Shown here in pieces: positions 1-40,042 of a DNA stretch of 40,042 bases (position 1 is its first letter; every line of letters starts with the position of its first letter). This DNA comes from Mycolicibacterium chubuense. Lineage in GTDB: Bacteria > Actinomycetota > Actinomycetes > Mycobacteriales > Mycobacteriaceae. Under the pieces are notes generated by a model, which saw only the letters and a program-made list of their open reading frames with translations, was not told where the DNA came from and did no database searches. The position numbers were made by a program, and so were the translations under genes. The stretch is taken from positions 23,100 through 63,141 of the forward strand of contig NZ_JYNX01000026.1 in the NCBI RefSeq assembly GCF_001044255.1. The letters run 5' to 3'.

Positions 1-375
1 CAGCGCCAGGTACGAGTTCGGCTGCTTCTGCGGGTTCAGCTTCTGGAAGGCGACGACCTCAACCAGCTGTGGATGTGCGGGCTGCCCGGCTACGGCCCCG
101 GTGATCTCCTCGGTGATGACGGTGTTGTAGCGAAAGTCGTCGACCCCGCCGCCGCCGTACTCCTCGGGCACGGCCATGCCGAGGAAGCCCTGCTTGCCGG
201 CCTCCAGCCACACCTGCCGATCGACGAGTTTGTCGGTCTCCCACTGGTCGTGGAACGGCGCGACGTGGCGGGCGAGGAATTCGCGGAACGATTCGCGGAA
301 CATCTCGTGCTCGGGTTCGAACAGCGTGCGCTCGTAGGCGATGACGGACTTGGCAGCAGCGGCAGAAGAGCCCAT
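1..375 (-). CDS. fadE20: Acyl-CoA dehydrogenase, FadE20-like (5' part, runs off the left edge)
   Basis: The minus-strand frame is open from an ATG at 375 to base 1 (125 codons). Residues 1-90 read as the N-terminal helical domain of a flavin-dependent acyl-CoA dehydrogenase: an ERTLFEPEHEMFRESFREFL start, then GKQGFLGMAVPEEYGGGG and DFRYNTVITEEI. The family oxidises acyl-CoA thioesters to trans-2-enoyl-CoA with FAD and passes electrons to ETF. The closest relative I recall is M. tuberculosis FadE20, which also lies next to hflX. After about residue 91 the sequence no longer resembles the family, which should continue with a GIGFGLHND-like FAD/substrate segment, so the first ~100 bases may be chimeric. 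It is divergent from the bisC-like gene, with a possible operator between them. The identity of the N-terminal part is secure; the left edge is not. Confidence 0.75.
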   Translation of the reverse strand, partial: MGSSAAAAKSVIAYERTLFEPEHEMFRESFREFLARHVAPFHDQWETDKLVDRQVWLEAGKQGFLGMAVPEEYGGGGVDDFRYNTVITEEITGAVAGQPAHPQLVEVVAFQKLNPQKQPNSYLAL

Positions 376-425
376 GGAGATCCTCGCGTCGGTGGTCGGC
401 AGGTGTTGCCGCCAAAGTACCCCAT

Positions 426-441
426 CCAACCGGATGGTTGG
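426..441. promoter_or_regulatory. Inverted repeat, candidate TetR-type operator between fadE20-like and bisC
   Basis: CCAACC-GGAT-GGTTGG is a perfect 6-bp inverted repeat with a 4-bp centre. It lies 50 bp before the acyl-CoA dehydrogenase ATG (minus) and 37 bp before the bisC ATG (plus). Short palindromes of this form are typical of TetR regulators that control mycobacterial fadE genes. No regulator gene is in the window, so the assignment is inferred. Confidence 0.4.
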
Positions 442-478
442 TCGGGCTCACGCGTCAGAACGCCCTAGACTCACCGCC

Positions 479-2758
479 ATGGGCACCAGCCTCACCCACT
501 GGGGTGCCTTCACCGCCACCGTCGAGTCCGGCGACATCGCCTCGGTCGCCCCGTTCGCCGGGGACGCCGATCCGTCGCCCGCTCTGGGCAATCTGCCCGG
601 TTCGGTCCGCCACGTCTCGCGGATCACCGGACCCGCGGTGCGCCGCGGCTGGCTCGACGACGGGCCGGGACCCAGCGCGCGCCGCGGCGCCGACGACTTC
701 GTCGCCGTCAGCTGGGAGCGGCTCACCGAACTGCTGGCCGGTGAACTGCGCCGGGTCGTCGACCGCCACGGCAACGAGGCGATCTACGGCGGGTCGTACG
801 GCTGGTCGAGTGCGGGCCGCTTCCACCACGCCCAGAGCCAGGTGCACCGATTCCTGAATTGCTTTGGTGGATATACGTTCTCGCGGCACTCCTACAGCCT
901 GGGCGCGACCGGCGTGATCATGCCGCGGGTCGTCGGAACCCACGACGACCTGTTCAAGCGGTCCACCCAGTGGGACGTCATCGTCGAGCACACCGACCTG
1001 CTGGTGTGCTTCGGCGGCCTGGCGCTGAAGAACACCGGCGTCAATCACGGCGGCACCACCGCGCACCCGGCGCGCGATGCGCTGGACCGCTTCCGCGCCC
1101 GCGGCGGGCAGATCGTGTCGTTGTCGCCGTTGCGTGACGACGTCGACGGCCCCTGCGACTGGCACGCCCCCGTGCCCGGCACCGACGTGGCGGTCATGCT
1201 CGGCCTGGCGCACGTGCTGGCCACCGAGTCACTGGCCGATCGGGACTTCCTCGCGCGGTACTGCACCGGATACGACCGTTTCGAGCGCTACCTGCTGGGC
1301 ACCAACGACGGGGTGCCGAAGTCCCCGCAGTGGGCGGCCGAGCGCAGCGGTCTGGACGCCGACGAGCTGACCGCGCTGGCCCGCCGGATGGCCGCGAACC
1401 GGACGATCGTGACGGTCAGCTGGTCGTTGCAGCGCACCAGGTTCGGTGAGCAGGCGCCGTGGATGGGGCTGACACTCGCCGCGATGCTCGGCCAGATCGG
1501 GCTCCCCGGCGGCGGCTTCGGCCACGGCTACGGCTCGATGAACGAGCCGGGCCTGCCGCCGCTGCGCTGCTCGCTGCCCCGCCTGCCCCAGGGTCTCAAC
1601 CCGGTCAGGTCGTTCATTCCGGTGGCGGCGGTCAGCGACATGCTGCTGCATCCGGGAGAAGCGTTCGACTACAACGGGTTACGGCTCACCTATCCGGACA
1701 TCAGGCTGGTCTACTGGGCGGGCGGCAATCCGTTCCACCACCACCAGAACATCCCGCGGTTGCGGCGGGCGCTGGGGCGGCCGGACACCGTCGTGGTGCA
1801 CGACCCGTACTGGACCCCGATGGCCCGGCACGCCGACATCGTGGTGCCGTCGACCACCTTCGCCGAACGCGACGACTTCTCGGGCTCCCGCAACGATCCG
1901 CTGCTGATGGCGATGCCGAGGCTGACCGAGCCCTACGCGCAATCCCGCGACGACTACGACACGTTCGCCGCGCTGGCGCGCCGGCTCGGCATCGAGGAGG
2001 CCTTCACCGAAGGTCGCAACTCACAGGAATGGCTGCGCCATCTCTATGAAACCTGGTCGCAGACGCTGGACTTCGATGTCCCGACGTTCGAGGAGTTCTG
2101 GCGGACCGGCTCCCTGCGGCTGCCGGTCGAGGACGGCCTGACCCTGCTCGCCGACTTCCGGGAGGATCCGCAGACCCACCGGCTCGGCACCCGCAGCGGT
2201 CTGATCGAGATCTTCAATGACGACATCGACGGGTTCGGCTACGCCGACTGCGCGGGCCACCCGCGCTGGTTCGAACCGACCGACTGGCTGGGCGGCGAGC
2301 GGGCACAGCGGTATCCGCTGCACCTGGTGGCGAATCAACCGGCCGCCCGGCTGCACAGTCAGCTCGACGGCGGAGCGGCCAGCCAGAAGTCGAAAGTGGC
2401 CGGGCGGGAACCGATCCGGATACATCCGGACGACGCGCGGGCGCGGGGCCTGAGCGCCGGCGACGTGGTGCGGGTGTTCAACGACCGCGGCGCCTGCCTG
2501 GCCGGGGTGATCGTCGACGCCGGTGTGCGACCCCGGGTCGTACAGCTGTCGACCGGGGCCTGGTACGACCCGGACGATCCGGCCGACCTCGATGCGCTGT
2601 GCGTGCACGGCAACCCGAACGTGCTCACCGACGACGTCGGCACGTCGTCACTGGCGCGCGGCTGCAGCGGGGCTCACGCCCTCGTCGAGGTCGAGAAGTA
2701 CACCGCGACACCGCCTCCGGTGCGTGCGCACCAGCCGCCGCGGATCGTCAGTAGGTAG
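479..2758 (+). CDS. bisC: BisC/TorA-type molybdopterin oxidoreductase (biotin or methionine sulfoxide reductase family)
   Basis: A 759-residue protein of the DMSO-reductase superfamily, matching the usual length of about 760-770. It starts MGTSLTHWGAFTA, the typical BisC opening. The frame stays open further upstream, but the family start is the ATG at 479. Family landmarks include YGGSYGWSSAGRFHH, the region that carries the serine ligand of molybdenum in this subfamily; YWAGGNPFHHHQN and PSTTFAERDD in the central bis-MGD-binding domain; and a C-terminal dinucleotide-binding domain with LVANQPAARLHSQLD and RIHPDDARARG. There is no Tat signal, so it is probably cytoplasmic like E. coli BisC, which reduces biotin sulfoxide and free methionine-S-sulfoxide. 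The substrate here cannot be read from sequence. It converges on hflX, and the two stops overlap by 11 bp. Confidence 0.88.
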   Translation: MGTSLTHWGAFTATVESGDIASVAPFAGDADPSPALGNLPGSVRHVSRITGPAVRRGWLDDGPGPSARRGADDFVAVSWERLTELLAGELRRVVDRHGNEAIYGGSYGWSSAGRFHHAQSQVHRFLNCFGGYTFSRHSYSLGATGVIMPRVVGTHDDLFKRSTQWDVIVEHTDLLVCFGGLALKNTGVNHGGTTAHPARDALDRFRARGGQIVSLSPLRDDVDGPCDWHAPVPGTDVAVMLGLAHVLATESLADRDFLARYCTGYDRFERYLLGTNDGVPKSPQWAAERSGLDADELTALARRMAANRTIVTVSWSLQRTRFGEQAPWMGLTLAAMLGQIGLPGGGFGHGYGSMNEPGLPPLRCSLPRLPQGLNPVRSFIPVAAVSDMLLHPGEAFDYNGLRLTYPDIRLVYWAGGNPFHHHQNIPRLRRALGRPDTVVVHDPYWTPMARHADIVVPSTTFAERDDFSGSRNDPLLMAMPRLTEPYAQSRDDYDTFAALARRLGIEEAFTEGRNSQEWLRHLYETWSQTLDFDVPTFEEFWRTGSLRLPVEDGLTLLADFREDPQTHRLGTRSGLIEIFNDDIDGFGYADCAGHPRWFEPTDWLGGERAQRYPLHLVANQPAARLHSQLDGGAASQKSKVAGREPIRIHPDDARARGLSAGDVVRVFNDRGACLAGVIVDAGVRPRVVQLSTGAWYDPDDPADLDALCVHGNPNVLTDDVGTSSLARGCSGAHALVEVEKYTATPPPVRAHQPPRIVSR

Positions 2759-4196
2759 CGAACTCGGCCAGGCCGGCCGCCAGGGCGACCGGCACCCGCG
2801 CCGTGATCCGGGTGCCGCGCTCGGTGTGTTCGGTGGCGTCCACCCGGCCTTCGGAGTGCACCCGCGCGACCAGATCACCACGCTCGTAGGGAATCGTCAC
2901 GTCGACGGAGGTGTCGGTGGGCACGACGAGCTCGGCCATCCGGCTGCGCAGCCGTTCCAGCCCGTCGCCGGTGTGCGCGGACACGAACACCGCACCGGGC
3001 AGCGCCCGTCGCAGCGTGGCCAGCGTCAGCCCGCTCGCCGCGTCGGTCTTGTTCACCACCAGCAGTTCGGTGGGCGGGGTGATGCCGTACTCGGCGACCA
3101 CGTCGTTGATCACCTGTCGGACCGCGTTGATCTGCGCCAGCGGGTTCACGTCGGATCCGTCGACCACGTGCACCAGCAGGTCGGCGTCGACGACCTCTTC
3201 CAGCGTCGACCGGAACGCCTCCACCAGCTGGGTGGGCAGGTGCCGCACGAACCCGACGGTGTCGGTCAGCACGAACGGCCGGCCGTCGTCGAATTCGCCG
3301 CGGCGCGTGGTGGGTTCGAGTGTGGCGAACAGCGCGTTCTCGACCAGCACACCCGCGCCGGTGAGCGCGTTGAGCAGGCTGGATTTGCCGGCATTGGTGT
3401 AGCCGACGATCGCGACCGAGGCCACATCGGCGCGCCTGCGCCCGCTGCGCTGGGTGTCGCGGATCTTCTTCATGTCCTTGATGTCTCGGCGCAGCTTGGA
3501 CATCCGTTCCCGGATCCGGCGCCGGTCGGTCTCGATCTTGGTCTCGCCGGGTCCGCGGGTACCCACGCCGCCGCCGGCGCCGCCCGCGCGGCCACCGGCC
3601 TGCCGGGACATCGACTCACCCCAGCCGCGCAGCCGGGGCAGCATGTACTCCATCTGGGCCAGCGACACCTGCGCCTTGCCCTCGCGGCTGGTGGCGTGCT
3701 GGGCGAAGATGTCGAGGATCAGCGCGGTCCGGTCGATCACCTTGACCTTGACGACCTTCTCCAGCGCGTTGAGCTGGGCAGGACTGAGCTCACCGTCGCA
3801 GATCACGGTGTCGGCGCCGGTGGCCAGCACCACCTCGCGCAGTTCGGCGGCTTTGCCGGAGCCGATGTAGGTGGCCGGGTCGGGCTTGTCGCGGCGCTGG
3901 ATCACGCCCTCGAGCACCTCGGAGCCGGCGGTCTCGGCGAGCGCGGCCAGTTCGGCCAGGCTCGCGTCGGCGTCGGCCGCGGAGCCCTCGGTCCAGACCC
4001 CCACCAGCACGACGCGCTCGAGGCGCAGCTGGCGGTACTCGACCTCGGAGACGTCGGCCAGTTCGGTGGACAGCCCCGCAACGCGGCGCAGCGCCGTGCG
4101 GTCTTCGAGCGCGAGTTCGCCCGCGCTGGGGGTGTCGTTGAGGAATTCGGGATACGTCATAGGCGAACCAAGGTTCGCACGGAGATCACTGTTCAT
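2748..4196 (-). CDS. hflX: GTPase HflX, ribosome-associated
   Basis: A 482-residue HflX of the Obg-HflX superfamily. The N-terminal HflX domain has YIGSGKAAEL near residue 110 and QMEYMLPRLRGWG near 181. A glycine-rich linker GGRAGGAGGGVGTRGPGETK follows, then a long helical segment. The GTPase domain has G1 GYTNAGKSS (about 265-273), G3 DTVGF and G4 NKTD. HflX binds the large ribosomal subunit and splits or rescues stalled ribosomes under stress; in mycobacteria it is linked to hypoxia and macrolide tolerance. I prefer the ATG at 4196 because a GAGG lies just before it. The MTYPEF methionine at 4160 is an alternative but has no visible ribosome-binding site. It follows dapF by 9 bp and is likely cotranscribed with miaA-dapF. 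Confidence 0.95.
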   Translation of the reverse strand: MNSDLRANLGSPMTYPEFLNDTPSAGELALEDRTALRRVAGLSTELADVSEVEYRQLRLERVVLVGVWTEGSAADADASLAELAALAETAGSEVLEGVIQRRDKPDPATYIGSGKAAELREVVLATGADTVICDGELSPAQLNALEKVVKVKVIDRTALILDIFAQHATSREGKAQVSLAQMEYMLPRLRGWGESMSRQAGGRAGGAGGGVGTRGPGETKIETDRRRIRERMSKLRRDIKDMKKIRDTQRSGRRRADVASVAIVGYTNAGKSSLLNALTGAGVLVENALFATLEPTTRRGEFDDGRPFVLTDTVGFVRHLPTQLVEAFRSTLEEVVDADLLVHVVDGSDVNPLAQINAVRQVINDVVAEYGITPPTELLVVNKTDAASGLTLATLRRALPGAVFVSAHTGDGLERLRSRMAELVVPTDTSVDVTIPYERGDLVARVHSEGRVDATEHTERGTRITARVPVALAAGLAEFATY

Positions 4197-4205
4197 GCAC
4201 CTCGT

Positions 4206-5078
4206 TTAACGTGCGCACGCTGTCCACCATTCCTCGGAGAGTTCGCCCGCGGCCACCAGAACCGACGGTCCGCGCAGGTAGCTGGTGGCGTCGGTGATCG
4301 TCACGACGACCTCGCCGCCGGGGATGCGCACGGTCAGCGCACCGGTGGCCGCACCCTGGTGGGCCAGCGCAGCGACGGCCGCCGCGACGGTTCCGGTGCC
4401 GCAGGAGCGGGTCTCCCCCACACCGCGCTCGTGCACCCGCATCGACACCGCGCCGTCGGCGGGGGCGGTGAGGACCTCGACGTTCACCCCGTCGGGGAAC
4501 TGCGCGGCGTCGAACGCGACCGGCGCCGCGACGTCGAGGGCCGCCAGCGCCCCGGTGCTCAGCGCCGGGTCGACGCAGGCCAGGTGCGGGTTGCCGACGT
4601 CGACGGCCAGGCCGGTGAACGGGTGCCCGCCGACGGTCGCCGCGCCGGATCCGGTGACGTTGGCCTTGCCCATCTCGACGGTCACGTCGGCGCGCACCGC
4701 GTCGGCAGCGTGCAGCACCACCGGCCGCGGCCCGGCCAGCGAGCCGACCACGAACTCGGTGCGGGTCTCCAGCCCGCTGGCGCGCAGGTAGTGCGCGAAC
4801 ACCCGCACCCCGTTGCCGCACATCTGCGCGAGGGAACCGTCGGCGTTGCGGTAGTCCATGTACCAGTCGTCGTCGGCCAGGCCCTCGGGCAGCCGATCGA
4901 ACACGCCGGCGGCCCGGGCCGCGCCGGCAGTGGTGACCCGCAGCACCCCATCAGCGCCCAGGCCCCGCCTGCGGTCGCACAGCGCGGCCACCGCGGCGGG
5001 CGCCAGGGTCAGCCCGGCGTCCAGGTCGGGCAGCACGACGAAGTCGTTCTGGGTCCCGTGCCCTTTGACGAACCTCAC
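4206..5078 (-). CDS. dapF: Diaminopimelate epimerase DapF
   Basis: A 290-residue DapF, which interconverts LL- and meso-diaminopimelate for lysine and peptidoglycan. The active-site cysteines are in the two classic motifs: [13 protein letters not shown] in the N-terminal half and [17 protein letters not shown] in the C-terminal half. The opening [14 protein letters not shown] is the usual start of mycobacterial DapF. I therefore choose the GTG at 5078 (VRFVKG), although the frame is open to 5138 inside miaA. This start leaves 4 bp between the miaA stop and dapF. Length agrees with the family (about 289 residues). It probably forms one transcript with the LigB-like gene, miaA and hflX. Confidence 0.95.
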
Positions 5079-5082
5079 GAGG

Positions 5083-6003
5083 TCAGGATACGTCGCGCCA
5101 GATCCGCACGGCCGTGTCGGCGTTTCCGGCCGCGGCACCGTCGAGCCAGGTGATGCGGTGGTCGCGGCGGAACCAGGACCGCTGCCGACGTACGTAGCGG
5201 CGGGTGCCCAGGAAGGTGGGCTCGCGCGCCGCGCTGCCGTCCCCGCCGGCGTCCAGGTCGGCCAGCACCTGCGCGTAGCCCAGCGCGCGCGCCGCGGTGA
5301 CCCCGTCGCGCAGGCCGCGCGCCTGCAGGGCGATGACCTCGTCGACCAGTCCCGCGTCGAACATGGTGTCCGTCCGGCGGGCCAGCCGCTGGTCGAGAAC
5401 CTCTGTGGGCCAGTCCAATCCGATGATCGCGGTGTTCCAGCGGGGCGCTCCGATGGTCGGCGCGGACGCCGCGAACGGCCGGCCGGTCAGTTCGACGACC
5501 TCCAGTGCCCGCACGATCCGCCGCCCGTCGGTGGGCAGGATCGACGCCGCCGCGGCCGGGTCCACCCCCGCGAGTTCCCGGTGCAGTGCGGCGACCCCGA
5601 CCTCTTCCAGCCGCGCTTCCCAGCGCGCCCGGACCGCGGGATCGGTGGCGGGAAACGACCAAGCGTCGAGCAGCGACTGGATGTAGAGCATCGACCCGCC
5701 GACGATGACGGGCACCGCCCCGCGCGCAGCGATCGCCTCGACATCGGCGGTCGCGGCCTGTTGGTAGCGGGCGACCGTCGCGGTCTCGGTGACGTCGAGG
5801 ACGTCGAGTTGGTGGTGCGGGATTCCGCGCCGCTCGGCGACGGTGAGTTTCGCGGTGCCGATGTCCATGCCGCGGTAGAGCTGCATCGCATCGGCGTTCA
5901 CCACCTCGGCGGGCCGATCCAGCAGGTCCGCGACGGCCAGCGCGAGCTCCGACTTGCCCGTTCCGGTCGGCCCGATGATGGCCAGCGGCCGCACCGCTGT
6001 CAC
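5083..6003 (-). CDS. miaA: tRNA dimethylallyltransferase MiaA
   Basis: A 306-residue MiaA, which adds the dimethylallyl group to N6 of A37 in tRNAs reading UNN codons. MiaB, also in this window, methylthiolates the product. Visible are the P-loop [14 protein letters not shown], the substrate-binding [46 protein letters not shown] and the C-terminal tRNA-binding [17 protein letters not shown] choose the GTG at 6003 because it forms a GTGA overlap with the preceding stop. A second GTG at 5994 gives the VRPLAIIG start used for the M. tuberculosis protein as I remember it. The open frame up to 6423 is a shadow of the upstream gene. Confidence 0.95.
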
Positions 6004-6686
6004 GGCGTCCAGAGGCCGACGAAGTAGCCGACGCCGTAGGGCGCGCCGCGGTGGCGTTCCTCGGCCGTGCGCGGTGCCGGCTCGGCCAACCCGGCGAGCA
6101 CCTGGTAGGCGACCCGGCCGACGATCCCGTCGGGCAGGCCGGCTAGGTCGGCGACGCGTCCGGCGGCAAGCGCGTCGTCGAGCGCGGCCTGTACGGGCAC
6201 CGAATCCGGGTCTTGACCGCCCGGGGCCGCCGCGGTCAGCGTGTTGGCGCCGTCTGCGACGACGAGCACCCCGACGGCCTCGTCGGTGCCGTCGAGTTCG
6301 GCGCGCAGGGCCCGCCCGGCGGTCAGCGCGGCCTGCGCCGGAGTGCCTGCGCCGAAGGCACGCACCTCGGCGACAGCCTCGGGGCGCGCGAGTCCGCGCA
6401 GCCATCCGGTGATCAGCGCACACAGCGGAAGGGCAGTCGGCGCGCCCTCGGCGGTCCCGGACAGCCGGACCGGGACGTCGACGCCGTAGCCGGCGAAGGT
6501 GCCGACGGCGCCCGGCCCATTGACGCCGTCGGTCGCCGCGACGCCGACGGCCACCCAGCGCGGCGGGAGCGCGCCGGCGACCGCGATCGCGGCGGCCCGC
6601 AGATCGGCTGTCTCGGCGGCCGCGGCGCCGGCCAGCTCGGGAACCATCACGGGTGCCGACGGGACGATCGCGATGGCGCTCAGCAC
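6000..6686 (-). CDS. LigB/MEMO-like class III extradiol dioxygenase-fold protein (Rv2728c-like)
   Basis: A 228-residue alanine-rich protein that starts [18 protein letters not shown]. This Val-Pro-x-x-P opening, with [11 protein letters not shown] in the middle and [14 protein letters not shown] at the end, is the conserved mycobacterial family between miaA and the DMT transporter. The fold is related to class III extradiol ring-cleavage dioxygenases and MEMO. The histidine pair that binds iron in true dioxygenases is not evident, so catalysis is doubtful. It overlaps miaA by 4 bp (GTGA), which suggests translational coupling. Function is unknown. Confidence 0.72.
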
Positions 6687-6709
6687 GCCACCAACCTAGT
6701 CGCAGCGAC

Positions 6710-7585
6710 TCAGGCCGGTTCGCGGGTGGCGGCTTCGCCGCGGGCCAGTGCCGCGGTGGCGACCACCATCACGGCCACGGCGGCGACCAGCGCGAACACC
6801 CCCGTCTCCCCGGGCCGCAGCGTCTCCCCGAGCACAGCCACGCCCAAGGCGCTGGCGACCACCGGTTCGACGACCGTCATCGTCGGCAGCGAGGCCGTCA
6901 GCGCACCCGACCGGAACGACGCCTGTTGCATCGCGGTGCCCGCGATCGCCACCGCCGCCCAGACGTACAACTCGGGGGTGCTCAGCAGCGTGACGATGCC
7001 CGCCCAGCTCGTCACGTCGAGCCGGTCCACCACCGCCTTGGTCAGCACCGCGAACAGCCCCCACAGCCCGCCGGAGACCACGGCCCGCAGCACCGCGCTG
7101 GCCGGCGGCGAGGCCATCTGGGCCCCGAGCAGACACAGCGCCAGCACCGGGCCGAGCACCGCGGCCACCCACAGCCAGGTGTGCAGCGATGCCCGCGACG
7201 CGCCGGCGGTCGGATCGCCGACCGTCACGATGACGGCGACGGCCGCGGCCAGCAGCGCGGCCCACAGCCACTGCCAGCGGGTCACCCGCCGACCCGCCAG
7301 TCGAGCGCTGATCGGCAGCGCGAACAGCAGCGATGTCACCAGCAGCGCCTGCACCAGCAGCACCGACCCCAGTCCCAGCGCCGCGGCCTGCAGCGCGAAC
7401 CCGATCGCGGCGACGCCGCTGCCCAGCCACCACCGGCCGTCGCGCAACAACCGGCCGAACAGCTCGAGATGGCCGACGGGTTCATCGGTCACCTCGTGCG
7501 CGGACCGCTGATGGATGACGTCGCCGACGGCGATGAAGAACGCCGCAGCCAGCGCCAGCACCGCGGCGATGTCGGCCTTCGCCAT
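6710..7585 (-). CDS. DMT-superfamily (EamA-like) integral membrane transporter
   Basis: A 291-residue, very hydrophobic protein with about nine or ten membrane segments, such as [18 protein letters not shown] at the start and [18 protein letters not shown] at the end. It looks like two EamA-type repeats, as in the drug/metabolite transporter superfamily. [17 protein letters not shown] is the typical segment in the second repeat. I choose the ATG at 7585 (MAKADIAAV) because GGAGGAGGT precedes it; the frame is open to 7621. Substrate is unknown. It is divergent from the DUF349 gene and 23 bp upstream of the LigB-like gene on the same strand. Confidence 0.8.
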
Positions 7586-7757
7586 CGGCCACCTCCTCCC
7601 CCGTCCGGACGGTTTTCGCACCGAGCCTAGAGATCACCGGCGCCAAGGCGTGGGCGCAGCGCCGGGCAACCTGTTTGAATAGCGGTCGGAGCTTGTGAGG
7701 CGCCGCGCTGCGCGGCACGGTGCGCGGAGACCGCGCGGAGGACATGAGGTAACTGAC

Positions 7758-9140
7758 ATGACGATCACCGAACCCGGCGGATCCTCCGAGGCTGGGCAGC
7801 AGGAACCGGATCCCACGCCGTCGCCGGCGCCGACTCCCGGTCCGTCCTCCTCCCGCCCGAAACCGGGGCCGGCGCGTCCCGGCCCGCGCCCGGCGCCGCC
7901 GGTGGCCGCGGCGGTGGTCGCAGCGGTGCCGTCCAGCGATCCGCACCGGTTCGGTCGCGTCGACCCCGACGGCACGGTGTGGCTGATCACCGCGGCGGGC
8001 GAACGCACGATCGGCTCGTGGCAGGCCGGCGACGCCGAGGCCGCCTACGTGCATTTCGGGCGCCGCTTCGATGACCTGCAGACCGAGGTGGTGCTGCTCG
8101 AACGCCGGTTGGCGTCGGGATCGGGCGACGCCCGCAAGATCCGGTCGGCCGCCTCGGCGCTGGCCGAGAGCCTGCCCGAGGCGCACGTGCTGGGCGACGT
8201 GGACGCGCTGGCGGCCCGGTTGGCGGCGATCGTCGAGCAGGCCGAGGGCGCCTCGCAGGAAGAGAAGGCCAAACGCGAAGAGCTCCGGGCGCAGCAGACG
8301 GCCCGCAAGGAGGCGCTGGCCGCGGAGGCGGAGGAACTGGCTGCCACCGCGTCGCAGTGGAAGGCCGCGGGCGACCGGCTGCGGGCGATCCTCGACGAGT
8401 GGAAGACGATCAGCGGTGTCGACCGCAAGACCGACGACGCACTGTGGAAGCGGTACTCGGCGGCGCGCGAGACGTTCAATCGGCGCCGCGGCTCGCATTT
8501 CGCCGAGCTCGACCGCGAACGCGCCGGCGCCCGGCAGGCCAAGGAGGCGCTGTGCGTGCGCGCCGAGGAGCTGTGCGATTCCACCGACTGGGGGCCGACC
8601 TCGGCCGTCTTCCGCGACCTGCTCGGTGAGTGGAAGGCCGCGGGCCGGGCCGCCAAGGACGTCGACGACGCGCTGTGGCAGCGGTTCAAGAGCGCCCAGG
8701 ACCGGTTCTTCTCCGCCCGCAACGCCGCCACCGCCGAGCGGGACGCCGAGTTCCGCGCGAACGCCGACGCGAAAGAGGCCCTGCTCGTCGAGGCGGAACG
8801 GCTCGATCCCGCCGACCGTGAGGCGTCGCGGGCGGCGTTGCGCGCGATCGGCGACAAGTGGGACGCGATCGGCAAGGTGCCGCGGGAGCGCGCCGCCGAG
8901 CTGGAGCGGCGGATGCGCGCGGTGGAGAAGAAGATCCGCGACGCGCCGACGGGCGGGGTGGACCCCGAGGCGCAGGCCCGCGCCGACCAGTTCCGGGAAC
9001 GCGCCGAACAGTTCGAACGCCAAGCGGATAAGGCCGAGGCGGCGGGCCGTACGAAGGACGCTGAGCAGGCACGCGCCAATGCGGAACAGTGGCGTCAGTG
9101 GGCCGAGGCCGCCGCGGATGCGCTGGGCAGGAAGCGCTAG
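7758..9140 (+). CDS. DUF349-repeat protein (Rv2731-like), coiled-coil, unknown function
   Basis: A 460-residue protein with a proline- and serine-rich N-terminus (about 1-50), a globular section near [15 protein letters not shown], then a long charged helical region. That region carries at least three DUF349-type repeats, marked by W-K or W-D pairs: [40 protein letters not shown] and [17 protein letters not shown]. The C-terminus is a charged coiled coil. DUF349 proteins are cytoplasmic and largely uncharacterised. The ATG at 7758 has GAGG upstream; the frame extends to 7695 without support. The 172-bp gap shared with the divergent transporter holds the promoters of both, but I could not place them with confidence. 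Confidence 0.8.
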
Positions 9141-9143
9141 CGG

Positions 9144-9734
9144 CTAGGACGCGGGCGGCTCGTCGTCGCCGAAGCGGTCGAGCAGTCCCTTGCGGTCACG
9201 CTCGGCGGTCAGCCGCCGGCGGTGCTCCTCGGTGGCCAGTTGCAGCGCGCTGCGGGCGGCGACCACCCTGGCCCAGTGATAGGCCAGCAGGATCATTGCG
9301 AACCACGCGATGAGCAGCCCGATCCCGGGGCCGGGGTACTGCGACGCGGCAGTCTGGCGCGACCACACCGCGAGCAACCCCAGGAACGATGCGACGGTCG
9401 ATCCGGCCAGCGCGATCCAGGCCAGCGCCCACCGCCGGGTCAGCAGCGCCAGGATGGAGAAGCCGCCGCCGAAGACCAGGGCCAGCCAGGCGAACACTCG
9501 GTGCGGGAGCGCGATGCCGCTGGCGTGCGCGGCGTCGGAGCCGACCAGCACGTCGAGCCCGCGGGCGTCGCCGGCGTGCGGCAGTACCAGCGTGGTCAGC
9601 AGCGCGAACACGAAGATCGCGATGGCCAGCGCACGGGGGCCGGGATCGATCTCGCGGGCGATGCGGCGTTCGGCGGCTTCGATGTCCTCCCTGAGGTGGT
9701 CGAAGTCGTCGTCGCGGCGGGGTTCCTCGCTCAT
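9144..9734 (-). CDS. Conserved mycobacterial membrane protein (Rv2732c-like)
   Basis: A 196-residue protein with an acidic/basic cytoplasmic head ([23 protein letters not shown]) and four apparent membrane helices: [56 protein letters not shown] and [18 protein letters not shown] charged tail ends [13 protein letters not shown]. Its ATG overlaps the miaB stop (ATGA), so translation is probably coupled to miaB. It converges on the DUF349 gene with 3 bp between stops. It always accompanies miaB in mycobacteria as far as I recall; function is unknown. Confidence 0.8.
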
Positions 9735-11305
9735 CGGGCACACCCGCCGGTCGGCTGCACCGGGGCGGGGACGCCGATCGACGGCATGCCGAGGCCGACG
9801 CCGGTGCGGGGCCGCTGTCCGGCCGCGTGCGCGTCCCCGGCGCGGGTGGTGCGGTGCGAGATCGGCCCGGTGTCGGCGATCAGGTGGTGCGGCGCCGCCC
9901 CGGTCACGGTGGTCACGACGACGTCGCCGGGCCGGATCCGGTCCGCGTTCGGGCCGGGGGCGAAGTGCACCAGCCTGCCGTCGCGGGCGCGGCCGGACAT
10001 CCGGGCCGTGGCGGCGTCCTTGCGCCCCTCGCCGGTGGCGACCAGCACCTCGACCGTCCGACCGACCTGCGCGGCGTTCTCCTCCAGCGAGATCTTCTCC
10101 TGCAGCTCGATCAGACGCTGATAGCGTTGCGACACAACTTCTTTCGAGATCTGACCGGGCAGTTCCGCGGCGGGTGTGCCGGGGCGCTTGCTGTACTGGA
10201 AGGTGAACGCGCTGGCGAAGCGCGCGGCCGCGACGACGTCGAGGGTGGCCTGGAAGTCCTCCTCGGTCTCCCCAGGGAACCCGACGATCAGATCGGTGGT
10301 GATCGCGGCATGCGGAATGGCGGCACGCACGCGGTCGATGATGCCGAGGTACCTGTCCGCCCGGTAGGAGCGCCGCATCGCGCGCAGGATGCGGTCCGAA
10401 CCCGACTGCAGCGGCATGTGCAGGGTCGGGCACACGTTGGCCGTCTGAGCCATCGCGTCGATGACGTCGTCGGTGAACTCCGCCGGGTGCGGCGAGGTGA
10501 AGCGCACCCGCTCGAGTCCGTCGATCCGACCGCACGCGCGCAGCAGCTTCGCGAACGCGCCGCGGTCACGGGGCTGGTCGGACCACATCGTCGGGTCCTC
10601 GCGCAAGCGCTCGTCCGCAGCGAAGGACACCCCGTAGGCGTTGACGTTCTGACCCAGCAGCGTGATCTCGAGCACGCCCTGGTCGACCAGGGACTGCACC
10701 TCGGCCAGCACGTCACCGGGCCTGCGGTCCACCTCCTTGCCGCGCAGCGACGGCACGATGCAGAACGTGCAGGTGTTGTTGCAACCCACCGATACGGAAA
10801 CCCAAGCTGCATAAGCAGATTCGCGACTCGCAGGCAGCGCGGAGGGGAATTCCTGCAGCGCTTCGGCGATCTCGACCTGGGCGACGCGGTTGTGCCGGGC
10901 CCGGTCCAGTAGGGCGGGCAGCGCGCCGATGTTGTGCGTGCCGAACACGACGTCGACCCACGGCGCCTTGGTCAACACGGTGTCGCGGTCCTTCTGCGCC
11001 AGGCATCCGCCGACGGCGATCTGCATGGACGGGTCGGCCTGTTTGCGCGGCGCGAGATGGCTGAGGTTGCCGTAGAGCTTGTTGTCGGCGTTCTCGCGCA
11101 CCGCGCAGGTGTTGAACACCACGATGTCGGCGTCGGTTCCCTCGTCGGCCCGCCGGTAACCGGCCTCCTCGAGCAGGCCGGAGAGCCGCTCGGAGTCGTG
11201 CACGTTCATCTGACAGCCGTACGTGCGGACCTGGAAGGTGCGCGCAGCCGACCCGGTCACCGCCGAGCCGTCGGGCCTGCTCACCACCGAAGTCACGGCC
11301 ACCAT
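9731..11305 (-). CDS. miaB: tRNA-2-methylthio-N6-dimethylallyladenosine synthase MiaB
   Basis: A 524-residue radical-SAM methylthiotransferase that acts on the MiaA product at A37. The N-terminal UPF0004 domain carries three cluster cysteines in [24 protein letters not shown] and VGGCLAQKD. The radical SAM motif is [16 protein letters not shown] (CxxxCxxC). The SAM domain continues through [18 protein letters not shown] and [14 protein letters not shown], and a TRAM domain lies near [19 protein letters not shown]. The ATG at 11305 gives a length slightly above the M. tuberculosis protein (about 512). The C-terminal 40 residues are proline- and glycine-rich. Confidence 0.96.
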
Positions 11306-11401
11306 CCTACGGCGGGGCGCGACGGCCCCCGCACCGGCGAGTACCCGGCGGATTGCCGAGTTCGGAGCATGCTGGGCGTTCCCTGGGTAAGGTCAGCACC
11401 C

Positions 11402-12163
11402 ATGGAGAGCCCCAGGGAGTCCCCTGACGTGCCGATGGTCTCGATGAAGGCGGTCAACAAGCACTTCGGCTCCCTGCACGTGCTACAGGACATCAACCTC
11501 GAGGTCGGCAAGGGACAGGTCATCGTCGTCATCGGGCCGTCCGGCTCGGGCAAATCGACGTTGTGCCGCACCATCAATCGGCTCGAGACCATCGATTCGG
11601 GAACGATCGCGATCGACGGGCAGACGCTGCCCGCGGAGGGCCGCAAACTCGCGCAACTGCGCAGCGACGTCGGCATGGTGTTCCAGTCGTTCAATCTGTT
11701 CGCGCACAAGACGATCGTCGAGAACGTGATGCTGGCCCCGATGAAGGTGCGCAAGAAGAACAAGGGCGAGGCGCACGCGGCGGCGATGAAACTGCTCGAG
11801 CGGGTGGGGGTGGCCAACCAGGCCGACAAGTACCCTGCCCAGTTGTCGGGTGGTCAGCAGCAGCGCGTGGCGATCGCCCGCTCCCTGGCGATGAGCCCGA
11901 AGGTGATGCTGTTCGACGAGCCCACCAGCGCGCTGGACCCCGAGATGATCAACGAGGTCCTCTCGGTGATGACCGACCTGGCCGCCGAGGGCATGACGAT
12001 GCTGGTAGTCACCCACGAGATGGGCTTCGCGCGCCGGGCCGCCAACCGCGTGGTGTTCATGGCCGACGGTGCCATCGTCGAGGACGCCGAACCCGCGCAG
12101 TTCTTCGACCACCCGACCTCGGACCGCGCCAAAGACTTCCTCGGCAAGATCCTTCATCACTGA
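11402..12163 (+). CDS. gluA: Glutamate/amino-acid ABC transporter ATP-binding protein (GluA/GlnQ)
   Basis: A 253-residue polar-amino-acid ABC ATPase. Walker A is [18 protein letters not shown], the Q-loop is [12 protein letters not shown], the signature is [16 protein letters not shown], Walker B is [14 protein letters not shown] and the switch histidine is VVTHEMGFA. It powers the importer encoded by the next three genes (binding protein and two permeases), the same order as C. glutamicum gluABCD. The ATG at 11402 has AAGG about 12 bp upstream; the longer open frame overlaps miaB on the other strand. Glutamate as substrate is inferred from operon order and family. Confidence 0.93.
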
Positions 12164-12185
12164 CCCTCGAAAGGACCCTCACATC

Positions 12186-13016
12186 ATGCGTCTTTCCTCG
12201 CGCGCCGCTGCCGCGCTCGCCCTGGCTGTCGCCCTCCCCTTCGCTGCGACCGCCTGCGGCGGTGGCGACAGCGGGGGCAGTGGCGGTGGCGGCGGTGGCG
12301 ACACGATCACCATCGGCACCAAGTTCGATCAGCCCGGCCTCGGGATGAAGAATCCCGACGGCACGATGAGCGGCTTCGACGTCGACGTGGCCACCTATGT
12401 CGCCGGGGAGCTGGGCTACGCGCCCGACAAGATCGAATGGAAGGAGTCCCCCTCGGCGCAGCGCGAGAACCTGATCCAGAACGGTCAGGTCACGTTCATC
12501 GCGGCGACCTATTCGATCACCGACGCGCGCAAGGAGAAGGTCTCCTTCGCCGGCCCGTACCTGATCACCGGCCAGAGCCTGCTGGTCCGGTCGGACAACA
12601 ACGACATCACCGGCAAGGCCTCGCTGGAGAACAACAAGATCCTGTGCTCGGTGTCGGGCTCGACGCCGGCGCAGAAGATCAAGGACGAGTACCCGAAGGT
12701 TCAGCTGCAGCAGTACGACACCTACTCGGCGTGCGTCGAGGCGCTCAAGAACGGTGCGGTGGACGCCGTCACCACCGACGAGGTCATCCTCGCCGGCTAT
12801 GCGGCACAGAGCCCGGGCGCGTTCAAGATCGTCGGCGAGCCGTTCTCCGAGGAGCGCTACGGCATCGGCCTGAAGAAGGACGACACCGAGCTGCAGACCA
12901 AGATCAACGACGCGCTGAAGAAGATGGAGGACAGCGGCGCCTGGAAGGCCGCGTTCGACAAGAACCTCGGCCCGGCGGGCATCACCGCGCCCGCGCCGCC
13001 GCCGCTCGACAAGTAG
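12186..13016 (+). CDS. gluB: Glutamate-binding lipoprotein of the ABC importer (GluB)
   Basis: A 276-residue family-3 solute-binding protein. The signal peptide ends in a lipobox-like FAATAC (cysteine at about 24), followed by a Gly/Ser-rich linker; it is probably anchored to the outer face of the plasma membrane. The mature domain has DGTMSGFDVDVATYVAGELG, FIAATYSITDARKEKVSFA, a disulfide-type cysteine pair (ILCSVSGST and YSACVEAL) and DAVTTDEVILAGYA, all typical of glutamate/glutamine binders such as GluB. AAAGGA lies before the ATG. It is 22 bp after gluA and 15 bp before gluC. Confidence 0.92.
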   Translation: MRLSSRAAAALALAVALPFAATACGGGDSGGSGGGGGGDTITIGTKFDQPGLGMKNPDGTMSGFDVDVATYVAGELGYAPDKIEWKESPSAQRENLIQNGQVTFIAATYSITDARKEKVSFAGPYLITGQSLLVRSDNNDITGKASLENNKILCSVSGSTPAQKIKDEYPKVQLQQYDTYSACVEALKNGAVDAVTTDEVILAGYAAQSPGAFKIVGEPFSEERYGIGLKKDDTELQTKINDALKKMEDSGAWKAAFDKNLGPAGITAPAPPPLDK

Positions 13017-13031
13017 TCGGCCCGCGCCGCA

Positions 13032-13712
13032 GTGGAGATTTTCACCGAGTACCGCGCCGAGATCTTCGCCGCGTTCTGGACGACGATCCAGCTGACGGTG
13101 TATTCGGCGATCGGCGCGCTGGTGGTGGGCACGGGGCTGGCCGCGATGCGGCTGGCCCCGGTACCGATGCTGAACTGGCTCGGCACCGCCTACGTCAACA
13201 TCGTGCGCAACACACCGCTGACCCTGATCGTGCTGTTCTGCTCGTTCGGGCTGGCGCAGACGCTGGGCATCACGATGGCCAGCCGGACCTCACCGACGTT
13301 CATCGCCGACAGCGGGTTCCGGCTGGCGGTGCTCGGATTCACCGTCTACACGGCGTCGTTCGTCTGTGAGACGGTGCGGTCCGGGGTCAACACGGTGCCG
13401 CTCGGGCAGGCCGAGGCAGCCCGGTCGCTGGGGCTGACGTTCTCGCAGAACCTGCGGATCGTGTTGCTGCCGCAGGCTTTTCGTGCCGTCGTCATCCCGC
13501 TGGGGTCGGTGCTGATCGCGCTGACGAAGAACACCACGATCGCCTCGGCGATCGGCGTGGCCGAGGCGGCGCTGCTGATGAAGGAGATGATCGAGAACAC
13601 CGCGGCGGTGCTGGTGGTGGGCTCGATCTTCGCGTTCGGATTCGTGATCCTCACGTTGCCGCTGGGACTGCTGTTCGGATGGCTGGGCCGGCGATTGGCG
13701 GTGGCCAGATGA
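13032..13712 (+). CDS. gluC: Glutamate ABC transporter permease (GluC)
   Basis: A 226-residue inner-membrane permease of the HisM/GlnP family with about five helices. The EAA loop is visible as PLGQAEAARSLGLTFSQNLR. FWTTIQLTVYSAIGALVVG at the N-terminus is the characteristic first helix, and NIVRNTPLTLIVLF follows. The GTG at 13032 is the only start that keeps the EIFTEYRAEIFAAFW leader; no clear ribosome-binding site is visible, so coupling to gluB is likely. It pairs with GluD to form the channel. Confidence 0.9.
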   Translation: MEIFTEYRAEIFAAFWTTIQLTVYSAIGALVVGTGLAAMRLAPVPMLNWLGTAYVNIVRNTPLTLIVLFCSFGLAQTLGITMASRTSPTFIADSGFRLAVLGFTVYTASFVCETVRSGVNTVPLGQAEAARSLGLTFSQNLRIVLLPQAFRAVVIPLGSVLIALTKNTTIASAIGVAEAALLMKEMIENTAAVLVVGSIFAFGFVILTLPLGLLFGWLGRRLAVAR

Positions 13713-13731
13713 GGGGCGAGGTGATGGCGCC

Positions 13732-14610
13732 GTGACGGGGTCGTCGGTTCTCTTCGACGCGCCGGGCCCGCGGGCGCGGGTCCGCAACCGGGTGATCTCG
13801 GCGGTCACCGTGATCGTGGTGGTCGCGGTGGCGTGGCTGGTCTACACCCGCTTGGAAGCCAAGGGACAGCTGACCGCCGCGAAGTGGGAGCCGTTCCTGA
13901 CCGGCGACCTGTGGCGGACCTACATCCTGCCGGGCATCGAGGGCACGCTGACCGCGGCTGCGGTGTCGATCGCGCTGGCGCTGGTGCTGGGCTTCGTACT
14001 GGGCGTGGGCCGGCTCTCGAGGAACATCGTCATCCGCTGGGTGTCGTCGGTGATCGTGGAGTTCTTCCGCGCGGTTCCGGTGCTGATCATGATGATCTTC
14101 GCCTACTTCCTCTACGCCAACTACGACGTGTTTCCGTCGAAGCATCTTGCGCTGGCCGGCGTCATCACCGGGCTGACGCTGTACAACGGTGCGGTGATCG
14201 CCGAGATCGTGCGCGCGGGCGTGCACGCGCTGCCGAAAGGCCAGGCCGAGGCCGCGTCCGCGCTGGGGCTCACCTCCGGCCAGACGATGCGGTCGATCCT
14301 GCTCCCCCAGGCGGTCACGTCGATGCTGCCGGTGCTGATCTCCCAGGTCGTCGTCGTCCTCAAGGACACCGCGCTGGGTTACCAGATCACGTTCGTCGAG
14401 CTGGTGCGCCAAGGCACCAATGTCGGCTCGTCGTACGGCAATTACATCCCGGCGCTGATCGTGATCGCGCTGCTGATGATCAGTCTGAACTTCGCGCTGT
14501 CGTGGTTGGCGACCAAGCTGGAGGCCCGGATGAGGCGCTCCCGCAAGGGGCCTGCGCCGATGGAGGCCGAACCGCTGGAGTTCCAGGGCGACCGCAGCCG
14601 CGGCGTGTGA
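13732..14610 (+). CDS. gluD: Glutamate ABC transporter permease (GluD)
   Basis: A 292-residue HisM/GlnP-type permease with a longer N-terminal cytoplasmic extension than GluC. Landmarks are GIEGTLTAAAVSIALALVLG, EFFRAVPVLIMMIFAYFLY, the EAA loop ALPKGQAEAASALGLTSGQ and VVVLKDTALGYQITFVEL. The C-terminus is hydrophilic (about 40 residues). It starts with GTG at 13732, 19 bp after gluC. The stop overlaps the next GTG (GTGA), tying it to the small membrane protein that follows. Confidence 0.9.
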   Translation: MTGSSVLFDAPGPRARVRNRVISAVTVIVVVAVAWLVYTRLEAKGQLTAAKWEPFLTGDLWRTYILPGIEGTLTAAAVSIALALVLGFVLGVGRLSRNIVIRWVSSVIVEFFRAVPVLIMMIFAYFLYANYDVFPSKHLALAGVITGLTLYNGAVIAEIVRAGVHALPKGQAEAASALGLTSGQTMRSILLPQAVTSMLPVLISQVVVVLKDTALGYQITFVELVRQGTNVGSSYGNYIPALIVIALLMISLNFALSWLATKLEARMRRSRKGPAPMEAEPLEFQGDRSRGV

Positions 14611-15038
14611 CCGAACCGCCGATGACGAGCTCCCTGGTCGCGATCGACATCCTGCCGGAGTCGGCGCTGCGGTCGATGGTCGACGTCATGGTGCGCTTGA
14701 TCGAGGCGTGCGGCGCGGTCGTGATCATGATCGGCGCCGTCGTGGCGATCGTGAAGTTCGCCGCCGCGCTGACCCGCCGCGACATCAACCAGTTCTCCGC
14801 GGTACGCCTGTCCCTCGCCCGTTTCCTGGTGCTGGGGCTGGAATTCCAGCTCGCCGCCGACGTGTTGCGGACCGCGATCTCACCGTCGTTCGCCGAGATC
14901 GGCAAGCTGGCGGCGATCGCGGCCATCCGTACGGTGCTGAACTACTTCCTCAACCGCGAGATCGCCCAGGAGCAGCGTGAGGTCGAGTCGCTCCGGCAAC
15001 CGCCCCGCCCCGCGTCCGGCGGCTCGTCGGTCCCGTGA
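14607..15038 (+). CDS. DUF1622-like small membrane protein in the glu operon
   Basis: A 143-residue protein with three hydrophobic segments: ACGAVVIMIGAVVAIVKFAA, ARFLVLGLEFQLAADVL and an amphipathic AAIRTVLNYFLNREI. This pattern matches the DUF1622 family as I know it. The function is not established. It starts at a GTG (14607) that overlaps the gluD stop; an ATG at 14622 is an alternative. The C-terminal tail is proline-rich. Coupling to gluD suggests the two are made together, so a role in transporter assembly or membrane sensing is possible but unproven. Confidence 0.72.
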   Translation: MTEPPMTSSLVAIDILPESALRSMVDVMVRLIEACGAVVIMIGAVVAIVKFAAALTRRDINQFSAVRLSLARFLVLGLEFQLAADVLRTAISPSFAEIGKLAAIAAIRTVLNYFLNREIAQEQREVESLRQPPRPASGGSSVP

Positions 15039-15283
15039 GCGTCGTCGCCAACGCGTCCTGGTGCCTGGCGATCGCGGGCATCGTTCTCGGGTTCGCCGCG
15101 CTGCTCGTCTTCCACCAGCCGTTGCCCGCGCTGCGGGTGATGATCGAACTGTTCACCGCGGCCGGACTGCTGCGGTTGAGCGTCGACCTGTCCTGGGCGG
15201 CGATCCTGGGGGTCGTCGCGCTGATCGCCGTCCGGCGCTTCGTCACCCGCAGTCTGACCGTCGATCTGCGCCCGGCACGCTAG
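15035..15283 (+). CDS. Small three-helix membrane protein, end of the glu operon
   Basis: An 82-residue protein that is almost all membrane: [35 protein letters not shown] and [16 protein letters not shown], followed by a short basic tail. I do not recognise the family. The GTG start overlaps the preceding stop by 4 bp (GTGA), like the gene before it, so the last three genes of this operon are translationally linked. It ends tail to tail with recX, overlapping its stop by 4 bp. The reading frame is supported by this linkage and its hydrophobic pattern. Confidence 0.65.
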
Positions 15284-15810
15284 ACGCGGCGCCGCTCCCG
15301 TTCGTTGGCGAGTTCGGCGGTCACCACGTCCAGCGCCATCGTCTGGCTGTAGCCGCGCCGTGCGAGCATTCCGACCAGCCGCCGCGCCACCTTGTTCTCG
15401 GCGTCCCGGTCCCCCGGGTCGCCGAGCTTCTCCCGGCGCAGCTTGTCGCGGACCAGTTGCTCGGCGCGGGTGCGTTCGGCGCCCGCGTCGATCCCGGCCA
15501 GCGCCGCGGTGATGACCTCGTTGTCGACGCCCTTGTGGCGCAGCTCGGCGGCCAACGCGCGCTTGCCTTTTCCGGCGTGCAGCCGCCGCGACCGCACCCA
15601 CTGCTCGGCGAAGTCCTCGTCGTCGATCAGCCCGACCTGCGCGAGCCGGTCGAGCACCTGGGCGCTGACCTCGTCGGGGTAGCCGCGTTTGGCCAGCCGG
15701 TCTTCCAGCTCCGAGCGCGTTCGGGCCCGCGCAGTGAGCAGGCGCAGGCACAGGGCCCGCGCCTGCTCGGCACGATCAGAAGTCGACGGGAGCGGGGAGG
15801 ACATCGTCAT
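15280..15810 (-). CDS. recX: RecA regulatory protein RecX
   Basis: A 176-residue RecX made of three-helix repeats: [40 protein letters not shown] and [20 protein letters not shown]. RecX binds RecA filaments and inhibits recombinase activity. The ATG at 15810 lies inside the recA coding end (35-bp overlap), the arrangement known in M. tuberculosis. Translation is therefore probably coupled to recA and induced with it by DNA damage. Confidence 0.95.
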
Positions 15811-16819
15811 CCGTCACGACGGCGCCGATACCGAGCTTCTCCTTGATCTTCTTCTCGATCTCGTTGGCGGCGTCGACGTTCTCGAGCAGGAAGTTGCGGG
15901 CGTTCTCTTTGCCCTGCCCCAGCTGCTCCCCCTCGTAGGTGAACCAGGAGCCGGACTTGCGGATGAAGCCGTGCTCGACGCCCATGTCGATGAGCGACCC
16001 TTCCTTGCTGATGCCCTTGCCGTAGAGGATGTCGAACTCTGCCTGCTTGAACGGCGGGGACACCTTGTTCTTGACGACCTTGACGCGCGTGCGGTTGCCC
16101 ACGGCGTCGGTGCCGTCCTTGAGCGTCTCGATCCGCCGCACATCCAGACGCACCGAGGCGTAGAACTTCAACGCCTTACCGCCCGTGGTGGTCTCGGGCG
16201 AACCGAACATCACGCCGATCTTCTCGCGCAGCTGATTGATGAAGATCGCGGTGGTGCCCGAGTTGTTCAGCGCACCGGTCATCTTCCGCAGCGCCTGGCT
16301 CATCAGGCGGGCCTGCAGACCGACGTGACTGTCCCCCATCTCGCCCTCGATCTCGGCACGGGGCACCAGCGCGGCGACCGAGTCGATGACGATGAGGTCG
16401 ATGGCGCCGGACCGCACCAGCATGTCGGCGATCTCAAGTGCCTGCTCACCGGTGTCGGGCTGGCTGACCAGCAGCGCATCGGTGTCGACGCCGAGCTTCT
16501 TGGCGTAATCCGGGTCCAGCGCGTGCTCGGCGTCGATGAACGCCGCGATACCGCCGGCGGCCTGGGCATTGGCCACCGCGTGCAGGGCGACGGTGGTCTT
16601 ACCCGAGGATTCCGGGCCGTAGATCTCGACGACGCGGCCGCGCGGCAACCCACCGATGCCGAGCGCGACGTCGAGAGCGATCGAGCCGGTCGGGATGACC
16701 GAGATGGGCTGGCGCACCTCGTCGCCGAGTCGCATCACCGAGCCCTTGCCGAAGTTCTTGTCGATCTGGGCGAGTGCCAGTTCCAGGGCCTTCTCGCGAT
16801 CAGGGGCTTGCTGCGCCAT
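15776..16819 (-). CDS. recA: Recombinase RecA (no intein)
   Basis: A 347-residue RecA that drives homologous recombination and LexA cleavage. Walker A is [12 protein letters not shown] (about 68-79), Walker B is [10 protein letters not shown], and the DNA-binding loops lie at [20 protein letters not shown] and [19 protein letters not shown]. The conserved [10 protein letters not shown] is intact, and the C-terminal domain ends in an acidic [13 protein letters not shown]. Unlike M. tuberculosis RecA it has no intein. GGAGAGG precedes the ATG. Upstream are a LexA-independent promoter motif and a LexA box. Confidence 0.99.
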
Positions 16820-16872
16820 GATGTACCTCTCCGGGTAGTCGTTGTCGACCGGTTCTCGGTCGGTTGGCCGTG

Positions 16873-16895
16873 ACGCTAGGCCAGGGCACCGACAA
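16873..16895 (-). promoter_or_regulatory. RecA-NDp-type damage-inducible promoter of recA
   Basis: On the minus strand TTGTCGGTG, 8 bases, then TAGCGT. This matches the mycobacterial RecA-independent DNA-damage promoter (PafBC-dependent) known from recA of M. tuberculosis and M. smegmatis. The expected transcription start is about 47 bases before the recA ATG. Confidence 0.85.
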
Positions 16896-16924
16896 GTCGC
16901 GGGGGCGAACTCCACCCACAGTAG

Positions 16925-16940
16925 ACGAACAGGTGTTCGA
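16925..16940. promoter_or_regulatory. LexA (SOS) box in the recA-hydrolase intergenic region
   Basis: ACGAAC-AGGT-GTTCGA contains the mycobacterial SOS-box core CGAACN4GTTCG with perfect symmetry. It lies 105 bp before recA, consistent with the distal LexA-controlled recA promoter. It is also only 36 bp before the ATG of the divergent hydrolase gene. Confidence 0.88.
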
Positions 16941-16976
16941 TTCAAGTGGACACGCCGACGGGCTAGCGTTTCGGCC

Positions 16977-17876
16977 ATGACCACGCCACGAGACGTCCGC
17001 ATCCCGGCCGGCCCCGACCAGATCGCCGCGTACCTCTACGTACCCGACGGGCCCGGTCCGACCGGCACCGGCAGGCCGTGCATCGTGATGGCCCATGGGT
17101 TCACCGCCACCCGCGACGACGGGCTGCCCGCCTACGCCGAGGCCTTCTGCGAGGCCGGATATGTCGTGGTCGTGTTCGACTACCGCGGTTTCGGCGCCTC
17201 GACCGGGACACCGCGGCAGCTGCTCGACATCGCCATGCAGCACGCCGACTACCACACCGTCGTGGAGTGGGCCCGCCACCTCGACGGCGTCGATCCCGAT
17301 CGCATCGTGGTCTGGGGCTCGTCGTTCAGCGGCGGGCACGTGTTGGCCGTGGCGGCCGAGGATCCGCGGATCGCGGCGGTGATCTCCCAGGCGCCGTTCA
17401 CCGACGGGATCGCGACGTTGCGCGCCCAACCGCTGTCGTTCGTCCCGAAGGGGCTGGCCGCGGGACTGCGGGACCAGATCGGCGCCTGGCGCGGGCGGCC
17501 GCCCCACCTGATGGCCGCCGTCGGCGACCCGGGCACTGTCGCCGCGATGACCTCCCCCGACGCCAAACCCGGATTCGAGGCGATCGTCGGCCCGAAATCG
17601 TTGTGGCGCAATGAATTCAGCGCTCGCGTCGCACTGCGCCTGGGCTTCTACCGGCCCGGCATCGTCACCGGGCGGCTGGCCATGCCACTGCTGGTCTGCG
17701 TGTGCGAGAACGACGCCGTCACACCCCCGGGACCGACGATCGCGGCGGCGCAGCGCGCACCGCGCGGGGAGTTGCGCCGCTACCCCTACGGCCATTTCGA
17801 CATCTACCGCGACCCGCAGGTCAAGGCCGACCAGCTGGCGTTCCTGCGCCGGGTGTTCGCCGACGTCGCCGCCTAG
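16977..17876 (+). CDS. Alpha/beta hydrolase, divergent from recA
   Basis: A 299-residue alpha/beta hydrolase. The oxyanion region is [14 protein letters not shown], the nucleophile elbow [10 protein letters not shown] (probable Ser116), an acid candidate is in CENDAVTP and the catalytic histidine in YGHFDIYRD. The family contains esterases and dienelactone-hydrolase-like enzymes; the substrate is unknown. A TAGCGT hexamer at 16964-16969 ends 7 bases before the ATG, so the mRNA may be leaderless. The LexA box sits just upstream of that promoter, so damage induction is possible (inference). It is followed by hypA after 65 bp on the same strand. Confidence 0.85.
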
Positions 17877-17899
17877 CCGGTCCTGGACGCGCCGCGCGC

Positions 17900-17941
17900 G
17901 AGAGTCCTATCGTGGGGTGATCCGCCACGGAACGGACTCTC
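17900..17941 (+). promoter_or_regulatory. Long inverted repeat abutting the hypA start codon, with candidate -10
   Basis: GAGAGTCC (17900-17907) and GGACTCTC (17934-17941) form a perfect 8-bp inverted repeat separated by 26 bases. The right arm ends immediately before the hypA ATG. Inside lies a second arm pair, CGTGG (17911-17915) and CCACG (17925-17929). TATCGT at 17908-17913 could be a -10 hexamer, with TGGACG at 17884-17889 as a weak -35. It may be an operator or a translation-controlling hairpin; the sequence alone does not decide. Confidence 0.5.
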
Positions 17942-18271
17942 ATGCACGAGATGGCGATCACCCAGAGTGTCGTCGATGCCGTGTGTGAGCACGCCGCCGG
18001 TCGGCGCGTGCACAGCGTCACGCTGGAGGTCGGGGCGTTGTGCGCAGTGGTCCCCGACTCCATGGAGTTCTGCTTCGAGCTCGCCACCGAAGGCACCGTG
18101 GCCGAAGGTGCGTCCCTCGACATCGACATGCGACCAGGAGCCGGCCGCTGCCGCGCCTGCGGCGACAGCGTCGTCCTGCAGGACTTCATCCTGCTCTGCC
18201 CGTGTGGCAGCGCCGACGTCGAGGTGACGGCCGGCCACGACATCCGCATTCGATCGATGGAAGTGAGCTGA
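17942..18271 (+). CDS. hypA: Hydrogenase nickel metallochaperone HypA
   Basis: A 109-residue HypA that hands nickel to the hydrogenase large subunit together with HypB. The N-terminal [14 protein letters not shown] includes the conserved Met-His-Glu, whose histidine binds nickel. The zinc site has CRAC (70-73), but the second half is CPC (86-88), one residue shorter than the common CxxC. I believe this CPCGS form occurs in other actinobacterial HypA proteins. First gene of the hydrogenase operon; 2 bp separate it from hypB. Confidence 0.93.
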
Positions 18272-18273
18272 CC

Positions 18274-19056
18274 ATGTGCGCAACCTGCGGGTGCGGCGCC
18301 GACGGACCGACCATCACCGTCCCCGGCGCCGCACCACCCCACCACGACCACGACCACGACCAAACCCACGACCACGCGCACGCCCACACCGTCGAGCTCG
18401 AACACCGCGTGCTGGCCAAGAATGACGCGCTTGCCGAGCAGAACCGTCGCTGGCTGGCGCAACGCCGGATCGTCGCGCTGAACCTCACCAGCTCTCCCGG
18501 CGCCGGAAAGACCACGCTGCTGGAGCGGACCGTCCGTGAGCTGAGAACCAGTCCGGTGACCGTCATCGAGGGCGATCAGGAGACGCTGCTCGACGCCGAA
18601 CGCATCCGGGCCACCGGGGTGCCCGCCGTGCAGATCAACACCGGGGCCGGCTGCCACCTCGACGCGCAGATGGTCGGTGAGGCGATCAAGGCACTGAATC
18701 CGCCGGAGAATTCGCTGCTGTTCATCGAGAACGTGGGTAACCTCGTCTGCCCCGCCATGTTCGACCTCGGGGAGCTGACGAAGGTCGTGATCATCTCGGT
18801 GACCGAGGGCGCCGACAAACCGCTGAAGTATCCGCACATGTTCGCCGCCGCGGGCCTGGTAGTCATCAACAAGTCCGACCTGCTCCCCTATGTCGACTTC
18901 GACGTCGACCGATGCGCAGGCTACGCACGCTCGGTCAACCCCGGCGTCACCATCGTGACGGTGTCAGCGACGACCGGCCAGGGGGTCGCGGAATGGTATC
19001 GCTGGATCGAGATCCAGCAACGACTATCCGTTGACAACGGATATCCACGGGAGTAA
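18274..19056 (+). CDS. hypB: Hydrogenase nickel-insertion GTPase HypB
   Basis: A 260-residue SIMIBI-class GTPase. The N-terminal MCATCGCG holds the high-affinity nickel-binding cysteines (2, 5, 7). A histidine-rich run follows (residues 23-38, [16 protein letters not shown]), which in other HypB proteins stores nickel. The P-loop is SSPGAGKTT (about 73-81), the dimer/nickel site lies near TGAGCHLD, switch II is at [10 protein letters not shown] and G4 at NKSD. It works with HypA to load Ni into the large subunit. The last codons overlap a possible internal promoter for the structural genes. Confidence 0.96.
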
Positions 19057-19059
19057 ACC
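19031..19059 (+). promoter_or_regulatory. Candidate internal promoter before the hydrogenase structural genes
   Basis: A perfect TTGACA (19031-19036), a 17-base gap, then TAAACC (19054-19059) near the hypB stop. A start near 19066 would give a leader of about 75 bases before the small-subunit ATG. The -35 is consensus but the -10 is weak (3 of 6), and chance is possible inside coding sequence. Confidence 0.35.
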
Positions 19060-19141
19060 GAGATTCAGCGGCGTGCAAGTGGGCCGAAGGTCGACTCCGA
19101 CGCTGCAGGGGTCCCAGCCCGGCCCCGGAAAGCTGTGACAC

Positions 19142-20197
19142 ATGCCCCTCGAGGCAGCAGTCAAAGCGGAAGAGGCACTGATCCACGTTCTATGGATCAA
19201 CGCCGGTTTGAGTTGTGACGGCGATTCAGTGGCGTTGACTGCCGCCACTCAACCCAGCATCGAGGAGATCGCTCTCGGCGCGCTTCCCGGCCTGCCCAAG
19301 ATCGCCGTCCACTGGCCACTGATCGACTTCGAGTGCGGACCGAACGGGGGCGCCGACGACTTCCTCGAATGGTTCTTCAAAGCGGACAGAGGCGAATTGG
19401 AACCGTTCGTGTTGGTCGTCGAGGGGTCGATCCCGAACGAGAAGATCAAGAACGAGGGGTACTGGTGCGGGTTCGGCAACGACCCGGCAACCGGCCAGCC
19501 GATGACCACCAGCGAATGGCTGGATCGCCTCGCGCCCAAGGCAACCGCGGTGGTGGCGGTGGGGACGTGTGCCACCTACGGCGGCATCCACGCGATGGCG
19601 GGCAACCCGACGGGCGCCATGGGGGTGCCCGACTATCTCGGATGGGACTGGAAGACCAAGGCGGGCATCCCGATCGTGTGCGTGCCCGGCTGCCCGATCC
19701 ATCCGGACAACCTGTCGGAGACGTTGACGTACCTGTTGTACATGGCCACCGACCAGGCCCCGATGATCCCGCTGGACGATGCCCTGCGGCCCACATGGCT
19801 GTTCGGCGCGACCGTGCACGAGGGGTGCGACCGGGCCGGCTACTACGAGCAGGGCGATTTCGCCACCGAGTACGGGTCCCCGAAATGCATTGTCAAGCTT
19901 GGCTGCTGGGGTCCTGTCGTCAAGTGCAACGTGCCCAAACGCGGCTGGATCAACGGCGTCGGCGGTTGCCCGAACGTCGGCGGCATCTGCATCGGATGCA
20001 CCATGCCGGGCTTCCCCGACAAGTTCATGCCGTTCATGGACGAACCGCCAGGCGGCAAGCTCTCGAGCGGCGCGTCCGGACTGTACGGCTCGGTGATCCG
20101 CAGTCTGCGCCACGTCACGGGTCGCACGCTCGACAAAGAACCCAGGTGGCGCCATCCCGGCACGCGGCTCGAGACGGGAGCGACGCGCACCTGGTAG
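19142..20197 (+). CDS. hhyS: Group 1h [NiFe]-hydrogenase small subunit (HhyS)
   Basis: A 351-residue iron-sulfur subunit carrying electrons from the active site. VLWINAGLSCDGDSV replaces the usual CxGC proximal motif, so the proximal cluster is probably held by Cys25, Asp28, Cys143 (GTCATYGG) and Cys184 (VPGCPIHPDN). This 3Cys-1Asp coordination is known from the actinobacterial-type hydrogenase of Cupriavidus. Distal ligands are His226, Cys229, Cys249 and Cys255. Medial ligands are Cys262, Cys276, Cys283 and Cys286, indicating a [4Fe-4S] rather than a [3Fe-4S] cluster. There is no twin-arginine signal, so the enzyme should face the cytoplasm. The features fit group 1h, whose members oxidise atmospheric H2 during carbon starvation. 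The C-terminal 50 residues are basic and beyond the cluster domain. Confidence 0.95.
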   Translation: MPLEAAVKAEEALIHVLWINAGLSCDGDSVALTAATQPSIEEIALGALPGLPKIAVHWPLIDFECGPNGGADDFLEWFFKADRGELEPFVLVVEGSIPNEKIKNEGYWCGFGNDPATGQPMTTSEWLDRLAPKATAVVAVGTCATYGGIHAMAGNPTGAMGVPDYLGWDWKTKAGIPIVCVPGCPIHPDNLSETLTYLLYMATDQAPMIPLDDALRPTWLFGATVHEGCDRAGYYEQGDFATEYGSPKCIVKLGCWGPVVKCNVPKRGWINGVGGCPNVGGICIGCTMPGFPDKFMPFMDEPPGGKLSSGASGLYGSVIRSLRHVTGRTLDKEPRWRHPGTRLETGATRTW

Positions 20198-20231
20198 GTG
20201 CCCGTCGCTGTTCGCGTCTTCCGGGCCGCGT

Positions 20232-20258
20232 GTGCAGCATCGTTGAAAAGCGCTGCAC
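20232..20258 (+). promoter_or_regulatory. Hairpin between hhyS and hhyL
   Basis: GTGCAGC and GCTGCAC form a perfect 7-bp stem with a 13-base loop in the 92-bp gap between the two structural genes. No T-run follows, so it is not a typical terminator. It could stabilise the downstream message or tune the ratio of subunits; this is inference. Confidence 0.45.
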
Positions 20259-20289
20259 CGCTGCGTATCACACAGGAAGAAGAAGTCCG

Positions 20290-22086
20290 ATGACAACGAT
20301 CATCCCCGAGCCGTCCCACGTCAAGCGCGACCCCGGCCAACTGGTGGAGATGGCCTGGGACCCGATCACCCGAATCGTCGGCAGCCTCGGCATATACACC
20401 AAGATCGATTTCGAGAATCGGGAAGTCGTCGAGTGCCACAGCACCTCGTCGATCTTCCGCGGCTACTCGATCTTCATGAAGGGCAAGGACCCCAGAGACG
20501 CGCACTTCATCACCAGCCGCATCTGCGGTATCTGCGGGGACAATCACGCCACCTGCTCGTGCTACTGCCAGAACATGGCGTACGGCGTGCAGCCGCCGCA
20601 TCTGGGTGAGTGGCTGATCAACCTCGGCGAGGCCGCCGAATACATGTTCGACCACAACATCTTTCAGGAGAACCTGGTGGGGGTCGACTACTGCGAGAAG
20701 ATGGTGGCCGAAACCAACCCCAGCGTGCTCGCCAAGGCCGAGAACACCCAGTCTCCGCAGGCCGACGCCCACGGCTACCGCACGATCGCCGACATCATGA
20801 GGGCACTCAACCCGTTCACCGGCGACTTCTACCGCGAGGCGCTCCAGGTGAGCAGGTGGACCCGGGAGATGTTCTGCCTGATGGAAGGCCGGCACGTGCA
20901 TCCCTCGACGCTGTATCCCGGCGGTATCGGCACCACCGCCACCATCCAGCTGATGACCGACTACATGACGCGGCTGATGCGCTACGTGGAGTTCATGAAG
21001 AAAGTCGTACCGATGCACGATGACCTCTTCGACTTCTTCTACGAGGCGCTGCCCGGCTACGACCAGGTGGGCCTGCGGCGAACCCTGCTCGGCTGCTGGG
21101 GCTCGTTCCAGGACCCCGAAGTGTGCAACTTCGCATACAAGGACATGGAGCGCTGGGGCAACGCCATGTTCGTCACCCCCGGCGTGGTCATCGACGGCAG
21201 ACTGCACACCCATTCACTGGTAGACATCAACCTCGGTATCCGAATCCTGTTGGGCCACAGCTATTACGACGACTGGTCCGACCAGGAGATGTTCGTCAAG
21301 ACCGATCCGCTGGGGAATCCGATCGATCGGCGTCATCCGTGGAACCAGCACACCAACCCCAAGCCGCAGAAGCGGGATTTCGACGGCAACTACAGCTGGG
21401 TGATGTCACCGCGATGGTTCGACGGCAAAGACCACCTGGCACTGGACACCGGGGGCGGCCCGCTGGCCCGGCTGTGGTCGACGGCGCTGGCCGGCCTGGT
21501 GGACATCGGCTACGTCAAGGCCACCGGTTCCAGCGTGCGCATCAACCTGCCGAAGACGGCGCTGAAAGGACCCGTCGAACTGGAGTGGAGGATCCCGGGG
21601 TACGGCAGCAACACCCTCGAACGCAACCGCGCCCGGACGTACTTCCAGGCCTACGCCGCCGCATGCGCTCTGCACTTCGCCGAAAAGGCACTCGTGGAGA
21701 TCCGTGCCGGACGCACCAAGACCTGGGAGAAGTTCGAGGTGCCCGACGAGGGCATCGGCTGCGGGTTCACCGAGGCGGTGCGCGGCGTGCTGTCCCACCA
21801 CATGGTGATCCGCGACGGCAAGATCGCGAACTATCACCCGTATCCGCCGACACCGTGGAACGCCAACCCACGTGACAGCTATGGGACGCCAGGGCCTTAC
21901 GAGGATGCGGTGCAGGGCCAGCCGATCTTCGAGGAGAACGACAGGGAGCATTTCAAGGGTATCGATGTCATGAGGACGGTGCGCAGCTTCGATCCGTGCC
22001 TGCCGTGTGGGGTGCACATGTACCTGGGCGAGGGGAAGCACCTGAACCTGCTGCACTCCCCCACCCAGTCCGTGACCGGGGAATAG
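20290..22086 (+). CDS. hhyL: Group 1h [NiFe]-hydrogenase large subunit (HhyL)
   Basis: A 598-residue catalytic subunit. The L1 motif is SRICGICGDNHATC with Cys79 and Cys82, and the L2 motif is DPCLPCGVH with Cys570 and Cys573; together these bind the Ni-Fe(CN)2CO centre. Twenty-two residues follow His576 and should be removed by the operon's endopeptidase after nickel insertion. DPITRIVGSLGIYTKIDF is the conserved N-terminal motif. An AGGAAGAAG lies before the ATG. The enzyme family oxidises H2 at sub-atmospheric concentration and tolerates oxygen. M. smegmatis has a close relative (Hhy, hydrogenase 2), as I recall also close to recA. Followed after 3 bp by the iron-sulfur protein gene. Confidence 0.97.
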   Translation: MTTIIPEPSHVKRDPGQLVEMAWDPITRIVGSLGIYTKIDFENREVVECHSTSSIFRGYSIFMKGKDPRDAHFITSRICGICGDNHATCSCYCQNMAYGVQPPHLGEWLINLGEAAEYMFDHNIFQENLVGVDYCEKMVAETNPSVLAKAENTQSPQADAHGYRTIADIMRALNPFTGDFYREALQVSRWTREMFCLMEGRHVHPSTLYPGGIGTTATIQLMTDYMTRLMRYVEFMKKVVPMHDDLFDFFYEALPGYDQVGLRRTLLGCWGSFQDPEVCNFAYKDMERWGNAMFVTPGVVIDGRLHTHSLVDINLGIRILLGHSYYDDWSDQEMFVKTDPLGNPIDRRHPWNQHTNPKPQKRDFDGNYSWVMSPRWFDGKDHLALDTGGGPLARLWSTALAGLVDIGYVKATGSSVRINLPKTALKGPVELEWRIPGYGSNTLERNRARTYFQAYAAACALHFAEKALVEIRAGRTKTWEKFEVPDEGIGCGFTEAVRGVLSHHMVIRDGKIANYHPYPPTPWNANPRDSYGTPGPYEDAVQGQPIFEENDREHFKGIDVMRTVRSFDPCLPCGVHMYLGEGKHLNLLHSPTQSVTGE

Positions 22087-22089
22087 GGC

Positions 22090-22980
22090 ATGGCCCCGCC
22101 GAAGCCGCCGAGCCGAGACGACGCGAAGTGGCGCGCGGCGGGCGATCGGATACAGACGCTGCTCGATGCGGTCGCAATCGGCGGTATGGCCGCGCGGGAG
22201 CGTGCCGAGCAACTGGTTGGCGAGGTGACGGATCTCTACGGAGCGGCGCTGGAGCGGATGATCGAGGCGGCCTTGACCGCGAAACCGGAACTCGCGCAGG
22301 TCTTCGCGGCCGACGATCTCGTCGCCAGCCTGCTGCTGGTGCACGGGCTGCATCCGCATGACGCCGAGCGGCGGGTGGCCGATGCGCTGGAGGCCGTGCG
22401 GCCCTATCTCGGCTCGCACGGCGGCGACGTTTCACTGCTGGGCGTGACCGACGGTGTCGTGCGCCTCCAGTTCCAGGGCAGCTGTAAGAGCTGTCCGTCC
22501 TCGTCGGTGACGCTCGAACTCGCGGTCCAGGATGCGGTGCGGGCGGCCGCCCCGGAGATCGAGACGATCGAAGTGGTTGCCGCCGAACCTGATTCAACGA
22601 CCGGCGTGATTCCCGCGGACGCGCTGCTGAATCGGGTGCGCGCCGACGGAATGCGCTCGACCTGGCAGCCGGTGCCTGCACTGGCCGAATTGCGCGACGC
22701 CGAGGTCGGCGGCTTCCGCGTGGCGGGCATGACCGCTCTGGCCTGCCGCATCGGCGATGCCGTGTTCGCCTACCGCGACCGGTGTGGCGCGTGCACCGGA
22801 TCGATGGCCGGTGCCCGTTTGACCGGTGCCGTGCTGCGGTGCCCCGGCTGCGGTGCCGGGTTCGACGTGGTCCACGCCGGCTGCGGGATCGGCGAAGACG
22901 GCCATCTGGAGCCGATACCGGTGCTCGAGCGCGACGGCGTGCTGTCGATGGCCGTGCCCGCATCCGCGGAGGTGGCGTGA
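22090..22980 (+). CDS. hhyE: NifU-domain / Rieske-like iron-sulfur protein of the hydrogenase operon (HhyE-like)
   Basis: A 296-residue protein in three parts: an N-terminal helical region (about 10-100); a NifU C-terminal-type domain with GSCKSCPSSSVTLE (Cys132, Cys135); and a C-terminal domain shaped like a Rieske ferredoxin (YRDRCGACTGSM ... RCPGCGAGFD). In Rieske proteins the second and fourth ligands are histidine. Here all four are cysteine (232, 235, 251, 254), so the cofactor and potential should differ. Position directly after the large subunit suggests an electron acceptor for the hydrogenase. A homologous iron-sulfur protein is thought to link Hhy of M. smegmatis to respiration. 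An assembly role is an alternative because of the NifU domain. Confidence 0.8.
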   Translation: MAPPKPPSRDDAKWRAAGDRIQTLLDAVAIGGMAARERAEQLVGEVTDLYGAALERMIEAALTAKPELAQVFAADDLVASLLLVHGLHPHDAERRVADALEAVRPYLGSHGGDVSLLGVTDGVVRLQFQGSCKSCPSSSVTLELAVQDAVRAAAPEIETIEVVAAEPDSTTGVIPADALLNRVRADGMRSTWQPVPALAELRDAEVGGFRVAGMTALACRIGDAVFAYRDRCGACTGSMAGARLTGAVLRCPGCGAGFDVVHAGCGIGEDGHLEPIPVLERDGVLSMAVPASAEVA

Positions 22981-23624
22981 TGCCGGGGGCCGGCAACGTC
23001 CCGACCGTGTTGACGCGCATCCGCGCCGGCCGCAATGCACCCGCGCCCGCGGGCGAGCGCTGCGAGATGTGCTCGGAGCCGGTCGCCGACGAGCACCAGC
23101 ACGTGGTCGATGTCGAGGTCCGGCAGCTGATGTGCGTCTGTCGTGGCTGCTACCTGCTGTTCACCGACACCACTGCGCAGTTGCGGTACCGGGCGGTGCC
23201 GGACCGCTACCTCGCGTTCCCGGATTTCGCGATGGACCGTCGCGCGTGGGAGGCCTTGCAGATCCCCGTCGGGCTGGCGTTCTTCTTCTGCAACTCCTCG
23301 CTCGGGCGCACCGTGGCCTTCTACCCGGGTCCCGCGGGCGCCACCGAGTCGGAACTGGACCTGCAGGCGTGGAACGACATCCGTGCCGCCGATCACCGGG
23401 TCGACAGCCTCGCCGCCGACACCGAAGCCCTCCTGGTGCGCGCGCCCGACACCGAGGACGCCGCGCCGCGGGGCTACCTCGTGCCGATCGACGCCTGCTA
23501 TGAGTTCGTCGGCCGGCTGCGCATCCTGTGGCGCGGATTCGACGGTGGCCAGGAGGCACACGACTACGTCCACCAGTTCTTCGAGCTTCTCGACGCACGC
23601 GCCCGGACGGTGCAGCGGACATGA
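22980..23624 (+). CDS. DUF5947-like protein of the hydrogenase operon, unknown function
   Basis: A 214-residue protein with a probable zinc or iron-sulfur site near the N-terminus: ERCEMCSEPV (CxxC) and MCVCRGCYLLF (CxCxxC) flank HQHVVDVEV. The rest is soluble and mixed alpha/beta, with VGLAFFFCNSSLGRTVAFYP and IDACYEFVGRLRILW. I associate it with the DUF5947 family found beside actinobacterial hydrogenases, from memory. Its ATG overlaps the preceding stop by one base and its stop overlaps the next ATG (ATGA), so expression is coupled to the hydrogenase. The role is unknown; the cysteine site makes an assembly or electron-transfer partner plausible. Confidence 0.72.
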   Translation: MPGAGNVPTVLTRIRAGRNAPAPAGERCEMCSEPVADEHQHVVDVEVRQLMCVCRGCYLLFTDTTAQLRYRAVPDRYLAFPDFAMDRRAWEALQIPVGLAFFFCNSSLGRTVAFYPGPAGATESELDLQAWNDIRAADHRVDSLAADTEALLVRAPDTEDAAPRGYLVPIDACYEFVGRLRILWRGFDGGQEAHDYVHQFFELLDARARTVQRT

Positions 23625-24259
23625 CCGAACTCGACTTCACCGTCGTCGACATCGCACCCGAGCCCTACGCCGTGACCCCGATGTTGACAGCCCGAATCGC
23701 CACCGCGGCGACCGGTGACGAGCCGATCCACGCGATCGCCTTGCGGTGCCAGGTCAGGATCGAACCGTTGCGGCGCAGCTATTCCGACGACGAAGCGACC
23801 GGACTTCTCGACCTGTTCGGACCTCGCGACCGGTGGTCGGCAACGCAGCACACATTCCTGTGGCAGCACACCTCGGTCACGGTGCCGGGGTTCACCGGGA
23901 CGACGGAGGTCCAGCTGCCGCTCGAGTGCACCTACGACTTCGAGGTCAAGGCTGCCAAGTATCTGCTGGCGCTCGACACGGGCGCCATTCCTCTGCAATT
24001 CCTCTTCAGTGGAACCGTTTTCGTCCACGGCAGTCGCGGTTTCGGAGTCCAGCAGGTGCCGTGGGACCGAGAGGAACGCTACGACATGCCGGTGTCGGTG
24101 TGGCGCGATCTCATCCGGCTGCACTATCCCAACACCGGTTGGCTGCGCCTGCCCCGTGACACCATCGACGCGCTGGCCGCCTACCGATCGGCCCGTGGAC
24201 TGCTCGACTTCGACGAGGCGATCTCCGAACTGCTGGCCGCGGCCAGGGAACTGCGATGA
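23621..24259 (+). CDS. DUF6084-like protein of the hydrogenase operon, unknown function
   Basis: A 212-residue soluble protein without cysteine clusters or membrane segments. The first two thirds look beta-rich (LRCQVRIEPLRRSYSDDEAT, TFLWQHTSVTVPGFTG, FEVKAAKYLLALDTG, LQFLFSGTVFV), and the end is helical. I recall this as DUF6084, seen only near such hydrogenases. Its start and stop both overlap neighbours by 4 bp (ATGA), the tightest possible coupling. It may form a complex with the DUF5947-like and the 445-residue protein encoded beside it (inference from coupling). No enzymatic motif is visible. Confidence 0.7.
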   Translation: MTELDFTVVDIAPEPYAVTPMLTARIATAATGDEPIHAIALRCQVRIEPLRRSYSDDEATGLLDLFGPRDRWSATQHTFLWQHTSVTVPGFTGTTEVQLPLECTYDFEVKAAKYLLALDTGAIPLQFLFSGTVFVHGSRGFGVQQVPWDREERYDMPVSVWRDLIRLHYPNTGWLRLPRDTIDALAAYRSARGLLDFDEAISELLAAARELR

Positions 24260-25593
24260 GCAGCGGATGGGACCGGGCCCGCGCGGTCGCCGACGCGGTG
24301 CTCTACGAGGGTTACCTGCTCTACCCGTACCGTGCCACGTCCGGGAAGAACCAGTCGCGCTGGCAGTTCGGCGTCCTCGGCCCGCCCGGTGCCGAGGAAT
24401 CCGGTATCGGCGAGAACGCGTCACTGTGCACGCAGGTTCTCGTCCGGCCGCTCGGCGCGCCGTCGGTGTCCGGCGTCGTTCGGTTCCTGCAACTGCAGCA
24501 CCGCGGGGTCGAACGCGACCTCGGTGGCGGTCGCTACGAGAAGGTCGACGAGCTACGGGCAGGTCCGGACAGGTGGTTGAGCTGGGACGAGGCGATCGAG
24601 TGCGAGATCGCCGTGGATGCCGCCCCTGTCTCGGCGCTGCCGCTCGCGGTGGACATCGCAGTCCCCGCCGGCACCGACCTCGAGACCGTCGATGGCGGCA
24701 GGCTGGTGCGCGGCCGTCGTGACCTGCGTGGCCGCCTCTCGATCGCGGCCGAGCCGGACGACGGGCTGCTGCGGCTGACGCTGGAGGTGCGCAACACCTC
24801 GTCGCCCGCAGCCGACAAGAACGAGGCGATCGCGACCTCCCTGATCGGCACCCACCTACTGCTGGAGGTCAGCGGCGGCGAATTCGTCTCGCTGCTCGAG
24901 CCACCCGGCGCCGCCGTCGGCGCAGCGGGACGATGTCGTCAGCATCGCTGTTTCCCCGTGTTGGCCGGGCCGCCCGGCGATCACGACCTGGTTCTGGTCT
25001 CGCCGATCATCCTGTACGACCATCCCGAGATCGCCGAACAGAGCAAGGGCGCACTGTACGACTCGACCGAGATCGACGAGATCCTGACGTTGCGCATCAT
25101 GACCATGACCGAGGAGGAGAAGGCCCAGGCCCGCGCCACCGACCCGTTGGCCGCCCAGATCATCGACCGCTGCGATTCGATGTCCCCGGAAGCGATGCTC
25201 GATCTGCACGGCGTACTGCGCAATCCGCACGCCGCCGCACCCGGCCCGGCGCTGCTCCCCGAGATCCCGCCGGACGTCGACTGGTGGGATCCCGAGGCCG
25301 ACAACGCCGTTCGCCCCGAGCTCGACGCGGTCCTGGTGAACGGCACCAGGGTGGCGCGGGGCAGCCGGGTGCGGCTGCACCCCTGCCGCCGGGCCGACGC
25401 CCAGGACCTGTTCTACGCCGACAGGATCGCGCGCGTGGCGTCTGTGCACGGCGATGTGGACGGCGGTCAGCACATCGGCGTCGTCCTCGAGGACGATCCG
25501 GCGGCCGAGCTGCACGACTGGTACGGCCGCTGCCTGTACTTCGCCCCCGACGAGGTCGAACCGCTCATCGAAAGGAGTCCGAAATGGAAGTAG
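24256..25593 (+). CDS. 445-residue hydrogenase-associated protein, unknown function
   Basis: A 445-residue soluble protein. The N-terminus DRARAVADAVLYEGYLLYPY leads into a beta-rich region (about 30-250). A helical stretch rich in acidic residues follows (EIDEILTLRIMTMTEEEKAQ). The C-terminal module of about 90 residues (VARGSRVRLHPCRRADAQDL to WYGRCLYFAPDEVEPL) resembles a small beta-barrel. I know no assigned function. It sits in every group 1h operon layout I remember, next to the two preceding unknown genes. Its last 10 bases overlap the 39-codon gene that follows. Confidence 0.7.
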   Translation: MSSGWDRARAVADAVLYEGYLLYPYRATSGKNQSRWQFGVLGPPGAEESGIGENASLCTQVLVRPLGAPSVSGVVRFLQLQHRGVERDLGGGRYEKVDELRAGPDRWLSWDEAIECEIAVDAAPVSALPLAVDIAVPAGTDLETVDGGRLVRGRRDLRGRLSIAAEPDDGLLRLTLEVRNTSSPAADKNEAIATSLIGTHLLLEVSGGEFVSLLEPPGAAVGAAGRCRQHRCFPVLAGPPGDHDLVLVSPIILYDHPEIAEQSKGALYDSTEIDEILTLRIMTMTEEEKAQARATDPLAAQIIDRCDSMSPEAMLDLHGVLRNPHAAAPGPALLPEIPPDVDWWDPEADNAVRPELDAVLVNGTRVARGSRVRLHPCRRADAQDLFYADRIARVASVHGDVDGGQHIGVVLEDDPAAELHDWYGRCLYFAPDEVEPLIERSPKWK

Positions 25594-25703
25594 TCGGCTG
25601 GATTGCCGTCGGCGTGGTGGCCGCCGTGATCCTCGCAGGAGTGGTGATCGGGGTGCGATCGGTTCCCGACGTGCAGCGCTACCTGAAGATGCGCCGCATG
25701 TGA
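25584..25703 (+). CDS. 39-residue single-span membrane protein of the hydrogenase operon (DUF6893-like)
   Basis: A very short gene: one N-terminal membrane helix (about residues 4-24, VGWIAVGVVAAVILAGVV) and a C-terminal basic amphipathic tail, PDVQRYLKMRRM. AAAGGAG lies 8 bases before the ATG, the clearest ribosome-binding site in this part of the operon. It overlaps the preceding gene by 10 bp and the next GTG by 4 bp. I recall DUF6893 as a name for such small proteins. Because neither hydrogenase subunit has a membrane segment, this peptide is a good candidate for anchoring or docking the enzyme at the membrane (inference). Confidence 0.75.
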   Translation: MEVVGWIAVGVVAAVILAGVVIGVRSVPDVQRYLKMRRM

Positions 25704-26188
25704 CCCCGAGGATCCTGGTGGCCGGGATCGGCAACATCTTCCTCGGGGACGACGGCTTCGGCCCCGAGGTCATGCGGCACATCCCGGCGCGGCTCGCCGG
25801 ACCGTGTGTTCGGCTCACGGACTACGGCATCAGGGGCATGCATCTGGCCTACGACCTGCTCGACGGCTGGTCGGCACTGGTGCTCGTCGACGCCGTGCCC
25901 AGCCGCGGCGCGCCCGGGACGGTGCACGTGTTCGAGGCCGACCACGAAAGTCTCGCCGTGAGCGCCGGTCTCGATGCGCATGCCATGGACCCGGGCGCGG
26001 TGTTCGCCAGCCTCGCGGCACTCGGCGGCACGCCGCCCCGCACGATCGTGATCGGCTGTGAGGCCGAGGCAGTCGAGGAGGGCATCGGTCTCTCCGACGC
26101 CGTCGCGGCTGCGGTGCCGACCGCGGCACAAGCCGTCGAGGACCTTCTGACCGATCTGCTCACGCGTTCCGCGGCGGGAAGGGGCTGA
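25700..26188 (+). CDS. Hydrogenase maturation endopeptidase (HyaD/HybD family)
   Basis: A 162-residue nickel-dependent protease expected to cleave the HhyL C-terminus after His576. Landmarks are ILVAGIGNIFLGDDGFGPEV, with aspartate where HybD has its metal-binding glutamate, a central LVLVDAVPS, and the histidine in LDAHAMDPG. The GTG at 25700 overlaps the 39-codon gene's stop. The open frame extends back to 25454 but that part is shadow sequence. Placement between structural and hyp genes fits a dedicated protease for this enzyme. Confidence 0.92.
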   Translation: MTPRILVAGIGNIFLGDDGFGPEVMRHIPARLAGPCVRLTDYGIRGMHLAYDLLDGWSALVLVDAVPSRGAPGTVHVFEADHESLAVSAGLDAHAMDPGAVFASLAALGGTPPRTIVIGCEAEAVEEGIGLSDAVAAAVPTAAQAVEDLLTDLLTRSAAGRG

Positions 26189-26192
26189 GACC

Positions 26193-26447
26193 ATGTGCCT
26201 GGGAATTCCCGGACAGGTCGTCGGGATGCTGGACGGCTACGGTGACCAGCTGGCGCTCGTCGATGTGGCCGGGGAGCGCCGCAAGGTGAATGTCGGCATG
26301 TTGCCCGACGAGCACTTCGCGCCCGGCGACTGGGTGATCATCCACATGGGTTTCGTGGTCGAGAAGACCGACAAGGCCGGCGCGGACGCGGCCATGGCCG
26401 GGCTGGAGCTGATGGGCCGGGGTCACGGCAGCGGGGATCCACCATGA
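26193..26447 (+). CDS. hypC: Hydrogenase assembly chaperone HypC (copy 1)
   Basis: An 84-residue HypC with the essential N-terminal MCLGIPGQV; Cys2 becomes available after Met removal to carry the Fe(CN)2CO precursor with HypD. The typical GDWVIIHMGFVVEKTD follows. GGAAGGGG precedes the ATG. Its stop overlaps hypF (ATGA). It is shorter than, and differs clearly from, the second HypC at 28729. Confidence 0.93.
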   Translation: MCLGIPGQVVGMLDGYGDQLALVDVAGERRKVNVGMLPDEHFAPGDWVIIHMGFVVEKTDKAGADAAMAGLELMGRGHGSGDPP

Positions 26448-28714
26448 CCGGCCGCCGCCGCGTTCGCGTCTGTGTGCGCGGCGTGGTGCAGGGCGTCGGG
26501 TTCCGGCCTTTCGTTTACACGCAGGCCGTTCTGCTGGGGCTGTCCGGCTCGGTGCGCAATGACAGCACCGGCGCCATCGTCGAGCTCGAGGGCGCGGCCG
26601 CAGACATCGACCGCTTCCTCGCGCGGCTGCGCGACCATCCACCACCTTTGGCTGTCCTCGAATCCGTGGTTGTACAGCCCGTTCCGCTTGTCGGTGGCAC
26701 CGGCTTCACGATCGCCGACACCTCGCACACCGAGGGCGGCCGCACGCTCGCGTCCCCGGATGTCGCGATGTGCGCCGACTGCGCAGCCGAGCTGCGCGAC
26801 CCGCGCAACCGGCGGTTCCGGCACCCCTTCATCAACTGCACCAACTGCGGTCCGCGATTCACGATCATCGCGTCCCTGCCGTACGACCGATCGTCGACGT
26901 CGATGGCCGACTTCCCGATGTGCGCCGAGTGCGCACGGGAGTACGCCGACCCCACCGACCGCCGATTCCACGCTCAGCCCGTCTGCTGCCCGGGGTGCGG
27001 ACCGACACTGCGCTTCCGGGACCGCGGCGGTCGGGCCACCGCCGGCGAAGCAGGGTTACGCGCCGCCCGACGGCTCCTGCGCGACGGCGGTGTACTGGCG
27101 GTCAAAGGGGTCGGCGGCTTCCACCTCGCCTGCGACGCCGCCGACGGCGCAGCGGTGGCCGGGCTGCGGTCCCGAAAACGCCGCGGCGACAAACCGTTCG
27201 CAGTGATGGTCCCCGACCTGTCGACCGCGCACGCCATCGCCCACGTCGACCCCGCGTCAGCCGTGCTGTTGACCGGTCCCGCCCGGCCGATCGTGCTGAT
27301 GCCCAGGCGTACCGGTGCCGCGGTCGCCGATGCCGTGGCGCCGCACAACCCCGACCTCGGCGTCCTGCTGGCCTACTCGCCGGTGCATGCGCTGTTGTTC
27401 GGGCTCGACGAGGACGAACCCGGGCCACAGGTCCTGGTGATGACGTCGGGGAATCTCGGCGGCGAACCCATCTGCTACACCGACGACGACGCCTTCGACC
27501 GGCTGTCGCCGCTGGCCGACGGGTGGCTGACGCACGACCGGGCCATCCTGGTGCCGTGCGACGACTCGGTGATGCGCGCCGACACGCCGGTCCGGCGCTC
27601 GCGCGGATACGCGCCACTGCCGATCGCGTTGCCGGTTGCGGTGCCCCCGACACTCGCGGTGGGCGCTGATCTGAAGAACACCATGGCCGTCGCCGATGGG
27701 CGGTACGCGTGGCTGAGCCAGCACATCGGCGACATGGACGACCTGGCCACGCTGTCCGCCTTCGACTCCGCCCAGCAGCACCTGAGGCGGCTCACTGCGG
27801 TCGAACCAGAAGTGCTCGTCGCCGACGCGCACCCGCTGTACCGCTCGAGGGCTTGGGCGCACCGCAACGCGATGGGCCGGCCGGTGCGCAGCGTGCAGCA
27901 CCACCACGCGCACATCGCCGCGGTGATGGCCGAACACGGCCTGGACGGCTCTCTGCCCGTGCTCGGATTCGCCTTCGACGGAACGGGTTACGGCCCCGAC
28001 GGCGCGGTCTGGGGCGGTGAGGTGCTACTGGCCGACTACAAGGGCTACCGGCGGCTGGCCGCGCTGCGTTACGTGCCGCTGGCGGGCGGCGACATCAGCG
28101 TGATGCGCCCGTACCGGATGGCGCTCGCACATCTGTGGGCCGCCGGGCTGGCCTGGGCGGCCGACCTGGCCCCGGTGCGCGCATGCCCGGCCGACGAACA
28201 GCGGGTGCTGCGGCACCAACTCCGCACCGGCCTCGGGTGCGCCCCGACGTCGAGCATGGGCAGGCTGTTCGACGCCGTCGCGGCGCTGACCGGGGTCCGT
28301 CAGGTCGTCGACTACGAGGCGCAGGCGGCAATCGAGCTCGAGGGGCTTTCCCGCGAACACGACTGCGGCGCCACCGGCTACAGGTTCACCGTCGAGCACC
28401 GGGATCCCACCGCGGAGATCGACCCCACCCCCGTCCTGGCCGGGGTCATCGCCGACCTCCGCGCCGGCGTCGCGCCCGGCCTGGTCGGCTCCCGTTTCCA
28501 CCGCGCCGTCGCGACGCTGATCCTCGACCTCGCGGTCGAGAATCGCGGGCCCGCGGTGGCCCTCTCCGGGGGCGTGTTCCAGAACGCCCTCCTGCTTCGA
28601 ATGGCCCGAATATCGTTGGAAGAACAGGGATTCGATGTCCTGACCCACCGCCACGTGCCGCCCAACGACGGAGGCATCGCACTGGGACAGCTGATCGTGG
28701 GGAATGCCGTCTAG
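26444..28714 (+). CDS. hypF: Carbamoyltransferase HypF
   Basis: A 756-residue HypF, which makes the thiocyanate on HypE from carbamoyl phosphate and ATP, the source of the CN ligands. Domains in order: acylphosphatase (about 5-92, VQGVGFRPFVY); a four-pair zinc-finger region (CADC at 110, CTNC at 132, CAEC at 160, CCPGC at 181-185); a YrdC-like domain (KGVGGFHLACDA onward); and a Kae1-like carbamoyltransferase domain with HHHAHIAAVMAEHG and VALSGGVFQNALLL. Full length and intact. It overlaps hypC copy 1 and is followed after 14 bp by hypC copy 2. Confidence 0.97.
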   Translation: MTGRRRVRVCVRGVVQGVGFRPFVYTQAVLLGLSGSVRNDSTGAIVELEGAAADIDRFLARLRDHPPPLAVLESVVVQPVPLVGGTGFTIADTSHTEGGRTLASPDVAMCADCAAELRDPRNRRFRHPFINCTNCGPRFTIIASLPYDRSSTSMADFPMCAECAREYADPTDRRFHAQPVCCPGCGPTLRFRDRGGRATAGEAGLRAARRLLRDGGVLAVKGVGGFHLACDAADGAAVAGLRSRKRRGDKPFAVMVPDLSTAHAIAHVDPASAVLLTGPARPIVLMPRRTGAAVADAVAPHNPDLGVLLAYSPVHALLFGLDEDEPGPQVLVMTSGNLGGEPICYTDDDAFDRLSPLADGWLTHDRAILVPCDDSVMRADTPVRRSRGYAPLPIALPVAVPPTLAVGADLKNTMAVADGRYAWLSQHIGDMDDLATLSAFDSAQQHLRRLTAVEPEVLVADAHPLYRSRAWAHRNAMGRPVRSVQHHHAHIAAVMAEHGLDGSLPVLGFAFDGTGYGPDGAVWGGEVLLADYKGYRRLAALRYVPLAGGDISVMRPYRMALAHLWAAGLAWAADLAPVRACPADEQRVLRHQLRTGLGCAPTSSMGRLFDAVAALTGVRQVVDYEAQAAIELEGLSREHDCGATGYRFTVEHRDPTAEIDPTPVLAGVIADLRAGVAPGLVGSRFHRAVATLILDLAVENRGPAVALSGGVFQNALLLRMARISLEEQGFDVLTHRHVPPNDGGIALGQLIVGNAV

Positions 28715-28728
28715 AAGGGAGGGCGAAG

Positions 28729-29058
28729 ATGTGTCTCGCGGTACCGGGGAAGATCATGAGCATCGAGGAGCGTGACGGCACACTGATGTCGGTCGTCGAC
28801 TTCGGCGGTGTCAAGAAGGACGTGTGTCTGCAATACATCCCGGACGCCGGCGTCGGCCAGTACGTCGTCGTCCATGTCGGCTTCGCCATCCAGCGACTCG
28901 ACGAGGAATCCGCACTTCGCACACTGGCCGAGTTCGAGCATCTCGGTGTGCTCGAGGAGGAATTCGCCGACGGCTTCGAGCAGGCCGCGCGACAGGCCGG
29001 CGCGACCAACCCGAACTCGCGGCCGAACACCAACGGGACATCCGAGGCGACATCATGA
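28729..29058 (+). CDS. hypC: Hydrogenase assembly chaperone HypC (copy 2)
   Basis: A 109-residue HypC paralogue with [15 protein letters not shown] and [20 protein letters not shown]. Compared with copy 1 it has a C-terminal extension of about 25 residues, of which the last 16 ([16 protein letters not shown]) look disordered. AAGGGAGGG lies before the ATG. Its stop overlaps hypD (ATGA), so it is the likely HypD partner. Copy 1 may serve another step, for instance bringing the iron centre to the large subunit. Confidence 0.92.
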
Positions 29059-30155
29059 AATACCTGGACGAATTCAGCAATCCGGAGTTGGCGCTGCGGC
29101 TCATCGACCAGATCAGGTCCACCGCGACCCGCCGCTGGTCGATCATGGAAGTCTGCGGCGGCCAGACGCATTCGATCATCCGGCACGGTATCGACCAGTT
29201 GCTTCCGGACACCGTCGAGATGATCCACGGTCCGGGCTGCCCGGTCTGTGTCACGCCGCTCGAGGTCATCGACAAGGCGCTCGAGATCGCTTCCCGCCCG
29301 GATGTGATCTTCTGTTCGTTCGGGGACATGCTCCGCGTGCCGGGCAGCGAGAAGGACCTGTTCCGCGTCAAGAGCGAAGGCGGCGACGTCCGGGTCGTCT
29401 ACTCCCCCTTGGACGCGCTGACGATCGCACGGGACAACCCGGACAGGCAGGTGGTGTTCTTCGGCATCGGTTTCGAGACCACCGCCCCTGCCAACGCGAT
29501 GACCGTGTATCAGGCGAAGCGTCTCGGTATCGAGAATTTCTCGCTGCTGGTCTCCCATGTGCTGGTCCCCCCGGCGATCTCCGCGATCATGGAGTCCCCG
29601 ACGTGCCGCGTCCAGGCGTTCCTGGCGGCGGGCCACGTGTGCACGGTGATGGGAACCGACGAATACCCGCCTCTGTGTGACAAGTACGGAATCCCGATCG
29701 TGGTCACGGGTTTCGAGCCGCTGGACATCCTCGAGGGGATTCGGCGGACGGTCGTGCAGCTCGAGTCCGGCCGCCACGAGTTGGAGAACGCCTACCCTCG
29801 GGCGGTTCAGGACGTCGGCAACCCCGCCGCCAGGGCGATGCTGCTCGACGTGTTCGACGTGACCGACCGGGCATGGCGCGGGATCGGCGTGATTCCCAGC
29901 AGCGGCTGGCGGTTGTCACACGCCTACCGCGATTACGACGCCGAACAACGGTTCGCCGTCACCGACATCCACACCGAGGAGTCCGCGGTGTGCCGCTCGG
30001 GCGAGGTACTGCAGGGCCTCATCAAACCGCACGAGTGCTCCGCGTTCGGGACCGTGTGCACGCCGCGCAATCCGCTCGGCGCCACCATGGTCTCGTCGGA
30101 GGGCGCCTGTGCGGCCTACTACCTGTACCGGCGTCTCGAGGTGACCAATGCCTGA
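29055..30155 (+). CDS. hypD: Fe(CN)2CO assembly scaffold HypD
   Basis: A 366-residue HypD, the [4Fe-4S] scaffold on which iron receives its CN and CO ligands. Conserved motifs are [10 protein letters not shown] (Cys34), [11 protein letters not shown] (Cys62 and Cys65), [10 protein letters not shown] and the C-terminal cluster-binding run [19 protein letters not shown] and [10 protein letters not shown]. Full length. The start overlaps hypC copy 2 by 4 bp and the end overlaps hypE by 8 bp. Confidence 0.97.
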
Positions 30156-31227
30156 GCATGCTTCCGGCACCCGGACGGCCATCGACATGGAATCGTGGGT
30201 CTGCCCCGCGCCGCTGCGCGACTCCCCCAACATCGTCATGGGTCACGGCGGGGGCGGAGCGATGTCCGGCGAACTCATCGAGCATCTCTTCCTGCCGGCG
30301 TTCGGGCCCGCCGCCGATGCCGGGATGGGTGACTCGGCGATCGTCGAGATCGGCGGTGCGCGACTGGCGTTCTCCACCGACTCGTTCGTCGTGAAGCCGA
30401 TGGTGTTCCCGGGCGGCACGATCGGTGATCTGGCGGTGAACGGGACGGTGAACGATTTGGCGATGGCGGGCGCCGTACCCGCGGTGCTGTCCACCGCGTT
30501 CATCCTCGAAGAGGGCACGCCGCTGGACGAACTGGCCCGGGTCGCCCAGGCTGTCGGCACTGCAGCCATGGCGGCCGGTGTCAGGCTCGTCACCGGCGAC
30601 ACCAAGGTCGTCGACTCCGGGCATGGTGACGGGGTCTACATCAACACCGCAGGCATCGGTCTGGTCGACGGACGTACCGACATCCAGCCACGGCGCGCGG
30701 CGCCGGGAGACGTCGTGATCGTCAGCGGCGACATCGGCGTGCACGGGGTGGCCGTGCTGAGTTGCCGGGAAGGTCTCGAATTCGGCACCACCGTGGCCAG
30801 TGACACCGCGCCCCTGCACGGTCTGGTGGCGGCGATGATCGCGACCGGCGCCGACCTGCACGCGCTGCGCGACCCGACGCGGGGCGGCATGGCGGCCACG
30901 CTCAACGAGATCGCGAAAGCAGCCGGGGTCGGCGTGTCGATCGACGAACGAACACTGCCGATTCCGTCAGAGGTGCGCGACGCGTGCAGCATGCTCGGCC
31001 TGGATCCGCTCTATGTCGCTAACGAAGGCAAGCTGGTCGCGTTCGTGGCTGTCGCGGACGCCGACCGGGTGCTCGCCGCGATGCGCGCGCACCCGCTGGG
31101 CGCCCGCGCGGCGATCATCGGCACCTGCGTCGCCGAGCATCCGGGCATGGTGGTGGCGAGGACGGCGTTGGGTGGTACCCGGGTGGTGGACCTGCCGATC
31201 GGCGAGCAGTTGCCACGGATCTGCTGA
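30148..31227 (+). CDS. hypE: Carbamoyl dehydratase HypE
   Basis: A 359-residue HypE of the PurM-like family that dehydrates the carbamoyl group to cyanide on its C-terminal cysteine. The protein ends PRIC, the required terminus. [19 protein letters not shown] is the nucleotide-binding start, with [20 protein letters not shown] and [15 protein letters not shown] following. An N-terminal extension of about 28 residues precedes the core, which could mean a later start. The stop is immediately followed by the next ATG. Confidence 0.97.
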
Positions 31228-31968
31228 ATGACCGCGCCAACCGGGCAGGTCCACGCCGGCCATGCGCTGTTCGCGCAGTACGCGTACCCGCCGAACGAAC
31301 TCGGATACTGCGGGCCCGAGGACACCGCGGCGCTTCTGCGTGCCGGCGACGAGATGACCTCGGTCATCCGCGAATTCGACGGCGCCTGGCCGTACCTGCG
31401 GGCCATCGCGGACGCGGCGGGCGTCGCCGACCCGCTCGATGTCGAGGTGGTGCGCACCTACTGGGTCGGCGGTCCTCAGCTGAACGCGGTGGACGCGCGG
31501 ACATTGCTCGACCGGCTCCGCGCGGCGTTCGCCGGCCAGGTGACCGGGCTGCTCGGCGACCTGGGCGTCGACGCGCACGCGTTGGCCCACCACAGCTTTC
31601 ACGTCTTCGTCGTGTATCCGTGGGTGCGCTTCCTGGATCGGGATCCGCCGACCACCGCGCTGCACGTCCTGCAGCGGTGCCGGATTCGTTGGGGCACCGT
31701 GGTCGGCCTCGACGACGAGCACGTGATGCTCGAGTCGCGGCCCCTCGTCGTCGACGACGGCCGGTTGTCGCTCGGGGACCCTGCCGCCGAGCGGGTGAGG
31801 TGGAGCCGGGACGGCAGGTCGCTGACCACGGCACCCGCCGTCGGTGACGTCGTCGCCGCGCACTGGGACTGGGTGTGCGGTTCCCTCACCGACGCCGACC
31901 GCACCGCACTGACGATGGCGACGCAATCGACCCTCGAGCTCGTGAACACGGCGATGAGTCGAACTTGA
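31228..31968 (+). CDS. DUF6390-like protein, last gene of the hydrogenase operon
   Basis: A 246-residue soluble protein that starts directly after the hypE stop, with no gap. The N-terminal HALFAQYAYPPNELGYCGP is distinctive. The middle contains ALAHHSFHVFVVYPWVRFLD, and a C-terminal half ends near TQSTLELVNTAMSRT. I connect it with DUF6390, known from actinobacterial hydrogenase loci, from memory only. No catalytic motif is evident. Its link to hypE suggests a role in maturation rather than electron transfer, but this is a guess. It meets the convergent DUF3046 gene after 4 bp. Confidence 0.7.
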   Translation: MTAPTGQVHAGHALFAQYAYPPNELGYCGPEDTAALLRAGDEMTSVIREFDGAWPYLRAIADAAGVADPLDVEVVRTYWVGGPQLNAVDARTLLDRLRAAFAGQVTGLLGDLGVDAHALAHHSFHVFVVYPWVRFLDRDPPTTALHVLQRCRIRWGTVVGLDDEHVMLESRPLVVDDGRLSLGDPAAERVRWSRDGRSLTTAPAVGDVVAAHWDWVCGSLTDADRTALTMATQSTLELVNTAMSRT

Positions 31969-31972
31969 CCCT

Positions 31973-32167
31973 TCACCACTGGTCGCGGGGCACGTCGAAG
32001 TCGGCGCACAGCGCCCGCCAGACGTCGCGCGGTTCGGCGCCGTCCTCGATGGCCTGGGCCGCGGTGCGTCCTCCCATGCTGGTCAGCACGTGGTCGACCA
32101 GCATGGAGGTGGCCCGGACCTCACCGAACCGCCCCCGCACCAGCTCGTGGAATTCCGTCAGCCGCAC
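31973..32167 (-). CDS. DUF3046 protein (Rv2738c-like)
   Basis: A 64-residue protein, MRLTEFHELVRGRFG to LCADFDVPRDQW, matching the DUF3046 family found beside recA in mycobacteria. The motif DGAEPRDVWRALC is typical. Function is unknown. In M. tuberculosis, as I remember, it directly follows recA; here the hydrogenase operon, the hydrolase and their promoters lie between them. Confidence 0.88.
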   Translation of the reverse strand: MRLTEFHELVRGRFGEVRATSMLVDHVLTSMGGRTAAQAIEDGAEPRDVWRALCADFDVPRDQW

Positions 32168-32176
32168 ACGCCCAAC

Positions 32177-33349
32177 CTACTTGCCGGCGTCCAGAGCGCC
32201 ATGGCACACCCGTACCGGATCGGCGACCGCCGCGACGGTCGCGCCGGCCCGTCGCGCGGCGTCCCGGTACCGCGGCGCGCCCAGCACCTCTCGGACCGCG
32301 GCGCCCAACGTCTCGCGGGTCAGGGGCCGGACCAGCTGCGCGCTGCCTTGCCGCACAAGGCGATTGGCGATCTCCCACTGGTCGCCGCCGCCGGGCACCA
32401 CGACCATCGGTACGCCGGCGAGCAGTGCCTTGGACACGATGCCGTGCCCGGCGCCGCAGACCAGCAGGTCGGTGCGGCCGAGCAGTTCGTCCTGGCGGCC
32501 GAGCCCCACGACCGCCCACGGCGGCACCTCGCCGGTGGGCGCGTGCAGCTGCGAGACGGCGACCCGCGCCCCCGCGGGCAGCACGTCCCCGGGCACCAGG
32601 GTCTGCAGCGCGAGGTCTGCGAGCGCAACGGCACCGGTACTCGCGGTCGACGGCGCGACCATCACGACCGGTCCGTCACCGTCGGGCAGGGTCAGCACGG
32701 ACGTCGTCGGCTCGTAATGCAGGGGGCCGACGACGACGGCTTCGGCGGGCCAGTCCGGACGCGGTACCTCCATCGCCGGCAGGGTCGCGATCAGCCGGCG
32801 CAGCGGCCCGGGGTCATCGGCCGGCAGTCCGATCTCGACGCGGACGGCGGCCCGCTGGCGCAGGCCCGCCCGCCATGACCGGGCGCTGAGCGCCCGCAGT
32901 ACCGCGTCGCGCGCGCGGCCCCGGATCCCGGTGCCCGGAGCCAGCCCGCTGCCCAGCGGCGGCAGCCCCTTCGAGGGACGGTAGAGCGGGTGGGTGTTCA
33001 GTTCGATCCACGGCACGCCGAGCAGATCGGCGGCCAGCCCACCGCAGGTGGTGATCGAATCCGACACCACCAGGTCCGGCTCCAGCGCGGCGATGCGGTC
33101 GGTGTTGAGCACCGCCATCCGGCCGGCCCGCTGGTGGATCTTGGCGCCCGCATCGGCGTCGTCGTCGCCCGTCATGACCCGCAGCCCGTCGAGTTCGACG
33201 GCGTCGATCCCCTGCGCGCGGGCCTCGTCGAGCCACCGCGTGCCCGTCAGCAGCGTCGGACTGTCGCCGGCGGCGGCGAACCTCAGGCACAGCGCCAGTG
33301 CGGGGAACGCGTGGCCGGGGTCGGGTCCGGCGACTACGGCGACGCGCAT
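32177..33349 (-). CDS. Glycosyltransferase, GT-B fold, UGT/MGT-like (Rv2739c-like)
   Basis: A 390-residue GT-B glycosyltransferase. The N-terminal domain opens RVAVVAGPDPGHAFPALALC with the GH of the acceptor domain. The C-terminal domain has the nucleotide-sugar-binding LLVCGAGHGIVSKALLAGVP and VVVPGGGDQWEIANRLVRQG, close to the UGT signature. Donor and acceptor are unknown. I take the ATG at 33349; one four codons further upstream is possible. It is followed after 9 bp by the DUF3046 gene and is divergent from the epoxide hydrolase. Confidence 0.85.
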   Translation of the reverse strand: MRVAVVAGPDPGHAFPALALCLRFAAAGDSPTLLTGTRWLDEARAQGIDAVELDGLRVMTGDDDADAGAKIHQRAGRMAVLNTDRIAALEPDLVVSDSITTCGGLAADLLGVPWIELNTHPLYRPSKGLPPLGSGLAPGTGIRGRARDAVLRALSARSWRAGLRQRAAVRVEIGLPADDPGPLRRLIATLPAMEVPRPDWPAEAVVVGPLHYEPTTSVLTLPDGDGPVVMVAPSTASTGAVALADLALQTLVPGDVLPAGARVAVSQLHAPTGEVPPWAVVGLGRQDELLGRTDLLVCGAGHGIVSKALLAGVPMVVVPGGGDQWEIANRLVRQGSAQLVRPLTRETLGAAVREVLGAPRYRDAARRAGATVAAVADPVRVCHGALDAGK

Positions 33350-33392
33350 GCGCCACACCATGCCACAGCGTCGGTGGTTAAGCTCGGGCGAT

Positions 33393-33839
33393 ATGACCGA
33401 TGAAGCCCCCACGACGCTGGTGCCGACCACCGACAACGCGTCCCTGGTCGAGAAGTTCCTGTTCGCGCTGGCCGACGAGGACTTCGACACCGTCGAGTCG
33501 TTGGCCGCCCCGGAGTTGGTGTGGCAGAACGTCGGCCTGCCCTCGATCCGCGGCCGAGCCCGGATCATGGCGCTGCTGCGCCGCGGCGAAGGCAGGGTCG
33601 GGTTCGCGGTGAAGTTCCACCGCATCGCCGGCGACGGGGACACCGTGCTGACCGAGCGCACCGACGCGATCATCATCGGTCCGTTGCGCCTGCAGTTCTG
33701 GGTGTGCGGGGCGTTCGAGCTGCGCGACGGTCAGATCACACTGTGGCGGGACTACTTCGATCTGCTCGACTTCCTGGTGAAGGCGCCGCTGCGGGCCATC
33801 GCCGGGACAGTGATCCCGTCGCTGCGCCCGAGATTCTGA
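33393..33839 (+). CDS. ephG: Limonene-1,2-epoxide hydrolase-family protein (EphG-like)
   Basis: A 148-residue single-domain epoxide hydrolase of the SnoaL/LEH fold. The Asp-Arg-Asp catalytic set is present: the TERTDAI segment supplies Arg and Asp, and WRDYFDLLDF supplies the second Asp. Homologous to Rv2740 (EphG), whose structure showed cholesterol-epoxide-type substrates. The ATG at 33393 gives the family length (149 in M. tuberculosis). Single gene on its strand; it converges on pspM. Confidence 0.88.
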   Translation: MTDEAPTTLVPTTDNASLVEKFLFALADEDFDTVESLAAPELVWQNVGLPSIRGRARIMALLRRGEGRVGFAVKFHRIAGDGDTVLTERTDAIIIGPLRLQFWVCGAFELRDGQITLWRDYFDLLDFLVKAPLRAIAGTVIPSLRPRF

Positions 33840-33854
33840 GCCCCGCCCCGGCCC

Positions 33855-34670
33855 TCAGGCGCGCAGCCGGCCCAGCTCGTCGAAGGCCTGCGCCCAGCCG
33901 GTGAGCCGGTCGGTCGCCGAGGTCAGCTCGTCACGGTAGCGCCGCTGCGTCATCGGTGAGCTCGACATCGACCCGGAGTTCGCGGCCGACACCAGTTGCG
34001 CTGCCGCGGAGACCATCTCGTTGTACTGGCGCGCCCCGCGGTCGAGTTGCGCGCTGAACGCCGCGATGGTGGGCGCCAGGTGCGGACGCGACTGCGGCGC
34101 CGAGCCGATGGTCCGCTCCATCGACACCACCTCGGTCGCGGTGGCGGCCATGGTGGCCGCGGTGCGCTCGGCGGCGGCCCGCAGGTCGTGCAGGTCGTCG
34201 GCCGGCAGCAGCCGGCCGCGCTCCATGACGCCCAGCAGCGAGACCAGCCCCCGCTCCGAATCGGCCAGCGCCGCCATCGGCGCGCGGGCGGCCGAACCCC
34301 AGGGCGGCAGCCGTCGCGCGACGCGGCCGCGCGACGGCGGAAGCGGCTCGGCGCGCAGCCACCGGTACCTCAGGAACGCCAGCGTGGCCAGGAATGCCGC
34401 GCCGACGGCGATCGGGGACGGGATGAACAGCGCCCACACCGGGGTGCTCCACGACGCCAGCAGCGCGGTGACACCCACCCAGAACACCGAGGACAGGGCG
34501 AAGAACACCCCGAGGCGCAGCGCCCAGCGCCGCTTGCGCAGCAGCTTGGCGCGCGGATCGGCCGCGGCGTTGAGCTTGTCGGCCACCATCCCCGACCACT
34601 CCGCGGCGGTGTCGATGCCGCGCTGGGCCAGCGAATGCCATGCCTCGGGTCTGCCGCTGCGTGTCCTCAC
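33855..34670 (-). CDS. pspM: Envelope-stress membrane protein PspM
   Basis: A 271-residue protein with two adjacent membrane helices (about 51-72 and 78-101), a basic stretch KLLRKRRWALR just before the first, and a long C-terminal helical domain. It is the homologue of Rv2743c, which anchors the mycobacterial Psp system at the membrane and binds PspA. It lies 24 bp after pspA. Together with clgR this forms the Psp operon of mycobacteria. A separate pspN (Rv2742c) homologue is not present here. Confidence 0.88.
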   Translation of the reverse strand: MRTRSGRPEAWHSLAQRGIDTAAEWSGMVADKLNAAADPRAKLLRKRRWALRLGVFFALSSVFWVGVTALLASWSTPVWALFIPSPIAVGAAFLATLAFLRYRWLRAEPLPPSRGRVARRLPPWGSAARAPMAALADSERGLVSLLGVMERGRLLPADDLHDLRAAAERTAATMAATATEVVSMERTIGSAPQSRPHLAPTIAAFSAQLDRGARQYNEMVSAAAQLVSAANSGSMSSSPMTQRRYRDELTSATDRLTGWAQAFDELGRLRA

Positions 34671-34694
34671 GTCATCCTCGTCGAAAGTCGGGCT

Positions 34695-35513
34695 CTACTG
34701 CGACAGCGGGTTTTCCGGTGTCGGGTTGGTCGCCGGGGTGGCCGGCGACTGAGCGGGCGTGGCCTGGGTGTCCCCGCCCGCGGGGAGCTGTTCCCCGCGC
34801 ATGGAGGCGCGAATCTGCTCGAGACGGGAATGCCCGGCCATCTGGACGCTGGCCTGCTGGACCTCGAGCATGCGGCCCTGCACCGAGTTCTGGGCGAGTT
34901 CCGCCGAGCCCATCGCGTTGGCGTAGCGACGTTCGATCTTGTCGCGGACCTCGTCGAGGCTCGGCGTGCTGCCTGGCGCGGCGATCTCACTCATGGACCG
35001 CAAGGAGGCGCTGACCTGCTCTTGCATCTTGGCCTGCTCGAGCTGCGAGAGGAGCTTGGTGCGCTCGGCGATCTTCTGCTGCAGCACCATCGCGTTCTGC
35101 TCGACGGCCTTCTTGGCCTGTCCGGCGGCCTGCAGCGCCTGGTCGTGCAGACCCTTGAGGTCCTCGACGCTCTGCTCGGCGGTCACCAACTGGGCCGCGA
35201 ACGCCTCGGCGGCGTTGTTGTACTCGGTGGCCTTGGCGGCGTCACCGGCGGCCACCGCCTGATCGGCCAGCGTGAGGGCCTGGCGGACGTTGACCTGGAG
35301 CTTTTCGATGTCGGCGAGCTGGCGGTTGAGCCGCATCTCCAGCTGGCGCTGGTTGCCGATCACCTGGGCCGCCTGCTGGGTCAGCGCCTGGTGCTGCCGC
35401 TGCGCCTCCTCGATGGCCTGCTGGATCTGCACCTTGGGATCGGCGTATTCGTCGACCTTGGAGCTGAACAGCGCCATGAGGTACTTCCACGCCTTGGAGA
35501 ACGGGTTGGCCAT
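34695..35513 (-). CDS. pspA: Phage-shock protein A (PspA, 35-kDa antigen)
   Basis: A 272-residue PspA/IM30 protein. The N-terminal amphipathic helix [18 protein letters not shown] is followed by a long coiled coil (about 25-190) with [20 protein letters not shown]. The C-terminal part is proline-rich and disordered ([19 protein letters not shown]). PspA is an ESCRT-III-like membrane-repair protein; in mycobacteria it is regulated with ClgR under SigE. The ATG at 35513 is fixed by the MANPFSK family start. Confidence 0.95.
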
Positions 35514-35571
35514 GGATTCATTCCGCCTTCGTCGTCTGTCAAAAGGGTCAGTCGAGCAGTGTCACCTGTGG

Positions 35572-35589
35572 GAACCAACTTATCGGTTC
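35572..35589. promoter_or_regulatory. Inverted repeat upstream of pspA
   Basis: GAACC, 8 bases, GGTTC in the 111-bp gap between clgR and pspA, about 60 bp before the pspA ATG. It could bind a regulator such as ClgR, whose known sites are also palindromic, but it does not clearly match the ClgR consensus I remember. Confidence 0.3.
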
Positions 35590-35624
35590 GGCACAGCTCG
35601 CCACACCCCTGCCGGGGGATGCGA

Positions 35625-35945
35625 TCAGGCGACGGCCATCGACACGACCTGCGGAATGACGACCTTGGTGCTGACGTCGATGTGCGCGGTGCTCGCGGCG
35701 TCGCGTGACTCCTCGACGGCGAGGTCGTCCCCGGCCTCGGACAGCACCCGCGACAGCGGGATGTCGAGCGCGCCGCAGATCGCGCTCAGCAGTTCGCTGG
35801 AGGCCTCCTTGCGGCCCCGCTCGACCTCGGAGAGGTAGCCCAGGCTCACCCGCGCCGAATCCGAGACTTCACGCAGGGTGCGCCCCTGCTCCACCCGCGC
35901 GCGCCGCAGCACGTCGCCGATCACCTCGCGCAACAGTGTCGTCAT
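35625..35945 (-). CDS. clgR: Transcriptional regulator ClgR
   Basis: A 106-residue Cro/C1-type regulator that activates Clp protease and psp genes in actinobacteria. The helix-turn-helix is [20 protein letters not shown] (about 22-41), continued by [20 protein letters not shown]. The C-terminus ends VVSMAVA, an alanine-type degron consistent with known turnover by ClpP. AAGGAG precedes the ATG. A SigE-type promoter lies upstream. Confidence 0.95.
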
Positions 35946-36004
35946 CGCGATCTCCTTAGTCAGATTCGGCAGCCAGGTCTACCTTCGTCGCCTGCTATCC
36001 GACC

Positions 36005-36032
36005 CAACGCTCGGTGGACACCGGATGGTTCC
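36005..36032 (-). promoter_or_regulatory. SigE-type promoter of clgR
   Basis: On the minus strand GGAACC (36032-36027), 17 bases, then CGTTG (36009-36005), matching the mycobacterial SigE consensus GGRAMY-N16-17-SGTTG. The start should lie about 55-60 bases before the clgR ATG. This agrees with the known SigE control of clgR in M. tuberculosis. Confidence 0.78.
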
Positions 36033-36067
36033 CGAACGGGCGCCGCAAATCCGCGGCGCGGTCGGGG

Positions 36068-36556
36068 TCACTGATGCTCGACGAGGGCACGCAGCCGGCG
36101 CAGTGCGGCGTGGGCGGCGGCGAGCCGGATCTGCCAGCGGGTGCCGTCGAGGCGCAGCATCACCACCTCGGTGTCGACGGGGCCGGCCAGGCCGACGTAC
36201 ACGGTGCCGACGGGATTCCCGCCGTGCGGTTCGGGCCCGGCCACCCCGGTGAGTCCGATCCCCCAGGTCGCCCCGCAGCGCTGCTGGGCGCCGACGGCCA
36301 GCGCCCGTGCCGTGGGTTCGGCCACGGGACCGACGTCGGCGAGCAGTTCGGGCGCCACGCCGGCCAGGTCGACCTTGGTGTCGACGGTGTAGGTGACGAG
36401 GCCGCCGCGCAGTACCGCACTGGCGCCCGGCACCCCGGCCAACGTCGCCGCCACCAGGCCCGCGGTCAGCGATTCGGCGGTCGCGACGGTCTGCCTGCGC
36501 ACGGTCAGGTCGGCCACCAGCGCGCGGGCGTCGTCAGTGACCAGCGGGTCGTCCAC
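36068..36556 (-). CDS. CinA C-terminal domain protein, likely NMN amidohydrolase (PncC)
   Basis: A 162-residue stand-alone CinA C-terminal domain, the family of nicotinamide mononucleotide deamidases. Motifs are TVATAESLTAGLVAATLAGV, VLRGGLVTYTVDTKV, TGVAGPEPHGGNPVGTVYVG and a basic end. It hydrolyses NMN to nicotinic acid mononucleotide in pyridine-nucleotide recycling. The GTG at 36556 lies inside pgsA (23-bp overlap), so the two are cotranscribed. The 120-bp gap after it, towards clgR, holds the clgR promoter. Confidence 0.88.
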   Translation of the reverse strand: MDDPLVTDDARALVADLTVRRQTVATAESLTAGLVAATLAGVPGASAVLRGGLVTYTVDTKVDLAGVAPELLADVGPVAEPTARALAVGAQQRCGATWGIGLTGVAGPEPHGGNPVGTVYVGLAGPVDTEVVMLRLDGTRWQIRLAAAHAALRRLRALVEHQ

Positions 36557-37130
36557 GCGAATCCCTCACCGCCGAGACGAAGTAGTCGACGCCGGTCAGG
36601 ACGGTCAGCACCACCGCGGCCAGCATGATCACCCAGGCGCCGGTCAGCCAGGCGCCCGTCAGCGGCAGCACGAACAGCCCGATCGCGACCGCCTGGACCA
36701 GTGTCTTGAGTTTGCCTCCGCGGCTGGCCGGGATCACACCGTGGCGCAGCACCACCAACCGGAGCACGGTGACGCCGAGTTCGCGGACCAGGATCACCAC
36801 GGTCACCCACCACGGCAGGTCGCCGAGCATCGACAGGCCGATCAATGCGGCGCCGATCAGGGCCTTGTCGGCCAGCGGGTCGGCCAGGGTGCCGAATTCG
36901 GTGACCATCCCGTAGCTGCGGGCCAGCGCGCCGTCCAGCCGATCGGTGATGACGGCCACCGCGAAAACGATGAACGCCGCTGTGCGCCAGTATGTTTCGT
37001 GCCCATCGCCGACGAAAAGGAGGACGAGGAACACCGGTACCAGCACCAGCCGGACACCGGTGAGCGCATTGGCGAGATTCGCCACCCGAGCGCGCGGAAC
37101 CACCGGATCGGTATGTGGTTGGCCCGGCAC
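36534..37130 (-). CDS. pgsA3: CDP-diacylglycerol-type phosphatidyltransferase PgsA3
   Basis: A 198-residue membrane enzyme of the CDP-alcohol phosphatidyltransferase family. The signature spans DRLDGALARSYGMVTEFGTL and the following ADPLADK, fitting D-x2-DG-x2-AR-x8-G-x3-D-x3-D. ANLANALTGVRLVLVPVFLV is the family's first helix. The homologue Rv2746c is annotated as a phosphatidylglycerophosphate synthase. I favour the GTG at 37130, because a TATTCT hexamer (37142-37137) would place transcription start on that codon; a GTG at 37136 is the alternative. The longer open frame is shadow of argA. Confidence 0.88.
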   Translation of the reverse strand: MPGQPHTDPVVPRARVANLANALTGVRLVLVPVFLVLLFVGDGHETYWRTAAFIVFAVAVITDRLDGALARSYGMVTEFGTLADPLADKALIGAALIGLSMLGDLPWWVTVVILVRELGVTVLRLVVLRHGVIPASRGGKLKTLVQAVAIGLFVLPLTGAWLTGAWVIMLAAVVLTVLTGVDYFVSAVRDSRGRPAGH

Positions 37131-37136
37131 CGCCAC

Positions 37137-37165
37137 AGAATACTGGTTGCCGAAACCGATACCCT
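37137..37165. promoter_or_regulatory. Back-to-back -10 elements, candidate leaderless promoters for pgsA3 and argA
   Basis: Minus strand: TATTCT at 37142-37137, ending 7 bases before the GTG at 37130. Plus strand: TACCCT at 37160-37165, ending 7 bases before the argA GTG at 37173. Both spacings fit leaderless transcripts, which are common in mycobacteria. No strong -35 is seen for either. Confidence 0.45.
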
Positions 37166-37172
37166 TCCCCGT

Positions 37173-37694
37173 GTGAGCTCCGTTCCGAGCGAGTCCGCGG
37201 GTGAGCCGGTCGTGCGCCGGGCCAGGACCTCCGATGTGCCGGCCATCAAGACGCTCGTCGACGTCTACGCCGGCCGGATCCTGCTCGAGAAGAATCTGGT
37301 GACCCTCTACGAGTCGGTGCAGGAGTTCTGGGTCGCCGAACTCGACGGTGAGGTCATCGGCTGCGGCGCGCTGCACGTGCTGTGGTCGGACCTCGGCGAG
37401 GTGCGCACCGTGGCGGTGCACCCGAAGGTGCGCGGGCGCGGGGTGGGGCACGCCATCGTCGACCAGCTGCTCGCCGTGGCCAAGGAGTTACGGCTGCAGC
37501 GCATCTTCGTGCTGACCTTCGAGGTGGAGTTCTTCGGCAGGCACGGCTTCGCCGAGATCGAGGGCACCCCGGTGACGGCCGAGGTGTACGAGGAGATGTG
37601 CCGCTCCTACGACACCGGCGTCGCCGAGTTCCTCGACCTCAGTTACGTCAAACCCAACATCCTCGGCAACACTCGAATGCTGTTGACGCTGTAG
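37173..37694 (+). CDS. argA: N-acetylglutamate synthase ArgA (GNAT-type)
   Basis: A 173-residue GNAT acetyltransferase, the mycobacterial stand-alone N-acetylglutamate synthase (Rv2747 type) that starts arginine synthesis. Motifs are RRARTSDVPAIKTLVD, the acetyl-CoA-binding VRTVAVHPKVRGRGVGHAIV, EVEFFGRHGFAEI and the end FLDLSYVKPNILGNTRMLL. The GTG at 37173 gives a length one residue short of the M. tuberculosis protein as I remember it. It converges on ftsK with 23 bp between the stops and no clear terminator. Confidence 0.92.
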   Translation: MSSVPSESAGEPVVRRARTSDVPAIKTLVDVYAGRILLEKNLVTLYESVQEFWVAELDGEVIGCGALHVLWSDLGEVRTVAVHPKVRGRGVGHAIVDQLLAVAKELRLQRIFVLTFEVEFFGRHGFAEIEGTPVTAEVYEEMCRSYDTGVAEFLDLSYVKPNILGNTRMLLTL

Positions 37695-37717
37695 CGCTTT
37701 CTTCGCGGCGATCCGAG

Positions 37718-39955
37718 TCAGAACCCCGGGTCGTCGTCCGCGTCGCCGCCGACGGCGTCGCTGCCGCCGCGGATCAGCGCCAGCGTGCCGGCCAGTTCGT
37801 CGGGCTTGACCAGCACCTCGCGCGCCTTCGATCCCTCCGAGGGGCCGACGATGCCGCGCGTCTCCATGAGGTCCATCAGCCGGCCCGCCTTGGCGAACCC
37901 GACCCGCAGCTTGCGCTGCAGCATCGACGTGCTGCCGAACTGCGAGGACACCACCAGCTCGACCGCCTGCAGGAACACGTCCATGTCGTCGCCGATGTCG
38001 GGGTCGACGTCCTTGCGCTCGCCGGCCTTGACCGCGGTGACGCCCTCGACGAACTCCGGTTCGGCCTGATCCTTGGTGGCCGTGACGACCGCGTGGATCT
38101 CCTCGTCGGTGATGAACGCACCCTGCAGCCGGATCGGCTTGTTCGACCCCATCGGCAGGAACAGCCCGTCGCCCATGCCGATCAGCTTCTCGGCGCCCTG
38201 CTGGTCGAGGATGACGCGGCTGTCGGTGAGCGACGACGTCGCGAACGCCAGCCGCGACGGCACGTTGGTCTTGATCAGACCGGTGACGACGTCGACCGAC
38301 GGCCGCTGGGTGGCCAGCACCAGGTGGATGCCGGCGGCGCGGGCCTTCTGCGTGATGCGCACGATCGCGTCCTCGACGTCGCGCGGCGCGGTCATCATCA
38401 GGTCCGCGAGCTCGTCGACGATCGCGAGGATGTACGGGTAGGGCTTGTATTCGCGGTTGCTGCCCAGCGGCGCCGTGATCTCCCCGGTGCGGACCTTCTC
38501 GTTGAACACGTCGATGTGACGCACCCGGGAGGCCTGCATGTCCTGGTAGCGCTGCTCCATCTCCTCGACCAGCCAGGCCAGCGCCGCGGCCGCCTTCTTG
38601 GGTTCGGTGATGATCGGCGTGATCAGGTGCGGGATGCCCTCGTAGGGCGTCAGTTCGACCATCTTCGGGTCGATCAGGATCATCCTGACCTCCTCCGGGG
38701 TGGCGCGCGCGAGCAGCGACACGAGCATCGAGTTCACGAAGCTGGACTTGCCCGAGCCGGTGGAGCCGGCGACGAGCAGGTGCGGCATCTTCGCGAGGTT
38801 GGCCGAGATCATCTCGCCCTCGATGTCCTTGCCCAGGCCGATCACCAGCGGGTGGTGATCCGACCGCACGACCGGGTCGGTGAGCACGTCGGCCAGCCGG
38901 ACCATCTCGCGGTCGGTGTTGGGCACCTCGATGCCGACGGCCGACTTGCCGGGGATCGGTGCGAGCATCCGGACGCTCTCGGTGGCCACGGCGTAGGCGA
39001 TGTTGCGGTGCAGCGCGGTGATCTTCTCGACCTTGACGCCCGGGCCGAGCTCGACCTCGTAGCGGGTGACGGTCGGCCCCCGGGTGCAGCCGGTGACCGC
39101 GGCGTCGACCTTGAACTGATCGAGCACGGAGGTGATGGCGTCGGTCATCTGCTGGTTGGCCGCCGTCAGCCGCTTCGGCGGATCGCCGGCGATGAGCAGG
39201 TCGAGCGACGGCAGCGCGTACGGTCCCTCGACGACGCGGTCCAGGCTGAGCCCGGCCTCCTTGCGGGGCTTCTTGCGGGTCTTCACCGGCGCCGGCGCCG
39301 GCGCGACCTCGTCGTCGACGGGGTAGTTCTCCATCGGGGTGCCCGCCGGCCCCGAAGACTTGGTCAGCGGCACCGTGGGCTGGGTCGCCGACGGCCACGC
39401 GGCGTCCTCGTCCCCGGCGGAGAGCTCGTCGTCGTAGTAGCCGTCGGAGAAGTCATCGGTGGGGTCACCGGCATCGTCGTACTCGTCGTCGGCCCAATCC
39501 TCGTCGTCGTACTCGCCGCGCCACCGCGTCGAGAACATGTCGCGCAGCGTCGCGGGCAGCTCGCGGATCGTGGTGCCGGTGATCAGCAGCAGCCCGAACA
39601 GCACACCGAGGACCAGCAACGGAGCCGCGATCCATGCGGTCAGCCCGTCGGAGAGCGGGCCGCCGATCGCGAATCCGACGAAGCCCGCGCCGTGTTGACG
39701 CGCCGCGGGATCCTGCGGGGCGCCGGACCAGAGGTGCAGGAGCCCGAGCGCGGGTAGCGCGATCATCGCTGCGCCGAGGATGAACCGCGGGCGGGCCTCG
39801 GGATCGGGCTCCGAGCGCATCAGCACGACGCCGACGGCGGCCAGCGCGAGCGGGAGGAGCACCACGGCGCCGCCGATGAGGATCCGGACGAAGGTGTCGA
39901 TCCACTGCCCGACCGGTCGGGCGGCGTCGAACCACGAGCTGGCGGCCACCACCAC
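37718..39955 (-). CDS. ftsK: DNA translocase FtsK (5' end disturbed near the window edge)
   Basis: FtsK/SpoIIIE translocase that pumps DNA at the division septum. The 745 residues from the GTG at 39955 include membrane segments (AVVLLPLALAAVGVVLM, FILGAAMIALPALGLLHLW, LTAWIAAPLLVLGVLFGLLL), an acidic linker (about 145-230), the motor with Walker A AGSTGSGKSSFVNSML (about 396-411), Walker B VVRSDHHPLVIGL upstream and LAIVDELADLMM later, and a C-terminal winged-helix gamma domain (FGSTSMLQRKLRVGFAKAGR). The homologue is about 880 residues with a basic N-terminal tail. Here the frame meets a TGA at 39997-39995, so the first membrane helix and tail are missing or out of frame. The listed start is only the first GTG in frame and probably not the real one. 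Confidence 0.9.
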   Translation of the reverse strand: MVVAASSWFDAARPVGQWIDTFVRILIGGAVVLLPLALAAVGVVLMRSEPDPEARPRFILGAAMIALPALGLLHLWSGAPQDPAARQHGAGFVGFAIGGPLSDGLTAWIAAPLLVLGVLFGLLLITGTTIRELPATLRDMFSTRWRGEYDDEDWADDEYDDAGDPTDDFSDGYYDDELSAGDEDAAWPSATQPTVPLTKSSGPAGTPMENYPVDDEVAPAPAPVKTRKKPRKEAGLSLDRVVEGPYALPSLDLLIAGDPPKRLTAANQQMTDAITSVLDQFKVDAAVTGCTRGPTVTRYEVELGPGVKVEKITALHRNIAYAVATESVRMLAPIPGKSAVGIEVPNTDREMVRLADVLTDPVVRSDHHPLVIGLGKDIEGEMISANLAKMPHLLVAGSTGSGKSSFVNSMLVSLLARATPEEVRMILIDPKMVELTPYEGIPHLITPIITEPKKAAAALAWLVEEMEQRYQDMQASRVRHIDVFNEKVRTGEITAPLGSNREYKPYPYILAIVDELADLMMTAPRDVEDAIVRITQKARAAGIHLVLATQRPSVDVVTGLIKTNVPSRLAFATSSLTDSRVILDQQGAEKLIGMGDGLFLPMGSNKPIRLQGAFITDEEIHAVVTATKDQAEPEFVEGVTAVKAGERKDVDPDIGDDMDVFLQAVELVVSSQFGSTSMLQRKLRVGFAKAGRLMDLMETRGIVGPSEGSKAREVLVKPDELAGTLALIRGGSDAVGGDADDDPGF

Positions 39956-40042
39956 AGCCAGGGCGAGCAGTGCCCAGTGCCGCGATCCGAAGGCTCATGG
40001 CGGCATCGTAAGCGCTGACCTTCCACTATTTGACTATCCCCA

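Follow-up and report, generated by a model that had tools for sequence, protein, structure and literature searches.

A gene set linked to group 1h hydrogenases, with a small membrane peptide as a candidate anchor

Four genes that lie between the structural genes and the maturation protease gene of a hydrogenase cluster in Mycolicibacterium chubuense represent families, here called A, B, C and D, that belong to group 1h hydrogenases, and their linkage to the large subunit HhyL extends across six phyla. No membrane piece other than the fourth, D, was found in the set, and D is, judged from its sequence, a good candidate for the 1h membrane anchor. The main enzymes that consume atmospheric H2 include the group 1h hydrogenases. 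High affinity of the 1h enzyme seemingly requires membrane association, published accounts report neither a redox partner nor an anchor, and a 2026 paper states that no membrane anchor has been identified. Strain SolV has 1h subunits with neither a transmembrane helix nor a signal peptide; the enzyme is reported to be membrane-associated and its partner to be unknown (PMC7174314). Conserved hypothetical genes in group 1h clusters have already been published, so that the gene set was partly known before. PHG067 of Ralstonia eutropha, a homologue of A, was earlier a “proposed electron acceptor”; hhaABC are conserved hypotheticals in the Thermomicrobium roseum hhyLS operon, upregulated alongside it (PMC6776052, in part); and alphaproteobacterial 1h clusters contain four CDS of unknown function (PMC12319191, in part). 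The preliminary description, which counted all four genes as unknown, thus overlooked PHG067 and hhaABC. A full-text literature search for the names DUF5947, DUF6084 and DUF6893 returned a single paper, which deals with aurodox. New here are the wide occurrence of D, the fusion of part of C to the protease, the loss of cysteines from HhyE, and the tracking of HhyL by A, B and C.

Layout and identity of the gene cluster

The window, the whole stretch of 40,042 nucleotides that was analysed, carries the following features.

19142..20197, plus strand: hhyS, small subunit, 351 aa; Pfam PF14720/PF01058; best PDB match 5aa5_A HofK, E 1e-162
20290..22086, plus strand: hhyL, large subunit, 598 aa; PF00374; 77% identity to the Cupriavidus necator pHG1 1h large subunit
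22090..22980, plus strand: hhyE, NifU-like with a C-terminal CxxC pair domain, 296 aa; PF01106; three CxxC
22980..23624, plus strand: A, DUF5947, 214 aa, CxxC-7-HxH-10-CxCxxC; PF19372
23621..24259, plus strand: B, DUF6084, 212 aa; PF19562; in 116/119 loci
24256..25593, plus strand: C, 445 aa, with C1 at about residues 1-335 and C2 at about residues 359-437; no Pfam/NCBIfam family
25330..25566, plus strand: C2 domain of C, fused to the protease in 20/113 loci elsewhere
25573..25577, plus strand: AGGAG, probable ribosome-binding site for D, lying within the last part of C and 6 nt upstream of the start of D
25584..25703, plus strand: D, DUF6893, 39-aa membrane peptide with a single span and the C-terminal sequence PDVQRYLKMRRM; PF21833
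25700..26188, plus strand: P, hydrogenase maturation protease, 162 aa, GTG start; PF01750 and TIGR00072
26193..26447, plus strand: HypC-type chaperone, 84 aa; PF01455

The hydrogenase is placed in group 1h by the identity of its HhyL to the pHG1 subunit and by HofK as the best PDB match of its HhyS. The four genes are flanked by hhyS, hhyL and hhyE upstream and by genes for the protease, HypC, HypD and a HypE-type protein downstream, and the consecutive junctions from hhyE through A, B, C and D to P overlap by 1 (TGATG), 4 (ATGA), 4, 10 and 4 (GTGA) nt, an order and a series of overlaps that had been read exactly in the preliminary description. Its statement that no cytochrome b is encoded agrees with the Pfam scan of 20 window proteins, among which none was found. 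Its phrase “without known function” still holds, but three of the four are named Pfam families. A matches DUF5947 with E 7e-73 (244 bits, gathering cut-off 25), B matches DUF6084 with E 8e-96 (320 bits, cut-off 25), and D matches DUF6893 with E 1.3e-13 (51 bits, cut-off 24.6), while C has no Pfam family at E 0.01. None of the four has an NCBIfam match, and A, B and C gave no convincing match to solved structures. The closest known arrangement is that of plasmid pHG1 of C. necator H16 (HofK/HofG, PHG066-070), which has the same S-L-E-A-B-C-P order as the window.

Linkage of A, B and C to the large subunit

When 84,980 species genomes were scanned for DUF6084, at least 590 pattern matches were obtained, of which 550 were confirmed and 80 loci kept. 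HhyL is present in 76 of these 80 loci, and the remaining four are cut by the contig start. The other members of the cluster are nearly as constant (A in 78, C1 in 80, C2 in 79, P in 77 and E in 77), and the record titles assign the loci to Pseudomonadota, Acidobacteriota, Chloroflexota, Planctomycetota, Verrucomicrobiota and Actinomycetota. Since HhyL is accompanied by this gene set in six phyla, the arrangement is more than chance. Plasmids give the same picture, with HhyL (E 1e-50), A and C (both E 1e-5) matching the same 12 of 72,556 records, which represent nine distinct plasmids, and B occurring in 10 of these records.

Co-occurrence was also sampled by genome in the Actinomycetota and in one acidobacterial family. 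Among 296 actinomycetotal genomes, A occurs in 26, B in 27, C in 28 and D in 26, and a 1h-like HhyL accompanies them in 25, 24, 25 and 18 of these genomes, respectively, where the 29 genomes counted as having HhyL-1h were hand-picked by bits per residue and include five fragments. For A, B and C, this is the opposite of what would be seen if the families were common without hydrogenase, one of the outcomes that the preliminary description had named as fatal to its proposal. Fisher tests against HhyL gave 4e-31 for A, 3e-27 for B, 5e-29 for C and 1e-15 for D, values that are only indicative because the genomes are related. The three genomes that carry A, B or C and lack HhyL (G189, G216 and G290) have clusters cut by a contig end, and three others (G107, G184 and G227) hold pieces of HhyL without A-C. 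In the acidobacterial family, HhyL was found in 20 of 150 genomes, C2 in 19 (18 shared with HhyL) and D in 18 (17 shared). A second DUF6084 match in the window's own genome, 28 residues long, falls within sequence that contains an N and resembles an assembly join.

Within this constancy, the order of the genes varies. The chain of overlapping genes described earlier exists in the window and is not a conserved unit elsewhere, since D follows P in most other lineages, C is sometimes split, and B is missing in one variant. In the four verrucomicrobial loci, A-B-C precedes hhyS-hhyL as a block, which includes P in three loci and is separate from E in three. A Streptantibioticus-type variant (L005, L118 and L119) is without B, and its C precedes hhyS. 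In another locus (L099), E and B are in a single frame and no A was found, and the Dechloromonas locus L063 retains E and A only as pieces, the motif of A being lost, while hhySL, B, C and P are kept.

Strict co-occurrence of this kind, together with the precedent of Huc and HucM as far as the consulted part of that work describes it, could mean that A-D belong, as subunits, to a stable 1h supercomplex that reduces quinone. We regard this as quite unlikely, given that the solved 1h entry 5aa5 lists HofK and, as we take it, holds the small and large subunits only, and that the set showed no protein resembling HucM.

Cysteine motifs of A and HhyE, and the two domains of C

Of 114 loci, 112 retain the motif CxxC-n-HxH-10-CxCxxC of A, the exceptions being the Dechloromonas remnant and a locus at a contig end (L111). 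Conserved cysteine ligands of this kind fit an Fe-S carrier and a zinc site alike. This bears on whether A serves as a redox relay, accepting electrons from the HhyS distal cluster and handing them on, as was proposed for PHG067 in Ralstonia eutropha. In favour of a relay is the near-complete retention of the Cys/His motif, when the alternative carrier, HhyE, is without CxxC in 66 of 111 homologues and without any cysteine in 24 of 111. The AlphaFold model of A (mean pLDDT 90.8) points the other way, as it places the CxxC at residues 28-31, strands at 40-44 and 49-53, and then a helix at 55-59, an order of CxxC, hairpin and helix starting at a CxxC that would resemble a treble-clef zinc site. 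Profile comparison of A returned weak matches only, to TA0938 (E 0.35) and E7 (E 0.52), both of which we take to be zinc proteins, and the Dechloromonas locus keeps the rest of its enzyme cluster without the A motif. Taken with the proposal for PHG067, these observations leave the relay a somewhat doubtful reading.

HhyE itself was considered as a general Fe-S electron carrier and set aside. The window's HhyE does have the cysteine ligands, and three or more CxxC occur in 26 loci with long forms such as this one, but the ligands are not conserved across the homologues (a few of the sequences counted are cut by contig ends). The current electron-carrier hypothesis for HhyE is therefore weakened as a general one, because the cysteines are lost in most of the loci examined.

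C is made of two separable domains. Among 113 loci with C2, C1 and C2 form one frame in 67, C2 stands alone in 26, and C2 and P share one frame in 20; in the four fused frames that were read, C2 runs into the protease with no stop in any. The fusions are acidobacterial in 19 of the 20 cases, and the remaining one (L086) is from the actinobacterial Solirubrobacterales. A role of C in assembly is suggested by this fusion of C2 to the protease, and the verrucomicrobial A-B-C block, with P included in three of the four loci, is in line with such a role. C2 was also compared with the HypC/HupF chaperones, and this identity was rejected (hhalign probability 1.4%, no Pfam match); a search of solved structures found no relative of C2.

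The membrane peptide D and the proposed accessory set

D is present in 99 of 107 assessable loci from six phyla, an assessable locus being one where the sequence allowed P and the region downstream of it to be evaluated, and of these 99, 93 have D after P and six before P as in the window; the 107 include two duplicate pairs (L071 with L117, L085 with L097), six of the 99 peptides were added by eye, and scores of just 18-30 bits were obtained for some from acidobacteria. The profile behind these counts was grown from the window peptide and refined in three iterations against these same loci. In pHG1, D occupies positions 14651-14752 of locus L003 and lies after P, following AGGAGG, in the gap before hypF, whereas the window D precedes P. 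The PLSDB gene table has no entry for the pHG1 peptide, and D is missing from the gene tables of all five annotated plasmid records, tables that are incomplete. D was not found in five loci (L030, L058, L062, L106 and L108).

Most D peptides are 32-39 residues long with one hydrophobic span. Among 110 peptides from 108 loci, a count that omits four divergent peptides (those of L005, L118, L119 and L091), Tyr at position -7 and Met as the last residue are found in all, Arg or Lys at -8 also in all, and Asp or Glu at -11 in 103. The conserved tail reads PD-I-x-RY-L-K/R-I-R-x-M, and its last 11 residues average 3.5 Lys/Arg and 1.1 Asp/Glu. Because the tail is rich in Lys and Arg, the positive-inside rule predicts a cytoplasmic C-terminus. 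Across ten Burkholderiaceae, D has a pN/pS of 0.23. ORF ends that combine the motif, which was defined after the peptides had been seen, with a span number 108 in 2.05 Mb, of which 100 lie near P, against 0 in reversed sequence. The B-less variant has, in all three of its loci, a D-like membrane peptide after A, with the pattern P-x-L-x-R-E-x-R-I-W-R-M, and L091 has a membrane peptide ending PAMRRELRIMKM; these divergent forms, together with those of L066 and L067, have no Pfam match and are D-like by eye only.

The curated Pfam profile, which is independent of ours, provides a second view of the family. DUF6893 scores above its cut-off for seven of nine D peptides from other lineages, and the cut-off was not reached by the Methylocystis form and one acidobacterial form among the nine. 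Whole genomes behind 49 of the 80 loci contain DUF6893 matches in 38 cases, and in several of the other 11 a D-like peptide was found by our own profile scan or by eye. Copies of D outside hhy clusters do exist (L104, on the minus strand, L124, L125 and L126), as they would if D were an unrelated small membrane protein riding along by gene order. That reading is very improbable, as the place of D varies between the two sides of P while the linkage stays, and only four of the 40 DUF6893 matches in the 49 whole genomes fall outside the hhy locus by the ±10 kb measure, with 36 inside it.

On present evidence, we judge about evenly balanced the proposal that A-D form a dedicated 1h accessory set, in which A, B and C would build or tune HhySL and D would dock it to the membrane; the linkage, the conserved motifs, the C2-protease fusion and the wide occurrence of D are observed, and we infer every functional step of this model. 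A, B and C would be soluble factors acting with the maturation protease to assemble or tune HhySL, with C2 working beside the protease on HhyL maturation, A as a metal-binding protein, and B as an assembly or stability factor. D, a single span with its C-terminus in the cytoplasm, would use its tail to hold HhySL, in itself a soluble cytoplasmic enzyme, at the membrane and so within reach of quinone. Counting against the set as a whole are the loss of B in the Streptantibioticus-type variant, the loss or remnant state of A in L063 and its absence from view in L099, and a genome (G195) in which D and P are retained and no 1h HhyL was detected. The SolV enzyme also counts against it, being membrane-associated although, in the portion of the report available, Methylacidiphilum SolV is said to be without homologues of the Pyrinomonas operon (PMC7174314).

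The placement of D allows another interpretation, namely that A-D are maturation factors only, with D fixing an assembly site at the membrane and another partner carrying the electrons away. D adjoins the protease in 99 of 107 loci, and D and P stand together in two genomes that lack a whole 1h enzyme, G195 and the remnant in G150. This interpretation would not account for the report that the finished enzyme is membrane-associated, and we think it unlikely.

Returning to D as a docking peptide, the more specific proposal is that it is the missing 1h membrane subunit, whose tail (D-x-x-R-Y...M) would bind HhySL at the cytoplasmic face and help to form a quinone-reduction site. This is a tentative proposal that falls somewhat short of an even chance. 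By sequence, D combines the two properties sought in such a subunit, a span and linkage to the enzyme, and to our knowledge it would be the smallest hydrogenase membrane subunit. The proposed role is like that of HucM in the group 2a enzyme Huc, which, in the part of the account available, links a cytoplasmic hydrogenase to the membrane and menaquinone; HucM is a peripheral, tetrameric stalk of 188 aa, in contrast to the short single-span D, and no homology is claimed. A HoxZ-type cytochrome b of group 1 would likewise anchor the enzyme and reach quinone, but D has one span and, by eye, no haem-ligand pattern. The T. roseum operon with hhaABC is a similar case of conserved hypotheticals, and the portion of its published text available to us does not mention a peptide. 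Counting against D as an anchor are the five loci without it and its looser association in the Actinomycetota, where only 18 of 26 carriers have HhyL. A permanent, tight anchor is disfavoured, or D is lost on purification, because the C. necator enzyme, which has D in its cluster, was purified from the cytoplasm.

The four genes probably do not share one role. The coupling or assembly module suggested at the outset is partly supported, in that the tie of the families to 1h enzymes stands and the fusion of C to the protease points to assembly for C. D is the most useful new lead of the set, for with its suitable linkage and topology it makes the question of the 1h anchor directly testable.

Reduced and decayed hydrogenase loci

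Several of the compared loci (coordinates within each fetched locus) carry the group 1h operon in incomplete form. In the Dechloromonas locus L063, the NifU-like gene hhyE and the DUF5947 gene are reduced to pieces (9415-10005), while hhyS and hhyL, the DUF6084 gene, the gene for the 445-residue protein and the maturation protease gene are retained. An operon remnant is found in a genome of the window's own genus (L121, G150; 7281-8656), where pieces of hhyS, and perhaps of the 445-residue protein gene, are followed by genes for the DUF6893 membrane peptide, the protease and HypC; both hhyL and the central part of the operon have been lost. L130 (G107) is likewise a decayed hydrogenase locus, in which a single frame holds pieces of both hhyL and hhyS (6653-7192).

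The DUF6893 peptide outside complete operons

In L122 (6780-7375), the DUF6893 peptide and protease occur with Hyp-type genes, and a search of the bearing genome (G195) for a group 1h large subunit found none. Edaphobacter genomes and one Terriglobales MAG (together G312, G315 and G320) each show a peptide match several kb downstream of the operon, just past the fetched locus, which extends 10 kb to either side; G312 and G315 have a further match inside the locus itself.

Other domain matches in the M. chubuense genome

A further family of unknown function lies beside the window's hydrogenase genes, and a short DUF6084 match, probably reflecting an assembly join, occurs elsewhere in the genome.

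Window 31228-31968, + strand: DUF6390 protein, adjoining the HypE-type gene
G000:C37:110079-110162 (L002): DUF6084 match of 28 residues, adjoining an N

A second small-subunit gene in acidobacterial loci

Nine acidobacterial loci (L030, L033, L034, L035, L038, L041, L043, L045 and L047; for example L035:1181-5027) contain an extra full small-subunit gene upstream of hhySL, with no second large subunit. In L034 and L035, the two loci whose ORFs were read, this gene is followed by a putative PAS histidine kinase and a putative NarL-type regulator. The extra gene of the acidobacterial loci possibly encodes a small-subunit-only sensor.
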